From contig NZ_JXMS01000022.1 of assembly GCF_001672295.1 (NCBI RefSeq), forward strand, positions 1-59,828: a DNA stretch of 59,828 nucleotides, given 5' to 3'. The stretch is from Halodesulfovibrio spirochaetisodalis. Lineage in GTDB: Bacteria; Desulfobacterota; Desulfovibrionia; Desulfovibrionales; Desulfovibrionaceae. Below, piece after piece: positions 1 through 59,828 of this stretch. Numbering within the stretch: position 1 is the first letter of the stretch; each line of letters opens with the position of its first letter. Made by a program: the position numbers and the translations under genes. A model generated the notes under the pieces. It did not search any database. It worked only from the letters and a program-made list of their open reading frames with translations, and was not told the DNA's origin.

Positions 1-245
1 CTACTTTTAAAGATGTGTGAGACTTTTTTTTATATTCAATTTGATGTAACAAATGCAAAAAATACACTATTACGTAAGTTAAATTACGTTTACTACAACA
101 AAAAACTTGCCTTACTTCATTTTTCAAATAAGGTAACGTTCTATATACGTTGGGAACTTTTCTATTGACTTAAAGTCATAAAGTTGACAGTCATTAGTTC
201 CAAGGGGATGCGTTAGCAGGGGGGACGTAATCAATCGGAGAGGAA
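1..245. other. AT-rich upstream region of the first regulator gene
   Basis: No coding frame can be supported here. The stretch is AT-rich and contains a 13-base palindrome, TGACTTAAAGTCA, at 166-178, followed by a partial echo (TTGACAGTCAT) at about 184-194. These could be an operator, but there is no second copy in the window to support that. The next gene's ribosome binding site (GGAGAGG) lies at the right edge. Confidence 0.3.
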
Positions 246-1271
246 ATGAGTCTTAACAAACTTGGAACGATTGGGCAGTCATCTGCGATGCAAGATGTGT
301 TCAGCGTTCTTGCCAAAGTTGCCCCGACGGATAGTACAATCCTTGTTACGGGTGAGTCTGGTACAGGTAAAGAATTACTGGTGCGTTCCCTACACGCAAA
401 CAGCACTCGAAACAATGCACCTTTTGTTCCCATAAACTGCGGTGCAATCCCACGCGAACTTCTTGAATCCGAACTCTTCGGACACGAGAAAGGCGCGTTC
501 ACACACGCCATACGCTCCCGTCCCGGCCGCTTTGAACTGGCTGACGGCGGTACCATATTCCTTGATGAAATCGGCGAAATGGACCTGACTCTTCAGGTCA
601 AAATTTTGCGAGTCTTGCAAGAAAAGGAAATTGAGCGTGTTGGTGGATCTTCCATTAAAAACGTTGATGTACGTATTGTTGCAGCAACAAACCGTGATCT
701 TGAAGCAGAAGTAGCAGCCGGTCGGTTTAGAGAGGACCTATACTACCGCCTGAACGTTATTCCCCTACAACTGCCTCCACTTCGAGAACGCGGTGGTGAT
801 ATCTTATTACTTTGTGAACATTTTTTACAAAAATTTTGTGATAAGCAACAACGTTCACGACTCACGCTGTCTCCGGACACACGTAAAATCCTTGCCGCAT
901 ACGGCTGGCCTGGTAACGTGCGCGAACTGGAGAACTTCATGGAACGCATGACAATCCTGTGCGATTCCAGCTCCATCACACCGGCAGATTTGCCGCATAA
1001 AATTCTTGATCAAGTTGGCGTTGTTTCCGAGCTTCCGGAACCTGCTTCTCCGGAACCTGTACGCCAACAATCGGCTGGATTCCAATGGCCTAGAATTCAA
1101 GACTTAAATGACCAGAATCTCCCGCTCAAAGATTTTCTCGATACCGTTGAAGAAAAGCTGCTTCTTGAAGCATTGCAGCAAGCTAACGGAATCAAAAATC
1201 AGGCAGCTGAGATACTGGGTGTCAAACGCACAACACTTATTGAAAAACTTAAAAAGAAAAAAATTGACTAA
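246..1271 (+). CDS. Sigma-54 activator: AAA+ domain plus Fis-type HTH, no N-terminal sensor domain
   Basis: This is an enhancer-binding protein that would use ATP to open sigma-54 RNA polymerase promoters. The 341-residue protein starts directly with the AAA+ domain: Walker A GESGTGKE at 36-43, Walker [10 protein letters not shown], an arginine-finger region FREDLYYRL, and a C-terminal Fis-like helix-turn-helix (about 300-338) ending in a Lys-rich tail. It has no receiver, PAS or GAF domain, so its activity is probably set by its amount or by a partner protein. The sigma-54-contact loop reads GAFTHA instead of GAFTGA, with His87 (codon 504-506) in place of the second Gly. The SD GGAGAGG precedes ATG 246. 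The neighbour downstream is a secreted TPR protein. Family assignment is firm; the target promoters are unknown. Confidence 0.93.
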
Positions 1272-1364
1272 TCTTTTCAAGTTATTGCAACAAGACTCAT
1301 GCTGTATCGGGTTTTCAGGGTGCACTGCGTCCGTTTCTTGCACATTAATTGCATTGAGATAGCT

Positions 1365-4283
1365 GTGAAAAATCAAATTAGTTCCAGACTTATCTGGCTC
1401 ATAGTGGCGGTAGGTTCTCTGTCGGTTGCTTTACCAGCAGAAACAAAGGCTGCATCGTGGTATTGGGGTTCTCATCCAAAGTATGAACGACTTGTCATAG
1501 CGTTTGATGCCCCAGTCAAAAATTTTACGCTCACCCGTACAGGGGATAATGAGCTTAGCTTTGTCACGCCTCAGAAAAAGCAGGCAGTAACATCGCTTAA
1601 GCCCATTAAGAACGGGCGCCGTATCAACTCTGCAAAGTATATTGCTGCTCCTGAAGATAACGGAAAGGTGCTGCGTATTCGTACAAAGCTCAAGGGCTTC
1701 CGTTATAAGACAAGCAGGTCCAGCAATAATAAAATTGCAATTGATATCTATCCGGACCCTAAAGAAACCTTTACTCCGGTAGCGACCTCAAAGAAGCGTT
1801 CTGCGAAAAAAAGTGCTGCGCCTAAAAAGACGGCAGCTGTAAAGCCTGCTCCTAAAAAGTCACAAAAGGCCATTACTGAGGCACCGGCAGCAGCAACTGC
1901 GAAAACCTCACAGAAAGCTGCTCCTTCTCCTGTGAAAGCTGCTCCTAACCGCACTGCCGGTAAGCGCCCTTTTTATTCTCCCAAGAATGTATTCCGTTCC
2001 CGCGTGAATACCGGTGGACCTGATAACTGGGTTGCCCAGCCAATTGCAGATCCTGCAGCAGCTCCTGCCGCTACAGCGAAACCGGTAACAAAGCCGGCTC
2101 CTGCGAAAGCACCCGCCAAGCAGTCCCAGAAACCACAGGTGAAAAAAGCAAAAAAAGCTCCGGCCTCAACAAAGGAACCGATGCCGCCTGCAGGCAAGAT
2201 TTCTGTTCCTGAAAAGAAGCTGGAGAAAGTTGTCAGCACAGAAAAAGATAACACCGAAATTATCTGGGTAGACAAGGACGGGAATGAAGTCCCTCCTCCA
2301 CCAAGCCCTAAATACCTGCTCAAGCTTGCAAAAACTTCTTTGAATAACGGTGAATACAACAAGGCGCTTGATACATATAATGAATTAAAGCGCATGCCGA
2401 CACTCACTAAAGAAGAGCGCGACGAAGTACTTAACGGTATTGCTGACACAGTATACGGTGCCGGAAAAAATGATCTTCCTAACAACTATGAAAGAATCAT
2501 CGCTGCAACGACTGAAGCAATGAACTTCGATCTGAAAAGTCCGACAGTTCCGAGCCTGTTGCTGCGTCTCGGCTACACCAACTTAAAAATCGGCAACGTA
2601 CGTGAAGCTGGCGCATACTTTAATATTCTGCGCCGTAACCATCCGCATGATGACCTTGTGCCTGTCACCTACTACTACTGGGGTGAACATTACTTTAAAG
2701 AAAAAGACTGGCAAAAGGCTGCGGATAACTTCCAATACATTGTACAAAACTACCCTGACACCAAGTTTGTTCGTGAAGCAGGCGTTGGTCTTGCAAAATC
2801 CTTGTACCAGCTTGGATACTACGAACAGGCATACCAGATTGTAGATTATGTAGAAAAACGCTGGCCACGCTTCTACCTCGACTACCCGCCGTTCCTCAGC
2901 CAGATGGGGGATGTTGCATATCGTCTTGGAAAGCCGGAAGAGGCACGCACTCACTACTGGACATACTACAACATTGATCCTGACGGTGATGATGCCGATA
3001 TGGTTCTTGCCCGTCTCGGTGACATCTACCTTGAAATTGAAAAGTTTGAAGCTGCTCGAGAAATCTACGAAGAAGCTGTACGTAAATTCCCTGATCGCGA
3101 CGGTGGGCTGGTATCGCTCATGCGCCTTGCAGAGGAAGGCAAATACGATACACCGACCATTTCAGACATGTTCTCTGTGTTCGACAAGCCGTACAGCTTA
3201 AAGCCGCTTGAAATCTATTCCAAGATTATTGAGGAGCATCCGGACAGCAAACTGGCACCACTTGCCCGATTGAAAAAAGCAATCTGGTACCTGTGGAACA
3301 ACCAGCATCCGGAAGCACTGGCAACAGCCTCTTCTTTCATGGAAAAATATCCGAAACATGAGCTTGTTCCGAGAGTAAAAGAAGTAGCGATGCGCTCCTT
3401 CAGTATTTTGACAGCGAACAATATTAAAGAAGAAAACTATGAGAAGATCCTGCAAATCTGGGACGACTTCCCTATTGTGCATGATCAGGATCAAAAGCTG
3501 ACTCCAGAGAGCCGTGTAGCGCTTGCACTTTCCATGTGGAAAAAGGACAAGCCGACAAAGGCGCTCGAAGTGCTTGATCCGTTCTTCCAGCAGCTCAAAA
3601 TTCCGGAATACTCCGAAATGGGGTTAAGCCTTGCTCTGTCTGTCTATGTAGACAACGAACAGTGGGAAGCTATTCCAGAACTTGCTCGTCGAGTAGAACT
3701 GTGGGAATTAAATGATAAAACCAAGAACCAGCTCGATTACGCTGTGGCGTTGGCATACGAGAATCTCGACCAGCCCGACAAAGCTGTAACCCTCTGGTCT
3801 CGTCTTAAATCAGTCGACGATATGGCACAGGCAAAAGAAGCATATATTAACTTCTTCCTTGCCCGCGATGCTGAACGCCGCGAAGACTTTGAACCAGCTT
3901 ACCAGCTGAGCATTGCATCGCTTCGAGCATTTAAGGAAATTGCCCGCAAAGATCCTGCAAGAGCTGATAACGGAAAAATCAGAGACCTCCTCAACTCTCT
4001 TGTGGATATTACAGAACGTACAGGCCGCTCTGATGAAGCGCTTGAGTGGGCTCGCGAGCTATCCATTGCTGTACCGGAAAAAGATCCGGGCTACCCGGCA
4101 ATGCGCTACAGAATCGCTTCTTTGTACAAAAAGACCGGCGACATCGGAAAATGGAAAGATATTCTTACGCAGTTGGCAAAAGCCGACCCTAACTCCCTGT
4201 ACGGTAGAATGGCATCATCCGACCTGACTACACATGGTCTGGCGAACGATGCGTCATCCTACTCCCCTACAGGCAATCTCTAG
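1365..4283 (+). CDS. Large secreted tetratricopeptide-repeat protein with AMIN-like N-terminal region
   Basis: I start this at GTG 1365 rather than the upstream in-frame start at 1299, because the GTG opens a clean signal peptide (hydrophobic core LIWLIVAVGSLSVALPA, then AETKAA), while the upstream 22 codons encode a non-signal-like stretch. The mature N-terminus (about 35-135) is a beta-rich region resembling AMIN-type domains. A Lys/Ala/Pro-rich linker follows to about residue 300, then TPR-like helical repeats run to the end (for example the YNKALDTYNEL and YEQAYQIVDYV segments). The total is about 972 residues. It is probably periplasmic or surface-attached and scaffolds protein assembly. 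No enzyme motif was seen. It could share control with the preceding sigma-54 activator, but that is inference. Confidence 0.8.
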   Translation: MKNQISSRLIWLIVAVGSLSVALPAETKAASWYWGSHPKYERLVIAFDAPVKNFTLTRTGDNELSFVTPQKKQAVTSLKPIKNGRRINSAKYIAAPEDNGKVLRIRTKLKGFRYKTSRSSNNKIAIDIYPDPKETFTPVATSKKRSAKKSAAPKKTAAVKPAPKKSQKAITEAPAAATAKTSQKAAPSPVKAAPNRTAGKRPFYSPKNVFRSRVNTGGPDNWVAQPIADPAAAPAATAKPVTKPAPAKAPAKQSQKPQVKKAKKAPASTKEPMPPAGKISVPEKKLEKVVSTEKDNTEIIWVDKDGNEVPPPPSPKYLLKLAKTSLNNGEYNKALDTYNELKRMPTLTKEERDEVLNGIADTVYGAGKNDLPNNYERIIAATTEAMNFDLKSPTVPSLLLRLGYTNLKIGNVREAGAYFNILRRNHPHDDLVPVTYYYWGEHYFKEKDWQKAADNFQYIVQNYPDTKFVREAGVGLAKSLYQLGYYEQAYQIVDYVEKRWPRFYLDYPPFLSQMGDVAYRLGKPEEARTHYWTYYNIDPDGDDADMVLARLGDIYLEIEKFEAAREIYEEAVRKFPDRDGGLVSLMRLAEEGKYDTPTISDMFSVFDKPYSLKPLEIYSKIIEEHPDSKLAPLARLKKAIWYLWNNQHPEALATASSFMEKYPKHELVPRVKEVAMRSFSILTANNIKEENYEKILQIWDDFPIVHDQDQKLTPESRVALALSMWKKDKPTKALEVLDPFFQQLKIPEYSEMGLSLALSVYVDNEQWEAIPELARRVELWELNDKTKNQLDYAVALAYENLDQPDKAVTLWSRLKSVDDMAQAKEAYINFFLARDAERREDFEPAYQLSIASLRAFKEIARKDPARADNGKIRDLLNSLVDITERTGRSDEALEWARELSIAVPEKDPGYPAMRYRIASLYKKTGDIGKWKDILTQLAKADPNSLYGRMASSDLTTHGLANDASSYSPTGNL

Positions 4284-4324
4284 ACGTAAGATTATCTGAA
4301 CAAGTGTCATCAAAGGAATATCGT

Positions 4325-5158
4325 ATGAAATCAGCTACCAACAGCGCTGCTCTCCGTACACCTGCAGTTGCAGGCCAGTTCTACACAGCAAACCCGCAAG
4401 CACTTCGTGAAGAAGTCGAAGCTTATCTGCAACGTGGAACCCGCCGGACTGCCCGCACTCTCCTTACGATGGCTCCGCATGCCGGATACATGTACTCCGG
4501 AAAAACAGCCGGATGCGCATTCGGTTCAAGTAACCTTGCTCATACAATATATCTCCTCGGCCCGAACCATACGGGCCGAGGAGCTCCTATATCCGTCTGG
4601 AGCGGGGGCGACTGGCAAACTCCATTGGGTGCTGTACCTGTAAATACACAAGCGCGTGACGAATTGCTTGCTTCCAGTACCTTTTTTGAAGCAGACACAT
4701 TAGCGCACTTGGACGAACATTCTCTTGAAGTCCTTCTGCCTTTCATTCAGGTTGCCAATCCTGCCGCAAAAATTGTCCCTATCGCCATTGCTACCAGTAA
4801 TCAGGAAACACTGGCGTTTGTAGGTGCAGTTCTTGCCAGTGCACTGCAAAAAAATCCAGACAGCGGCATTGTGGTAAGCTCTGATATGAGCCATTACATT
4901 TCTGCAGAAGAAGCAAAAAAACTGGATACACTGGCACTTTCATATGTGCAGTCTGTCGATGCATTAGGTCTGCTTTCCGCTGTATCCCGTAACAACATCA
5001 GCATGTGCGGTGTGCTTCCGATGACAGCGGCACTCCTCGCCTGTGAAACGCTTGGCGCAACAAAAGCTGAACTTATCGAGTACACCAACTCAGGTGTTGT
5101 CAGCGGTGATGCTTCTCAAGTTGTAGGATATGCCGGTGCGATAATCGACCGCCCGTAA
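4325..5158 (+). CDS. Memo-family protein (AmmeMemoRadiSam system protein B)
   Basis: A Memo-like protein related to extradiol dioxygenase and LigB folds. Conserved motifs are present: an APHAGYMYSG block, GPNHTGRG, a DEHSLEVLLPF block, SSDMSHY and ISMCGVLPM. The His residues in these form the presumed metal-binding pocket. The chosen start is ATG 4325 because AAAGGA at 4312-4317 sits 7 bases upstream; a GTG at 4304 is in frame but has no good SD. The family is often encoded with an AMMECR1 protein and a radical SAM enzyme. Neither is next to it here, so this is a solitary member. The biochemical role is unresolved for the bacterial family. Confidence 0.88.
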   Translation: MKSATNSAALRTPAVAGQFYTANPQALREEVEAYLQRGTRRTARTLLTMAPHAGYMYSGKTAGCAFGSSNLAHTIYLLGPNHTGRGAPISVWSGGDWQTPLGAVPVNTQARDELLASSTFFEADTLAHLDEHSLEVLLPFIQVANPAAKIVPIAIATSNQETLAFVGAVLASALQKNPDSGIVVSSDMSHYISAEEAKKLDTLALSYVQSVDALGLLSAVSRNNISMCGVLPMTAALLACETLGATKAELIEYTNSGVVSGDASQVVGYAGAIIDRP

Positions 5159-5200
5159 CAGGAGACAAGATCGCCATTGCCATGCGCTTGCAGGGTGCGT

Positions 5201-6808
5201 ATGGTGCAGCCTATGTCCACACCTGCTTCTAACCAGTCTTCCCGCCATATACACGTCCGCCCTTCCCAGAAGGACGAAACTGACGTGCGCAGTTTTTTTG
5301 ATAATGCTGTGGAAGGAATGTTCCGTAAGGCACGAAATGGCAGATTTATTCTCGTCAACCCTGCCCTTGCCAGAATATTCGGCTACGCATCTCCCGGAGA
5401 AATGCTGCGCAATTTTTCTGTAGATCAGGACAAAATTACTCTCGATGCAGGGCGCTTTCTTGACCTGCTTACTGAGCTCAAGAACAAAGGCGAAGTCAAA
5501 AATTTCGAAATGCAGTTCCGCCGCCGCGACGGTCTGCTCATGTGGGTACTTATCAATGCCCGCACTGTCTATACAGTTAAAGGCTCCATTAAATACTATG
5601 AAGGCACGCTTGTAGACATTACTGGACGCAAAGATGCCGAAACAGAGCAGGCGATTATTGATGAGCAAATTCGCCAGTCTCAACGTATGGAAGCTATCGG
5701 TATCGTGGCAGGTGGTATTGCGTCTGACTTCAGCACACTTATCCGCCCTATTGTGAGCAGCACAGAATCAGCACTTAGACAAAGCTCCGGTAACGAACAG
5801 GTTCAACGGGATCTCAACACCATTCTTGGTGCCGCCAACAGTGCGATGGCTTTGATTAAACAGTTCCAGACCATCAGCAGGCAAGGCAAGGGCGAAATGC
5901 GCCCGACCACATTACAGCCGCTGCTGGCTGAAGCAATTGGCGACTTCCGCTCGACATTGCCTGACCATATTCAGTTCTTTGAAGAGATCAGCGCCAACAA
6001 CCGCACAGTACTTGCTGATGCTGGTCAAATACGACAAGTCATCGACAACCTGCTTGAAAACGCTCTGCTCTCCATACCTGCCGCAGGTCGTATCACGGTA
6101 CGCATGGCAGAAGTTGAATTTGATGAACGCACAGGTGCATTCCGCGCTGATCTTATTCCAGGTAAATATCTGCGCATAACGGTTCAAGACTCCGGAGCAG
6201 GAATTCCAGAACAACTTCTTCCCCGTATCTTTGACCCGTTCTTTACAACACGCAGCAATGAAGATGCTCAGGGGCTTGGCCTTGCAGTAGCGCACGGTAT
6301 TGCCCGTGCACATGACGGCGGCATTACCGTTCTTTCAGAAGAAGGCCTTGGTTCCACGTTCTGCCTGTATATTCCGTTCTATGATCAGGAGATCGACCAG
6401 TCGCTTCCTATTGCACCGTCACCACGACTGGGCAGTGAACGTATCTTACTGGTCTCACCTGACGAACAGGAAATACGCAAATGGCGAAGCCTGCTTGTTC
6501 CTTTAGGATATCGCATTGAAGCCGTGTCCGGTAGCGTAGAAGCGTTACGCCTATTCCTTGAGTCACCGGATTCCTTCGACCTCATTATTTCCACATTTGC
6601 TATGCCGCAAATGAACGGACTGGAACTTGCTCGCACCCTCCTTGGAATCCATCCAACAACGCGCCTTGTCCTTTGTGCAGATCCGGCCGACCCGATCACG
6701 CACGAAATCGCACTGTCCGCAGGTGTACTGACGCTCGCCTACAAACCGTTAAACACGAACAAAATTTTCCAGCTTGTGCAGTCGGCACTTGAAGACCATC
6801 AGGAGTAA
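5201..6808 (+). CDS. PAS hybrid sensor kinase homologue lacking both phosphotransfer residues
   Basis: Domain order is PAS (about 28-142), a dimerisation/H-box helix (about 160-190), an HATPase_c domain (about 240-395) and a C-terminal receiver (about 412-530). The ATP site looks intact: N-box NLLENAL, G1 DSGAGIP, G2 GLGLA. The H-box reads AGGIASDFSTL where homologues have AGGIAHDFNNL, so the catalytic His is Ser175 (codon 5723-5725). In the receiver, the phospho-acceptor Asp position in DLIISTFAMP is Thr465 (codon 6593-6595), although the Lys of AYKP is kept. The protein therefore probably cannot relay phosphate in the usual way. It may act as an ATP-binding switch or a partner of the next gene, 3 bases away. 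The start is uncertain: AGGG at 5192 supports ATG 5201; TTG 5177 and ATG 5213 are alternatives. Confidence 0.85.
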   Translation: MVQPMSTPASNQSSRHIHVRPSQKDETDVRSFFDNAVEGMFRKARNGRFILVNPALARIFGYASPGEMLRNFSVDQDKITLDAGRFLDLLTELKNKGEVKNFEMQFRRRDGLLMWVLINARTVYTVKGSIKYYEGTLVDITGRKDAETEQAIIDEQIRQSQRMEAIGIVAGGIASDFSTLIRPIVSSTESALRQSSGNEQVQRDLNTILGAANSAMALIKQFQTISRQGKGEMRPTTLQPLLAEAIGDFRSTLPDHIQFFEEISANNRTVLADAGQIRQVIDNLLENALLSIPAAGRITVRMAEVEFDERTGAFRADLIPGKYLRITVQDSGAGIPEQLLPRIFDPFFTTRSNEDAQGLGLAVAHGIARAHDGGITVLSEEGLGSTFCLYIPFYDQEIDQSLPIAPSPRLGSERILLVSPDEQEIRKWRSLLVPLGYRIEAVSGSVEALRLFLESPDSFDLIISTFAMPQMNGLELARTLLGIHPTTRLVLCADPADPITHEIALSAGVLTLAYKPLNTNKIFQLVQSALEDHQE

Positions 6809-6811
6809 CTC

Positions 6812-8491
6812 ATGGCTCGCGTTCTTATTATTGATCACGATCCTGTTTTTTCAGAAACACTGGCTTCCATTGTCACCGGTCTGGGGCACAAGAGCAAACA
6901 GGCTGCCTCACTCAGCGAAGCCTTTGCTTCCTGTCGCAAACACGACACGGATATTGTGTACCTGAATACCCGCCTCCCTGACGGAAACGGTCTGCTGGCA
7001 ATTGCACAACTTAATGCCATGCGCGGGCATCCCGAAATTATCGTCATGACTGATACCCCCACCCCTGATGGTGCAGAAAAAGCCATCCGCAACGGGGCGT
7101 GGGACTATGTTGAAAAACAAAGTTCAGTTGACCGCATGGTGCTTCCGCTCATTCGGGCCATTGACTACAGGGGCAAGCGCCCCGCAAAAAATGGTGCGGT
7201 TAAGCTTAAACGCAGCGGTATCATCGGGGATAGTGCCGGAATAAAAAAATGTCTTTCTCTGGTTGCAGAAGCTGCATCTTCTGATGCATCTGCACTACTC
7301 CTTGGCGAAACGGGGGTAGGTAAAGAAGTTTTTGCACGAGCCGTGCACGAGAACAGCCTTCGGGCGGATGGACCTTTCGTCGCTGTAGATTGCGCATCCA
7401 TGTCACGAACTCTGGCCAGCTCTATATTGTTCGGTCACCGAAAAGGCGCCTTCACCGGCGCAGACAAAGACAGAGAAGGGCTAGTTGCACAGGCAAATAA
7501 CGGTACTCTTTTCCTTGATGAAGTAGGTGAACTGCCACTTGCTATGCAGAAAATTTTTCTGCGCGTGCTGCAGGAACACAGGTTCCGCCCTGTCGGTGCA
7601 CGAACAGAAAAAACATCTGACTTCCGTCTCATTTGCGCGACCAACAGAAACCTTGATGAAATGGTTGCCAGAGGTACGTTCCGAAGCGACCTTCTTTTCC
7701 GTATCCGTACCGTTGTCATGGCTCTCCCTCCACTGCGGGATCGGGCTGATGACCTGCCGCGCCTTATTGAGCACTATGTAAAACAGCTCTGTGGGAAATA
7801 CGGCATGCCTGCTAAAGGTATCTCGCCAGACCTGCTTGATCTTGCAGCTAAATATTCATGGCCGGGGAATGTACGCGAACTGATTCATACTCTGGAACGA
7901 GCAGTGCTTGCAGCAAAAGATACTCCGAAAATCTTCAGCCGCCATCTGCCGGATCACATTCGTATTAACATCGCTCGTGCAGCTGTTAACAAAATTCATC
8001 AGGAAGATTCCCAAATCCCTCTGCATCAGGGAGCATTTTGTACAATTACTGATGCAGAAAAAAGTCCGGATAATTATACAGCACGACTTGCAACATCACC
8101 TGTTGAACAAACACTGCCCCATACAAAAACACCAGTAAGCTCGTCACCTGCTGCAACTACAACTCAAGTACTTTCAGACCAGACTCCACATGCACCATCA
8201 CAGCAAAGTGGAATACAGCCATTAGAAGCGAATTTAGAAGCCAGTGTTTCTTCAGCCCCTTCATATTCCGAGAACACGGACAACTTTCAACGCAATTCCG
8301 CTATTGCGGACAGCGCATCCCCCAAGCCCTCTATCCGTCCCTTCTTTGAATTCAGAGACGAAGTATTCGCACAATACATTCAGAATCTCATGGATTTAGC
8401 TAATGGAAAAGTCGCAACAGCCTGCAAGATGTCTGGCCTTTCCCGCTCCTATTTGTATGATTTGCTAAAAAAATACCCAGTCAAACAGTAG
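6812..8491 (+). CDS. Sigma-54 response regulator with Asn at the phosphorylation site
   Basis: A 559-residue NtrC-class protein: receiver (1-118), AAA+ domain (about 136-370), a Ser/Thr/Gln/Pro-rich linker of roughly 120 residues, and a Fis-type HTH at the very C-terminus (about 530-556). The AAA+ part is complete: Walker A GETGVGKE at 165-172, GAFTGA at 212-217, Walker B LFLDEVGE, and the FRSDLLFRI arginine finger. In the receiver, the phospho-acceptor position in DIVYLNTRLPDGNG is Asn52 (codon 6965-6967) instead of Asp, while Thr80 and Lys102 are retained. Asn here blocks phosphorylation, so control must be by another route, perhaps by the degenerate kinase homologue encoded 3 bases upstream. 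Three dyads near the gene's 3' end and downstream are likely its binding sites. Confidence 0.9.
   Translation: MARVLIIDHDPVFSETLASIVTGLGHKSKQAASLSEAFASCRKHDTDIVYLNTRLPDGNGLLAIAQLNAMRGHPEIIVMTDTPTPDGAEKAIRNGAWDYVEKQSSVDRMVLPLIRAIDYRGKRPAKNGAVKLKRSGIIGDSAGIKKCLSLVAEAASSDASALLLGETGVGKEVFARAVHENSLRADGPFVAVDCASMSRTLASSILFGHRKGAFTGADKDREGLVAQANNGTLFLDEVGELPLAMQKIFLRVLQEHRFRPVGARTEKTSDFRLICATNRNLDEMVARGTFRSDLLFRIRTVVMALPPLRDRADDLPRLIEHYVKQLCGKYGMPAKGISPDLLDLAAKYSWPGNVRELIHTLERAVLAAKDTPKIFSRHLPDHIRINIARAAVNKIHQEDSQIPLHQGAFCTITDAEKSPDNYTARLATSPVEQTLPHTKTPVSSSPAATTTQVLSDQTPHAPSQQSGIQPLEANLEASVSSAPSYSENTDNFQRNSAIADSASPKPSIRPFFEFRDEVFAQYIQNLMDLANGKVATACKMSGLSRSYLYDLLKKYPVKQ
8297..8312 (-). promoter_or_regulatory. 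Dyad element inside the 3' part of the response-regulator gene
   Basis: TCCGCTATTGCGGACA is the exact reverse complement of the 16-base element at 8540-8555. It lies within the linker-encoding part of the sigma-54 response regulator, about 360 bases upstream of the putative sigma-54 promoter at 8672. It is a candidate activator site. A chance 16-base match within 250 bases is very unlikely, but its function is inference. Confidence 0.5.
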
Positions 8492-8539
8492 CAAAACATC
8501 GCTGTGACTACATTGGATTAGATCGCCTAACGCTTAGAA

Positions 8540-8579
8540 TGTCCGCAATAGCGGACGTCAGCATCCGTGATTGCGGACA
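8540..8579 (+). promoter_or_regulatory. Paired upstream activator sites (TGTCCGCAATAGCGGA dyads)
   Basis: Two inverted-repeat elements lie side by side. TGTCCGCAATAGCGGA at 8540-8555 contains a GTCCGC/GCGGAC dyad (8541-8556). TCCGTGATTGCGGACA at 8564-8579 matches the reverse complement of the first at 14 of 16 positions. Their centres are 24 bases apart and they sit 95-130 bases upstream of a sigma-54-like promoter. This is the standard arrangement for enhancer-binding-protein sites, and the adjacent gene encodes such a protein. Confidence 0.65.
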
Positions 8580-8671
8580 AATAGTACCATTTCCTCCCCA
8601 TCCACACTGATAACAGTTATCGCCTGCGTCTTTATAATATTTAATACTATCTTATCAGCATATTACAACAA

Positions 8672-8686
8672 TGGCACAGATCTTGG
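8672..8686 (+). promoter_or_regulatory. Putative sigma-54 promoter
   Basis: TGGCAC, five bases, then TTGG. The spacing from the GG to the -12 dinucleotide is exactly 12. The -24 half is consensus; the -12 half has GG instead of GC. Transcription would start at about 8698. The paired dyads at 8540-8579 supply the expected upstream activator sites. Confidence 0.55.
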
Positions 8687-8697
8687 TATATAGACAA

Positions 8698-8860
8698 TCA
8701 GTGCAGGAGAAATGGTCTGCTCCTGAAAGGTACTCTCCCTCGAGTGTTGGACAAAGTTAGAGGGAAATGCTTTTTTCGTACCGGCGAAAGCTATCCGGTT
8801 ACTTGATCGCTTTGTCGATTGAAAAATGCGCGCTGCAGCTTGCTGCAGCGCGATTTTTTT
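8698..8860 (+). ncRNA. Candidate sigma-54-dependent small RNA (~160 nt)
   Basis: No plausible reading frame covers this stretch, yet it is bounded by a sigma-54-like promoter and a perfect intrinsic terminator. It can fold into successive stem-loops: CAGGAG/CTCCTG at 8704-8725, TCCCTC/GAGGGA at 8736-8765, ACCGG/CCGGT at 8780-8799, and the terminator hairpin. A T-run at 8771-8776 could act as an earlier 3' end. The layout (activator gene, activator sites, sigma-54 promoter, short structured transcript) recalls LuxO-controlled Qrr RNAs of Vibrio, but I see no sequence relationship. The alternative is a long leader for the membrane protein gene at 8998, though the terminator argues against that. 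Confidence 0.6.
8829..8860 (+). terminator. Intrinsic terminator of the small-RNA candidate
   Basis: A perfect 10-bp stem, CGCGCTGCAG / CTGCAGCGCG, with loop CTTG, followed by A and seven T. It lies 137 bases before the next gene and 340 bases after the response regulator, so it must end a transcript starting in between or a read-through from the regulator. Confidence 0.9.
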
Positions 8861-8997
8861 ATCTTTCTCAACACTGTTGCGCCTCATCTAAAAGCTAACT
8901 ATTCCAAAACACTATCAAGAAACATTCTTATTTCAACGCTAACACACCTGCTTGAAATTACTTTTCTCTTAGCGTACCACCACCGCAGGGAGAATTC

Positions 8998-10080
8998 ATG
9001 TCACAATCAGCCACCAGCCAGCCACAATCAACACCGCGCAGACGCAAAGCCAAAAGCCCGATCAAAGCACTTATTATTGCTGCACTCTGCTCATTAATTG
9101 CTCTTGCTGTCATTCTTTTTCATGATCCAAGCCTGCTTACGTGGAGCAAGGCGTGGCCCGGTCTTGTGCGGCCACTACTGCGCATGCTCGGCTTTCTTGG
9201 CATTGGCCTAGTGGTAGGTATTGCAGTGGAAGGCATGGGATGGGCACCGCTTTTGGCAACCTTTGTGCGCCCAGTAATGCGGTTCGGCAACCTCACGGAT
9301 GAATCAGGTGCAGCGTTCACTACTGCTTTTTTCTCTGGCACCGCTGCCAACACTATGCTGATGACATTCTGGAAAGAAAAGAAAATCTCTTTGCAAGAAA
9401 TGAAGTTAAGCTACCTGATCAACACGGGACTGCCGGTATTTCTTCTCCATCTTCCCACAACGTTTTTTATTATTGTCCCAATGACACGTACAGCGGGAAT
9501 AATATACCTTTCTCTTAACGGACTTGCAGCGCTGATCCGCACTCTGGGATTGCTTGTATGGACCAGAGTCAGACTTGTTCCTCGGACAAACTGTGCTGAA
9601 ATGCCAACCCAACAAGCTCACCGGACAACGTCAGCAGCCAAGGTCTTTAGCGCGTTCCGAAAAAAGTTTACGCGCATCTGCACCATCACAGCGCCTGTCT
9701 ATTTTCTTATCTATGCACTGAATCAAGCTGGCATGTTTGAATACTTACGAACAACAGCAGCAGGCTGGGTTACCTCCGCGTATCTTCCTGTAGAAGCAGT
9801 CAGCGTTGTCGTATTTGCTGTTGCGGCTGAATTTACAACCGGCATAGCTGCGGCAGGGGCTTTGCTCGACGGAGGGGCATTAACCACTCCTCAACTTGTG
9901 CTCGCACTTGTGTTGGGGACAATTGTTGCCACACCTATCCGTGCATTGCGTCACCAACTTCCGTCACAAACCGGAGTTTTCTCCTTCAAGATTGGCTTCC
10001 CCATGTTGCTGATGAGTCAGGCATTGCGCATCAGCAGTCTTATTGGAGTAACTATTTTGTATCTTTGGATTGCAGGTTAA
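8998..10080 (+). CDS. Multi-pass membrane protein with nucleoside-recognition (Gate) domain
   Basis: A 360-residue integral membrane protein with about eight hydrophobic segments. After a short basic N-terminus comes a segment beginning at IKALIIAALC, then paired Gate-like blocks: one around the FLGIGLVVGIAVEG and AFTTAFFSGTAANTML segments, and a second around EFTTGIAAAGALLDGG. The repeated 'GA/TA...TTG/SGTAA' pattern is typical of the nucleoside-recognition family of the concentrative transporter/SpoIIIA-like group. The substrate is unknown. The SD AGGGAGA lies just before ATG 8998. The gene stands alone, with a terminator before it and a riboswitch after it. Its position next to cobalamin genes may suggest a link to tetrapyrroles, but nothing in the sequence proves that. 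Confidence 0.6.
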   Translation: MSQSATSQPQSTPRRRKAKSPIKALIIAALCSLIALAVILFHDPSLLTWSKAWPGLVRPLLRMLGFLGIGLVVGIAVEGMGWAPLLATFVRPVMRFGNLTDESGAAFTTAFFSGTAANTMLMTFWKEKKISLQEMKLSYLINTGLPVFLLHLPTTFFIIVPMTRTAGIIYLSLNGLAALIRTLGLLVWTRVRLVPRTNCAEMPTQQAHRTTSAAKVFSAFRKKFTRICTITAPVYFLIYALNQAGMFEYLRTTAAGWVTSAYLPVEAVSVVVFAVAAEFTTGIAAAGALLDGGALTTPQLVLALVLGTIVATPIRALRHQLPSQTGVFSFKIGFPMLLMSQALRISSLIGVTILYLWIAG

Positions 10081-10124
10081 CTATTTCACTTCTTGACCAC
10101 CCTTTTTCATTGTGTGTAAAGTGC

Positions 10125-10277
10125 CTCACTTCAGGTGCTCACTGAGCCTAACAGGGAATCCCGTTAAAATCGGGAGCGGTCCCGCCGCCGTAAGTTCTAT
10201 CCAATTTTTATCCATATTGTACCACTGGTTACTCGGGAAGGTCGGATAAAGAGGAACAAGCCGGAAGACCTGCCTGA
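10125..10277 (+). promoter_or_regulatory. Cobalamin (adenosylcobalamin) riboswitch
   Basis: The class hallmarks appear in order: AGGTGC at 10133, CCTAACAGGGAATCCCGT, the B12-box-region core GGGAGCGGTCCCGCCGC CGTAA, a variable arm with CACTGG, CGGGAAGG, and the closing AAGCCGGAAGACCTGCC. This places the cbiK operon under B12 repression. A long-range complementarity further on (TTATCCACA at 10288, TGTGGATA at 10338) may be part of the expression platform; no clear terminator is seen, so control may act on translation. Confidence 0.95.
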
Positions 10278-10462
10278 ACATTGTAGTTATCCACACCACT
10301 CTGTCCGTGAATTCTCAACCCATTCTCACTCGGCATCTGTGGATATCAGGCACGATTTTGCAGACACGGGGTCTTGTCATGCAAAACACACTTCGCAACC
10401 GGTGCGCTTCACGCACTGTTCATGCGTCATATGTCCCCGCCCAATTTTTGGAGGCTTTTGCC

Positions 10463-11359
10463 ATGTTCCACTGTCGTTCCTTACGACTGATGTTTATTGC
10501 TGCCCTTATTCTTACGTTCTCTCTCCCTGCGTTTGCCGGTCACGGACATGAAGATGCTCCTGCTAAAAAAGGTATCCTTCTTGTTGCATTCGGCACCTCT
10601 GTACCAGAAGCCCGTGTTGCTCTGGACAACATTAACGAAGAAGTTGCCAAAGCTTTTCCGGATACTGAAATCCGCTGGGCATACTCCGCAGCAATGATCC
10701 GCAATAAGATCAAGCGGACTGAAAATAAAGTTATCCCATCCCCTGCTGCAGCTCTTGCACAGATGGGCGACGACGGCTTTACTCATGTTGCGGTGCAGTC
10801 TCTGCACACTATTCCTGGGCAAGAATTTTCTGATATTAAAAAAACAGCTTCTGCATTCGATGGTATTCCTAAAAGTATCAGCCACATTTCTGTAGGCACT
10901 CCACTGCTGAATACCCCTGCTGACCTTGCAGCAATGGCAGAAATTCTCCCTGCTACTGTTCCTGCTGCTCGTAAAAAAAATGAAGCAGTCATTTTTATGG
11001 GACATGGCACTCACGATCCAGGCAATATTTACTACCCGGGTCTTGCTACCTATCTTCAAGAAAAAGATTCTAATATCTTTGTGGGAACGGTTGAAGGCTA
11101 CCCTTCTCTCGACAGCATTATTCCTACACTGAAAGCCAAGGGTATTAAAAAGGTATGGCTCATGCCTCTTATGTCCGTTGCGGGTGATCACGCACGCAAT
11201 GACATGGCAGGTTCGGAAGAGGATAGCTGGAAATCCATCCTGACCAAAAAAGGCTTCAAGGTAACAACTGTTCTGAAGGGAACCGGCGAATACGACGCTA
11301 TTGTTGCCCAGTGGGTTGCGCACCTAAAAACTGCATTCAACGCACTTGAGTCTCACTAA
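10463..11359 (+). CDS. cbiK: Periplasmic sirohydrochlorin cobaltochelatase
   Basis: CbiK inserts Co2+ into sirohydrochlorin (cobalt-factor II synthesis) on the anaerobic B12 route. The start is ATG 10463: TGGAGG at 10449-10454 precedes it, and it begins a signal peptide (LMFIAALILTFSLPAFA), followed by mature GHGHEDAP. The upstream in-frame codons from 10307 lie in the leader. Metal-binding/catalytic His motifs are MGHGTHDPG and AGDHARND; LLVAFGTS marks the N-terminal lobe. The exported form matches the CbiK type studied in Desulfovibrio vulgaris, where a periplasmic copy coexists with a cytoplasmic one. It leads a cobalamin-riboswitch operon with a BtuCDF-type importer, which could bring the metallated product or a corrinoid back into the cell; that coupling is inference. 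Confidence 0.93.
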   Translation: MFHCRSLRLMFIAALILTFSLPAFAGHGHEDAPAKKGILLVAFGTSVPEARVALDNINEEVAKAFPDTEIRWAYSAAMIRNKIKRTENKVIPSPAAALAQMGDDGFTHVAVQSLHTIPGQEFSDIKKTASAFDGIPKSISHISVGTPLLNTPADLAAMAEILPATVPAARKKNEAVIFMGHGTHDPGNIYYPGLATYLQEKDSNIFVGTVEGYPSLDSIIPTLKAKGIKKVWLMPLMSVAGDHARNDMAGSEEDSWKSILTKKGFKVTTVLKGTGEYDAIVAQWVAHLKTAFNALESH

Positions 11360-11367
11360 GTAATACG

Positions 11368-12435
11368 ATGACCAGAACAGTAGATATTGCCCGACGCCGC
11401 AAACGGCGCTGTATGCTTTTTTCCGGCATTGCTGCTTTCGGTTGTGCTGTGTCTGCTGTTCTGGCTGCCGGATTCGGCCCGCTTGATATTCCGCTAGGGC
11501 AAGTTCTCCAGACCCTTGCGCAGCACCTTTTCCTGACGCCTGCTTCTGCAGAAACAACCAACGCCATTGTTGTCTGGGAAATACGCTTCAGCAGAATTAT
11601 TCTTTCTCTGCTTATCGGGAGTGGACTGGCTATCTCCGGCACAGTCTTTCAAGGTATCCTGCGCAACCCGCTTGCAGATCCATTTACCATTGGTGTTTCC
11701 AGCGGGGCAGCTTTTGGTGCTTCCGTAGCAATATTTTTCGGACTATCGGGCACTATTCCGTTCCTTACCGGAATCGGCTTTGTTCCTGCTGCTGCTCTTA
11801 CAGGAGCCCTGCTTGCTCTTGCGGCTGTTATCACCCTCGGAAGTATGGGTGGGCAGCTGAAACGCGATGCCCTTGTACTGGCTGGTGTGGTTGTAGCAAC
11901 GTTTCTTGCCGCACTGATTTCTCTTATAAAATCCCTTGATGAAGACTCTGTTGCCTCCATTGTGTTCTGGATAATGGGCAGCCTGCAAGGCAGAAGCTGG
12001 CAGCACGTGCAGCTCATCCTTCCGTGGTATGGATTGGGTCTGGCGATTTTATGGAGATTCTCCCGCGAATTGGACATCCTTTCGCTTGGAGAAATTCAAG
12101 CACAGCAGCTTGGAATGAATGCAAGTCGTGTCCGTTTATGGTTGCTGGTCGGTGCCAGTATGATTACAGGCGCTTCAGTAGCAGTTTCCGGCGTCATCGG
12201 CTTTGTCGGACTTGTAGTTCCGCATCTGGTGCGCATTGTTCAAGGTGGTGAGCACAGGCCATTACTTGTAAGCTCTGCGTTTATCGGTGGGCTGCTTCTA
12301 CTCTGGTCTGATGTTCTTGCGCGTACCATCCTTCCAGAAGGTGCTGAATTACCTGTCGGTGTTGTCACTGCATTATTAGGCGGGCCCTTTTTCTGCCTGC
12401 TTCTGCACCGCTCTATGAAACGGAGCAGTCAATAA
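11368..12435 (+). CDS. BtuC/FecCD-family ABC transporter permease
   Basis: The membrane subunit of a type II importer for corrinoid, haem or siderophore, 355 residues with about ten hydrophobic segments. Family blocks are visible: WEIRFSRIILSLLIGSGLAI, GTVFQGILRNPLADP, the cytoplasmic loop around LDILSLGEIQAQQLG, and ASVAVSGVIGFVGLVVPH with the conserved glycines that contact the ATPase. It begins 8 bases after cbiK, and its stop codon overlaps the start of the ATPase gene (TAATG). The riboswitch and cobI context point to a corrinoid or cobalt-tetrapyrrole rather than an iron siderophore as substrate. Confidence 0.92.
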   Translation: MTRTVDIARRRKRRCMLFSGIAAFGCAVSAVLAAGFGPLDIPLGQVLQTLAQHLFLTPASAETTNAIVVWEIRFSRIILSLLIGSGLAISGTVFQGILRNPLADPFTIGVSSGAAFGASVAIFFGLSGTIPFLTGIGFVPAAALTGALLALAAVITLGSMGGQLKRDALVLAGVVVATFLAALISLIKSLDEDSVASIVFWIMGSLQGRSWQHVQLILPWYGLGLAILWRFSRELDILSLGEIQAQQLGMNASRVRLWLLVGASMITGASVAVSGVIGFVGLVVPHLVRIVQGGEHRPLLVSSAFIGGLLLLWSDVLARTILPEGAELPVGVVTALLGGPFFCLLLHRSMKRSSQ

Positions 12436-13232
12436 TGTCTGCGCACATCAGCATACAAAACCTGTCAGCCGGATATACTGACACTGCGGTTCTTCATGAG
12501 ATTTCCCTGTCGATAGAGCATGGTGAAATGATTGGCCTACTCGGGCCAAACGGTAGTGGTAAAACCACACTGCTTATGTCACTTTCCGGCGTGCGGAAAC
12601 CACTGCTAGGCTCTATTCAACTTAACGATACAAACTTACAGCAGCTTCCACCTAAGAAGCGTGCAGCACAAATTGCTTCTGTCCCGCAGTACACAGGAGA
12701 AACACCGGACATTGAAGCACTGTCACTTGTACTGATGGGGCGCTACCCGTATATATCCACCCTTGGCGGCTACAGTGCAAACGATACAAAGATTGCTCTG
12801 GACTGCATGAAGGAAACAGCTACTGATTCGTTTGCCTACCGATCTGTTCGTGAACTTTCAGGTGGCGAGTTTCAGAGAGTTCTCATTGCCAGAGCGCTGG
12901 CACAGCAAACCAGTACGCTGTTGCTGGATGAAGCAACATCGGGTCTCGACATTGCCCGAACTATAGAAATTTTTGACTTATTGAAACAACGGCATCATGC
13001 GGGAAAAACCGTTATTGCCGCAATTCATGACATCAATCTTGCTGCTCTGTACTGCACCCGACTGATCTTTTTAAAACACGGACGAGTTGCGCTGGATGGA
13101 GCTGTAAAAGACGTTTTTACTGACGAAAACCTGACTGAAATTTATGATACGCCAATCCATACATTCAATCATCCGATCACCAATGCGCCGCAAGCTTTTG
13201 TTACTCCCGGCTCTGTTGCTGGTTCTCGCTAG
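12435..13232 (+). CDS. BtuD/FecE-family ABC transporter ATPase
   Basis: A 265-residue nucleotide-binding subunit. Walker A is GPNGSGKTT, the Q-loop region is ASVPQYTGE, the signature is LSGGEFQRVL, Walker B is TLLLDEATSGLD, and the switch His lies in AAIHDINL. It starts within the stop codon of the permease gene (TAATG), so translation is likely coupled. Its 3' end overlaps the binding-protein gene by about 50 bases. Partner of the preceding permease in the cobalamin-riboswitch operon. Confidence 0.93.
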   Translation: MSAHISIQNLSAGYTDTAVLHEISLSIEHGEMIGLLGPNGSGKTTLLMSLSGVRKPLLGSIQLNDTNLQQLPPKKRAAQIASVPQYTGETPDIEALSLVLMGRYPYISTLGGYSANDTKIALDCMKETATDSFAYRSVRELSGGEFQRVLIARALAQQTSTLLLDEATSGLDIARTIEIFDLLKQRHHAGKTVIAAIHDINLAALYCTRLIFLKHGRVALDGAVKDVFTDENLTEIYDTPIHTFNHPITNAPQAFVTPGSVAGSR

Positions 13233-14121
13233 CCTATTTGGGACTGGAGCAGTCCCAAAAGCCTATGCTGCGCCTGTACAGATCGTCGATGATCTCGGCA
13301 GAACCATCGAGTTACAGCAACCTGCAACCCGAATTATTGCGTTGTACGGTGCGTTTAACGAAATGCTGGCTGAACTTGAGAAGGCCGATACCATAATTGC
13401 CCGTACTAAAGCCGACACACTACCGCCCTCTATTCTCAGCAAGCCATCCATCGGAACACATCTGCGCCCGAATCCTGAGCTAGTTGCGGGGCTTCGACCG
13501 GATATTGTCCTGCAAATGGGAGGTAGAAAAAAAGCTTTGGAATCTGTTCATATGCTTGAACAACTTGGTATTCCTGTTGCGTTTTTTTCCATCACCACAT
13601 TTGAAGAACTTTTTTCAGTTATCAAGCGTCTCGGCACGCTGACCAATGCCGAAGAACAGGCTACTGCCGTATGCACCAGCCTGAAAGCACGGCTTGAACG
13701 TGTTCAACAGCAACTTACAACAATTGAACACAAGCCATCTGTTTTTTTTGAAGTGCGCTATCCGAACCTTCTCGGAGCGGGTAACGCATCGATAGTTAAT
13801 GATATTATTACACATGCTGGTGGCACCAATATTATGGACGCCACTGTAAAATTAGTTCGCATAACCGAAGAGGAAGTCATCAAGCGCAATCCGGAAGTGT
13901 ACCTTATCCAACAAGGTGCCATGAATCCGAATCCGCAACCAATGCAGAACCGCGCCCACTTTCGCACCATCAACGCTGTGAAAAACAATCGCGTCTACAT
14001 TATTGATGAATCCAGCTACTCCCGCCCCGGCCCCCGTGCGGTAACCGCTGTGGAAGAGCTGGCAGCCCTGCTGCACCCGACTCGTATGCAAGCCATTTCC
14101 CATAGTTCAGGAGACAACTAA
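13183..14121 (+). CDS. BtuF-like periplasmic corrinoid/haem-binding protein
   Basis: A solute-binding protein of the helical-backbone type II importer class. The start is ATG 13183 (MRRKLLLL), which opens a signal peptide ending near AVPKAYA; the upstream in-frame ATG 13144 adds a non-signal stretch. The mature protein begins APVQIVDDLGRTIEL, typical of the family, with later RPDIVLQMGG and HAGGTNIMD blocks. The gene overlaps the ATPase gene by 50 bases and has no obvious SD, so translation probably depends on coupling. About 312 residues. The ligand is inferred from the operon to be a cobalt tetrapyrrole; iron-haem or siderophore remains possible. Confidence 0.88.
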   Translation: MRRKLLLLPALLLVLASLFGTGAVPKAYAAPVQIVDDLGRTIELQQPATRIIALYGAFNEMLAELEKADTIIARTKADTLPPSILSKPSIGTHLRPNPELVAGLRPDIVLQMGGRKKALESVHMLEQLGIPVAFFSITTFEELFSVIKRLGTLTNAEEQATAVCTSLKARLERVQQQLTTIEHKPSVFFEVRYPNLLGAGNASIVNDIITHAGGTNIMDATVKLVRITEEEVIKRNPEVYLIQQGAMNPNPQPMQNRAHFRTINAVKNNRVYIIDESSYSRPGPRAVTAVEELAALLHPTRMQAISHSSGDN

Positions 14122-14834
14122 TGTCCGCTTCTACAGGCACACTTTACGGCATCGGGGTTGGTCCCGGTGATCCGGACTTACTTACCATCAAAGCAACAAA
14201 AATATTAGCTAACGTTGATATTGTCCTTGCTGCATCTTCCACTAAAAACGACTACTCCACTGCGCTTTTCATTGCACAACCGCATATGCAAGCTGAAGTA
14301 GAAGTCGTACACCTCGGTTTTCCCATGACCAGAGATGAAAATATTTTACTGAAAGCTTGGGAACATAACGCAAAGATTGTGGCTGATCTTCTTAATCAGG
14401 GAAAAAACTGTGCGTTTCTTACACTGGGCGACCCGCTTATCTACTCAACATTCGGCTACCTCAAGCGCACGCTTGAAGCTCTGGACACAGACTATGCAAT
14501 CTCTGTTGTTCCCGGCATCACATCCTATCAGGCTTCGGCCGCTCGTACCGGAACAATCCTGTGCGAGTCCGGTGAAAACCTGCTGCTTGCATCCGGCGTG
14601 CGAGCCACAGAAGACACCAAAGAGCTTCTGCACAGTGTCGACAACGCTGTTATCCTCAAAACTTATAAGAATTTTTCCGAACTTAAAAATCTTCTCCACG
14701 ACACCAACAGAAAAGATTCAGCGATCTTCATTTCCCGTCTTGGAATGGATGGAGAGATTATTGAACGAAATATCGAAGATGCACCGGAAAAACCGCACTA
14801 CTTCTCACACATGCTTGTACCAGTAAGTAAATAG
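14121..14834 (+). CDS. cbiL: Precorrin-2/cobalt-factor II C20-methyltransferase (CbiL/CobI)
   Basis: A SAM-dependent methyltransferase that adds the C20 methyl in corrin-ring synthesis, acting directly after the cobaltochelatase. The 237-residue sequence has the tetrapyrrole methylase N-motif YGIGVGPGDPDLLTIKA, the LTLGDPLIYSTF block and VVPGITSYQASAA. The SD AGGAG precedes ATG 14121, which overlaps the last base of the upstream stop codon. With cbiK heading the operon, the cobalt-early (anaerobic) pathway is implied, so CbiL is preferred over CobI. The rest of the pathway is not in the window. Confidence 0.93.
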   Translation: MSASTGTLYGIGVGPGDPDLLTIKATKILANVDIVLAASSTKNDYSTALFIAQPHMQAEVEVVHLGFPMTRDENILLKAWEHNAKIVADLLNQGKNCAFLTLGDPLIYSTFGYLKRTLEALDTDYAISVVPGITSYQASAARTGTILCESGENLLLASGVRATEDTKELLHSVDNAVILKTYKNFSELKNLLHDTNRKDSAIFISRLGMDGEIIERNIEDAPEKPHYFSHMLVPVSK

Positions 14835-14844
14835 AGAGAAGAAT

Positions 14845-15151
14845 GCCTCCGGCGGCCAGAGAACCTTTTTTGCAAAAAAGGCTTCTCTGGACTCTCCCAA
14901 AAACTTCATCAGCGAAGATAGATCGTTCTTTATCAATATTACGCGGCTATTAATGCATCCTGTGTGCGAATTTGTCATCAATCTGGGCTGTCCCTTACTA
15001 ACAGGACAGCCTCATTTTTCTCCAGAAAGTTAGTGGGTTCGCGAATTCCACCATTGTAACTAAAGGGACGATTCGAGAAATATCGGGTCAAGGGGCGTGC
15101 CCCTTGCGGGTGGAGGGCAGCGCCCTGCCTCGTCGAAGACCCGCCGGAGGC
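14845..15151. repeat. Pair of inverted GCCTCCGGCGG hairpin repeats
   Basis: GCCTCCGGCGG at 14845-14855 and its perfect reverse complement CCGCCGGAGGC at 15141-15151 bracket this gene-free gap. The left copy runs into the hairpin at 14856-14890. The right copy contains CAAGGGGC/GCCCCTTG at 15089-15106 and a nested GCGGGT...ACCCGC stem around AGGGC/GCCCT (15106-15143). I recall similar hairpin-rich intergenic repeats in Desulfovibrio genomes; copy number cannot be judged from here. The middle (about 14900-15080) shows no gene. Confidence 0.6.
14856..14890. terminator. Strong hairpin between convergent cbiL and umuC
   Basis: CCAGAGAA and TTCTCTGG flank an 18-base perfect palindrome of T and A tracts centred on GC (14864-14881). 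The inner T-run and A-run make it a plausible bidirectional terminator for the cobalamin operon. It is part of the repeat element described at 14845-15151. Confidence 0.6.
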
Positions 15152-15174
15152 TTACCCAACAGCACTTCCCCCAG

Positions 15175-16473
15175 CTATTCAACTTCACAAAGTTCCTTCC
15201 AGTCGGTTGTATACTTAGGCGACAAATTGTTCTGTTTCATTTTCCATGGCTGCCTGAGTCCTTCACCTGCATACTGCACTGTTCCCCGCCCGAATTTTTT
15301 ATTGATTGCATCTGTCACCTGCATCAGGCGCGCTTCTGTTTGAGCCTGTTCTTGTGTTTCCGGTGATGTAATATCCATTAATGAGCCTTGCTGGTTACGC
15401 TTTGACTCCAGACCGGAAAGCAGTACACCGACTTTTTGATACTTGTGCCCTGCTCTAAAAATTCGCAACAGCATTTCTGATGCATGGTGTACGAGTAAGG
15501 GAGTGTAGTCGGTGGGACTATCCAAGGTATGCGCACAGTATTCAGCGTGCTGGTCTCCCGGTCGGTGCGCATTGGTTTTAATAAACACAGATATAGTAGA
15601 GGCAAGTAGCCCCTCACGGCGCAATTTTTCTGCCGCCCGAACCGTGTAGGCTACAGCTGCTTCCTGTGCGTCTTTTTTTTCAGTTACAGGTTCCCCGAAT
15701 GAACGGGAAGAACGAATACTTCTGCGAACTGGCGGTGCTTCTTCCAAAGCAATGGAAGATATCCCGCGAAGTTCCAGACCGGTGTAGAGCCCAGTCACTG
15801 TAAGCTTCTTCTGCAGCCATGCATTGTCTCTGTCACGAAGCTGGCGGGCTGTGGTGATTCCATAATTTGCCAATTTTGCTGCAGATCTTCGCCCGATCCC
15901 CCAAATGTCTTGCACGGGAACTTTCTCCAGCAACGCATCAATATTTTCGGGTGAATGCCAAAAGTCGTTCATGTTGAAAACACCGGATGATTCCGGTGCT
16001 TTTTTGCAGATATGACTGGCTATCTTAGCGAGCGTTTTTGTCGGCGCAATACCGATTGATACAGGAATACCAGTCCAACGGAACACGGTATTGCGGATAC
16101 GTTGTGCGTACTCTGTCAGATTATAGGCTGAAAAACCGTCGAGCCGTAAGAATGCCTCGTCAATGGAATATATTTCCATATCCGGACAAAACGTACGCAG
16201 GACATTCATCACGCGTTCAGAAAGATCACCGTAGAGAGGATAATTAGAGGAAAAGACTGTGACGTTATTACGCTCAAGAAATCTCTTTTGTTTGAAGTAC
16301 GGAGCAGCCATTTGCACACCAAGTGCTTTTGCTTCGTTAGACCGTGAGATAATACACCCGTCATTATTGGAAAGCACGATTATCGGCTTTCCTACAAGAT
16401 CAGGCCTGAAAACCCGCTCGCAGGAACAGTAGAAATTATTGCAATCTACCAGTGCATAGGCAGCAAGGCTCAC
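15175..16473 (-). CDS. umuC: DNA polymerase V catalytic subunit UmuC (Y-family)
   Basis: An error-prone translesion polymerase. The chosen start is GTG 16473, which overlaps the TGA stop of umuD by four bases (GTGA); an upstream in-frame ATG at 16518 lies inside umuD and adds nothing conserved. The 432-residue protein has the N-terminal catalytic block ALVDCNNFYCSCERVF, the SNNDGCIISRS block, the YSIDEAFL acidic motif, a helix-hairpin-helix region (VPVQDIWGIGRRSAAKL) and a little-finger domain. It forms an operon with umuD, as usual. It needs cleaved UmuD and RecA for activity in known systems. Confidence 0.95.
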   Translation of the reverse strand: MSLAAYALVDCNNFYCSCERVFRPDLVGKPIIVLSNNDGCIISRSNEAKALGVQMAAPYFKQKRFLERNNVTVFSSNYPLYGDLSERVMNVLRTFCPDMEIYSIDEAFLRLDGFSAYNLTEYAQRIRNTVFRWTGIPVSIGIAPTKTLAKIASHICKKAPESSGVFNMNDFWHSPENIDALLEKVPVQDIWGIGRRSAAKLANYGITTARQLRDRDNAWLQKKLTVTGLYTGLELRGISSIALEEAPPVRRSIRSSRSFGEPVTEKKDAQEAAVAYTVRAAEKLRREGLLASTISVFIKTNAHRPGDQHAEYCAHTLDSPTDYTPLLVHHASEMLLRIFRAGHKYQKVGVLLSGLESKRNQQGSLMDITSPETQEQAQTEARLMQVTDAINKKFGRGTVQYAGEGLRQPWKMKQNNLSPKYTTDWKELCEVE

Positions 16474-16910
16474 TGCTTCTTCCCAAGGGAATGAATTACA
16501 GATGTAGCCACACCCCATACCTCAAAACTTTCATTATGCGTTACTTCAATTGGTCTGTATTGCGGATTATCCGGCATCAGGGCGATCTGCCCGTTTTTCT
16601 GCCACAAACGCTTAACGGTAAGAGCGCCATTCAGCACTGCCACAACAATTGCATCATGCGACGGTGCCACGGAGCGATCCACCACCAGAATATCATCTGT
16701 ATAAATACCAGCCCCTGTCATGGAGTCGCCTTTTACACGCAGGAAGAATGTCGCGGGTGCGTTGCGCACGAGCAGCCTGTTCAGATCAAGCGCTCCTTCC
16801 AGATAATCATCTGCCGGAGAAGGGAATCCTGCACAAACACACGACGTATGCATCTGCCCATACCCTTCTGAAGACGCGCTGTTTTCTGGAAATTCTGTTT
16901 TTTTTCTCAT
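16470..16910 (-). CDS. umuD: UmuD-like self-cleaving SOS protein
   Basis: The peptidase-S24 partner of UmuC, 146 residues. The presumed cleavage site is Ala27-Gly28 in CVCAGFPSP; the catalytic Ser63 lies in KGDSMTGAGI and the catalytic Lys100 in LTVKRLWQ. The short N-terminus has no helix-turn-helix, so this is UmuD rather than LexA. The SD GAGAGGA precedes ATG 16910. The upstream region contains CTGCACACTGTAATTGCAG at about 16926-16944, a possible operator, but it does not match the well-known LexA boxes. Confidence 0.93.
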   Translation of the reverse strand: MRKKTEFPENSASSEGYGQMHTSCVCAGFPSPADDYLEGALDLNRLLVRNAPATFFLRVKGDSMTGAGIYTDDILVVDRSVAPSHDAIVVAVLNGALTVKRLWQKNGQIALMPDNPQYRPIEVTHNESFEVWGVATSVIHSLGKKQ

Positions 16911-17038
16911 AAATCTATCCTCTCACTGCACACTGTAATTGCAGCCTGCATCTATGTGCCGTAGGATACGCGACTGCCACGGCGTATGCGAGTACAACGC
17001 CGGCAGATGTACATATTCACTTTTACTCAACTGTAATT

Positions 17039-17764
17039 ATGAAAACTTTATCTCTTGCTTCTTTTGACCCCCGATTAAAAATCATGCTTGCCGCCGCAAT
17101 CGGCATACTTACTTGGCATGTCCCCGTATATGCACTTTGCGTATATGCAGTTGGAATCCTTTTTTTGGGGATAAGCAACCGCATGCATATTACCTTGGGG
17201 ACACGTACGGTTGCTACGTACATTTATTTTATTATCGCATGGGCGGGGATAAAGTTTGCGCTTGATTGCACGCCGCTTTTCTACGGCATCACACCGGATT
17301 ATTATGCCGCGTTACTGTCTGCCGGAATATTGGGGCTACGACTTACCATTCTCATAGGCATAGGGTTACTCCTTGCTACCACAAGCTCTGCCCGCCAATT
17401 GGGATTAGCGCTTGCATGGTTTATGCGCCCTATTCTTGGCAAGCGCAGCTGGGAGCCAGCATTAAGCCTTGCTCTCATGATTCATTTCATCCCGCTTATT
17501 CAGCGCACTTTTGCACAGGTGATGCAAGCACTCGAACTTCGAAATCCACCACGTTCCACATGGCAACGTTTTCTTCTGATCCCACAAGCAGTTCTCAGAA
17601 TATGTGCACAAAAAACATGGACACAAACTGTCGCTGTAGCAGCACGCAAACTCGATTCCCCAGATGCCTGGACGCCTGCATTTCCGGTTCCCTTTATGCA
17701 GCTTGCCATTTCATTTTGTATTCTCTGCGCGGCCTTCCTTCCACTGGGGTTGATATACAGATAA
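17039..17764 (+). CDS. EcfT/CbiQ-like energy-coupling-factor transmembrane protein (orphan)
   Basis: A 241-residue membrane protein with about five hydrophobic segments. Family features are an N-terminal DPRLKI block like the DPR start of CbiQ proteins, an ARQLGLALAWFMRPI block, and the coupling-helix region HFIPLIQRTFAQVMQALELR. Such T-subunits normally work with two ATPases and a vitamin- or metal-binding S-component. None is encoded next to it, so it may share ATPases encoded elsewhere. It is divergent from umuDC with a 128-base gap. No SD is obvious; the ATG directly follows an AT-rich stretch. Family assignment is good, substrate unknown. Confidence 0.75.
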   Translation: MKTLSLASFDPRLKIMLAAAIGILTWHVPVYALCVYAVGILFLGISNRMHITLGTRTVATYIYFIIAWAGIKFALDCTPLFYGITPDYYAALLSAGILGLRLTILIGIGLLLATTSSARQLGLALAWFMRPILGKRSWEPALSLALMIHFIPLIQRTFAQVMQALELRNPPRSTWQRFLLIPQAVLRICAQKTWTQTVAVAARKLDSPDAWTPAFPVPFMQLAISFCILCAAFLPLGLIYR

Positions 17765-17834
17765 AACGCATTGCAAATACTTTGACTGCAAAACATAACT
17801 ATTCGTTTGTAGATTTACTTGATCTATTTTTTAT

Positions 17835-17863
17835 TTGACACTCAAGTTTCATGGGCGTAGTTC
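17835..17863 (+). promoter_or_regulatory. Possible sigma-70 promoter for the metal-export operon
   Basis: TTGACA at 17835-17840 and TAGTTC at 17858-17863 with a 17-base spacer. The -35 is perfect and the -10 is weak. ACTTGA and TCAAGT arms (about 17817 and 17842) flank the -35 and could form a regulator site. Confidence 0.35.
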
Positions 17864-17896
17864 TTTTCTCACATCAAATTAGTAAAGGACTCGCGT

Positions 17897-18862
17897 ATGC
17901 TTTTCGATTCTGTATTTTTAGTGGCGCTTCAAAGTGCTCTTGTACTCGGTTTTATTCACGGCATTAACCCTTGTGGCCACTCATGGCTTGTTCTTGCTCC
18001 GTTCACCTACGGAGCAAAAAGCGGAAAACGAGTAGTCTCACTCACATCAGGATTTATCTTCGGAACAACATTAGCCTGTTTATCCATCGGATTTTCTCTT
18101 GGCTCCATCTCGCTGGCCATTCCTGATTCATTCCGACATATTGTTGATATAACAACCGCTGCCATCCTCGTCATTCTCGGCCTGATTCTTATTGTGAAGC
18201 CGCACCTTCTGCACAGTCACGACCACGATCATGAACACGGACATGAACATAGCCATGATCACAGCGGCCACTTCAATGACCATCATCATGACCATAACCA
18301 TGAGTGCTGCGGTCATCACGCACCAGGCGATCCAAGCTGCTGCAGTTCACATAATCATGAAGAATTACAACCTATCACTATAGGTAATACCGCTGTAGCC
18401 ACTGAGCCAAAATTTTCACTCGGACAGCCTGTCAGCGCGACCTCCAGTGCAGCAGATACATTTGCGTTGGGACAAAAAGTCAGCGCAGCAAAAAAAGAGC
18501 ACACGCATAGCCATCACCATGGTTGCGGATGCTCAAGCAGCAGTAAAATTACGAAAGTTACATTTTGGGGGCTGACAGTTTTCGGGTTCCTCAATATGAT
18601 TGTGCCTTGTCCAACTGTTGCAATTATGTACACATACGGGCTGGACTCCGGAAGTATCCTGAAAAGTACGCTGGTATTTTTAAGTTATGCCATTGGCACA
18701 GGAATAACACTTGCCGCAGTTATTTATGCAATTTACAAAGCAACAAACGCACTGAATGCCTTGAATAAACCATGGATTGAACCATTGGTAATGCGCACGG
18801 CAGGAGTGCTGACAATTGTCTTTGCTGTCTATTCATATTTAGTTGATACAAATATGATCTAA
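17897..18862 (+). CDS. His-rich NicO/UreH-like metal transporter
   Basis: A 321-residue membrane protein with two sets of three hydrophobic segments. The first includes GFIHGINPCGHSW with the HGxxPCG-like metal motif, and the second includes GFLNMIVPCPTVAIMY. Between them is a long His/Asp/Cys-rich loop (about 98-160, dozens of His) and a second HTHSHHHGCGC patch near 195-208. This matches nickel/cobalt resistance proteins (RcnA/NicO) and UreH-like members of the same superfamily. Export of Ni2+ or Co2+ is the likely role; sulfite or cysteine export is less likely given the His loop. It is followed at 9 bases by a MarR regulator and then mntP, so it is read as a metal-efflux operon. The SD AAAGGA precedes ATG 17897. 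Confidence 0.78.
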   Translation: MLFDSVFLVALQSALVLGFIHGINPCGHSWLVLAPFTYGAKSGKRVVSLTSGFIFGTTLACLSIGFSLGSISLAIPDSFRHIVDITTAAILVILGLILIVKPHLLHSHDHDHEHGHEHSHDHSGHFNDHHHDHNHECCGHHAPGDPSCCSSHNHEELQPITIGNTAVATEPKFSLGQPVSATSSAADTFALGQKVSAAKKEHTHSHHHGCGCSSSSKITKVTFWGLTVFGFLNMIVPCPTVAIMYTYGLDSGSILKSTLVFLSYAIGTGITLAAVIYAIYKATNALNALNKPWIEPLVMRTAGVLTIVFAVYSYLVDTNMI

Positions 18863-18871
18863 AGGAGATAT

Positions 18872-19288
18872 ATGATGGAACTTGAGGAACTGAACCACGC
18901 AATCGTAGAATTCTACGAAAAGTTATCCTCATGGGAACATGATGTGGTGCGGGAAAAAGGGCTTACTCTGCCGCAGATTCATGCCCTTGAAATCCTCGGC
19001 ATACATGAATCTATGCGAATGAAAGAACTTGCAAACTGGATGGGTACAACAACCGGTACGTTAACGGTTCTCATCGACAGGCTTGAAAAGAAGGACTACG
19101 TCCGCCGTTGTCCGCATAAAACGGATCGCCGTTCCATCATCATTGAATTAACAGATACAGGCCGCCAAATGTTTTTGGAACACGACAAGCTTCACATGCA
19201 GTTAACAGAAACAATGGTTTCCGACCTCACCCAAGAAGAGCGAGAGTGCCTGCACCGTTGCCTTAACACCATGAACAAGGCTTTCTAA
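18872..19288 (+). CDS. MarR-family transcriptional regulator
   Basis: A 138-residue winged-helix repressor. The DNA-recognition and wing region reads MKELANWMGTTTGTLTVLID then RLEKKDYVRRCPHKTDRRS, diagnostic of MarR proteins. The SD AAAGGAGA lies just upstream. The gene is sandwiched between two metal exporters, and its stop codon overlaps the mntP start (TAATG), so it probably controls this operon. Several His and Cys residues are present, but no defined metal site can be assigned from sequence alone. Confidence 0.9.
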   Translation: MMELEELNHAIVEFYEKLSSWEHDVVREKGLTLPQIHALEILGIHESMRMKELANWMGTTTGTLTVLIDRLEKKDYVRRCPHKTDRRSIIIELTDTGRQMFLEHDKLHMQLTETMVSDLTQEERECLHRCLNTMNKAF

Positions 19289-19848
19289 TGCATTGGGCAG
19301 AATTAACAGCAATCGCTATTGCCCTCGCTGTTGACGCCTTTGCTGTTGCTATTGCAGCCGGAGTTCGGCTGAAAGGAGCATCCAGACGCCAGACATTCCG
19401 CCTTGCGTGGCATTTTGGAATCTTTCAGGCTGGAATGCTGATCATCGGCTGGCTCGCAGGTGATTCAATTAAGACATACCTTGAGTCTTACACACACTGG
19501 ATTGCTTTTGCACTGCTGCTGTGGGTAGGTGTCCGCATGATCATGGGGGCAGTTCAGCATCCGACACGGGATGAACAGGCAGAACACTTTGACCCGACCA
19601 AAGGGGTCTCGTTGATTATGCTTGCCATTGCAACCTCTATCGATGCTCTGGCTGTAGGGCTGTCCCTTTCCGTGCTGAACCACCTTATCTGGTTCCCGGC
19701 ACTTATCATCGGCCTTACTGCGGCACTGTTTACATTGGCTGGATTACAAATCGGTAAGATTATCGGAAACGCTTCGTCACTTGGTAAGTATGCCGAAATC
19801 GGCGGAGGTGTTGTCCTTATTCTTATCGGAGTCAATGTCCTGTTATAA
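19288..19848 (+). CDS. mntP: Manganese efflux pump MntP
   Basis: A 186-residue, six-helix membrane protein that exports Mn2+ in characterised homologues. The twin motifs AVDAFAVAIAAG and TSIDALAVGLSL carry the conserved Asp residues of the two inverted halves. Translation is coupled to the MarR gene by a TAATG overlap. Together with the NicO-like protein it makes a two-pump, one-regulator divalent-metal export operon. Confidence 0.95.
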   Translation: MHWAELTAIAIALAVDAFAVAIAAGVRLKGASRRQTFRLAWHFGIFQAGMLIIGWLAGDSIKTYLESYTHWIAFALLLWVGVRMIMGAVQHPTRDEQAEHFDPTKGVSLIMLAIATSIDALAVGLSLSVLNHLIWFPALIIGLTAALFTLAGLQIGKIIGNASSLGKYAEIGGGVVLILIGVNVLL

Positions 19849-19871
19849 GTTATTAGCATGAATAAAAAAGC

Positions 19872-19909
19872 AGTACGGTACACATCATGTACCCATGACG
19901 CACCGTACT
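19872..19909. terminator. Hairpin downstream of mntP
   Basis: AGTACGGT at 19872-19879 pairs with ACCGTACT at 19902-19909 around a 22-base loop; an inner GTAC/GTAC alternative exists. There is no following T-run, so terminator function is uncertain. Confidence 0.4.
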
Positions 19910-19923
19910 AGCGAATTACAGAT

Positions 19924-19967
19924 TAATAAGAAAGGGTGGAGCTTATCAGCTCCACCCTTTCTTATTA
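19924..19967. terminator. Bidirectional terminator between mntP and the chemoreceptor gene
   Basis: A perfect 19-bp stem, with arms at 19924-19942 and 19949-19967 and loop TTATCA. The arm cores are GGGTGGAGC/GCTCCACCC, flanked by A/T-rich ends. The left-facing gene's stop codon lies in the right arm. It sits exactly between two convergent genes. Confidence 0.85.
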
Positions 19968-22277
19968 GGCTTTCATTTCTTCTGTAAGTGATCGAAGTTC
20001 GAGCACCATTTCTTGCAAGTCCTGCACTGCAACAATGGCAGCACCTAAGGTATGCACTCCTTCATCTGTGATCGTACTGATCTCTGATGATGCCTTGCTG
20101 ATCTGTTCGGAAGTGGCAGACTGTTCTTCAGTTGCCGTTGCAATAGCTGTAATTTCACTGAAGGCTTCATCCATCATTTCTTTAATGGACACAAGAAGTT
20201 CACCAGAAGCTTCTGCCTTGGCTGTTCCTTCACCTACAGCTGACACAGCTTTTTCTACCCCGTCCGCGACGCTTAAGGTAGAGCTCTGAATGCTATTTAC
20301 AGCTTCGCTTACTTCACGAGTTGCAGAGGTAGTTTTTTCTGCGAGCTTGCGTACTTCATCCGCAACAACAGCAAAGCCCTTGCCGGCCTCACCTGCACGG
20401 GCGGCTTCAATAGCCGCGTTCAACGCAAGCAGGTTTGTCTGATCGGCAATATCAGAAATCATACTGATAACATTTCCAATATCATCAGCATGCTTTCCAA
20501 GATCAGCCATCTGACCATTCAGTTCTTTTGCTTCGTCATTTACTTTTGCAATCGCGTTGATGGTTTCATTCACAACCTGCGAACCTTCATCAACACGCTC
20601 ACTACAGATTCCAGTGCTGGAAGCTGCACTACCAGCATTTTTAGCTACTTCGAGTACAGTTGCGTTCATTTCCTCAACAGCTACGGCTGTCTCAGAAGCA
20701 CGTTCCTGCTGAATATGTGCACCGCTCGTTGTCTCATTAATTTGCCCGAGAAGATTGCCTGCTGCTGACTCAAGAGATGCTGCAACAGCATCAACCCTGT
20801 CTGCGACCTCGAGAGTTGCCGCATGCTGCTCAGAAATACGAGCTTCGGTCGCCCGGATTTCCGTCAGGTCGTAATACAAACCGAACGCCCCAAGTGCATT
20901 ACCGGAAACATCATAAATAGGTGTTACAGTATAGAACAGCGTGAGTTCCTTTCCGTCATCCCGCTGTACAACACCTTCTTCACGTATTTCTAGATTCTCA
21001 CGCACGGCATGAGACATTCTCGTTTCCCGAGTCTGATCATGATAAAAAACTTCGCCAGAAGTTTTACCAAGATACTCCTCAGGACGACCTTCACGACCGA
21101 AAAGCTCCAACAATTCTTTGTTCATGAATGTAAACCGGTCATCCACATCCACAACACCGCACGGGAAGTTAATCCCCTTAAGAACCCCTTGAGACATGCC
21201 AAGTTGTTCTTTCAAATCTTCTGTCATCTTCCGCAGGTGTTCAGCCAGCACATTAAGCTCATGACGGAAGGTACCTTCCAGCTTCGCTTCAAAGTCACCG
21301 GAAGCAACCTCTTTGGAATACACACCCAAGTTATCCAGAGGAGTTGCAAGTACCCTTTTAACTCCCACAAGCAAAACAATGGTGGCGACGAAAAGTGCAA
21401 GTGCGCCGATACCTATAATGATAAGACGCTGGTGATTTGCGGTGATCACCAATTCACTCTGAGGAACGGTAGTACTTATATACCAACCGGTTTCCTTGTT
21501 TTTGACAAACCGCTGTATCTTTTCCACCCCTTTATAGCGATAGGAGAAAAAGTTTTGCTTTTTGGCTTCCGATTGGATGATTTGATCAAAAACAGAAGAG
21601 CGTTTGAAAATTACCTGCTCATTCGGGTGGGCAACAATCGTCCCTGTCCCGTCTATCATATACGCATAGCCAGACTGTCCGAATGAAACGGGATCGACAT
21701 ACCGCTTACCAAAATTCCCGACATCAGCGAAAACAACAACGCCGCCTATGAGAGTGTTATCAACGAAGTCATATAATCTAGCGCCCATACCAAGCAGCCG
21801 CTGACCCATATCATCGTCGGAGATGACACTTTCGTTTACATAAAACTCTGATGTACCGTCGATCAGCTTCCCTTTCCACAGGGCAGCCCGTCCTTTGTCA
21901 CCATTCAACGAAATTCCGCTTCTGGTAACACCTGATGTGATCTCACCTTTTTTGTTAAACACAAAAACAGCTTGAACATCACCATTCAGTTTAAGGACAT
22001 TGTTTAAAAGATTTCGTCCCTCTTCACCTTCAACCCAGGCACTGTTGATAACATCCTCGTGCCCGGCAAGGTACCCCACAAGAGATTGAATCCCGCTAAT
22101 AAACTGCTTGAGAGAAGTGTCCGCCAGAATGGTCTCACGATCCATGGCCTCAAGCTGAATCTCCTCAACAATCTTGGTTGTTGAAGAAGAAACATACAAC
22201 ACAATACACAGAACCGAGACTGAAACTATCAGCAATACTGTTGCAACAAGTTCAGTAGCAATACTTTTAATGCGCAC
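19965..22277 (-). CDS. Methyl-accepting chemotaxis protein with Cache and PAS domains
   Basis: A transmembrane chemoreceptor of about 770 residues: TM1 near the N-terminus, a periplasmic dCache-like sensor (about 35-285), TM2 (about 285-308), a HAMP-like segment, a PAS domain (about 360-480), and a cytoplasmic signalling domain whose tip has the invariant [19 protein letters not shown]. There is no C-terminal NWETF-type CheR tether. The start is GTG 22277 with AGGGG 6-8 bases upstream; an alternative TTG at 22283 leaves no room for an SD. A sigma-28 promoter lies about 165 bases upstream. The ligand is unknown. Confidence 0.93.
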
Positions 22278-22440
22278 GGTCAACCCCTATTTACCCGATA
22301 AAACGTCCTGCCCCTATACCAGACGGTCTCCACGACCGCTTTTCCCACCTGATATTCCGGATACAAAAACATATTCAAAATTATGTTCCTGCCACAACAC
22401 ACCAGAATATTTACGAGCAGTCGGAGACTTGTATCGCATC

Positions 22441-22467
22441 TTATCGGTCAATAAAAGCAAAGCTTTA
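22441..22467 (-). promoter_or_regulatory. Sigma-28 (FliA) promoter of the chemoreceptor gene
   Basis: On the minus strand, TAAA (22467-22464), a 15-base spacer, and ACCGATAA (22448-22441). The flagellar sigma-28 consensus is TAAA-N15-GCCGATAA; only the first base of the -10 differs. It lies in the gap between tlyA and the chemoreceptor and points to the latter, putting this receptor in the late flagellar regulon. Confidence 0.8.
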
Positions 22468-22510
22468 CATATCAAAATTGCCACACTTGGCGTTAACAGC
22501 GTTCACTCTC

Positions 22511-23254
22511 TCACTTCCTAAAGTAAGCTATGAATTCCTGATTGCCTTTCGGGCCCTTGATACTGGAAGGAACGACCCCTACAAGGGTGAGGCCAAGCTC
22601 ATTGATAGCAAATCCGGTCACATCATCAATTGCCTGCTGATGCAATGCAGGGTCTCTAACAACACCTTTATCCGTCATACCCGGCCCGAGCTCAAACTGC
22701 GGTTTAATGAGCATCGCCAATTCACCGCCTTCACGAAGCAGTGCAACACATGGGGGAAGGATGAGCTTAAGAGAGATAAAGGACACATCCCCGACAACAA
22801 GATCCAGCGGCTCAGGAATGACACTGTCATCTATATTACGAAGATTTGTCCGCTCCAGATTGATAACACGTTCATCCTGACGAAGCTTTTCATGCAGCTG
22901 TCCGTACCCAACATCAACTGCGTATACTTTTGTTGCACCATGCTGAAGCAGGCAATCGGAAAAACCACCTGTAGAAGCTCCTGCATCAAGCGCAACCTTG
23001 CCGGCAGGATCAATTCCAAAATGTTCGATTGCTGTTAAAAGCTTGTATGCCCCTCGACTGACAAATCGCTCTATACCTTTTACTTCGAACAAAGAATCCA
23101 ATTCCATTTTTTGCCCCGGCTTTGCCACCGGCTCTGGATTTCCGTTACGAATAATATACACTTGTCCCGCCATAATAAGGCGTTTAGCCTTCTCACGGCT
23201 ATCTGCCAGACCCGCATCAAAAACAAGTTGATCGGCTCGTTCTTTTTTAGCCAT
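22511..23254 (-). CDS. tlyA: TlyA-family rRNA (cytidine-2'-O)-methyltransferase
   Basis: A 247-residue protein with an N-terminal S4 RNA-binding domain (about 3-62, ADQLVFDAGLADSREKAKRL) and an FtsJ-like SAM domain with ALDAGASTGGFSDCLL (motif I) and LVVGDVSFISL. Characterised TlyA methylates 16S and 23S rRNA; the old name haemolysin A is misleading. The start is ATG 23254 with AAGG about 9 bases upstream. It is transcribed away from rpmE. Confidence 0.92.
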   Translation of the reverse strand: MAKKERADQLVFDAGLADSREKAKRLIMAGQVYIIRNGNPEPVAKPGQKMELDSLFEVKGIERFVSRGAYKLLTAIEHFGIDPAGKVALDAGASTGGFSDCLLQHGATKVYAVDVGYGQLHEKLRQDERVINLERTNLRNIDDSVIPEPLDLVVGDVSFISLKLILPPCVALLREGGELAMLIKPQFELGPGMTDKGVVRDPALHQQAIDDVTGFAINELGLTLVGVVPSSIKGPKGNQEFIAYFRK

Positions 23255-23597
23255 ATTATTTGCCTTGACATTGAAGCAAGGGAGGCATACGCACTCCTTG
23301 CCGGTTATAATTACAAGATGGCGCAGGACATCCTAGACTGCTACGGAGTCGACTCGCTACGAAAATCATAGCGTCCCGGCCCATAAAAATTTCTTTGCAT
23401 CCCTTTATAATGATCGAAAAAAAATCTGTCATTCAACGGGATACAACTAATATATGCAGCATATGATGCCAGCGCTTATAAACAAAAGCGAACTGTCACC
23501 TACATCATCGTTTGTGGAGACTCAATATATTTCTCTTGCCTTCCAAACGCAACTGACGTAAGAAAATCCGTTCTGCATCTTCGTGAGGAGTTATAAT
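23255..23597. other. Intergenic region between tlyA and rpmE, with a possible gene remnant
   Basis: No complete gene is supported. On the plus strand, the 3' end of an open frame (about 23263-23371) encodes a protein-like, amphipathic tail (ending AQDILDCYGVDSLRKS), but it has no upstream start outside the tlyA antisense. A TATAAT lies at 23406-23411 without a clear -35. The region upstream of rpmE is otherwise featureless up to its SD. Confidence 0.4.
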
Positions 23598-23807
23598 ATG
23601 AAAAAAGATACCCATCCTACAGTGTTTAAGGCTAAAATCTCTTGTGCATGCGGTTACGAATCCGAAGCACGTTCTACCAAAGGTGAAGCAGTAGCAGTTG
23701 AGATTTGCTCTCAGTGCCACCCTTTCTACACTGGTAAACAGCGCTTTGTTGATACCGCAGGTCGTATTGACCGTTTCCGCAAGAAATACGCCAACTTCAA
23801 AAAGTAG
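23598..23807 (+). CDS. rpmE: 50S ribosomal protein L31
   Basis: A 69-residue protein starting [16 protein letters not shown]. The start is ATG 23598, with GAGGAG at 23585-23590; an upstream in-frame codon at 23583 overlaps the SD. It is the zinc-binding form: cysteines in SCACG and ICSQCHPF. It also has the FTGKQ-like block [17 protein letters not shown]. It heads a run of translation and cell-envelope genes. Confidence 0.97.
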
Positions 23808-23831
23808 CACTTATCTCGCATTTTTTGAGGC

Positions 23832-23887
23832 CGTCGCCAAACCGGCGGCGAATCTTCCTCCCCTTAAAGATCTGCTTTTTGGGGAGG
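23832..23887 (+). terminator. Two hairpins between rpmE and the DUF1385 gene
   Basis: CGTCGCC/GGCGGCG at 23832-23850, then CCTCCCC/GGGGAGG at 23857-23887 with a T-run inside its loop. Neither ends in a clean T-tract, so partial termination or mRNA processing is more likely than full termination. Confidence 0.45.
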
Positions 23888-23917
23888 AGTATTCTTTAGC
23901 TCGACTGCGAGGAACAT

Positions 23918-24928
23918 GTGACTACTCTCCGCAAAAATTTCCGAACTATTTTATCAGCCATTCTCACTGCCGCACGATGCAATGTCGGCGGACAGGCTGT
24001 TATGGAAGGCGTCATGATGCGCAATCAGGACCGCCTCGCTATTGCTGTCCGCAAAGCAGACGGTTCCATTATTGCTGACCAGCGCCCTTGGTTCACTTTC
24101 TCTAAAGCTGAATTTTTCAAGCGTCCTTTCGTACGCGGTTTCCCTATCCTTATAGAAACACTTGTCAACGGCATCAAAGCGCTCAACTTTTCTGCAACAC
24201 AGGCTGTGGATGCAGAAGCTGAAGAAGAGCTCAAGCCTTGGCACCTTACCCTTACACTCATCTGCTCCATCGGCATTGCACTGTTCCTTTTTGTTGTTCT
24301 GCCGCATATGTTCTCCATCGGGATGAACTACCTCGGGCTCGGTGGTGATGTTAACGGGCTTTCGTTTCAGGTATGGGATGGCTTTTTCAAGTTCAGCATC
24401 TTTTTGGGATACATTATAAGTATCTCTTTTATCCCTGATATTAAACGTGTTTTCCAGTACCATGGTGCCGAGCACAAAGTTATCTGGGCATATGAAGACG
24501 GCAAGGCCGTAAGTGCCGGTTCTGCGGTTCTGCACAGCAGACTGCACCCACGTTGCGGCACAACGTTTATGCTTTTTGTACTTTCCGTTGCTATCATCCT
24601 GCACACGGTTCTTGTTCCAGCTATCCTTATGGTATGGACACCTGAATCTACAATTGTAAAACACAGTTTCATTATCTTCTTCAAACTGCTGCTTATGGCG
24701 CCTATCAGCGCATTCGCTTACGAACTCATTAAGTACAGCGCGAAGATTAATGACACTTTTTTAGGCAAAATCCTCAGCGCACCGGGCATGTTACTCCAGA
24801 TGCTCACTACACACGAGCCGGACTCATCCCAGATTGAGGTTGCCATTGTTGCACTTAAGGAAGCTCTCGGAGACGAAGCTCCTGACGATATATATACCCC
24901 TGAGTATACAGTAGCGGAGAAAGAATAA
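23918..24928 (+). CDS. DUF1385 membrane protein
   Basis: A 336-residue protein of the DUF1385 family, of unknown function. Hallmarks are [12 protein letters not shown] near the N-terminus and [17 protein letters not shown], then [11 protein letters not shown]. There are about four or five transmembrane segments. The start is GTG 23918 with GAGGA five bases before. The gene overlaps prfA (TAATG), so expression is linked to release factor 1. In other bacteria this family also neighbours rpmE and prfA; the reason is not known. Confidence 0.9.
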
Positions 24929-25998
24929 TGTTAGCCAAGTTAGAACACCTTGAGCGCAAATTCGAAGACCTTGAACAGCAGCTCAGCTCTCCTGAAGTTT
25001 TTGGCGACCAGGAACGCTACCGCAAGCTGACCAAGGCTCATTCTGATCTTAAAGAAGTTGTTGAAGCATTCCGTAAATATCGCTCCATGCAGGAGTCTCT
25101 TGAAGAAAACAAAGAGCTCATGAATGACAGCGATCCGGAACTTGCTGAAATGGCAAAAGAAGAAGTGAAGGATCTTGAGCAGCAAATTCCAGCAATGGAA
25201 GAACAGCTTACAATCCTCCTGCTTCCTAAAGATCCTATGGATGAAAAGAACACCATTCTGGAAATCCGTGCTGGTACCGGTGGTGATGAAGCAGCTCTGT
25301 TTGCTGGCGACCTGTTCCGCATGTACTCACGGTACGCTGAACGTATCGGTTGGAAAATCGAACTCCTCAGCAGCAGTGAAACCGGAACCGGTGGCCTCAA
25401 AGAGGTTATCGCACTGGTTAAAGGCGACAAAGTATACAGCCGCCTCAAGTTTGAATCCGGTATTCACCGTGTACAACGCGTTCCTGCAACAGAAACACAG
25501 GGCCGTGTACACACATCTGCTGCAACCGTAGCAATTATGCCGGAAGCAGAAGAAGTTGACTTGAATATCCGCAACGAAGACCTTCGCTTTGATGTTTTCC
25601 GCGCATCCGGCCCTGGCGGTCAGTCTGTTAACACCACAGACTCTGCTATCCGAGTGACCCACATCCCTACCGGCCTTGTTGTGTCCTGTCAGGATGAAAA
25701 GTCACAGCATAAGAACAAAGCAAAAGCGCTTAAAATTCTTTCTTCCCGTTTGTTGCAGCAAGTACAGCAGCAACAGCACGATGAACTTGCCGAACAGCGC
25801 AAGTCTCAGGTTGGCTCCGGTGACCGCTCCGGCCGAATCCGTACATACAACTTCGGTCAGGGACGCTGTACTGACCACCGCATCAACCTGACACTCTACA
25901 AACTTGACGCTATCATGGATGGCGATATCAACGAGCTGATCGACGCTCTTATCACTGCCGACCAGACTGAGAAACTTAAAGCTCAGGCTGACGCATAA
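24928..25998 (+). CDS. prfA: Peptide chain release factor 1
   Basis: A 356-residue class I release factor that reads UAA and UAG. The catalytic GGQ is in [10 protein letters not shown], and the codon-recognition PxT region is in [17 protein letters not shown]. The start ATG overlaps the stop codon of the DUF1385 gene. The next gene, prmC, methylates the GGQ glutamine, so enzyme and substrate are adjacent. Confidence 0.98.
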
Positions 25999-26012
25999 TA
26001 CACGAGGGCATT

Positions 26013-26891
26013 ATGGCGGTACAAAAACCCGCACAGCTCACCATTCAGTCGATACTTACAGCCTTCTCGGAATACCTTTCCGGGAAGGCTGTTGATTCTC
26101 CAAGACTGTCGGCTGAAATGGTGCTCCGCAAAATTCTTGGTCTTTCCCGTCTTGATATTCTTATCCATTCCCACCGTGAAGTTTCCGATGACGCATATGA
26201 ACAAATGCTTCCTCTCATCCTGCGCAGAGGAACCGGTGAACCAGCTGCATACATCATGGGTGAGCGTGAATTTTACGGACGTTCATTTACTGTAAACCAA
26301 CACACCCTGATTCCAAGACCGGAAACAGAGCACCTGATTGAAGCCGTTGTCGAACGTTTTGCACATAAGGGTTCATTCCGCTTTGCAGATCTTGGAACCG
26401 GCAGCGGGTGCATAGCTACAACCCTGGCAGCGGAGCTGCCGGAAGCATATGGGGTCGCAGTCGACCTCTCTCAGGGTGCAATCACGACAGCAAAGCAAAA
26501 TTTACAAGCACATAACGTCGAGAATCGCGTGTCCTGCATCCGTGGCGATTTCACCACACCGTTGTTCAAAAACAACACATTTGACCTAATCGCCACAAAC
26601 CCGCCATATGTCAGCCAATCAGAATATATAACGCTCGACCCTGAAGTTCAGCAATTTGAACCTGCATCAGCGCTAGTCCCTGGTACCAGCGGGCTTGAGC
26701 ATGGCATCGCTCTTATTGAGCTTGCTTCAGAATGGTTAGCTCCTTCAGGATTTTTCATCATGGAGATGGGCTTCTGGCAAGGTACTGATTTAATGAATGA
26801 ATTCAATAAAGAGAACAACAAATGGCGTGATGCCTGTATCATAAAAGATCTCTCAGGGCACGACCGCTTCGTTTGTGGATATAAAATCTAA
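26013..26891 (+). CDS. prmC: Release factor glutamine methyltransferase
   Basis: A 292-residue SAM-dependent methyltransferase that modifies the GGQ glutamine of RF1 and RF2. The N-terminal helical domain is followed by FADLGTGSGCIATTLA (motif I) and the catalytic NPPYVSQSE. The SD GAGGG precedes ATG 26013, 14 bases after prfA. The stop codon abuts the tandem repeat upstream of lpxC. Confidence 0.96.
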   Translation: MAVQKPAQLTIQSILTAFSEYLSGKAVDSPRLSAEMVLRKILGLSRLDILIHSHREVSDDAYEQMLPLILRRGTGEPAAYIMGEREFYGRSFTVNQHTLIPRPETEHLIEAVVERFAHKGSFRFADLGTGSGCIATTLAAELPEAYGVAVDLSQGAITTAKQNLQAHNVENRVSCIRGDFTTPLFKNNTFDLIATNPPYVSQSEYITLDPEVQQFEPASALVPGTSGLEHGIALIELASEWLAPSGFFIMEMGFWQGTDLMNEFNKENNKWRDACIIKDLSGHDRFVCGYKI

Positions 26892-26896
26892 CACGA

Positions 26897-26929
26897 TGCT
26901 AAAAAGACACATTGTGCTAAAAAGACACA
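26897..26929. promoter_or_regulatory. Tandem direct repeat, candidate activator sites for lpxC
   Basis: TGCTAAAAAGACACA occurs at 26897-26911 and again at 26915-26929, an exact 15-base match with an 18-base period. The second copy is the centre of a dyad, TGTG...CACA (26913-26929). It lies about 70-100 bases upstream of a near-consensus sigma-54 promoter, the right distance for enhancer-binding-protein sites. Confidence 0.55.
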
Positions 26930-26995
26930 GTTAGATACATACGTCTCTTTATAAAAAGTTCTTAAAAACCAATATAATAAAACCAAAAGAACCTC

Positions 26996-27010
26996 TGGCA
27001 CACTCCTTGC
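26996..27010 (+). promoter_or_regulatory. Sigma-54 promoter of lpxC
   Basis: CTGGCACACTCCTTGCT matches the sigma-54 consensus at every highly conserved base: TGGCAC, five bases, TTGC. Predicted start is about 27021-27022, just before the SD GGAGGG (27023-27028). A sigma-70-type -10, TATAAT, at 26973-26978 lacks a good -35 and may provide a second promoter. Confidence 0.75.
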
Positions 27011-27036
27011 TTACATGGAGCCGGAGGGAATAATTA

Positions 27037-27951
27037 ATGCTACAACAGACAATTAACAAATCTATCGGATGCTCAGGTGTAGGCGTACACAGTGGTAAAG
27101 TTGTTAAACTTACACTCCACCCTGCCTCAGAAGACACAGGCATCGTTTTTCATATTCACGGTGAGGACGGCGTAAAGGTTATTACTCCTACCCCTCAAAT
27201 TGTTACCGCTACACAACTGGCAACCGTTCTCGGTGTTGGCAACACATCAGCTGCAACCGTTGAACACCTACTTGCTGCCATCCGCGGTATGGAAATTGAT
27301 AACATCCGAATTGAAATCCAAGGCGGAGAAGTTCCAATCATGGACGGCTCTGCTGCATCTTTCATATTCCTTCTCAAAGACGCAGGACTGCGTAAGCAAT
27401 CCCGTCCGCGTACAGTCAAACGCATCAAAAAAGAAATCAATTTTGAGCGAGATGGGAAACGAATCTGCGCAAAGCCGCACAACGGTTTCTCCATTGACTA
27501 CACTATCGACTTTGCTCACCCGCTCATCGGTGTGCAAAAAATGTCTGTTGAAGTAACTCCGGAAACATTTGCTACCGACATTGCCAAGGCGCGCACATTC
27601 GGCTTCTTCCGTGAAGTTGAATACCTGCGTTCCAAAAAGCTTGCGCTTGGCGGTTCCCTTGAAAACGCAATCGTCCTCGATGACTACAATGTACTCAATG
27701 AAGATGGCCTGCGTTTCCCTGACGAATTCGTTCGTCACAAAATTCTCGACTTCATCGGCGACATGGTAATGCTTGGCGCGCCGCTTGAAGGACATTTTGA
27801 AGTCTACTGCTCCGGTCATGCACTGAACAACCAGTTCTTACGTGCAATTGATGAAAATGCAGACATCTACCTCGAAAGTGTCACCCTTGAAGAGCCAGCA
27901 GCAGTTGCAGTGCCAGAAGTTGCTGCTTCCGCAGCACCGGCAGTAGCATAA
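27037..27951 (+). CDS. lpxC: UDP-3-O-acyl-N-acetylglucosamine deacetylase
   Basis: The committed, zinc-dependent step of lipid A synthesis. The 304-residue protein begins MLQQTINKSIGCSGVGVHSG; Zn ligands are the His in TVEHLLAA and the His in VRHKILDFIGD with the nearby Asp. The FGFFREVEYLRS block is typical. The C-terminus carries a short Ala/Val/Pro-rich tail after the catalytic fold. The SD GGAGGG precedes ATG 27037. It shows that the organism makes lipopolysaccharide. It is preceded by a sigma-54 promoter, an unusual mode of control for this gene. Confidence 0.97.
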   Translation: MLQQTINKSIGCSGVGVHSGKVVKLTLHPASEDTGIVFHIHGEDGVKVITPTPQIVTATQLATVLGVGNTSAATVEHLLAAIRGMEIDNIRIEIQGGEVPIMDGSAASFIFLLKDAGLRKQSRPRTVKRIKKEINFERDGKRICAKPHNGFSIDYTIDFAHPLIGVQKMSVEVTPETFATDIAKARTFGFFREVEYLRSKKLALGGSLENAIVLDDYNVLNEDGLRFPDEFVRHKILDFIGDMVMLGAPLEGHFEVYCSGHALNNQFLRAIDENADIYLESVTLEEPAAVAVPEVAASAAPAVA

Positions 27952-27976
27952 CGCTCCCTCTCTATAGTATAAATAA

Positions 27977-28001
27977 GGCCATCTGATAGATGGCCTTTTT
28001 T
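27977..28001 (+). terminator. Intrinsic terminator of lpxC
   Basis: GGCCATCT, loop GAT, AGATGGCC, then six T. A compact perfect 8-bp stem 25 bases after the stop codon. Confidence 0.93.
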
Positions 28002-28002
28002 A

Positions 28003-28379
28003 TTACGCAGTAATTTTAAGTTACTCCCTAGTATCCTGACACACTGTGCACTGCCTCAAAAGTAGATGTACAGCCAAAGATTACAGGGCTTATATTCAGA
28101 AACAAGAGCATCAATATATAAAACACCAGTTCGTAATATTCCACTATAGTGTGTCCGCACTAACATTCCGTGGTAAGTTTTACAGCAGAAACCTACCTAT
28201 TATCCAATTTATAGTGGACAAATGCCATAAAAAGAAAGAGTGTCTACACTTATTGTTTGGGCATTTTTAGATTAACGGACAATTAATCGGAGAAAACCTG
28301 TACCTACCACTTATTGCAACTACCTAATTTTAAAGCCTTAAAAAAAAGGGCTAAAAAAAAGATTAAAAAAAGTGTTTTT
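28003..28379. other. AT-rich intergenic stretch before the tRNA cluster
   Basis: No supported gene. A 74-codon open frame at 28046-28270 has no SD and no recognisable similarity. A small palindrome, CACTATAGTG (about 28142-28151), is partly echoed as TATAGTGGAC near 28211. Long A-runs occupy 28340-28372. Confidence 0.4.
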
Positions 28380-28408
28380 TTGCTTGCCAAAACTTTGGGG
28401 GGTATATA
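28380..28408 (+). promoter_or_regulatory. Sigma-70 promoter of the tRNA-tuf operon
   Basis: TTGCTT at 28380-28385, a 17-base spacer, TATATA at 28403-28408; the first tRNA starts 16 bases later. The A/T-rich run upstream (28340-28379) could serve as an UP element, as expected for a highly expressed stable-RNA promoter. Confidence 0.75.
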
Positions 28409-28423
28409 AACACTCTTCTCGTT

Positions 28424-28499
28424 GCTGGCGTAGCTCAATTGGTAGAGCAGCTGATTTGTAATCAGCAGGTTGCGGGTTCAAGTCCCATCGCCAGCTCCA
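28424..28499 (+). tRNA. tRNA-Thr (anticodon TGT)
   Basis: The acceptor stem GCTGGCG/CGCCAGC is perfect, the anticodon loop is TTTGTAA, and CCA is encoded at 28497-28499. The T-stem has one apparent C-A mismatch and a G-T pair. First of four tRNAs upstream of tuf. Confidence 0.96.
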
Positions 28500-28504
28500 G
28501 AACA

Positions 28505-28590
28505 GGTGGGGTTCCCGAGTGGCCAAAGGGAACAGACTGTAAATCTGTCGGCGTATGCCTTCGGAGGTTCAAATCCTCCCCCCACCACCA
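28505..28590 (+). tRNA. tRNA-Tyr (anticodon GTA)
   Basis: Acceptor GGTGGGG/CCCCACC, a long variable arm as expected of tRNA-Tyr, anticodon in ACTGTAAAT, encoded CCA at 28588-28590. Five bases after the tRNA-Thr. Confidence 0.97.
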
Positions 28591-28645
28591 GTTGCTAAGT
28601 AGCAGGCTGTAGGAGACTCAAGTCGGAGAACTACGGCGCATATAA

Positions 28646-28721
28646 GCGGGAATAGCTCAATTGGTAGAGCATCAGCCTTCCAAGCTGAGGGTTGCGAGTT
28701 CGAGTCTCGTTTCCCGCTCCA
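28646..28721 (+). tRNA. tRNA-Gly (anticodon TCC)
   Basis: Acceptor GCGGGAA/TTCCCGC, anticodon loop CTTCCAA in stem TCAGC/GCTGA, encoded CCA. It follows the tRNA-Tyr in the same cluster. Confidence 0.97.
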
Positions 28722-28759
28722 ACTAGCCTGAGTTCTCCCTATAGCTTTTTGAATAAGAG

Positions 28760-28835
<76 letters not shown>

Positions 28836-28886
28836 TTAATTATTTTCGGATAACCGAGAAAAATTCATTGCCAGGGAGATTTACTC

Positions 28887-30080
28887 ATGGGTAAAGAAAA
28901 ATTTGAACGCAGTAAGCCGCATGTAAACATCGGCACCATTGGTCACATTGACCATGGTAAAACTACTCTTACCGCAGCTATCACTAAAATCGCAGCTCTC
29001 AAGCAGGGCGGCCAGGCAGTAGCTTTCGACGAAATCGACAAAGCTCCTGAAGAAAAAGAGCGCGGTATCACAATCGCAACTGCACACGTTGAGTACGAAA
29101 CTGACATCCGTCACTACGCTCACGTTGACTGCCCAGGTCACGCAGACTACATCAAAAACATGATCACCGGTGCAGCTCAGATGGACGGTGGTATCCTCGT
29201 TGTTGCAGCGACTGACGGTCCTATGCCTCAGACTCGTGAGCACATCCTGCTCGCTCGTCAGGTTGGTGTACCTTCCCTCGTTGTATTCATGAACAAATGC
29301 GACATGGTTGACGACGAAGAACTCCTCGAGCTCGTAGAAATGGAAGTTCGTGAACTTCTTTCTTCTTACGATTTCCCAGGTGACGACATTCCTGTAATTC
29401 GTGGTTCTGCTCTTAAAGCTCTTGAGTCTGATTCTGCAGACGCAGCTGACGCAGCACCAATCCTCGAACTCCTCGACGCTTGTGACTCTTACATTCCTGA
29501 GCCAGAGCGTGACATCGACAAACCTTTCCTTCTTCCTATTGAAGACGTGTTCTCCATCTCTGGTCGTGGTACAGTAGTTACTGGCCGTGTTGAGCGTGGT
29601 GTTATCACTGTTGGTGAAGAAGTTGAAATCGTTGGTATCAAAGAGACTCAGAAAACTACTTGTACCGGCGTTGAAATGTTCCGTAAACTTCTCGACCGTG
29701 GTGAAGCTGGCGATAACGTTGGTCTTCTTATCCGTGGTATTAAGCGTGATGAAGTTGAACGTGGTCAGGTTCTTTGTAAGCCTGGTTCCATCAACCCACA
29801 CACCAAGTTTAAAGCTGAAGTATACGTACTTTCTAAAGACGAAGGTGGACGTCACACTCCATTCTTCACCGGTTACCGCCCTCAGTTCTACTTCCGTACA
29901 ACTGACATCACTGGCGTAATCGCTCTTGACGAAGGCGTTGAAATGGTAATGCCAGGCGATAACGCTGTATTCAACGTAGAACTGATCAACCCAATCGCTA
30001 TGGAAACTGGTCTTCGCTTCGCTATCCGCGAAGGTGGCCGTACCGTAGGCGCAGGTGTTGTTTCTGAAATCGTGGAGTAA
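28887..30080 (+). CDS. tuf: Elongation factor Tu
   Basis: A 397-residue GTPase that delivers aminoacyl-tRNA to the ribosome. G-motifs are GHIDHGKTT, the switch region [21 protein letters not shown] and NKCDMVDD. The gene lies 51 bases after tRNA-Thr(GGT), the classic tRNA-tufB arrangement. Strong codon bias creates long open frames on the opposite strand that are not genes. rpmG follows at 3 bases. Confidence 0.99.
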
Positions 30081-30083
30081 TTC

Positions 30084-30233
30084 ATGCGCGTTAATATCCA
30101 GCTCGCTTGCACAGAGTGCAAACGACGCAATTACGCGACCGTGAAGAACAAGAAAAACACTACAGCTCGTGTTGAATTGAATAAGTATTGTCCTTGGGAC
30201 AAGAAACATACTCTTCACCGCGAAACTAAGTAA
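30084..30233 (+). CDS. rpmG: 50S ribosomal protein L33
   Basis: A 49-residue protein, [19 protein letters not shown] at the N-terminus and [19 protein letters not shown] at the end. It keeps the zinc-type cysteines: CTEC plus a single C in KYCPWD. Only the third of the usual second pair is visible, the other being Trp-Asp. It starts 3 bases after tuf, within the same operon. Confidence 0.96.
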
Positions 30234-30252
30234 GTAGTTGTTATAAAAACGC

Positions 30253-30329
30253 AGGGGTGTAGCTCCAACGGCTAGAGCGCCGGTCTCCAAAACCGGATGT
30301 TGCGGGTTCGAATCCCTCCACCCCTGCCA
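30253..30329 (+). tRNA. tRNA-Trp (anticodon CCA)
   Basis: Acceptor AGGGGTG/CACCCCT, anticodon loop TCTCCAAAA region in stem CCGG/CCGG, encoded CCA at 30327-30329. It sits between rpmG and secE, the conserved position in many proteobacteria. Confidence 0.97.
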
Positions 30330-30359
30330 TTTTCTTCCTTCTTACACGGCGAGGCGACA

Positions 30360-30596
30360 ATGGCAAAAAAGCACTCAAAGAAAGCTGATGTGAAAGCTCC
30401 TGAAGCAAACAAAGTAACTCAGCTTAAAGAGTTCTTCGAAGAGTCCCAGGTTGAAATTAAAAAAGTAGTCTGGCCCTCCCGAAAAGAGACTGTGACAACC
30501 AGCATTGCGGTGCTGGCTCTTGTTGTTGTTATGTCTCTGTTTCTTGGCTTTGTAGATTTAGGTCTTACAAAGCTCGTAGAATACATTCTTTCTTAA
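30360..30596 (+). CDS. secE: Preprotein translocase subunit SecE
   Basis: A 78-residue protein with a hydrophilic Lys-rich N-terminus, the conserved amphipathic helix ending EIKKVVWPSRKETVTTS, and one transmembrane helix (IAVLALVVVMSLFLGFVDLG). The start is ATG 30360; upstream in-frame codons lie within the tRNA-Trp gene. Part of SecYEG. Confidence 0.96.
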   Translation: MAKKHSKKADVKAPEANKVTQLKEFFEESQVEIKKVVWPSRKETVTTSIAVLALVVVMSLFLGFVDLGLTKLVEYILS

Positions 30597-30608
30597 ACGG
30601 ATATTCCT

Positions 30609-31163
30609 ATGACCGAGGAACAAGCACCCGTAAGAAAAGCACGTTGGTACATTATCCACACCTACTCAGGTTTCGAGCAGCGTGTTGAACAGACCATCCA
30701 GCAGATGATCCGTACCGGCGAAGCTCAAGGCGAAATTGAGGAAGTCGTTGTACCTACCGAGAAAGTGGTTGAACTTGTAAAGGGTGAAAAACGCACCTCT
30801 ACTCGCAAGTTTTACCCGGGTTACGTAATGGTCAAAATGATCATGACCGACCTTTCTTGGCATCTGGTTTCCAACATTCAGCGGGTTACTGGCTTTATTG
30901 GCGGCAAAAACCGCCCGACCCCAATGAGGGATTCAGAAGCAGCACGTATCCTCTCCATGATGGAATCCCGTCAGGAACAACCTCGTCCTAAGTTCAATTT
31001 TGAACGTGGTGACGAAGTGCGCGTTATCGATGGACCGTTCGGCGGTTTCAACGGCGTCGTGGAAGATGTAAACTACGACAAGGGTAAGCTCAGAGTATCC
31101 GTATCTATCTTCGGCAGACAAACACCTGTCGAGTTGGACTTTGTTCAGGTAGATAAAGGGTAA
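30609..31163 (+). CDS. nusG: Transcription termination/antitermination protein NusG
   Basis: A 184-residue protein with an NGN domain (KARWYIIHTYSGFEQRVEQT) and a C-terminal KOW domain containing VIDGPFGGFNGVVEDV. It couples RNA polymerase to Rho or to the ribosome. It lies in the standard secE-nusG-rplK-rplA order, 12 bases after secE. Confidence 0.98.
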   Translation: MTEEQAPVRKARWYIIHTYSGFEQRVEQTIQQMIRTGEAQGEIEEVVVPTEKVVELVKGEKRTSTRKFYPGYVMVKMIMTDLSWHLVSNIQRVTGFIGGKNRPTPMRDSEAARILSMMESRQEQPRPKFNFERGDEVRVIDGPFGGFNGVVEDVNYDKGKLRVSVSIFGRQTPVELDFVQVDKG

Positions 31164-31185
31164 TCAAGCACAATTAAGCACTTAT

Positions 31186-31201
31186 CGCCACGCAAGTGGC
31201 G
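31186..31201 (+). other. Small hairpin between nusG and rplK
   Basis: CGCCAC, loop GCAA, GTGGCG: a stable GNRA-type tetraloop stem without a T-run. It is more likely an mRNA stability or processing site than a terminator. Confidence 0.4.
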
Positions 31202-31223
31202 TTTGCTATAGAGGTATAGTGGT

Positions 31224-31646
31224 ATGGCTAAAAAAGAAATTGCAAAAATTAAGCTTCAGATCCCTGCTGGTTCCGCGAACCCGTCTCCTCCAGTAGGTCC
31301 TGCTCTTGGTCAGCACGGTCTGAACATCATGGAATTCTGTAAAGCGTTTAACGCGAAGACCATGGATCAGAAAGGCATGATCATTCCTGTAATCATCACA
31401 GTATTCCAGGATCGTTCATTCACTTTCATCACCAAAACTCCACCTGCATCTGTGCTGCTCATTAAAGCTGCTAAAGTTGACAAAGGTTCCGGTGAGCCAA
31501 ACCGTAACAAAGTTGGTTCCGTAACCGATGCACAGATCGAAGAAATTGCTACTATCAAAATGCCTGACCTCAATGCTGCTGATATGGATGCAGCTAAGAA
31601 GATCATCGCTGGTACTGCTCGCTCCATGGGCATTGATGTTAAATAG
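31224..31646 (+). CDS. rplK: 50S ribosomal protein L11
   Basis: A 140-residue protein of the GTPase-associated centre. N-terminal [20 protein letters not shown] and C-terminal RNA-binding [11 protein letters not shown] blocks are canonical. It starts ATG 31224 and is followed by rplA. Confidence 0.98.
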
Positions 31647-31752
31647 CATTCTGTAAATCAGTTGGACTGCCGTTCGCCGTGGTATAGCACGGCTATTTTT
31701 ATCTTAGATCGAGCGGCAGGAGATTAACACAGAGAATAAAAAGGATATTACT

Positions 31753-32460
31753 ATGCCTAAGCATGGAAAAAAATATCGTAAAGCAGCAGAAGGCCTCGAG
31801 CTTACCGCACGCTTTGCTGTTGAAGAAGCGATGGCTAAAGTAGTTGAGTCTGCTTATGCAAAATTTGATGAAACTGTTGACGTTGCAATCAACCTCGGCG
31901 TTGACCCTAAATACTCTGACCAGATGGTTCGTGGCGCATGCTCCCTTCCACACGGTCTTGGTAAAGATGTGCGCGTAGCAGTATTCTGTAAAGGCGAAAA
32001 ACAGGCTGAAGCTCGTGAAGCTGGCGCTGAAATCGTTGGTGCAGAAGATCTCGTAGCAGAAGTTAAAGAAGGCAAGCTCGACTTTGACAAAGCTGTTGCA
32101 ACTCCTGACGTTATGGCTCTCGTAGGTCAGATCGGCCGCGTACTCGGCCCTCGTGGTCTTATGCCTAACGCAAAAACTGGCACTGTTACTTTTGATGTAG
32201 CAAACGCAGTTAAAGAAATGAAAGCTGGCCGCGTTGAATTTAAAGTAGACAAAGCTGGTGTACTTCACGCTCCTATCGGTAAGGTTTCCTTCGGCGCTGA
32301 AAAGCTCATGGACAACCTCAAAACTATCGTTGAGACCGTGAACCGCCTCAAGCCTTCATCCGCTAAGGGTGCTTACATGAAAGCTATGTCCCTCTCCAGC
32401 ACAATGGGACCTGGCTACAAAGTAGACCCTGCACTTATTCGCAAATTCATCGAAGGTTAA
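31753..32460 (+). CDS. rplA: 50S ribosomal protein L1
   Basis: A 235-residue L1-stalk protein: N-terminus [16 protein letters not shown], then [20 protein letters not shown] and the [16 protein letters not shown] loop. In other bacteria L1 represses its own operon by binding the leader. The 106-base gap upstream could hold such a site, but I cannot define it. Confidence 0.98.
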
Positions 32461-32482
32461 TTCCTTCGGTTACATATTTGGT

Positions 32483-32516
32483 AGGAGCGAAGCTCTTTGT
32501 TTCGCTCCTGCTTTTT
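32483..32516 (+). terminator. Intrinsic terminator after rplA
   Basis: AGGAGCGAA at 32483-32491 pairs perfectly with TTCGCTCCT at 32501-32509, followed by a five-T run. It separates rplKA from rplJL and suggests a fresh start or attenuation before rplJ. Confidence 0.8.
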
Positions 32517-32524
32517 GGCAGAGG

Positions 32525-32620
32525 ACTGGAATTCTGAGTCGAAGACAGTAGGCACTAATAAGTCCTACCGAGACAATTTGGCTTGGTTTTCCATTGGCAA
32601 ATCCCCCTTAGTCTAAGGAG
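32525..32620 (+). promoter_or_regulatory. Ribosomal protein L10 leader
   Basis: The conserved leader signature is present: GAAGACAGTAGGCAC at about 32541, then AATAAGTCCTACCGAGAC. AGTAGG/CCTAC form the expected stem. L10(L12)4 binds this fold to repress its own translation in other bacteria. The SD TAAGGAG of rplJ follows at 32614-32620. Confidence 0.8.
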
Positions 32621-32627
32621 ACTGAAC

Positions 32628-33149
32628 GTGAACAGGTCTGAAAAAGCCGCCATTATTGAGCGCCTGAAAGAAAAAGCTGAAGGTGCTTCTATCGCGGTTG
32701 TGACTGACTTCAAGGGCTTGCCGGTGGAAGAGATGACCGTGCTCAGAGATGACCTTCGCAAAGCAGATGGTGAATACCATGTTGTGAAGAACACTCTGGC
32801 TCGCATCGCAGTCACCGGTGGTGATCATGAAGTTCTCGCTGATACTTTCAAAGAGAACAGCGCGATCGCCCTTGGTTTCGAAGATCCCGTTGCAGTTGCT
32901 AAGGCTGTCGTTGAATTCGCTAAAAAGAGCAAACACCTCGTTGTTAAGCATGCTTCTCTTGAAGGCAAGCTTCTCACCGAAGCTCAGCTTGGTGAACTCG
33001 CAAAGCTTCCTGGCAAGCAGCAGTTGCTTGGCATGGCGCTTGGCACAATGAACGCCGTTCCAACAAACTTCGTTGGCCTTTTCGCCAACATTCTGCGCAA
33101 CTTCCTCTACGCTTTGAACGCTATCAAAGATCAGAAAGAAGCTGCATAA
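32628..33149 (+). CDS. rplJ: 50S ribosomal protein L10
   Basis: A 173-residue protein that anchors L7/L12 dimers. The start is GTG 32628, seven bases after TAAGGAG; the longer frame from 32583 would run into the L10 leader. N-terminal [16 protein letters not shown] and the C-terminal helical L7/L12-binding tail are typical. Autoregulation by the upstream leader is expected. Confidence 0.97.
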
Positions 33150-33205
33150 GCAGAACGTCTATTAATTAAAAAATATTAAGCCAAAATTATTTTAAGGAGA
33201 CTACC

Positions 33206-33583
33206 ATGTCCGTGACCAAAGAACAGGTTGTAGAATTTATCTCTAACATGACCGTACTCGAACTTTCTGAATTCATCAAAGAACTCGAAGAAACCTTCGG
33301 CGTTTCTGCAGCAGCTCCAGTTGCAGCAGTAGCAGCAGCACCTGCAGAAGGTGGCGCAGCAGCTGAAGAAAAAACTGAGTTTGATGTTATCCTCAAATCT
33401 GCTGGCGGCAACAAAATTGCTGTTATTAAAGCAGTTCGTGCTCTCACAGGTCTTGGTCTCAAAGAAGCTAAAGAAGCTGTAGACGGCGCACCTAAAGCTC
33501 TTAAAGAAGCAGTATCTAAAGACGATGCTGAAGCTGCTAAGAAAGCTCTCGAAGAAGCAGGCGCAGAAGTAGAAGTTAAGTAA
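33206..33583 (+). CDS. rplL: 50S ribosomal protein L7/L12
   Basis: A 125-residue stalk protein: an N-terminal dimerisation helix pair, an Ala-rich hinge (about 37-55), and a C-terminal domain with [20 protein letters not shown], which contacts translational GTPases. The SD AAGGAGA precedes ATG 33206. Confidence 0.98.
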
Positions 33584-33615
33584 TTCTACTTTTTACTGCT
33601 GAAGCGAATTCAGGC

Positions 33616-33649
33616 GCGGGCGGGATTTTTTTCCCGTCCGCGTTTTATT
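33616..33649 (+). terminator. Attenuator/terminator between rplL and rpoB
   Basis: GCGGGCGGGA at 33616-33625 pairs with TCCCGTCCGC at 33632-33641 (one G-T pair), then GTTTTATT. It lies 32 bases after rplL and would reduce rpoBC transcription relative to the ribosomal proteins, as in the E. coli operon. Confidence 0.85.
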
Positions 33650-33683
33650 AGCTCTGATGTACAGGGGAAGATCAAAAAAAAGC

Positions 33684-33712
33684 TTGCACAATTTTTTGTT
33701 GTGAACTAGATT
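33684..33712 (+). promoter_or_regulatory. Candidate internal sigma-70 promoter for rpoBC
   Basis: TTGCAC at 33684-33689, 17-base spacer, TAGATT at 33707-33712. It directly follows the attenuator, giving rpoBC an independent start about 340 bases before the rpoB ATG. Confidence 0.55.
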
Positions 33713-34058
33713 ACGCATTTGGTCGACTTGTCTTTGTTACGTAACGCTAATTAACAATTGGGCGACACGTTGCTGACCATTTCCGAACGTTTACCATCCC
33801 GAATTTTTTCTTTTACCACAGAGCATGACCGAGCGGACATGTTCTGCTTTCTGCTGCTGAATTTGCATGCTTCGAGCAGCACCTACCAGTGCCCAGTCTT
33901 TCCGGACACCTGAGTCCACCGGGCAACCCTTTGCGCATGCGTACGTATCCGTTTCGGAGATAATCCGCCGACTTTGGTTAAGCAAACGCGCCATTTTCCG
34001 ATGCTTCTTAGCCGCAGTGGCATCATCTTTGGCAAACCGTCTCTTTTGAGGTGTAAAT
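33713..34058 (+). other. Long rpoB leader region without a gene
   Basis: About 345 bases between the candidate promoter and rpoB hold no supportable gene; open frames on both strands lack SDs. The sequence is less AT-rich than true intergenic DNA nearby. The rpoB SD GAGG lies at the right end. It may be a regulatory leader. Confidence 0.4.
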
Positions 34059-37000
34059 ATGGGCCAACTTTATAAAAAATTTGGTAAAATCGAAGTAACG
34101 CTTCCTATCCCGCATCTTCTCAACTTGCAGGTAGATTCCTACAAGAAGTTTTTGCAGGAAGGTCGTACTGACCGACTGCCTGAAGAAGGTCTTGAAGGTG
34201 TATTCCGTTCTGTCTTCCCTATTGAAGACTTTAACCGCACAGCAAGCCTTGAATATGTTCGCTATGATATCAGTGAACCTAAATATGATCAGGCTGAATG
34301 CATTGCAAAGGGTCTTACCTACGAAGCACCAATCCGCATTACCGTGCGTCTTGTTGTGTATGATGTAGATGAAGAGACCGAAAACCGCACCATCCGCGAT
34401 ATTAAAGAGCAGGACATCTACTTTGGTACCCTGCCTTTAATGACCGAGAAAGGTACATTTATTGTTAACGGTACCGAGCGTGTTATCGTTAACCAGTTGC
34501 AGCGTTCTCCTGGTATCATCTTTGAACATGATGCAGGTAAAACGCACTCCAGCCGTAAAGTGCTCTACAGCTGCCGTATCATTCCGATGCGTGGTTCCTG
34601 GCTCGATTTTGACTTCGATCACAAAGATATTTTGTACGTACGAATTGACCGTCGTCGCAAAATGCCTGCCACTATTCTCTTCAAAGCAATGGGTATGTCT
34701 CGTTCCGACATTCTCGACTGCTTCTACGAGAAAGAATACTTCCGTTTCGAAGACGGCAAAGTTCTGTGGGAAGTGCAGAAAGACATGTACCGCAAGGAAA
34801 TTGCGTACGTGGATCTTGGCGATGGCGAAAAAGTATTCGCTAAGCAGGGCAAGCCTATTACAAAACGTACATGGCGCCTGCTTCTCGATGCCGGTATCGA
34901 TGCAATTGAAGTTGCACCGGATACCCTTAACGGTCTGTTCCTTGCCGAAGATCTTGTTGATGAAAACACAGGTGAAGTTCTTGCAGACGCTGCAGACGAA
35001 CTCACAGAAGATATTGTTGAACGCATCCGCGAAGCCGGCGTAACACGCCTGCCTGTTCTTCACACCCGCGGTTCTGACGTATCTTCTTCCATGCGTGACA
35101 CACTTCTTCTTGATAAAACAGAAGACTCTGAGTCCGCACGTGTTGAAATCTACCGTCGTCTGCGTCCTAGCTCCCCTCCTACTCCGGAAATTGCGAACAC
35201 ATTCTTTGAGAACCTGTTCCGCAGCGGGGACTACTACGACTTATCTCCAGTAGGTCGTTACAAAATGAACCAGCGCCTCGATCTCGATCGCGAGAACGAC
35301 ATGCGCACCCTGTCAGACAACGACATTTTCACAGCAATCAAGATTCTGTGTAAACTGAAAGACTCTCACGGTCCTGCTGACGATATCGATCATCTCGGTA
35401 ACCGTCGCGTACGTCCTGTAGGTGAACTGGTAGAAAACCAGTACCGCATCGGTCTCGTACGTATGGAACGTGCTATCAAAGAACGCATGAGCCTTCAGGA
35501 AGTTGCGACTCTCATGCCGCACGACCTCATCAACCCTAAACCGGTTGCTGCTGTGCTTAAAGAGTTCTTCGGTACTTCCCAGCTTTCCCAGTTCATGGAC
35601 CAGACTAACGCCCTGTCCGAGGTAACTCACAAGCGTCGTCTGTCTGCTCTTGGACCAGGTGGTCTTACCCGTGAACGTGCAGGCTTCGAAGTTCGAGACG
35701 TACACACCTCTCACTACGGACGTATCTGCCCTATTGAGACTCCAGAGGGACCAAACATTGGTCTTATCGTGTCTCTCACAACCTACTCCAAAGTAAATGA
35801 CTTTGGTTTCATCGAAACTCCGTACCGCGTGGTACAGGATGCTCGTGTCACCGACGAGATCATTTACATGGATGCGACCACTGAACAGGGTCAGGTTGTT
35901 GCTCAGGCAAACGCAGAACTCGACGAACAGGGTAACTTCGTAAGAGAATTTATTACGACCCGTTACCTTGGTGACGTTCTCATGTCTCCACGTGAAGATG
36001 TTACTCTTATGGACATCTCACCAAGCCAGATGGTTTCCATCTCTGCTGCGCTGATTCCATTCCTCGAGCACGATGACGCGAACCGCGCACTTATGGGTTC
36101 CAACATGCAGCGTCAGGCGGTGCCATTGCTCCGCTGTCACAAGCCTATTGTTGGTACCGGTATGGAAGGTCCTGTAGCACAGGACTCCGGAGCATGTATC
36201 ATTGCTGAAGGCGAAGGTATTGTTCGCTTTGCTGATGCTGACCGCATTGTTGTTTCGTACACCAACGGTCTCTACCCAGAGTCTGGTGGCGTTCGCAGCT
36301 ACGACTTGCAGAAGCACCACAAATCCAACCAGAGCTCATGTTTTGGTCAGAAGCCTACCTGTCATCCGAACCAGCCAGTTGTCCGCGGTACTATTCTCGC
36401 TGACGGCCCTGGTATCGAAGACGGCGAACTCGCACTGGGTAAAAACCTCGTTGTAGCGTTTATGCCTTGGTGTGGTTACAACTTCGAGGACTCCATCCTC
36501 ATCTCCGAACGTATGGTAAAAGAAGACGTCTTCACATCCGTACACATTGAAGAGTTTGAAGTTGTTGCTCGAGACACCAAACTTGGACCTGAAGAAATTA
36601 CCCGCGATATTCCGAACGTAAGCGAAGAAATGCTCCGCAACCTCGACGGCAGCGGTATTATTCGCATCGGTGCTAACGTTTCTCCTGACGATATCCTCGT
36701 AGGTAAGATTACTCCTAAAGGCGAGACTCAGCTCTCTCCTGAAGAGAAACTCCTTCGTGCGATCTTCGGTGATAAAGCACGCGACGTTAAGAACACCTCC
36801 CTCAAAGTTCCTCCAGGAATCGAAGGTACTGTAATTGACGTTAAAGTGTTCAACCGTCGTTCCGGTGAAAAAGACGAACGCACTAAAAATATCGAAGACT
36901 ACGAACTTGCTAAGCTTGATCGTAAAGAACAGAGCCATATTGCAGCACTCACCGCTTCTACCATGATCAAAGTTGTGGAAGAAGCAGGCGGTAAGCAGCT

Positions 37001-38162
37001 TGCGTACAACATTCCTGGTAAACGCAAAGGCGAAGTTCTTGCTGAAGCAGGTCATGTAGTAACAGCAGAAATTCTTGAAGAAATTCCGGTTAAGAAACTT
37101 TCCGGTCTGTTTAAGTCTAATGAAGTAAATGACGCCATTGAGCATATCATTGAAGAATATGATAAGCAGGTTGAATTTATTAAGAATATCTACGACACCA
37201 AACGCGAGAAAGTGTCTGAAGGCGATGATCTGCCTCCAGGCGTGCTCAAGATGGTTAAATGCTACATCGCCGTTAAGCGTAAGCTTAGCGTAGGTGACAA
37301 AATGGCTGGCCGTCACGGTAACAAAGGTGTTGTTTCCCAGATTCTGCCTATCGAAGACATGCCGTTCTTCGCAGATGGTTCTACAGTAGACATCGTACTT
37401 AACCCACTGGGTGTACCGTCTCGTATGAACATCGGTCAGATCATGGAAACACACTTAGGTTGGGGCGCACTCAAACTTGGTGAGCAGCTTGCAGCACTTC
37501 TTGAAACCGGCGAACACCTTAAAGACGTTCGTGCACGTGTTAAAGAGGTTTACAAGTGTGATTCCATCAACCGTATGGTCGACGAAATGGATGACGAAGA
37601 GTTCACAAAAGCTGTTCGTCGCCTGAGCACCGGTATTGTAACAAAGACTCCGGTATTCGACGGTGCACGTGAAGAAGAAATCTGGTCATGGATTGCTGAT
37701 GCAGGCATGCCGGATGACGGTAAGAACGTACTGTTCGACGGCCGTACCGGTGACCAGTTCCAGAACCGCGTAACCACAGGTGTTATGTACATCCTGAAAC
37801 TGCACCACTTGGTTGATGAAAAAATCCACGCCCGTTCAACCGGTCCTTACTCACTTGTTACGCAGCAGCCTCTGGGTGGTAAAGCTCAGTTCGGTGGTCA
37901 GCGTCTTGGTGAGATGGAAGTATGGGCACTGGAAGCACATGGTGCAGCTTACATGTTGCAGGAATTCCTGACCGTTAAGTCTGATGACGTAACCGGTCGT
38001 GTAAAAATGTACGAGAAGATCGTTAAAGGTGACAACTTCCTTGAAGCTGGTATGCCTGAGTCCTTCAACGTACTTATCAAGGAATTGATGTCCCTCGGTC
38101 TGGACGTCACCCTGCATCAGGAAGAGGAACAAAAAGGTCCACGCACCTTCCTTGCTGACTAA
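34059..38162 (+). CDS. rpoB: DNA-directed RNA polymerase subunit beta
   Basis: A 1367-residue subunit, close to the usual proteobacterial length. The rifampicin cluster is readable ([20 protein letters not shown] then [16 protein letters not shown]), with the usual Asp, His and Ser, so no resistance substitution is seen at the common positions. The late [13 protein letters not shown] block and the C-terminal [19 protein letters not shown] block are intact. The SD GAGG precedes ATG 34059. Confidence 0.99.
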
Positions 38163-38168
38163 ATAGAA

Positions 38169-38204
38169 CGGGTTTGCTCCGCAAGCCGGAGCAAACCCGA
38201 TTTT
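38169..38204 (+). terminator. Strong intercistronic hairpin between rpoB and rpoC
   Basis: A perfect 13-bp stem, CGGGTTTGCTCCG / CGGAGCAAACCCG, with a 5-base loop, followed by ATTTTAGG. It begins six bases after the rpoB stop. The short T-run makes it a weak terminator or a processing/stability element. Confidence 0.65.
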
Positions 38205-38263
38205 AGGATACTGTTACAGATCCCGAAACCCGCATGACAACCTTTATGGGTGGGGTAACAACT

Positions 38264-41200
38264 ATGAGTTTAGACGATCTTTTCTCTGCACGTAGCAATA
38301 CAGCTCAAGCTGCAGATATTCACAACCTGAAGGCTATTCAGATCTCCATTGCTGCTCCGGAAGCAATCCGAGAATGGTCTTACGGTGAAGTTAAAAAGCC
38401 AGAAACTATTAACTACCGTACGTTCAAACCAGAACGCGACGGTCTTTTCTGCGCAAAGATCTTCGGCCCGGTAAAAGATTACGAATGTAACTGCGGAAAA
38501 TACAAACGCATGAAGCACCGCGGCATCGTCTGCGAAAAGTGTGGCGTTGAAGTTATTGCTTCCAAAGTTCGTCGTGAGCGTATGGGTCACATTGAGCTTG
38601 CAGCTCCAGTTGCGCACATCTGGTTCCTGAAAACTCTGCCTTCCAAGATCGGTACACTGCTCGACATGACCATGTCTGATCTTGAGAAAGTATTGTACTT
38701 CGACTCTTTTGTCGTTCTTGATCCGGGCCAGACTTCTCTCGCCAAGAATCAGGTTATCTCAGAAGACCACTACTTCCAGGTAATCGACCACTACGGCGAA
38801 GACGCAATTGTTGTGGGCATGGGTGCTGAAGCAATTCGCGGTCTCATCGAAGAGCTCAATCTTGAGACTCTGCGTCATGAGTTGCGTGAAGAGTCTCAGA
38901 CAACCCGTTCTCAGACCAAAAAGAAAAAACTTACAAAACGACTGAAGATTGTTGAGGCTTTCCTTGAGTCCAACAACCGTCCTGAATGGATGATTATGGA
39001 AGTTGTTCCGGTAATTCCACCAGAACTTCGTCCTCTCGTTCCTCTGGATGGCGGACGTTTCGCAACTTCCGACCTCAACGACCTTTACCGTCGTGTTATT
39101 AACCGTAACAACCGCCTGAAGCGTCTGATGGAACTCGGTGCACCTGAGATCATCATCCGTAACGAAAAACGTATGCTTCAGGAATCTGTTGACGCACTCT
39201 TCGACAACGGTCGCCGCGGTCGCGCAATTACCGGTACTAACGGTCGCCCTCTTAAATCCCTGTCAGACATGATCAAGGGTAAGCAGGGTCGTTTCCGTCA
39301 GAACCTTCTCGGTAAGCGTGTTGACTACTCCGGTCGTTCCGTAATTGTTGTAGGTCCTAACCTTAAACTGCACCAGTGCGGTCTTCCTAAGAAGATGGCT
39401 CTTGAGTTGTTTAAGCCGTTTATCTACTCCAAACTCGAAGAAAGAAACCTCGCCTCTACAATTAAGAGTGCGAAGAAAATGGTTGAGCGTGAAGAGCTGG
39501 TAGTTTGGGATATCCTCGAAGAGGTTGTTCGCGAATACCCTATCCTGCTTAACCGTGCGCCGACACTTCACCGCCTCGGTATTCAGGCATTTGAACCAAC
39601 CCTCGTTGAAGGTAAGGCTATCCGCCTGCACCCTCTCGTATGCTCCGCGTACAACGCTGACTTCGATGGTGACCAGATGGCTGTACACGTACCTCTTTCT
39701 GTGGAAGCACAGATTGAAGCACGCGTACTTATGATGTCTACAAACAACATTCTTTCTCCAGCTAACGGTTCTCCTGTTATCGTTCCTTCTCAGGATATCG
39801 TTCTCGGTCTGTACTACATGACTTGTGAACGCTCTTTTGAAAAAGGCGAAGGCATGGAATTCTGCGGGCGCTGGGAAGTTATCAGTGCATATGACCACGG
39901 TCAGGTATCTCTGCACGCACGCATTAAGGTTCGCCTTGATGACGGCCGTGTTGTTGAGACTACCCCTGGTCGCGTTATCGTTTCTCAGATTCTGCCGGAA
40001 GGCATGAGCTTTGATCGTGCTAACGACGTTATGACCAAGAAAAACATTGGTAAACTCGTAAGTTCTGCATACCGCGAATGCGGCATCAAAGCTTCTGTTC
40101 TCCTTTGTGACCGTCTCAAAAACTTAGGTTACGAGTACGGCACCCGCGCTGGTGTTACCATTGCGGTTAAAGACCTTGAGATTCCGGACAGCAAAAAAGG
40201 CATTCTGGAAAAATCTCAGGCAGAAGTTGACGAAATTGAACGCCAGTACCGCGAAGGTATTATTACACGCACCGAGAAATACAACAAAATCGTTGATGTT
40301 TGGACAAAGACGACTCAGGACGTGTCCAACGAAATGATGAAGCACATTTCCCGTGATATCATCAAAGACGAGAAGACTGGTAAAGAAGAGTCCAACCTCT
40401 CCTTTAACTCCATCTTCATGATGTCCAACTCCGGTGCTCGAGGTAACCAGGACCAGATGCGTCAGCTCGCAGGTATGCGTGGTCTGATGGCGAAACCGTC
40501 CGGTGAAATTATTGAAACACCAATTACATCTTCATTCCGTGAAGGTCTTTCCGTGCTTCAGTACTTCACCTCTACTCACGGTGCTCGTAAAGGTCTTGCG
40601 GATACCGCGCTTAAAACCGCGAACTCCGGTTACCTTACCCGTCGTCTTGTTGACGTTGTTCAGGACGTTATCATTGGCGAACACGATTGTGGTACTGTTG
40701 ACGGTCTTGAGCTTTCCCACCTCATCAGTGGTGGTGAAATCAAAATGCGTCTTTCAGAACGTGCAATCGGCCGTGTTGTTCTTTACCCGGTTCTTGATCC
40801 GGTTACTAAGGAAGAACTTATTCCGGCTAATGGCCTCATCAACGAAGAACGCGCACAGCTTCTCGATGATCGTGGTATCAACTCCATCACCATCCGCTCC
40901 GCACTGACCTGTTCCTCTGAACACGGTATTTGTGCTCTGTGTTACGGTCGTGACCTTGCTCGCGGTCGTCTCGTTAACTGCGGTGAGACTGTCGGTATTA
41001 TTGCTGCTCAGTCCATTGGTGAGCCTGGTACTCAGCTTACAATGCGTACCTTCCACATCGGTGGTACTGCATCTACCCAGATTGAGAAATCCAGCATCGA
41101 AGCTCAGCACTCCGGTCGCGTTGTGACCTCCCGTGTTAAAGCTGTTACCAACAAAGAGGGTCACCACCTCGTACTTGGTAAATCCGGTCAGGTTTCCATT

Positions 41201-42421
41201 GTTGACGAACAGGGTCGCGAACGCGAAAAATACATCCTGCCTAACGGTTCCCGTTTGAACGTTACCGACGGTCAGGAAATCACCAAAGGCGACGTTATCG
41301 CTGATTGGGATCCGTTCAACGAGCCATTCGTTACAGAAGTTCCTGGTACAATTAAGTTCACCGATATCATCGATGGCAAAACATTCCAGGAAACAACTGA
41401 CCTTGCGACTCAGATGGCAACCCGTACCATTATTGAGTACCGTACAACCAACTTGAAACCGTCCATCTCCATTTGTGATGAAGACGGCGAGCCTAAATTC
41501 CGCGGTGATACTTCCATCCCTGCAGTTTACCAGCTCCCAGTTGGCGCGATTATCATGGTTCAGGACGGTCAGCAGCTTGAAGCGGGTGACGTTATCGCTC
41601 GTAAGCCGCGTGAGACATCCAAAACCAAGGATATCGTAGGTGGTCTTCCACGAGTAGCGGAACTCTTTGAAGTACGTAAGCCGAAAGACCTCGCTGTTGT
41701 TACTGAAATTGACGGTATCGTATCCTACGCCGGTGAAACCAAAGGTAAGCGCAAGCTCATGGTCACTCCTGAAGTAGGCGAACCGAAAGAATACCTCGTA
41801 CCTAAAGGTAAGCACATCACTGTTACTGAAGGCGACTTCGTAGAAGCAGGCGAACAACTTACTGAAGGTCAGCCGGAACTTCACGACATTCTCCGCATTA
41901 AAGGCGAGAAATTCCTCGCTAACTACTTGTGTGAAGAAATTCAGGAAGTGTACCGATTCCAGGGCGTAGGCATTGACGATAAGCACATTGAGATTATCGT
42001 TCGCCAGATGCTCAGAAAGGTATCTGTACTTGATCCGGGCGAAACCAGCTTCCTCGTTGGTGAGCAGGTGGATAAACAGGAATTCCGCGATGAAAACAAA
42101 AAGGCTGTTACTGAAGGGCGCACCCCTGCTAATGCTGAACCTCTGGTTCTCGGTATTACACAGGCTTCCCTTACAACTTCATCCTTTATTTCTGCGGCTT
42201 CCTTCCAGGAAACCACAAAAGTTCTTACCGAAGCATCTCTGCGCGGCAAACGCGACAGACTTCGCGGTCTCAAAGAGAACGTTATTGTGGGTCGCCTCAT
42301 TCCGGCTGGTTCCGGCTACCGCGACTTCGTTTCCTCAAACATCGAAGTACCACAGCAGGAAGAGCGTGCTGACAAGTTCCTCGACGAACTTGACGAGCCT
42401 GTATTCACTGCAGGCGCATAA
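38264..42421 (+). CDS. rpoC: DNA-directed RNA polymerase subunit beta'
   Basis: A 1385-residue subunit. The start is ATG 38264 ([10 protein letters not shown]), preceded by GGGTGGGG; the in-frame ATG at 38234 has no SD and adds ten unconserved residues. Zinc-finger cysteines are Cys75, Cys77, Cys90 and Cys93. The catalytic loop is [17 protein letters not shown], and the second zinc site is around [13 protein letters not shown]. It ends the ribosomal/polymerase operon. Confidence 0.99.
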
Positions 42422-42438
42422 GCGTTTATCAGAATGCA

Positions 42439-42472
42439 AAGCCCCCGTATCATCAGATACGGGGGCTTTTTT
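42439..42472 (+). terminator. Intrinsic terminator of the rpoBC operon
   Basis: GCCCCCGTAT, loop CATCAG, ATACGGGGGC and six or more T. A perfect 10-bp GC-rich stem 20 bases after rpoC. Confidence 0.96.
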
Positions 42473-42528
42473 AACTCATTCATCAGAATCAATTCTTATT
42501 CAGGCCAGCAAGGCTCATGTACTACTCG

Positions 42529-42744
42529 CTAGCCATTGTCATCTGGCTCGTATTGTAAAATATCACCGGGCTGACAATCCAAATACTTACAGATAGCTTC
42601 CAAAGTCGAAAAACGTACAGCTTTAGCACGCCCCGTCTTAAGAATAGAAAGGTTCTGTTGTGTAATCCCTATAGCTTCAGCAAGTTCTTTTGAACTGACA
42701 TTGCGCTTTGCTAATATGATATTAAGACTAATGCTTATTGCCAT
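42529..42744 (-). CDS. Small Cro/CI-type HTH regulator (YozG-like)
   Basis: A 71-residue protein that is essentially one helix-turn-helix domain: KELAEAIGITQQNLSILKTG then TLEAICKYLDCQPGDILQY. Proteins of this size and sequence are commonly paired with DUF2975 membrane proteins, as here (8-base gap). It probably represses the pair's own promoter. No effector domain is present; the membrane partner may modulate it. Confidence 0.88.
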   Translation of the reverse strand: MAISISLNIILAKRNVSSKELAEAIGITQQNLSILKTGRAKAVRFSTLEAICKYLDCQPGDILQYEPDDNG

Positions 42745-42752
42745 AACTTTAC

Positions 42753-43298
42753 CTACACCGTGAACTGCTGCTCTTCTTGTAACTTCCGGCCTTCGTCCAT
42801 AATTCGGGAAATCAATATCACCATAAGCCCCACCACAACCAGTGAGATATTTGCATCATCTACACTGATAGAAATAAAGCGTTGCCCCTGTGGATTAGTA
42901 AAACTCAAAATTACAGATTGCAATGCCCCCTGTGGCAGCGAGAGAGCCTGCTGTACTATTAAGCCGATCCCAATAGCTCTATAGCATGCAACATTATCAA
43001 CACCGAAGAATTCTCCACGACTATACAATGCAAATAATCTGGAAAGCATTCGAAGCACATACATTATCGCACCGCCAGTCAACATTGACGCTCCGAAACA
43101 AGCTATCCGCTGCCAAGTCGTAACAGGTTGGATAGTATGCCCGCGCAAAATAGATTCAGCCAATCCAAAGTTTGACCAACTGCCAGTGTCTGAAAAGTCA
43201 CTCCACAGCCAGAGGCACAGCATCAGAATCGGATAGGCATAAAAGAACACTCGGAATAACAAGGCAAACCTTTTACTCGGCTTGGTGATGGTAGTCAT
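42753..43298 (-). CDS. DUF2975 membrane protein
   Basis: About 181 residues with four hydrophobic segments. The start is ATG 43298 (MTTITKPSKR), preceded by AGGAGAAG; an upstream in-frame ATG at 43343 lacks an SD. The LFALYSRGEFFGVDNVACYRA block and the overall layout fit DUF2975. Function is unknown; it forms a two-gene unit with the HTH protein and is divergent from the GAK cassette. Confidence 0.82.
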   Translation of the reverse strand: MTTITKPSKRFALLFRVFFYAYPILMLCLWLWSDFSDTGSWSNFGLAESILRGHTIQPVTTWQRIACFGASMLTGGAIMYVLRMLSRLFALYSRGEFFGVDNVACYRAIGIGLIVQQALSLPQGALQSVILSFTNPQGQRFISISVDDANISLVVVGLMVILISRIMDEGRKLQEEQQFTV

Positions 43299-43335
43299 GC
43301 AGCTTCTCCTAATTATTGATCGATGTTTTTTATTG

Positions 43336-43364
43336 TTAAACAATCATTTATTGCTGTTTGTCAA
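43336..43364 (-). promoter_or_regulatory. Candidate promoter of the DUF2975-HTH pair
   Basis: On the minus strand, TTGACA (43364-43359), a 17-base spacer, GTTTAA (43341-43336). The -10 overlaps a short dyad (TTGTTAAACAA), a possible site for the HTH protein. Confidence 0.5.
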
Positions 43365-43517
43365 TAATTATATCGGAGACGCATTCTCACTTGGCTCTCC
43401 TTCGCACAATGCTCTCGAATCATATTCCGCTGATAACTAATTTTCTTATTTGACCAAGCCACTAAGTCATGCTTTTCTAATAGCTCATCCCTATTCCTTT
43501 GACACACAGGAGTCCTT

Positions 43518-44048
43518 ATGGCTGAGAAACTTATACGCACAATCACAAGGGGCGAACTGCCTAATTTTTTACGTGACTTAGCAGATGCATGTGAAAACGC
43601 ATCGGTACAAGATTTTCCAGACTGCACAAATGCAAAGAAGATTCGTCTATCCGTAAAAGACGAGTACGGGCAACTCACCGTTAAACTAAAAATGAGTGCA
43701 CACATTGATGAATGCGAACTATGTGAAGATTGCGAATGCGGTGGAATCAGACCGGACGGGCTTCCGCGATACAAGCGCCTGAAAAAACGCATGGCAACAA
43801 GCTTTAAAGTCATATTTAAAGCTCTCCATCAACAGACAGTTCCACCCGAAGAAGCAGTGCTCGACTTCATTGCTGACTCACGCCTCATGACAAAGTATCC
43901 CGGAAAGGGTGATCCGTTGTACGCAGAGTATGACAAACTCACAGATATACTTGAAGAAGCATGGCACACTAAGGACTTACAAAAATTCCACGAAACCGTG
44001 GACGCACTGAACCATATGAAAACAGAATGTCATCATAAATATAAATAG
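43518..44048 (+). CDS. GAK system XXXCH protein
   Basis: A 176-residue cytoplasmic protein, first gene of the GAK cassette. The C-terminus ends in TECHHKYK: a lone Cys-His (171-172) where a cytochrome c'-type CxxCH would sit, the feature after which the family is named. Residues 1-60 resemble the amphi-Trp proteins of the same operon (MAEK... with a helix, then the strands KKIRLSV and GQLTVKLKM). A four-cysteine cluster follows at 66, 69, 72 and 74 (CELCEDCEC), then a helical domain (about 85-176). There is no signal peptide, so a covalent c-type haem is unlikely; metal or haem b binding is possible. The SD is CAGGAG. Function unknown. Confidence 0.85.
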   Translation: MAEKLIRTITRGELPNFLRDLADACENASVQDFPDCTNAKKIRLSVKDEYGQLTVKLKMSAHIDECELCEDCECGGIRPDGLPRYKRLKKRMATSFKVIFKALHQQTVPPEEAVLDFIADSRLMTKYPGKGDPLYAEYDKLTDILEEAWHTKDLQKFHETVDALNHMKTECHHKYK

Positions 44049-44071
44049 CTCATGCGGTCAGGGGGAACGCC

Positions 44072-45241
44072 ATGAAGTTCACTGTTGAGCAGGAAAAAGA
44101 ACATGCTAAGCTGGTAGAAAAGCTCCGCGGCTATTCAGAAGACATAACGAAAAAAGATCATGCTATTTTTTCAAAAATTGTCTCGGATAAACTCGATAAA
44201 TGGCAGATCAATCAGGTTCTTACTCCTTCTGAAATTTATCCGCGCCAGCAGTATGTTATCGCCACCCACTGGCACCCTGAATTTGTTCCTATGGAACTCA
44301 ATCAACAGCGCATTGAAACCATGTTTCCCAACCGCAAAGATGAACTCATTATCCCCACTCAGCATAATGAACTCATGTCCTACGGCCCCTATACAGGTGC
44401 TGAAGTGGACTGCTACGCAAGCGGTTTTGACGAAAAGGTACAGCTACTGATCCACTTTGAAACAGAGCGACTGCAAGATAACGACACCATGCTGCGCTCC
44501 ATGCTTGCACACACCCGTAAGTATCGCTCAAGCCAGCTCTTTGATTTCATTCACTCATTCACAAAACCGATTGATGAAAGATTGCATGCTGCAGCTAAAA
44601 AAACCGGTGTTGAACCTAGCGCCGTTAAATTTGCCTGCATTGTAGTAGGCAAAATAGAGCAACTTCTTAACGAGCATTGGGACAGTGTGCCGGAATTTTC
44701 CATGCGCAATAAACTAATCCGTAACTACATTGACGCACTGCGCCCTGAATTCGGCCACCGCTTCATTGATCGGGTTCAGACCTTTGTGCAGGAAGTGAAA
44801 AAGATAGTGAAACTCAGCTTTCCACTGGAGTATTTCTATCGCGCTTCGGAGATTATAGAAGAAACACGACACCTTGGTGGCTCAATCATCATTCCTCATC
44901 CCGAACAATTCTGGCCAATTCTTCTCGGCAGATATGATGTGGACGGGTATGAGGTATGGAACCCGCAATCAAACAGATACACTGAGTTTCTTATAGATGT
45001 GGTAAACGAGCACAATAAATACCGCAAAAGCTCCAGCAAACAGTTACTCATCCTCATGGGAGATGATTGTCATCAAGGGGAAAAAACGCGCAGAAAAGAT
45101 GAGCAAGATCCAGAAAAAACAGGAAGGGAAATCGGCTTACAGCCTGCGTGGGATGACCTGAATATTCAAAAAAAGCTCATACGGGGTGGCGTTACCCGTC
45201 AAGGCATCATTGAGGAATACCGGAACAGACTCTCTGGATAA
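44072..45241 (+). CDS. PHP-like metal-dependent hydrolase of the GAK cassette
   Basis: A 389-residue protein; I do not know a name for it. It has spaced metal-ligand-like motifs reminiscent of a PHP phosphoesterase: THWHPE (His66, His68), HPEQFWP (His276), DGYEVWN (291-297) and GDDCHQGEK (Asp331, Asp332, His334). A helical insertion lies between about 140 and 250. Hydrolysis of a phosphoester would suit an operon with three kinase or ATP-grasp enzymes, but this is inference from motifs. GGGGGAA precedes ATG 44072, 23 bases after the XXXCH gene. Confidence 0.6.
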   Translation: MKFTVEQEKEHAKLVEKLRGYSEDITKKDHAIFSKIVSDKLDKWQINQVLTPSEIYPRQQYVIATHWHPEFVPMELNQQRIETMFPNRKDELIIPTQHNELMSYGPYTGAEVDCYASGFDEKVQLLIHFETERLQDNDTMLRSMLAHTRKYRSSQLFDFIHSFTKPIDERLHAAAKKTGVEPSAVKFACIVVGKIEQLLNEHWDSVPEFSMRNKLIRNYIDALRPEFGHRFIDRVQTFVQEVKKIVKLSFPLEYFYRASEIIEETRHLGGSIIIPHPEQFWPILLGRYDVDGYEVWNPQSNRYTEFLIDVVNEHNKYRKSSSKQLLILMGDDCHQGEKTRRKDEQDPEKTGREIGLQPAWDDLNIQKKLIRGGVTRQGIIEEYRNRLSG

Positions 45242-45265
45242 AGCTGAAAAAACACAGGAACCGGC

Positions 45266-45538
45266 ATGGCAGAACATAAATTTTCGTTCGAATCCTTGCA
45301 GGATACTTCATCTATTGTCGAACTGCTGGAATCGATTACGCAAGGGTTTAAAGACGGCTCAATTGCTCTTGCTTCTCAGCAGGACTCTATTACCCTTACC
45401 CCGAAGGGGTTGTTGAGTTTTGCCATCAAAGCAAAGCAGAAGAACGGAGAAAGCAGGCTCGTATTGCGAATTCGCTGGAAGGATCAAACTCCTGACCAGC
45501 ATTCGCCTTCCGGAACACTGTATATCGGCAGCGAATAA
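45266..45538 (+). CDS. amphi-Trp domain protein
   Basis: A 90-residue protein made only of the amphi-Trp domain: an N-terminal helix (SSIVELLESITQGFKDGSIA), a strand (DSITLTPKG), then alternating strands LLSFAIKAKQ and RLVLRIRWK with the signature Trp71. The family is known from cassettes with HprK-related kinases; the biochemical role is not established. It could be the acceptor that the neighbouring kinases or ATP-grasp enzyme modify. AGGAA precedes ATG 45266. Confidence 0.85.
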   Translation: MAEHKFSFESLQDTSSIVELLESITQGFKDGSIALASQQDSITLTPKGLLSFAIKAKQKNGESRLVLRIRWKDQTPDQHSPSGTLYIGSE

Positions 45539-45540
45539 GC

Positions 45541-47184
45541 ATGGCATCGTTCAAGGCTCTGCACGAACATTTTACCTTCCTGCTGCTCGAAGTGCAGGCA
45601 CAGGTACAGGCAACGCAGGATTTTTTACTGCGACCTACCCGTGTGCTCAAAAAGCAGCTGGCGCTGCGCTGTGACAAAACAGCCAATATGCAGGCCGTAA
45701 TAGAGACCATGTGCTATTCGGAATTAAACTCAGCGCAGGCTCTGCCACAAAGCCAAATCAATAAACTGCGGGCACTGCAAAAAATGGCAATACACCTGCA
45801 CTATATTTCAGAATTTTGCATAAATATTTCCAAGCAGACTCAATACCTTTCCAAAGAAAGCAGGCTTGATCCTGATGACTTCATGCCTTTTTTTGCAGAC
45901 ATCACTCAAGCCATCAATCTTGTTAAGCCATCACTTGATGAGGGCGACCTTTCCAAGGCGTTGCGCATATGCCGTGCTGAATACACACTGGATGAGAAAT
46001 ACAGACATGTATTTTCACGCCTTACACGGGAGATAAATGCCGGTACCGAAGCCTCAGGTCACGTCACTGCCATATTTATCTACCGGTACCTTGAGCGCAT
46101 TGGGGACTCTCTCCAACGCATAGGAGAAGCGCTCATATTTATTACTGTCGGGAATATTCTTAAAGTATCTCAGTTTGACTCTCTCCAGCAGACTCTTACC
46201 CAATCCGGCTTCACCGGCTCTATGCATGATGTTGACTATAAAGCCATACTTGGCAGCCGCTCCGGCTGTTCTGTTGGAGTAGTGGAGACAGTTGCTCCTT
46301 TTCATGAGCCAGCACGTCAAGGTTCCATCTATAAAGAAGGTTCTCTGGAAAAAATACGGCAGGAAAAAGATAATATTGAACGGTGGCAGCATGTCTTTCC
46401 TTCGCTTGTGCCTGCAATTTACGGATACCATGAAAGTTCGGACAATGCTGCGTTGCTTATTGAACTACTTCAGGGCTGCACTCTGGACGAAGTCATCCTG
46501 CAAGGAGAACAGTTTCTTGTTGATAGCGCATTGACTGTCCTGCAAAACACATTACGCAACGTCTGGGATGCTACAAAAACACAATCACCTGTGAACACAA
46601 ACTACATCCAGCAACTCACAAGCCGTCTTTCACCTGTACTGCAAGTCCACCCTGCCTCTCTGCGTGACTCTCTTTCCGTCGGCAGTGTAACAACTCACTC
46701 CACAGAAGAGCTGCTCAACCAGTGCTCACACCTTGAAAAAACGCTCTCAGCACCATTCTCCGTCCTTATTCACGGTGATCTCAATATGAACAACATTGTA
46801 TACAATCAACAGCTTCAAACTGTACGTTTCATCGATTTGTACCGTTCCAGAGAGTTTGATTATCTGCAGGATGTTTCCGTTTTCCTTGTCTCAATATTCC
46901 GCATCCCTGTTTTTGAACCACAGATACGGGACAGACTGAACCGGACTACCGACCAGTTTTATTCATTCGCACGAAAAGTTGCATCTGATTACAACGACGC
47001 CACCTTTGAAGCTCGCTTAGCCTTTGCCCTCGCCCGCTCTTTCTATACCTCAACACGCTTTGAGCTTAACAGCAGCTTTGCAAAACGCATGTATCTACGT
47101 GCCCACTTTCTCATGGAAAAATTGCTCGAACACTCGGGCGGATGGGCAACATTCACATTACCGGAAGATATTTTACTGTATTAA
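45541..47184 (+). CDS. PhoU-like/aminoglycoside-phosphotransferase-like fusion kinase
   Basis: A 547-residue two-part protein. The N-terminal third (about 1-205) is all-helical and contains YRYLERIGDSLQRIGEA, a PhoU-type signature. The C-terminal part (about 240-520) is an APH/choline-kinase-like domain with the catalytic IHGDLNMNNIV (His411, Asp413) and the metal-binding FIDLYRSREFDYLQD. It is probably a small-molecule or protein kinase whose substrate is unknown, with the PhoU part perhaps sensing phosphate or metal clusters. It begins 3 bases after the amphi-Trp gene with no strong SD, so translation is coupled. Confidence 0.75.
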   Translation: MASFKALHEHFTFLLLEVQAQVQATQDFLLRPTRVLKKQLALRCDKTANMQAVIETMCYSELNSAQALPQSQINKLRALQKMAIHLHYISEFCINISKQTQYLSKESRLDPDDFMPFFADITQAINLVKPSLDEGDLSKALRICRAEYTLDEKYRHVFSRLTREINAGTEASGHVTAIFIYRYLERIGDSLQRIGEALIFITVGNILKVSQFDSLQQTLTQSGFTGSMHDVDYKAILGSRSGCSVGVVETVAPFHEPARQGSIYKEGSLEKIRQEKDNIERWQHVFPSLVPAIYGYHESSDNAALLIELLQGCTLDEVILQGEQFLVDSALTVLQNTLRNVWDATKTQSPVNTNYIQQLTSRLSPVLQVHPASLRDSLSVGSVTTHSTEELLNQCSHLEKTLSAPFSVLIHGDLNMNNIVYNQQLQTVRFIDLYRSREFDYLQDVSVFLVSIFRIPVFEPQIRDRLNRTTDQFYSFARKVASDYNDATFEARLAFALARSFYTSTRFELNSSFAKRMYLRAHFLMEKLLEHSGGWATFTLPEDILLY

Positions 47185-47200
47185 CATGGGGTGAGACCAC

Positions 47201-48070
47201 ATGAAAATAGGCGTTGTAGGAACTCCAAGTGGATGGTCGTCTGAACGACTGGCGGACACCGTAGCCAGAACAACCGGCTACCGGCTGCTTATCAACATGA
47301 AAGAAATTCGTCTTGATCTGGGACAGAAAGCCTGCTGGTTTGAAGGAACGAACCTGATGTCTCTGGACGCCCTTATCGTTAAAAAAGTCGGGGCTCGCTA
47401 TTCATCTGCGTTACTGAACAGGCTGGAACTCTTACGGGTTATGAATGAACACGGACTGCCTGTCTTTTCAAAACCGTCCAGCATGATCGCTGTCCTCAAT
47501 CGGCTTTCCTGCACTGCCACTCTGCAACAGGCAAACATCCCTATGCCCCCCACAACGCTTACTGAAAACATAGACGAAGCACTCGAAGCAATAAAACAGT
47601 ACGGTACAGCTGTTCTCAAACCGCTCTACTCATCCAAAGGACGCGGTATGGTTATTGTTTCCGACACCAAAGATGCACACAAAACTGTTCGTGAATATGC
47701 CAGTGTTTTTCCCATGATGTACATTCAAAAAGCCATCGACCTGAAGGAAGATAAAGACCTTGGTGTTGTCTTCATACAGGGGAAATACCTTACCACGTAT
47801 GCCCGCTGCAAAGGCAATTCGTGGAACACGACCACAACCTCAGGCGGCTATTACGAAAAGTATACACCATCGATAGAAATCATAGAGCTTGCCCGTAAGG
47901 CGCAGCACCCGTTTAAACTGGACTTTACCTGCGTTGATGTTGCCATCACATCTGAAGGCCCTGTTGTTTTTGAAGTCTCTGCATTTGGTGGATTTAAAGG
48001 AATTCTTCAGGCTCAGGGCATAGATGCGGCACAACTCTATGTTGATGCAGTTATGAAGGAGCTTTCATGA
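47201..48070 (+). CDS. GAK system ATP-grasp enzyme (RimK-like)
   Basis: A 289-residue ATP-grasp ligase. Visible blocks are an N-terminal Rossmann-like MKIGVVGTPSGWSSERL, the ATP-binding TAVLKPLYSSKGRGM, FIQGKYLTTYAR, and the metal-binding C-terminal end GPVVFEVSAFGGFKG, similar to RimK/glutathione-synthetase enzymes that join an amine to a carboxylate. The substrate is unknown. GGGGTGAG precedes ATG 47201, and the stop overlaps the next start by four bases (ATGA), so ligase and kinase are likely made in fixed ratio. Confidence 0.9.
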   Translation: MKIGVVGTPSGWSSERLADTVARTTGYRLLINMKEIRLDLGQKACWFEGTNLMSLDALIVKKVGARYSSALLNRLELLRVMNEHGLPVFSKPSSMIAVLNRLSCTATLQQANIPMPPTTLTENIDEALEAIKQYGTAVLKPLYSSKGRGMVIVSDTKDAHKTVREYASVFPMMYIQKAIDLKEDKDLGVVFIQGKYLTTYARCKGNSWNTTTTSGGYYEKYTPSIEIIELARKAQHPFKLDFTCVDVAITSEGPVVFEVSAFGGFKGILQAQGIDAAQLYVDAVMKELS

Positions 48071-49164
48071 ATATAAAAAAATATACAGGCTTTTTTTCTG
48101 TTCTTCATGCAGTTCATGAAAGCTATCCGGCAACGTACCAGTTCCAAATTGCATTCAATAACTTTGTACTCAATGTCTTTGTAAACAACGCACTACTTGC
48201 AGCAACGTTGATTCACTATTTTTCCGAGTTCATTGTTCTGAACCCACAGCAACATGTTAATTCAACAGTAACGGTTCACGATACCCCGCCACTCAACTTT
48301 CCCTATCAATACAAAACAGCACTGCCTTCTGCTCCGCACAAACTCCCTAAACACGAATGGATTGATCTTCCAGACGGGCGTATTGTGCGCCACAAACGTA
48401 CAAACATGCACTACATCATCGCTGACGGCTACAACTGTATAGCCGGCTCCTGCGTTCAGTACAAAAATCAGGTCGTAAACTTCATCAACAGCAGATTTAT
48501 TAATCGGCAGGTAGACAGCGGGTATTTACTTGGGCATGCAGCCGCTGTGACATTAAACGGGCGAGGGGTCATCATAAGCGGTAACTCCGGTGCCGGAAAA
48601 TCTACACTGGCATTGCATATGCTCACCAGCGGGGCTGATTTCGTCAGTAACGACAGAGTTCTTATGCACCCGAGCGGCCAAAACCCGTTTTACGGCACAC
48701 TGCAGCAGCCAAGAATCAACCCGGGGACAGCGCTGAACAACCCGAAGCTTGAGCAGATTCTTTCACCGCAGGAACGTATGGAATTTGGCAAAATGCGTCC
48801 TGAATCGTTATGGCAGCTGGAGCATAAATACGATGTACTTATTCCTGAGTGTTATGATGCCCACAGATTTATTCCCCATGCACCGCTCAGTGGCGCTGTC
48901 ATTATAGACTGGTGCCGCAATACAGAGCCAATGGTTATTGAAGAATATGCAGCACAGGAAGCAAGACCGTATCTTGCCCATATGATGAAGAAAAACGACC
49001 TGCTGTATCTGCCGAAGAATAAAGAGTATACAGACCCTGTACTCAGTGATTATATACAGGCGCTTCATGACAAGCCTGTGTTTGTTATACGCGGCGGTGT
49101 AAACTTTGCTGAAGCAACAAAAAAACTTATGAACTTCCTGAATACAGGACATACAAGCGTGTAA
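48067..49164 (+). CDS. HprK-related kinase B (GAK system)
   Basis: A 365-residue kinase with the P-loop ISGNSGAGKSTLALHM at about 170-185 and a following SNDRVLM block, the arrangement of HPr kinase/phosphorylase and PckA-like folds. GHAAAVTLNGRGV just upstream completes the HprK-like core. The long N-terminal region (1-150) has no recognised domain. No HPr or PTS gene is nearby, so the target is probably within the cassette. It overlaps the ATP-grasp gene by four bases. Confidence 0.9.
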   Translation: MNIKKYTGFFSVLHAVHESYPATYQFQIAFNNFVLNVFVNNALLAATLIHYFSEFIVLNPQQHVNSTVTVHDTPPLNFPYQYKTALPSAPHKLPKHEWIDLPDGRIVRHKRTNMHYIIADGYNCIAGSCVQYKNQVVNFINSRFINRQVDSGYLLGHAAAVTLNGRGVIISGNSGAGKSTLALHMLTSGADFVSNDRVLMHPSGQNPFYGTLQQPRINPGTALNNPKLEQILSPQERMEFGKMRPESLWQLEHKYDVLIPECYDAHRFIPHAPLSGAVIIDWCRNTEPMVIEEYAAQEARPYLAHMMKKNDLLYLPKNKEYTDPVLSDYIQALHDKPVFVIRGGVNFAEATKKLMNFLNTGHTSV

Positions 49165-49170
49165 TCCGTA

Positions 49171-50364
49171 ATGCCTACCATCGAAATAACAAGAAGGGTA
49201 AACGTACCCGACCCGCTGAAAATTGAACGCTACCGTACTGCACCGCAGAACGGCCCCCGCGTTCTATTCTTCAGTGGTGGTACTGCATTACAGGGAGTTT
49301 CCCGCGATATTATCAAATATACACACAACTCCGTGCACCTGATTACGCCCTTTGATTCAGGAGGAAGTTCGGCCGTCCTGCGGGATGAATTTTCCATGCC
49401 TGCAGTGGGAGACATCCGCAACCGCCTTATGTCTCTTGCTGATGATTCTGTTCTGGGCAACCCGGAAATTTATGCATTTTTCACCCACCGCCTGAATACT
49501 GAAGCTTCTCAGCAAGAGCTGCGCACTGAGCTTGCTGAACTTGCCGAAGGAACACATCCGCTTATTCTTGCGGTGCCATACCCTATGCGCAAGCTCATCC
49601 AGACCAGCATGATTTCTATCCGCAATCATATTTCCGATGCATTTGACCTGCGCGGTGCCAGTCTTGGGAATCTGGTTTTAGCAGCCGGATATCTCGACAA
49701 CGGGCGACAGCTCGCCCCTGTCATCTACCTCTTTTCAAAACTTGCTGAAGTACGCGGTACTGTGCGTCCTATTGCCAATGTGACAGCACAACTTGCTGTA
49801 TCTCTCGCCAATGGTGAAAACATTATTGGCCAGCATCGTATTACCGGCAAAGAAACAGCCCCGCTTACCACTAAAATTGACTCCATCTGGCTTGCCGAAT
49901 CTCAGCAATCCTCCGAGCCTGTTTCCGTCTCCATCAGCGACCGCACAAGCGCACTCATCAACGAGGCGGAACTCATTTGCTACCCTATGGGCAGCTTCTA
50001 CTCCAGCGTTATAGCCAACCTGCTTCCCTCTGGTGTAGGAGAGAGTATCGCCCGTACAAAATGCCCTAAGGTGTTTATTCCCAACACAGGAACAGACGCT
50101 GAAGTTGTCGGGCATACCCTTACAGAACAAATTGAAACCCTTCTTTTCCATCTGAAAAAAGACGCTCCATCCACTATTGCCACGAGCGACGTGCTTAATC
50201 TTATCGTGATTGATTCCGATGCAACGCGGTATAATGGCTCTCTGAACCATGATATGCTGTCGCGCGAAGGCATTACTGTGGTATCCTGTGACTTGATCAC
50301 AAACCAAAGCTCACCATACATAGACGCCGCAGTGCTGAACCGGATTCTCTTATCTCTCTGCTAG
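49171..50364 (+). CDS. GAK system CofD-like protein
   Basis: A 397-residue protein of the CofD/YvcK fold: VLFFSGGTALQGVSR at about 31-45 is the nucleotide/substrate loop, and ITPFDSGGSSAVLRDEF then PAVGDIRNRLMSLAD match the family. CofD transfers phospholactyl groups in F420 synthesis and YvcK binds UDP-sugars; neither role can be assumed here. It may transfer a phosphorylated group to a carrier. It starts 6 bases after the kinase gene. Confidence 0.88.
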   Translation: MPTIEITRRVNVPDPLKIERYRTAPQNGPRVLFFSGGTALQGVSRDIIKYTHNSVHLITPFDSGGSSAVLRDEFSMPAVGDIRNRLMSLADDSVLGNPEIYAFFTHRLNTEASQQELRTELAELAEGTHPLILAVPYPMRKLIQTSMISIRNHISDAFDLRGASLGNLVLAAGYLDNGRQLAPVIYLFSKLAEVRGTVRPIANVTAQLAVSLANGENIIGQHRITGKETAPLTTKIDSIWLAESQQSSEPVSVSISDRTSALINEAELICYPMGSFYSSVIANLLPSGVGESIARTKCPKVFIPNTGTDAEVVGHTLTEQIETLLFHLKKDAPSTIATSDVLNLIVIDSDATRYNGSLNHDMLSREGITVVSCDLITNQSSPYIDAAVLNRILLSLC

Positions 50365-50388
50365 CACTTGCGGCTGGAGGAGAGACAC

Positions 50389-51315
50389 ATGGAAAAGAAA
50401 AAAATCCACATTTCCGACACGATCCCCTGCAAACTTGCAGTGTCACATATCGACTGTTTTCTGGATGGCCTGCGCAGTGGTGCAGTCGTCATTGAAGAAG
50501 GTGACAAAAAGATCATCCTGCATCCTCATTCCGAAGTAAAAATGGATATCGAGGCAAAAGCTAAAAAAGACAAACAGCGCCTTGTTATCACCTTGGAATG
50601 GTGCGCACCTGAGGCATGCCAACGCATCCATCACGAGACACACACCCCGCACGCCCAAGAGCACGGGGGAAACGGCAAAATGCTGGCTCACCATCATCGC
50701 GGTGGACACCATCATGACGAAGAATATGACGGGCACCACAGCGGGCACCATCAAGAACCTCCTCATAAACTTGATGAACACGGATTCCATTCCCACCACC
50801 ATTGTCACGGCAAGGGTGAACACCAGCTATGCCACACCCACGAACATGCAGAAGGACATCACGAACACCAACAGCAGACCGGATGCTGTGAGGATATTGA
50901 ACATGAAGCACATGAAGGATGCTGTTCTGAGCATAACTATGGTCGAGCACCGCATTGGGACGAAGTTCCCGAACACGGTCATCATGGCTGCTGCGAAGGA
51001 AAGAAGCATTCACCGCATAAAGGTTGCTGTTCCGAGCATGATTATGGAATGAACATCGAGGAGCATGGGCGTAGAAACAGAGGACAAATGAAGGCAGAGC
51101 GCGCTGAAATTTTAGGAGAAACACTCCACGGCAACGGCTACAAAATCTGGCACAAAGGCCACTCAGCGTACTTTGATCACAAACATCACCCTCCGTATGC
51201 AACGCATAAAATGTTCCACGGAACACAGACACACCACAAACCACGAGGAAAAGGGGAAAACTACCACCGCAAAAGCCACACCAGTGTTCCTCCACGCCCC
51301 GAGAAGACCACCTAG
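50389..51315 (+). CDS. amphi-Trp domain fused to a His/Cys-rich metal-binding tail
   Basis: The last gene of the cassette, about 308 residues. The start is ATG 50389, with GGAGGAGA just upstream; an upstream TTG at 50368 is in frame but overlaps the SD. Residues 1-70 form an amphi-Trp domain (strands AVVIEEGDKKIILH and RLVITLEW). The rest is dominated by His, with many HHxH clusters, and contains a duplicated Cys unit: TGCCEDIEHEAHEGCCSEH and HGCCEGKKHSPHKGCCSEH, each followed by xYG. Binding of several Ni, Zn, Co or Cu ions is expected. No signal peptide, so it is cytosolic. It ties the GAK cassette to metal handling, though this is inference. Confidence 0.8.
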   Translation: MEKKKIHISDTIPCKLAVSHIDCFLDGLRSGAVVIEEGDKKIILHPHSEVKMDIEAKAKKDKQRLVITLEWCAPEACQRIHHETHTPHAQEHGGNGKMLAHHHRGGHHHDEEYDGHHSGHHQEPPHKLDEHGFHSHHHCHGKGEHQLCHTHEHAEGHHEHQQQTGCCEDIEHEAHEGCCSEHNYGRAPHWDEVPEHGHHGCCEGKKHSPHKGCCSEHDYGMNIEEHGRRNRGQMKAERAEILGETLHGNGYKIWHKGHSAYFDHKHHPPYATHKMFHGTQTHHKPRGKGENYHRKSHTSVPPRPEKTT

Positions 51316-51326
51316 AACATCAATAA

Positions 51327-51357
51327 AAAAAGCTCCCTGCATAACAGGGAGCTTTTT
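51327..51357 (+). terminator. Terminator of the GAK operon
   Basis: AGCTCCCT, loop GCATAAC, AGGGAGCT, flanked by A-run and T-run (so it works in both directions). It ends the eight-gene operon and also faces the convergent permease gene. Confidence 0.93.
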
Positions 51358-51382
51358 CATTATCTACTGGCAGAGCAGCCAA

Positions 51383-52528
51383 CTACATGTAGCTGGCACT
51401 CACAATAACAAGACCGCACAGGAAGCTCACAGCAATTGCCGCTTTGCCACCAAAAACACGGTACGCTTGGTTCTGGCCTGCAGAACGCATTTTCCACGCC
51501 ATCACGCACGGAATGAACACTGCGATAATGGTGAACGCTGCACCCGCATGGGCAAGAGCTGCGATAAAGCCATTCGGGGCAAGCAAGGAGGCTGCAAGCG
51601 GTGGAATAAATACAATCGCAGTTGTACCCGCACGGCTCACTTTATCGTCTTTACGTCGGAAAGTCTCAGCTACAAGATCGAAGAGTGCAAAGGATACACC
51701 TATAAAGGAAGTAATGAGTGCAAGGGAAGCGAAGAGAGACAGGATGGTTGTTACCCATGAAGAACCGCCACTCATCTGATTAATGAGGATGTCCACATTA
51801 TCCATGGTTGCAAGCTGCGCCGGAGTTGCACTGCCGAGAGCCAGAGTCAACCACGCAAAGTAGCAGATAAACGGAATAGTACTACCGACTGCGAGGATGC
51901 GGATAAGTGTTTTTTTGTCATCACCTACGTAGTTCACAATACTCGGAATACAAGGATGGTACCCGAAAGACGTAAACAGAACCGGCAAAGACATGATGAG
52001 AACTTTTGCCTTTGGCTGTCCCTGTGCAAGGTTAGCAACATTCAGCTGACCACCAAGGGTCGCAAAGCTAACAACCATGCCCACGAGCATAGCAATAAAC
52101 AGGTATTTGTTTGCGGTAACAACAGAGTTTGTACCGGAGAATAGCAGCAGTGCGCTGATACCGGCAAAAGCCATTGTTCCCATGCGTGCATCAAGTCCGG
52201 TACTGTTTGCGATAATACCGCCCATACCGGTCAGGTACGCGACAAGAAGACAGTAAAACAGAAAGAAAACACTACCCGTTCCCAACAACTGTCCGGGACG
52301 CCCTAAAATTTTACGTGTCATAAAGTTAAGGTTAACACCGGTGCCGAATTCAATGTTGATTTCGAGCAGAAGAAGCGCAACGTACATGGCAATAAGCCAC
52401 ATGAACAGAAGCACCAGAGTTCCTGTAACAAACCCAAGACTGCCGATAGCCATCGGCAATCCGAGCATCCCAGCTCCGATAGATGTGCCAGCTACAATGC
52501 TGATTGCACCAAGATTTTTTGAAAGCAT
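51383..52528 (-). CDS. Aromatic amino-acid permease (Mtr/TyrP family)
   Basis: A proton symporter for tryptophan or tyrosine, about 381 residues with eleven predicted helices. It begins MLSKNLGAISIVAGTSIGAG then MLGLPMAIGSLGF, the family's signature first helix; FTSFGYHPCIPSIVNYVG is the conserved central block. I prefer ATG 52528, which has AAAGGGAG about four bases before it; upstream ATGs at 52546 and 52570 are in frame. Which amino acid it carries cannot be told. The promoter region is filled with CAACAT repeats. Confidence 0.9.
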   Translation of the reverse strand: MLSKNLGAISIVAGTSIGAGMLGLPMAIGSLGFVTGTLVLLFMWLIAMYVALLLLEINIEFGTGVNLNFMTRKILGRPGQLLGTGSVFFLFYCLLVAYLTGMGGIIANSTGLDARMGTMAFAGISALLLFSGTNSVVTANKYLFIAMLVGMVVSFATLGGQLNVANLAQGQPKAKVLIMSLPVLFTSFGYHPCIPSIVNYVGDDKKTLIRILAVGSTIPFICYFAWLTLALGSATPAQLATMDNVDILINQMSGGSSWVTTILSLFASLALITSFIGVSFALFDLVAETFRRKDDKVSRAGTTAIVFIPPLAASLLAPNGFIAALAHAGAAFTIIAVFIPCVMAWKMRSAGQNQAYRVFGGKAAIAVSFLCGLVIVSASYM

Positions 52529-52586
52529 ACCTCTCCCTTTCGACATATTGCTGTAGCTGCCGTCAGACAACGCGCGTAACTATCAG

Positions 52587-52907
52587 ACAACATAGTATAA
52601 CATGATACAAAACGTATTATATCGCACATACTGCATGCAACATACACATTCAGCATGTATTTTTTGACATTTTTGTACACAACATAAGCATCTTCAACAC
52701 CCTGTTGCATTGCGACCACAACTCCTACACATGCTCAATATCGAAATCAAGCACATTTCGTTATGGGTGAAGTTGACATTATTGTAACAAAACCCCATAC
52801 AACAGTTTTTAGCGCTATATCTTTTTAAAGCAATACAACATGTTGCATTATAAACAACATAATTACAACCCGTACAAAAGAACAGGTAGCAAGAACACAA
52901 CATATTG
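52587..52907. repeat. Array of CAACAT elements upstream of the permease gene
   Basis: ACAACATA or close variants occur at 52587, 52637 (GCAACATA), 52679, 52834, 52854 and 52896, with inverted TGTTGCAT at 52703 and 52841. At 52835-52846 two half-sites make a palindrome, CAACATGTTG. The 520-base gap is AT-rich and holds no gene. The permease -10 may be TATAAT (minus strand, 52622-52617). The array looks like an operator cluster for an unidentified regulator. Confidence 0.5.
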
Positions 52908-53028
52908 AATTAGCAATTTATTTTTTTATACAAATACATGCATGAAAAAAAGTACTCGGCACAACCAGATAAAAGTATATCCTCTCATACTGCAGTCAGG
53001 CTCTCTTACACCTCCTCTATTAAGCCAC

Positions 53029-53063
53029 AAAAAAAACGACCACACACCTACTGTGTATGGCCG
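53029..53063 (-). terminator. Terminator of the peptide ABC operon
   Basis: On the minus strand, CGGCCATACAC, loop AGTAG, GTGTGTGGTCG (11 paired positions with two G-T pairs), then eight T. It lies 26 bases after the last ATPase gene. Confidence 0.92.
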
Positions 53064-53088
53064 ATCAATGTTAGTTTGAAATACTTGT

Positions 53089-54126
53089 CTAGCAATATCC
53101 GGATATCCCGTATCGTTCCTCAACGAGGGCAGCAACGCTGTCCTGCCGATGACATGCAACACTATGCCCGCCTCCCACATCAATAAGAGCAGGCTCTTCC
53201 CTGCGACAAATATCGATGCAAAACGGACAACGGGTATGAAAACGGCATCCGTCCGGTGGATTCAACGGACTTGGCACATCGCCCTCAAGCACGATACGAC
53301 TGGAGTTTCCCGTCACTTCGGGATTCGGAATACCTGAGAGCAATGCATGCGTATATGGATGCAACGGATTCATAAACAGCTCATCCGTAGGACATGTTTC
53401 GATGCATTTTCCCAGATACATCACAGCAATACGGGTAGAAATATACTTAACTACCAGCAGATGATGCGTGACGAACAGATAGGTAAGGTTTAAATCCTTA
53501 CGAAGCGAATCCAGTAAATTAAGAATCTGCGCCTGCACCGACACATCCAGAGCACTGGTAGGTTCATCCAGCACAATAAACTCAGGTGATGCCGCAATGG
53601 CACGCGCTACAGCAATGCGCTGCCGCTGCCCGCCGGAAAACTCATGCGGATACCGCATAAGATGCATGCGGGAAAGTCCGACCATTTCAAGAATGGACAC
53701 TACTTTGGCCTCAAGCTCACGGGCACTTAGCTTTTCCTGCTCCTTAATCGGTTCCGCAACAATATGTTTTATCAACATACGGGGATTAAGAGAGGTCGTC
53801 GGGTCTTGGAATACCATTTGTAATCTGCTGCGTATTCCAGCCTTCTTCATTTGTCTGTTGGACATTCCTGCAATATCGACCGGCTCACCGTTTTCAGGAT
53901 AATAGAGCGCCGTCCCTCCCGTGGGAGCATGCAGATTAATGACAGCTTTACCGGTGGTGGTTTTACCACATCCGGACTCTCCAACAACACCAAGGCATTC
54001 ACCGCGATAGATATCAAGATCAATCCCGTCCAGCGCTTTCACGGAATTAACCTTGCGCTTAAAGACACCGCCATAGACAGGATAATGTTTTTCAAGCCCC
54101 TTCAGCTCCAGTATCTTCTTTCTCAT
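53089..54126 (-). CDS. Peptide ABC transporter ATPase (DppF/OppF)
   Basis: A 345-residue ATPase. Walker A GESGCGKTT, signature EFSGGQRQRI, Walker B FIVLDEPTSALD, and the C-terminal peptide-transporter extension with four-Cys-type RFHTRCPFCIDICRRE, where these proteins often bind a [4Fe-4S] cluster. It overlaps the DppD gene by four bases (ATGA). Pairs with DppD to power the importer. Confidence 0.94.
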   Translation of the reverse strand: MRKKILELKGLEKHYPVYGGVFKRKVNSVKALDGIDLDIYRGECLGVVGESGCGKTTTGKAVINLHAPTGGTALYYPENGEPVDIAGMSNRQMKKAGIRSRLQMVFQDPTTSLNPRMLIKHIVAEPIKEQEKLSARELEAKVVSILEMVGLSRMHLMRYPHEFSGGQRQRIAVARAIAASPEFIVLDEPTSALDVSVQAQILNLLDSLRKDLNLTYLFVTHHLLVVKYISTRIAVMYLGKCIETCPTDELFMNPLHPYTHALLSGIPNPEVTGNSSRIVLEGDVPSPLNPPDGCRFHTRCPFCIDICRREEPALIDVGGGHSVACHRQDSVAALVEERYGISGYC

Positions 54127-55283
54127 ACCAGTCCCCCCACCTGCGCCTCTGCATAATGGCAGGCCACAAAATGCCCTTTACGCAATTCTTTCAATTCCGG
54201 TTTCTCTATAGAACACTGCTCCATAGCTTTAGGGCAACGGGGATGGAATCGACAGCCGGAAGGAGGATACACAAGGTTGGGCACACTTCCCTCAATGGAC
54301 TGTAGCTCACCTTCCTGATGAAATTTAGGAACTGAGGTAAGCAAGGCCTGTGTGTACGGGTGCAGTGGTCTGGAGAAAACCTCTTCCACCTTGCCTGTTT
54401 CACACAGGGTTCCGGCATACATAACCCCCACTTTTTCACATGTTTCGGCGACTACGCCAAGATCATGCGTAATAAGCAGAATGGAAGAAATGCTTTCCTT
54501 TTTAAGATCATTCAGGAGTTGCAGAATCTGCGCCTGAACCGTCACGTCAAGGTTGGATGTCGCCTCATCTGCAATCAACAGGGTTGGATGGCAGGCAAGT
54601 GCTATGGCAATAACAATGCGCTGCTTCATACCACCGGACAAATTATGGGGATAGCGGGTAACAATTTCTTCAGGATTAGCTATTCCTAGCTTGCCGATAA
54701 TATCTACTGCCCGTCTCATTGCTTCATCTTTCACCGGCGTATCCCATCTTCTCAGTAAAGGAATACGAGAGCACGCTTTAAGGAAACGAGATTTAGGACT
54801 TTTCGCTGCAATGGACAGCATTGCACGATACAATGGTGTCAGCAGTCCAAAGGATACTCCACCGTCGATCTTTTCGCAGATTCGCGTGCTCATCTGCGCT
54901 GTCCGATGAAACAAGAAACTCTCTGCAACCTGATACCCTATTGTAAGTACAGGGTTGAGCGCAGCGTTGGGTTCCTGAAAGATCATTGAGATAGAGTCTC
55001 CGCGGATGCCCTCCATTTCTTCTTCTGAAAGTTCCAGAAGATCGATGGGATCAGTCCCTGCCTGTTCAGAAAACAACACCCTGCCCCCCTCGATAACACC
55101 GGGAGACTGGATGACACGCAGCATCGAACGTACAGTTACAGATTTTCCGCAGCCGGACTCACCCACAAGTCCAAATGTACAGCCATGATCGATGGATAAT
55201 GTAAACTTATCCAAAGCTCTGACCACGCCTTCATAGGTATAGAAATTGGTTGTAAGATCCTGTGCAGTAAGTAAAACAGCCAT
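54123..55283 (-). CDS. Peptide ABC transporter ATPase (DppD/OppD) with an internal insertion
   Basis: A 386-residue ATPase, longer than the usual ~330. Walker A GESGCGKSVT, signature LSGGMKQRIV, Walker B LLIADEATSNLD, and the C-terminal RFHPRCPKAMEQC region. The extra length is a segment of roughly 50 residues (about 130-190, around VSFGLLTPLYRAMLSIAAKS) between the Q-loop and the signature, the helical subdomain that contacts the permeases. GAGGAGA in the end of the permease gene serves as SD. It overlaps the next ATPase gene. Confidence 0.92.
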   Translation of the reverse strand: MAVLLTAQDLTTNFYTYEGVVRALDKFTLSIDHGCTFGLVGESGCGKSVTVRSMLRVIQSPGVIEGGRVLFSEQAGTDPIDLLELSEEEMEGIRGDSISMIFQEPNAALNPVLTIGYQVAESFLFHRTAQMSTRICEKIDGGVSFGLLTPLYRAMLSIAAKSPKSRFLKACSRIPLLRRWDTPVKDEAMRRAVDIIGKLGIANPEEIVTRYPHNLSGGMKQRIVIAIALACHPTLLIADEATSNLDVTVQAQILQLLNDLKKESISSILLITHDLGVVAETCEKVGVMYAGTLCETGKVEEVFSRPLHPYTQALLTSVPKFHQEGELQSIEGSVPNLVYPPSGCRFHPRCPKAMEQCSIEKPELKELRKGHFVACHYAEAQVGGLV

Positions 55284-55284
55284 A

Positions 55285-56220
55285 TCAGCGTCTCCTCAAC
55301 TTAGGATCAAAGGCATCACGCAAAGCGTCACCCAGTAGATTCCACCCGAGTACAAAAAGGATAATGCAGATGCCCGGGAAGAATATTGTGTACCAGAATT
55401 GGAGCGGATTATTCGCAGGCCCGACAATATAGTTACGGGCAAGTGCAACCATCTGCCCCCAGTCTGCGTACCCTCTTGGGGCACCAAGTCCGACAAAACT
55501 TAAAAATGATGCTGTAATAACCATAGACCCCATATCCATGGAGCCCATAATCAACACCGGATAAATTGAGTTTGGCAGGATATGGCGCAGGATAATTTTA
55601 CGGTCCGATACGCCCATAAGCTTTGCTGCCTGCACAAACTCCTGATGCCGCAATTTCAAAACTTCCGACCGTATCACGCGCACATACCAGCGCCATTCTA
55701 CCAGAGCCAGCGCAATAATTATGTTTTCAAGCCCTCTTCCAAAGGCAACAACGATTGTCATTGCCAGCACAAGGAGCGGAATTGACCACACAATATCCAC
55801 AAATCGCATCAGTATTTCATCAAACCAGCCACCGTAATACCCAGCCACAACACCAAGGGTGACTCCCACAAGTCCTGCGAATCCGACAACAAGCAGACCG
55901 ATTTTAAAGGCGGTTCTGGTTCCCCAAACTACGCCATACAAAATATCATACTGGCCGGATGTCGTCCCCATAATGAAACGCTCTGAAGGCGGTTTCGGTG
56001 TCGGCGAAAAACCTTTGTGCGGCATTTTATATGGAGCATGCGCATACTTGGGCGGCGCAATATATGGTGCTGCAATAGCTACCCCAATAAAAAATGACAG
56101 CAATACTACGCCGATCACTGCAGAAGGATTCCTGAAGATGCGCACAAGTGTAAATTTAAGTTCCCGCAGACGCGGATGTTCATGAGCCTGAACCGCATCC
56201 ATTGTTGTACTTGTTTCCAT
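55285..56220 (-). CDS. Peptide ABC transporter permease (DppC/OppC)
   Basis: A 311-residue permease: an N-terminal OppC-type helix (FRNPSAVIGVVLLSFFIGVA), then a binding-protein-dependent transport domain with the EAA-type loop EFVQAAKLMGVSDRKIILRH. It starts 11 bases after DppB and is followed by DppD after one base. Confidence 0.93.
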   Translation of the reverse strand: METSTTMDAVQAHEHPRLRELKFTLVRIFRNPSAVIGVVLLSFFIGVAIAAPYIAPPKYAHAPYKMPHKGFSPTPKPPSERFIMGTTSGQYDILYGVVWGTRTAFKIGLLVVGFAGLVGVTLGVVAGYYGGWFDEILMRFVDIVWSIPLLVLAMTIVVAFGRGLENIIIALALVEWRWYVRVIRSEVLKLRHQEFVQAAKLMGVSDRKIILRHILPNSIYPVLIMGSMDMGSMVITASFLSFVGLGAPRGYADWGQMVALARNYIVGPANNPLQFWYTIFFPGICIILFVLGWNLLGDALRDAFDPKLRRR

Positions 56221-56231
56221 ACTGCACCTTC

Positions 56232-57263
56232 CTAGTGAAGCCTGATGCGTGGGTCGACATATGCATACATAATGTCGATGATCAGGTTAGAAATTACGAA
56301 GACAAGCCCCACGAACATACAGACACTCATAAGCACCGGCATATCAAGCTGGGTAGCGGACTCTGCCAGCCACCACCCCATACCCTGACGGTTAAAAACA
56401 ACTTCAACAGCAATGGAGCCTTCCATGGAAAGCGCCACGAGCTGTCCTGCAACAGTAATTACCGGAATAAGTGCATTCCGCTTAGCATGCTTTTGGTAAA
56501 TTGTTTTAAAGTCAGCGCCCTTTGCCTTTGCGGTAATGACATAGTCCTTGCTCATCTCTTCGATCATACCGGAACGCATGACGCGCATAAGCAGCGCAAC
56601 AACGACTATTACCTGTGTCAGCACAGGCAGCACGAGGTGATTGAGTGCATTCAGTGTAATATCCGGTCTGCCATTCAGCAGGCCATCTATAGAATACATC
56701 CCTGTATAGCGGACAAATTGATCAGGATTGTTGGCTACCCATAACGCCAGCTCACTGGAAAGAATTCCCGGAGAAAACAGGTCCAGATATCCATAAAAGA
56801 TCATCAAAAGGATAAGCGCAAACAAGAAGGTAGGCAGAGACCATCCGACAATCGCAGCGATACGCGTCGAATGATCAAAAAAAGAATCGCGATAGACCCC
56901 TGACATTGTACCGAGCCATATGCCTACAATAACCACCAGAGGCGACGCAAAAAGATTAAGTTCAAGAGTGGTTGGAAAATAATTCCAGAAAGCTTTTGCA
57001 ACAGGGCGCGCCGCCACCAGCGACCAGCCGAGATTACCCTGTGCAACCTGTTGTATCCACTTGCCGTACTGGACATAGATAGGCTTATCCAGCCCATATT
57101 CTTTAATAATTAGCGGAATATTCTCTGCCTGCTGAGGCGTAGTGACATACGCAGCAGCTCGCCGTTCCGGACTGAAGGTGGAAAGCAATCCAAAAATAAG
57201 GATTGAAACACCAAACAGAACGAACACAAGAAATAGTAACCGCCTGATAATATACGCAGTCAT
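56232..57263 (-). CDS. Peptide ABC transporter permease (DppB/OppB)
   Basis: About 343 residues. The start is ATG 57263 (MTAYIIRRLLF), typical for this family, with AGGA upstream; the longer frame from 57290 begins inside an intercistronic hairpin. There are six hydrophobic segments and an EAA-type loop around DYVITAKAKGADFKTIYQKH. Forms the channel with DppC. Confidence 0.94.
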   Translation of the reverse strand: MTAYIIRRLLFLVFVLFGVSILIFGLLSTFSPERRAAAYVTTPQQAENIPLIIKEYGLDKPIYVQYGKWIQQVAQGNLGWSLVAARPVAKAFWNYFPTTLELNLFASPLVVIVGIWLGTMSGVYRDSFFDHSTRIAAIVGWSLPTFLFALILLMIFYGYLDLFSPGILSSELALWVANNPDQFVRYTGMYSIDGLLNGRPDITLNALNHLVLPVLTQVIVVVALLMRVMRSGMIEEMSKDYVITAKAKGADFKTIYQKHAKRNALIPVITVAGQLVALSMEGSIAVEVVFNRQGMGWWLAESATQLDMPVLMSVCMFVGLVFVISNLIIDIMYAYVDPRIRLH

Positions 57264-57277
57264 AACATCCTGTGAAA

Positions 57278-57301
57278 GCCCCGAAGGCAAACCTTCGGGG
57301 C
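57278..57301 (-). terminator. Intercistronic hairpin between the binding-protein and DppB genes
   Basis: GCCCCGAAGG / CCTTCGGGGC, perfect 10-bp stem with a 4-base loop, followed on the minus strand by only three T. It probably stabilises the binding-protein mRNA or attenuates read-through, giving more binding protein than permease. Confidence 0.7.
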
Positions 57302-57321
57302 GTATTGTTACGGGTTGGTGT

Positions 57322-59055
57322 TTAGTTCTTCTTCAGCAGTTTTAAATCTTCCCATTCATGATCGAGCATCGGGTGCGGAATAAAACCGTCAACATTAGTG
57401 CGGTACACAAAATGATCGACCTTCTGGTAAAGAATCAGACCCGGTGCATCTTCGTACCAGATATCCTGCATGCGGTAGTACGCATCACGGCGTTTATCGG
57501 GATCAATTTCAAAGCGGGCAAATTTAGCAAGTTTATCCGCCTCTTCATTTTTGTATCCCATGTACTTACCGTACGCACCTGTTGATGCCATAAAAGTAGT
57601 CAGGAAGTTATCAGGATCAGGGAAATCTGCCCCCCATCCAATGATGAAGACCGGCAGCAGATACTTACGATATGCGACCAAGTAATCTTTCCAGTCAATA
57701 TTACGGACTTCAATATTGAACTTGGGATTCAAGGACATAATGTTTTCTGCAAGCATATGGGCTGCAGCTTCACGCTGGGCATTACCGGTATTGTGGGTAA
57801 TAACCATTTTAAAGCCCTTATCCCACACTTTGCCGCCCCATGCTTTTTTCATCAGTTCAGCGGCTTTTTTCAGATCGTATTCATACACAGGCTCAACCTT
57901 ACCATACGGAAGTCCTTTGGCATTGGGTGATGTAGGAATTTCCACATTACCGTTCCAAACATCTTCAATGTATAACTTACGATCAAAGGCATGAAGAAAT
58001 GCTTTACGCACATTAATGTCGGTAAAGAAATCAGGCGGAATACCGTTTCCGTCGAGCTTACCGGAACCAATGTTCGGATTCGCTTCAGGATTAATTACCT
58101 GACAGAACATTGCGCCGGAAACAGACAGCTGTGGAACAGAGAAAATCTTTACATTATCCATCTCTTCCACTTCAGGAAGGTACTGCGGGTCAACCGTTAC
58201 CCGATCAGCATCCCCGTTCTGCAGCGCAAGCTTACGAGAGCTCCACTCTTTATTGTACCGGACAATCGCGGTCTTCAGTGCTGGTTTTTCTCCCCAATAA
58301 TTTTCATTACGCTGGAAGATAAACTCATTGGAAGGAATCCATTTCAACATTGAATACGGACCGGTACCGTTAGCAATTTTCTGTAACGGCTCGGCACCAA
58401 AAGCAGGACTATTGTATTTTGCAGCATTTTCAACGGTTCCATCCCATCCACCGTTTTCAATAGTCCATTCTTTATCAAGAATTACACCACCATATGAGTA
58501 GGCAAGAACAGCGAGCAACGGTGGGAATGGCTGCGGAAGATGGATAATGACAGAATCACCCTGTACTTCCACTGCCTTATCGATTTTTTCAAAAATACCA
58601 TCAATAATTTTACCATCTTTACGGGTAGATGAAACACCAGCAACTGCTTCCAGCATCATCCACATAGGGCCGCCATCCTGATCAACAACCATGTGACGTT
58701 TGATGGAGTAGGCAACGTCTTCTGGTGTCAGGTCGTTACCGTTATGAAATTTTACGCCCTTGCGAATTTTAAATTCATACGTCTTGCCACCATCGCGGAT
58801 TCCACCGTTCTCTACAGATGGAACTTCTGTGGCAAGTACCGGAGCAAATTTGTCCGTTGCAGAGCCATCAAAAAAGATCAACGGCTCATAAATATTCATA
58901 ATACGCTGATGTGATACAACATCATAGCCGCACGCAGGATCAAGGGTACGGACAGTACCATAGCTTTCAAACACAAATGTGTCTTTCGGTGATGCTGCAA
59001 CTGCAACAGATGCCATCAAAAGAACACATGCCAGTGCTGATATAAATCTCTTCAC
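57322..59055 (-). CDS. Periplasmic peptide-binding protein (DppA/OppA, SBP family 5)
   Basis: About 577 residues. The start is GTG 59055, five bases after a perfect AAGGAGG, and it opens a signal peptide (FISALACVLLMASVAVAA, cleavage before SPKDTF); the upstream in-frame codons to 59130 are leader. Family blocks are LDPACGYDVVSHQRIMNIYE and KGVKFHNGNDLTPEDVAYSI. First gene of the five-gene importer. There is no lipobox Cys at the cleavage site, so it should be soluble in the periplasm. The substrate is dipeptides or oligopeptides by family, possibly nickel chelates or haem. Confidence 0.93.
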   Translation of the reverse strand: MKRFISALACVLLMASVAVAASPKDTFVFESYGTVRTLDPACGYDVVSHQRIMNIYEPLIFFDGSATDKFAPVLATEVPSVENGGIRDGGKTYEFKIRKGVKFHNGNDLTPEDVAYSIKRHMVVDQDGGPMWMMLEAVAGVSSTRKDGKIIDGIFEKIDKAVEVQGDSVIIHLPQPFPPLLAVLAYSYGGVILDKEWTIENGGWDGTVENAAKYNSPAFGAEPLQKIANGTGPYSMLKWIPSNEFIFQRNENYWGEKPALKTAIVRYNKEWSSRKLALQNGDADRVTVDPQYLPEVEEMDNVKIFSVPQLSVSGAMFCQVINPEANPNIGSGKLDGNGIPPDFFTDINVRKAFLHAFDRKLYIEDVWNGNVEIPTSPNAKGLPYGKVEPVYEYDLKKAAELMKKAWGGKVWDKGFKMVITHNTGNAQREAAAHMLAENIMSLNPKFNIEVRNIDWKDYLVAYRKYLLPVFIIGWGADFPDPDNFLTTFMASTGAYGKYMGYKNEEADKLAKFARFEIDPDKRRDAYYRMQDIWYEDAPGLILYQKVDHFVYRTNVDGFIPHPMLDHEWEDLKLLKKN

Positions 59056-59828
59056 CCTAACCTCCTTGATGCCGGACACAACCATCCCAGCCCGGCAGGT
59101 AACAAGTACTAAGCTGTATACCCAACACAATATAAAACGGTTATTTCATGACACACTATCAACACCACAGCAAGGAACCGAGAAAACTAACATTCTAATC
59201 AATTTGATAATTTTGAAAACTTCACACAAAAAAACGCCCGAAAAATCTTCGAGCGTGTGATATACTTATTTTTTTATTCCTGAATTCAATTAGCAGTACC
59301 GGTAAAACACAGTCATTATTTTTTTATAACAACAGGATGCATAACTAGTTACTAACCCTTGGCATACCTCCCCACATACTAAACGCCACTAGCAGATTTT
59401 CAAAATAGGTTGTTACTGCTGTGAGCTATTGAACACACCTCAAATCAGTCCATTTATGATTTCAAAGCCATCCTGCAATTAAAACATCAGATCCCAAAAC
59501 GACTCCAACATTCATCAAAAAAAAGGATGCCAGTAGTAACATGCTACTTCGTGTTTAAAACAGATTTAGAATGTGTAACGCGAAACTGTCATTACAACAC
59601 ACTACAATTATACTTAGTTTTGATGAACACACCTTTTCCAATCTCTGCAAAAATGCTTTACCTATAAACTCAAAATCTTATTTTATTAAGATATTTCAAC
59701 ATACCCAAAGTACGTTCAAAGAAGATATGTTCACCCCAACAGCTTTTTACATCTTTTTTATAATCTTGAGTATTCGAAAAAAGGTGTCCCATGCTTTGTT
59801 TTAAATTAGCCAAAGAAAGGCACAAAAG
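59056..59828. other. Terminal intergenic region without a supported gene
   Basis: AT-rich. It contains the leader and promoter region of the peptide importer (no clear -35/-10 found) and a weak hairpin, ACGC.CGAA/TTCG.GCGT at 59234-59255, followed on the minus strand by seven T, so it may end a left-going transcript from beyond the window. An open frame at 59571-59804 has no SD and no similarity that I recognise. Confidence 0.4.

Follow-up and report, generated by a model that had tools for sequence, protein, structure and literature searches.

Promoters and neighbours of relatives suggest a Pho-regulon link for a GAK-type gene cassette of Halodesulfovibrio spirochaetisodalis

Introduction

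Eight proteins are encoded at positions 43518-51315 of a 59,828-nucleotide stretch of Halodesulfovibrio spirochaetisodalis DNA (contig NZ_JXMS01000022.1; the whole stretch is termed the window), most of them belonging to families that NCBIfam names as a 'GAK system', and the locus raises the question of what such a combination of kinases, a ligase and a predicted phosphohydrolase might do. This multi-gene system occurs in sulfate reducers, halomonads and other bacteria and is seemingly known only as protein-family names: we found no literature mention of 'GAK system', 'amphi-Trp' or 'HprK-related kinase', and the portions consulted of the literature on CofD, ATP-grasp, PhoU, the Pho regulon, HprK, RimK and YvcK contain nothing recognisable as the cassette. 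To our knowledge it has no described biochemistry, and we infer the substrate and direction of each step proposed below.

Results

Architecture of the window operon

All eight genes prove to be intact and to point in one direction, the open reading frames claimed in a preliminary description each being present on the plus strand with no internal stops. The array is bounded as described there, on the left by a divergently oriented gene on the minus strand (42753-43343), separated from the first gene by an intergenic region (43344-43517), and on the right by a 15-bp hairpin (51326-51358), an apparent terminator between convergent genes. The predicted operon sits after rpoC rather than after pst genes. 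Six of the eight genes match the five NCBIfam 'GAK' families (TIGR04354-TIGR04358) in a profile scan, and the presence of grasp_GAK, HprK_rel_B, CofD_rel_GAK, amphi-Trp and XXXCH at a single locus, all above curated cut-offs, bears out the GAK assignment. Gene calls came from a simple codon-usage script, and the start is in doubt for several genes. Of the junctions put forward as signs of translational coupling, the 4-base ATGA overlap at 48067-48070 is present, whereas the 3-base one is doubtful because it lies before the last gene, which probably starts at ATG 50389, directly after GGAGGAG, rather than at TTG 50368, so that its junction with the CofD-like gene would be 24 bases.

The second gene (44072-45241, 389 aa) had been called a PHP-like hydrolase, and this label proves right because its AlphaFold model (pLDDT 90.5) matches PHP phosphoesterases (3e0f, 3o0f, 9etk and 2yb1; TM-score about 0.5 by target length for the predicted model), the Pfam and NCBIfam scans having given no match at E<=0.1. 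Its homologues conserve the PHP His/Asp motifs, which we take to bind metal; judged from the model, the protein adopts the PHP fold with these motifs in place and is a predicted metal-dependent phosphoesterase. The fourth gene (45541-47184, 547 aa) was correctly recognised as a PhoU-APH fusion: residues 5-206 match PhoU at 57 bits (under the equivalog cut-off of 130, above the Pfam PhoU cut-off), residues from about 267 to 452 match APH-type kinases at 35 bits (under cut-off), and the kinase motifs YKEG, HGDLNMNN and FID are intact. The PhoU-type helical repeats with LERIGD-type motifs are present in the family, one of the two motifs being altered in the window protein and the motifs being degenerate in gamma versions.

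The fifth gene (47201-48070, 289 aa) encodes a probable RimK/MptN-type ATP-grasp ligase (grasp_GAK, score 413, cut-off 300). Its top non-self NCBIfam match is MptN (157 bits, with CofF at 40 bits), it has a profile match to RimK/LysX, and its nearest solved relatives include the S6--glutamate ligase RimK; the Pfam scan of the window protein listed no inositol-kinase family. The metal-ligand site reads E-x-S in 26/26 aligned sequences, where the usual metal motif is E-x-N. The overlapping sixth gene (48067-49164, 365 aa) encodes HprK-related kinase B (HprK_rel_B, score 350, cut-off 200), in which the HPr kinase P-loop (GNSGAGKST), the catalytic Asp and SNDR are intact and the match is confined to about 60 residues. 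Motif residues are conserved across the cassette homologues of PHP, ATP-grasp, HprK-B and PhoU-APH. The seventh (49171-50364, 397 aa; CofD_rel_GAK, score 535, cut-off 340) carries a CofD Pfam domain; its sole other NCBIfam match is YvcK (115 bits, under cut-off), and none of its five PDB matches is named CofD, two being named UPF0052, structures that we take to be YvcK relatives.

Of the remaining three proteins, two carry amphi-Trp domains (63 and 43 bits, cut-off 31), namely the third (45266-45538, 90 aa, 63 bits) and the last (50389-51315, 308 aa), which adds a His/Cys-rich tail. No significant solved relative was found for amphi-Trp, the PDB matches listed (E >=0.016) being taken as chance; across 28 sequences of the first amphi-Trp protein, residues S10 and Q12 show at least 90% conservation. 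The XXXCH protein (43518-44048, 176 aa; TIGR04358, 96 bits, cut-off 40) is modelled by AlphaFold2 (pLDDT 88.3) as a beta-alpha-beta-beta N-terminal part, which we read as amphi-Trp-like, followed by four helices and the end ECHHKYK. Foldseek gave no match at E<=0.001 for this model, resemblances such as those to 6r6m, BRIL and yiiS being insignificant. All 37 XXXCH family reading frames stop exactly four residues past (C/S)H, and a haem-binding role of the cytochrome c'/b562 kind was rejected, CXXCH being found in 0/37. Literature retrieved under 'XXXCH' concerns, by its titles, cytochrome maturation and a phage.

Core and accessory genes across relatives

The comparison covered 100 records (99 loci and the window), comprising 64 cassettes, 31 CofD-only loci and five records in neither group; one search kept the top 80 of at least 573 relatives, so that the sample leans toward close ones, and two pairs of contigs are duplicates (L037/L119 and L038/L107). 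PhoU-APH is present in 63/64 cassettes, amphi-Trp genes likewise in 63/64, PHP in 52/55 delta-type cassettes, and XXXCH in 35/64 and in 0/9 gamma-type. Among 14 near-complete genomes that encode the GAK ATP-grasp, searched with limits that differ between genes (PHP 1e-20, PhoU-APH 1e-40, HprK-B 1e-10, ATP-grasp 1e-60, CofD at cut-off), PHP and the PhoU-kinase each occur in 14, HprK-B in 13 and the 'GAK CofD' in 12. A fixed pairing of CofD_rel_GAK with ATP-grasp was not seen, since 2/14 ATP-grasp genomes had no CofD and 7/19 over-cut-off CofD genomes of the near-complete sample had no ATP-grasp; ATP-grasp was also found in 0/19 CofD genomes chosen because PhoU-APH was not found in them. Eleven of 23 CofD-only genomes searched carry PhoU-APH elsewhere, 'CofD-only' meaning that the fetched stretch, under 15 kb in 13/31 such records, holds no cassette.

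From these co-occurrence counts, PHP and PhoU-APH are core and CofD is optional: as far as sequence comparison goes, the stable core is PHP, PhoU-APH, ATP-grasp and HprK-B with amphi-Trp proteins, and CofD is accessory. The preliminary description had this the other way round, treating PHP and PhoU-APH as extensions and CofD, which is dispensable and sometimes solitary, as core. It had also counted the His-rich gene as a general part; of its three supposed extensions, this is the one that is rare in other cassettes.

Nine cassettes, eight of them from named gammaproteobacterial genera, have histidine-phosphatase and metallophosphoesterase genes instead of PHP, a count (9/9) that is partly definitional because 'gamma-type' was defined by either cluster; SixA-NUDIX is present in 7/9. 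A search for PHP at E<=1e-5 was negative in all 13 genomes that carry gamma-type or related loci with PhoU-APH and positive in both delta controls. The gamma cassette NUDIX protein has Ap4A hydrolase as a match, with DIPP1 as a weaker one, and the histidine phosphatase gave no PDB match at E<=1e-4.

Promoters and neighbours of the cassettes

PhoB-box-like 11-bp direct repeats scoring at least 9.4, a threshold chosen after the scores were seen, lie upstream of 20/59 cassettes and of 19/411 control transcription units (p=5e-10), the other 39 cassettes scoring lower; a rank test, independent of the threshold, gave p=5.5e-8. One unit per record was taken, that with most core genes, so some cassette 'promoters' may be internal. 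The signal is strong solely at spacing 11 among spacings 7-16, with a weaker excess at 13, 14 and 16 (p 0.003-0.03) and another at spacing 11 on the opposite strand (p=0.0005). Repeats are also found in cassettes with a same-strand upstream gene (11/38, p=7e-6) and in loci without Pho-associated clusters (8/28, p=1e-4); a Pho-associated set that includes broad ABC and regulator clusters reached the threshold in 26/66 units, and promoters of CofD-alone units were without PhoB boxes.

The window promoter has no clear PhoB box, its best score of 8.9 being reached by about 27% of 60 shuffles; AAGTCATGCTTTTCTAAT at -54 (8.4) aligns with a better repeat (9.4) in the relative L075, whose upstream region scores 9.7 at best. 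In the same genome a PhoB gene (best NCBIfam match PhoB, adjoining pstB) does have such a box upstream (10.4), and pstS scores only 8.2.

Pst, OlsF and Agt, together with PhoR, matter in phosphate limitation in Desulfovibrio alaskensis G20, according to the part of PMC5193443 consulted. In the fetched stretches the 64 cassettes have as neighbours PstS (6), PstC/A (5), solo PhoU (4), OlsF-like genes (8) and group-1 glycosyltransferases (12), the last counted by family as candidate Agt. With identities checked on samples and the broad clusters c7, c8 and c21 excluded, the union of these covers 18/64 cassettes and 1/31 CofD-only loci, or 17/63 and 1/30 without duplicate contigs (p=0.005), 14/63 and 1/30 when the glycosyltransferase is also omitted (p=0.016), and 16/52 and 1/18 in records of at least 15 kb (p=0.026). 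The contrast is modest and weaker once duplicates are removed, and the promoter test carries most weight. The part consulted of a study of D. vulgaris PhoB targets (PMC3333781) names no cassette genes, and none could be recognised in Table 1 of PMC5193443. Taken together, the promoters and neighbours of relatives suggest a link, new here, between the cassette and the Pho (phosphate-starvation) regulon.

Discussion

On balance, we lean towards reading the window operon as a delta-type 'GAK' cassette, a cytoplasmic Pho-response module that makes and breaks a phosphorylated conjugate. Low phosphate would lead PhoB to turn the cassette on, and the PhoU domain may gate the kinase fused to it according to phosphate or metal status. 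Both kinases would phosphorylate one common substrate, either a small metabolite or a group carried on amphi-Trp/XXXCH proteins, to which the RimK/MptN-like ligase would add an amino acid; a phosphohydrolase arm, PHP in deltas and histidine phosphatase, metallophosphoesterase, SixA-NUDIX and NUDIX enzymes in gammas, would take phosphate off. The net effect would be a phosphorylated, possibly pyrophosphorylated, conjugate, made and broken so as to signal or buffer phosphate status. The preliminary description was already right to propose, in general terms, a pathway for a phosphorylated group; it missed the link to phosphate limitation.

That description favoured protein modification, with HprK-B and PhoU-APH phosphorylating, the RimK-like ligase extending, and amphi-Trp/XXXCH proteins as acceptors, which we regard as possible, if doubtful. 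RimK acts on the S6 C-terminus and HPr kinase phosphorylates a protein serine; RimK is among the closest solved relatives of the ATP-grasp protein, amphi-Trp genes are near-universal in cassettes, the first amphi-Trp protein has conserved S10 and Q12, and the ligase would, by analogy with S6, act on the fixed C-terminus of XXXCH. Against this, XXXCH is missing from many cassettes and from all gamma-type ones, amphi-Trp proteins occur without GAK (a Haloferax control was positive for amphi-Trp and negative for ATP-grasp), and the gamma NUDIX and Ap4A-hydrolase-like enzymes would better suit a soluble phospho-metabolite.

A more specific form of our preferred reading, unlikely as it stands, is a PhoB-controlled messenger of phosphate status, in which the PhoU-gated kinase, HprK-B and ATP-grasp would build a pyrophosphorylated conjugate, and PHP or SixA-NUDIX/ApaH-like/histidine phosphatases destroy it; if this is true, bacteria would possess an equivalent, in logic and not in ancestry, of inositol-pyrophosphate phosphate signalling. 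We think it improbable that CofD-like transfer and MptN/CofF-like glutamylation produce a phosphodiester-glutamate tail as in F420 or methanopterin. The MptN and CofF matches and the CofD domain favour such a pathway, yet it is weakened because the seventh protein looks YvcK-like and is dispensable, and it leaves the Pho link unexplained. Similarly small is the chance that the cassette is a partly PhoB-driven passenger or general-stress module serving another process, such as carbon or acetyl-phosphate balance or the cell envelope: PHP-PhoU-APH adjoins ackA in one locus (G219), ATP-grasp/HprK-B and CofD flank peroxiredoxin-pta-ackA in another (G213), and GlmR/YvcK of Bacillus has, from the part consulted of PMC6171935, a role in channelling carbon towards the cell wall, whereas the acetate link is confined to these two loci and several groups show the Pho link. 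That the operon handles metals, with the His/Cys-rich protein as a working part, is very improbable and was rejected for the system, since the tail (56 His in 308 aa) recurs among the 100 records only in L075 (45 in 276), the 120 other called amphi-Trp genes having at most 6.1% His, so that a link to metals does not hold for the system as a whole.

The make-and-break cycle that we prefer would, if right, be an undescribed bacterial way to register or ration phosphate. The Pho placement, the redefined core and the second version with different hydrolases make function testable by ordinary deletions and metabolomics.

Comparison with known systems

The window operon shares all five curated families of the NCBIfam 'GAK system', a set that, as named, omits PHP and PhoU-APH, two genes that accompany ATP-grasp no less consistently than CofD. 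Fold and His/Asp motifs are common to the second protein and PHP phosphoesterases (3e0f; RNase AM, 9etk; 2yb1 with bound Mn, AMP and phosphate), from which it differs in having no sequence-profile match in PDB, Pfam or NCBIfam and, in its model, a helical segment (about 139-250), read here as an insert. The Bacillus subtilis operon yvcI-yvcJ-yvcK-crh resembles the gamma cassette in its logic of YvcK/CofD-like protein, NUDIX and HprK-type kinase, and is not known to contain an ATP-grasp, PhoU kinase or PHP. The gamma cassette also joins ATP-grasp, histidine phosphatases and NUDIX as do the inositol-pyrophosphate enzymes (PPIP5K, DIPP), although the cassette ATP-grasp is RimK-like. With the Pho regulon of desulfovibrios (PhoB/PhoR, Pst, OlsF, Agt), finally, many cassette relatives have in common both neighbours and 11-bp PhoB-type repeats.

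Organisation of the operon

The segment at 43518-51315 (plus strand) carries eight head-to-tail open reading frames, bounded by a divergent gene on one side and by a hairpin followed by a convergent gene on the other. Six of the eight match five NCBIfam GAK families above curated cut-offs (XXXCH, amphi-Trp twice, grasp_GAK, HprK_rel_B and CofD_rel_GAK; the last three are termed ATP-grasp, HprK-B and CofD below), bearing out the eight-gene operon with a GAK cassette proposed in the preliminary description. Both assignments made there for the remaining genes also stand. The product of gene 4, named a PhoU-APH fusion kinase, joins a PhoU domain to an APH-type kinase whose motifs are kept in a 25-sequence alignment. 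Gene 2, named a PHP-like hydrolase, gave no match in a family search; it is strongly conserved, sharing 45-79% identity with 23 of the 41 named relatives, and contains motifs of the HWHPE, PHPEQFW and GDD.H types. Its AlphaFold model (pLDDT 90.5) matches the PHP phosphoesterases 3e0f (E 6e-6) and 3o0f (E 1e-5), as well as RNase AM 9etk (E 2e-4) and 2yb1 with bound Mn and AMP (E 5e-3); the TM-scores are 0.38-0.41 when normalised to the query and 0.50-0.54 when normalised to the target. The last gene (gene 8) probably starts at ATG 50389.

The cassette is preceded by rpoC (TIGR02386, 38234-42421); since a homologous gene also precedes it in locus L051 and in the relative L075, this location is common to these relatives. 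Elsewhere in the window, 10307-14834 holds a corrinoid-type cluster (CbiK-like chelatase, BtuC/BtuD-like transporter, substrate-binding protein and precorrin-2 methyltransferase).

Core and accessory genes

Relatives were collected as 80 named loci with flanks of up to 10 kb (the best 80 of at least 573) and 19 stretches from the same phylum, giving 100 records with the window; 19 CofD_rel_GAK proteins were aligned. A record was taken as a cassette if three or more of PHP, PhoU-APH, ATP-grasp, HprK-B and XXXCH were present (64/100), and as CofD-only if CofD came with at most one of these families in the fetched stretch (31), five records being intermediate. CofD, ATP-grasp and PhoU-APH each occur in 63 of the 64 cassettes, HprK-B in 60, PHP in 52 and XXXCH in 35, and the usual order in the delta-type version is XXXCH, PHP, amphi-Trp, PhoU-APH, ATP-grasp, HprK-B, CofD, amphi-Trp.

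A survey of 247 genomes from the phylum, that of the window among them, located PHP and ATP-grasp in 17 each, PhoU-APH in 18, HprK-B in 16 and, above its cut-off, CofD in 19. Fourteen ATP-grasp genomes are at least 90% complete, and all of them contain PHP (14/14) and PhoU-APH (14/14); HprK-B is present in 13/14, being missing from genome G118, and CofD in 12/14, being missing from G040 and G118, with a broken, sub-threshold copy in G046 scored as present. Three genomes (G218, G219 and G241) have PHP and no ATP-grasp match, two of these with PhoU-APH. ATP-grasp is absent from 7 of the 19 CofD genomes (G161 and six of one related genus) and from all 19 of a set of CofD genomes chosen for PhoU-APH not having been found, and PhoU-APH is present elsewhere in 11 of the 23 genomes behind CofD-only loci. 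As judged from these matches, PHP and PhoU-APH track ATP-grasp genomes and CofD is distributed partly apart, which argues that the former two belong to the cassette core and that CofD, though name-giving, is not diagnostic of it. The preliminary description had treated the PHP-like, PhoU-APH and His-rich genes as an extension of the cassette; the first two, present in every one of the near-complete ATP-grasp genomes, must be removed from that category, but the His/Cys-rich tail, seen in the window and L075 only, remains in it.

CofD_rel_GAK above cut-off stands alone, in genomes without an ATP-grasp match, at loci L044-L049 and in genomes G076, G109, G138, G165, G190 and G235, where 'GAK system CofD-like', as NCBIfam calls the family, is a misleading label; in L045 it adjoins an mnmE-like sequence. 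The cassette of genome G213 is split between L036 (contig G213:C74) and L131 (G213:C101), one part holding ATP-grasp, HprK-B, peroxiredoxin, pta, ackA and CofD, and the other XXXCH, PHP, amphi-Trp, PhoU-APH and a second HprK-B. In G219 (L134:6750-11381) PHP and PhoU-APH adjoin an acetate kinase gene, and searches of this genome for HprK-B, ATP-grasp and CofD gave no match. Five cassettes (L040, L041, L057, L067 and L083) share a gene cluster in the fetched stretch, represented in L041, the member sampled, by an EAL-CBS-GGDEF protein, making a link to cyclic-di-GMP possible.

A second version of the cassette

Nine cassettes (gamma-type, defined by a metallophosphoesterase or a histidine phosphatase, all nine carrying both) combine these enzymes with PhoU-APH, ATP-grasp and HprK-B, opposite a divergent CofD. 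Eight have record titles naming Halomonas, Onishia, Marinobacterium or Zhongshania, and one 'Proteobacteria' only. A SixA-NUDIX fusion is present in 7/9 and a further NUDIX enzyme in 5/9, with domains scanned on sampled members; in the member tested, the NUDIX half of the fusion matches Ap4A hydrolases, and DIPP1 more weakly, and the metallophosphoesterase matches ApaH weakly. PHP, searched at E<=1e-5, was absent from 13/13 gamma-type or related PhoU-APH-bearing genomes, with 2/2 delta controls positive. We read the gamma version as one phosphohydrolase arm swapped for another, which argues that phosphate removal from a shared product is central.

Association with phosphate-starvation genes

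Neighbours in the fetched stretches, with identities checked on sampled members, include PstS (6), PstC/A (5), solo PhoU (4), an OlsF-like protein (8; sampled score 403 bits, under the OlsF cut-off of 620) and a group-1 glycosyltransferase (12). At least one of these accompanies 18/64 cassettes versus 1/31 CofD-only loci (p=0.003). The contrast becomes 17/63 versus 1/30 (p=0.005) with duplicate contigs removed, 14/63 versus 1/30 (p=0.016) without the glycosyltransferase and 16/52 versus 1/18 (p=0.026) if records must span at least 15 kb. PhoB was the best match, under its cut-off, for 9 of 10 OmpR-type regulators sampled. A study of D. alaskensis G20 found Pst, PhoR, OlsF and the glycosyltransferase Agt to matter under phosphate limitation (PMC5193443).

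The PhoB site is described as a direct repeat in PMC3333781, and the 250 bases upstream of transcription units were scanned for two CTGTCAT-like heptamers at set spacing, using 59 non-redundant of 61 cassette upstreams and 411 control units. At spacing 11 the mean score was 8.64 versus 7.88 in controls (p=5.5e-8), and 20/59 versus 19/411 reached 9.4 (p=5e-10); in the rank test, spacings 7-10, 12 and 15 stayed without a signal at p<0.05, and a weak excess was seen at 13, 14 and 16. Of 66 units in a Pho-associated set, which comprises pst, phoU, olsF and glycosyltransferase genes together with broad ABC, regulator and kinase clusters, 26 reached the threshold. The signal persists at loci without any Pho-associated cluster (8/28, p=1e-4) and among units with their upstream gene on the same strand (11/38, p=7e-6). 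Several observations count against the Pho reading. There is a weaker excess on the reverse strand (p=0.0005), and CofD-alone units gave no signal in the same scan. The window promoter itself is not convincing (best scores 8.9 and 8.4, with 27% of 60 shuffles as high), although a segment that it shares with L075 reaches 9.4 in that relative, whose best score is 9.7. In the window genome, a good box (10.4) lies upstream of phoB, which adjoins pstB (PhoB best match, 257 bits, under the 296 cut-off), and none (8.2) upstream of pstS.

Putative function

By family, a PhoU domain is a regulator of phosphate signalling, an APH-type kinase transfers phosphate to hydroxyl groups, and a RimK/MptN enzyme attaches amino acids through amide bonds; hydrolysis of phosphate esters and anhydrides is the activity of PHP and NUDIX enzymes. 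Taken with the Pho link, these family properties are most economically read as a cycle in which the cassette may make and then break a phosphorylated conjugate, which would report or buffer phosphate status. The conjugate could be either free or carried on the amphi-Trp/XXXCH proteins; the best hint in favour of a protein-bound form is the exact C-terminal end of XXXCH sequences, of the same length after (C/S)H in 37/37 open reading frames though identity elsewhere is low.

Searches of a literature library found no paper using 'GAK system', 'amphi-Trp' or 'HprK-related kinase', nor a description of the redefined core, the gamma version or the Pho link. The GAK cassette is already named in NCBIfam, and seems so far to be known through its family names only.
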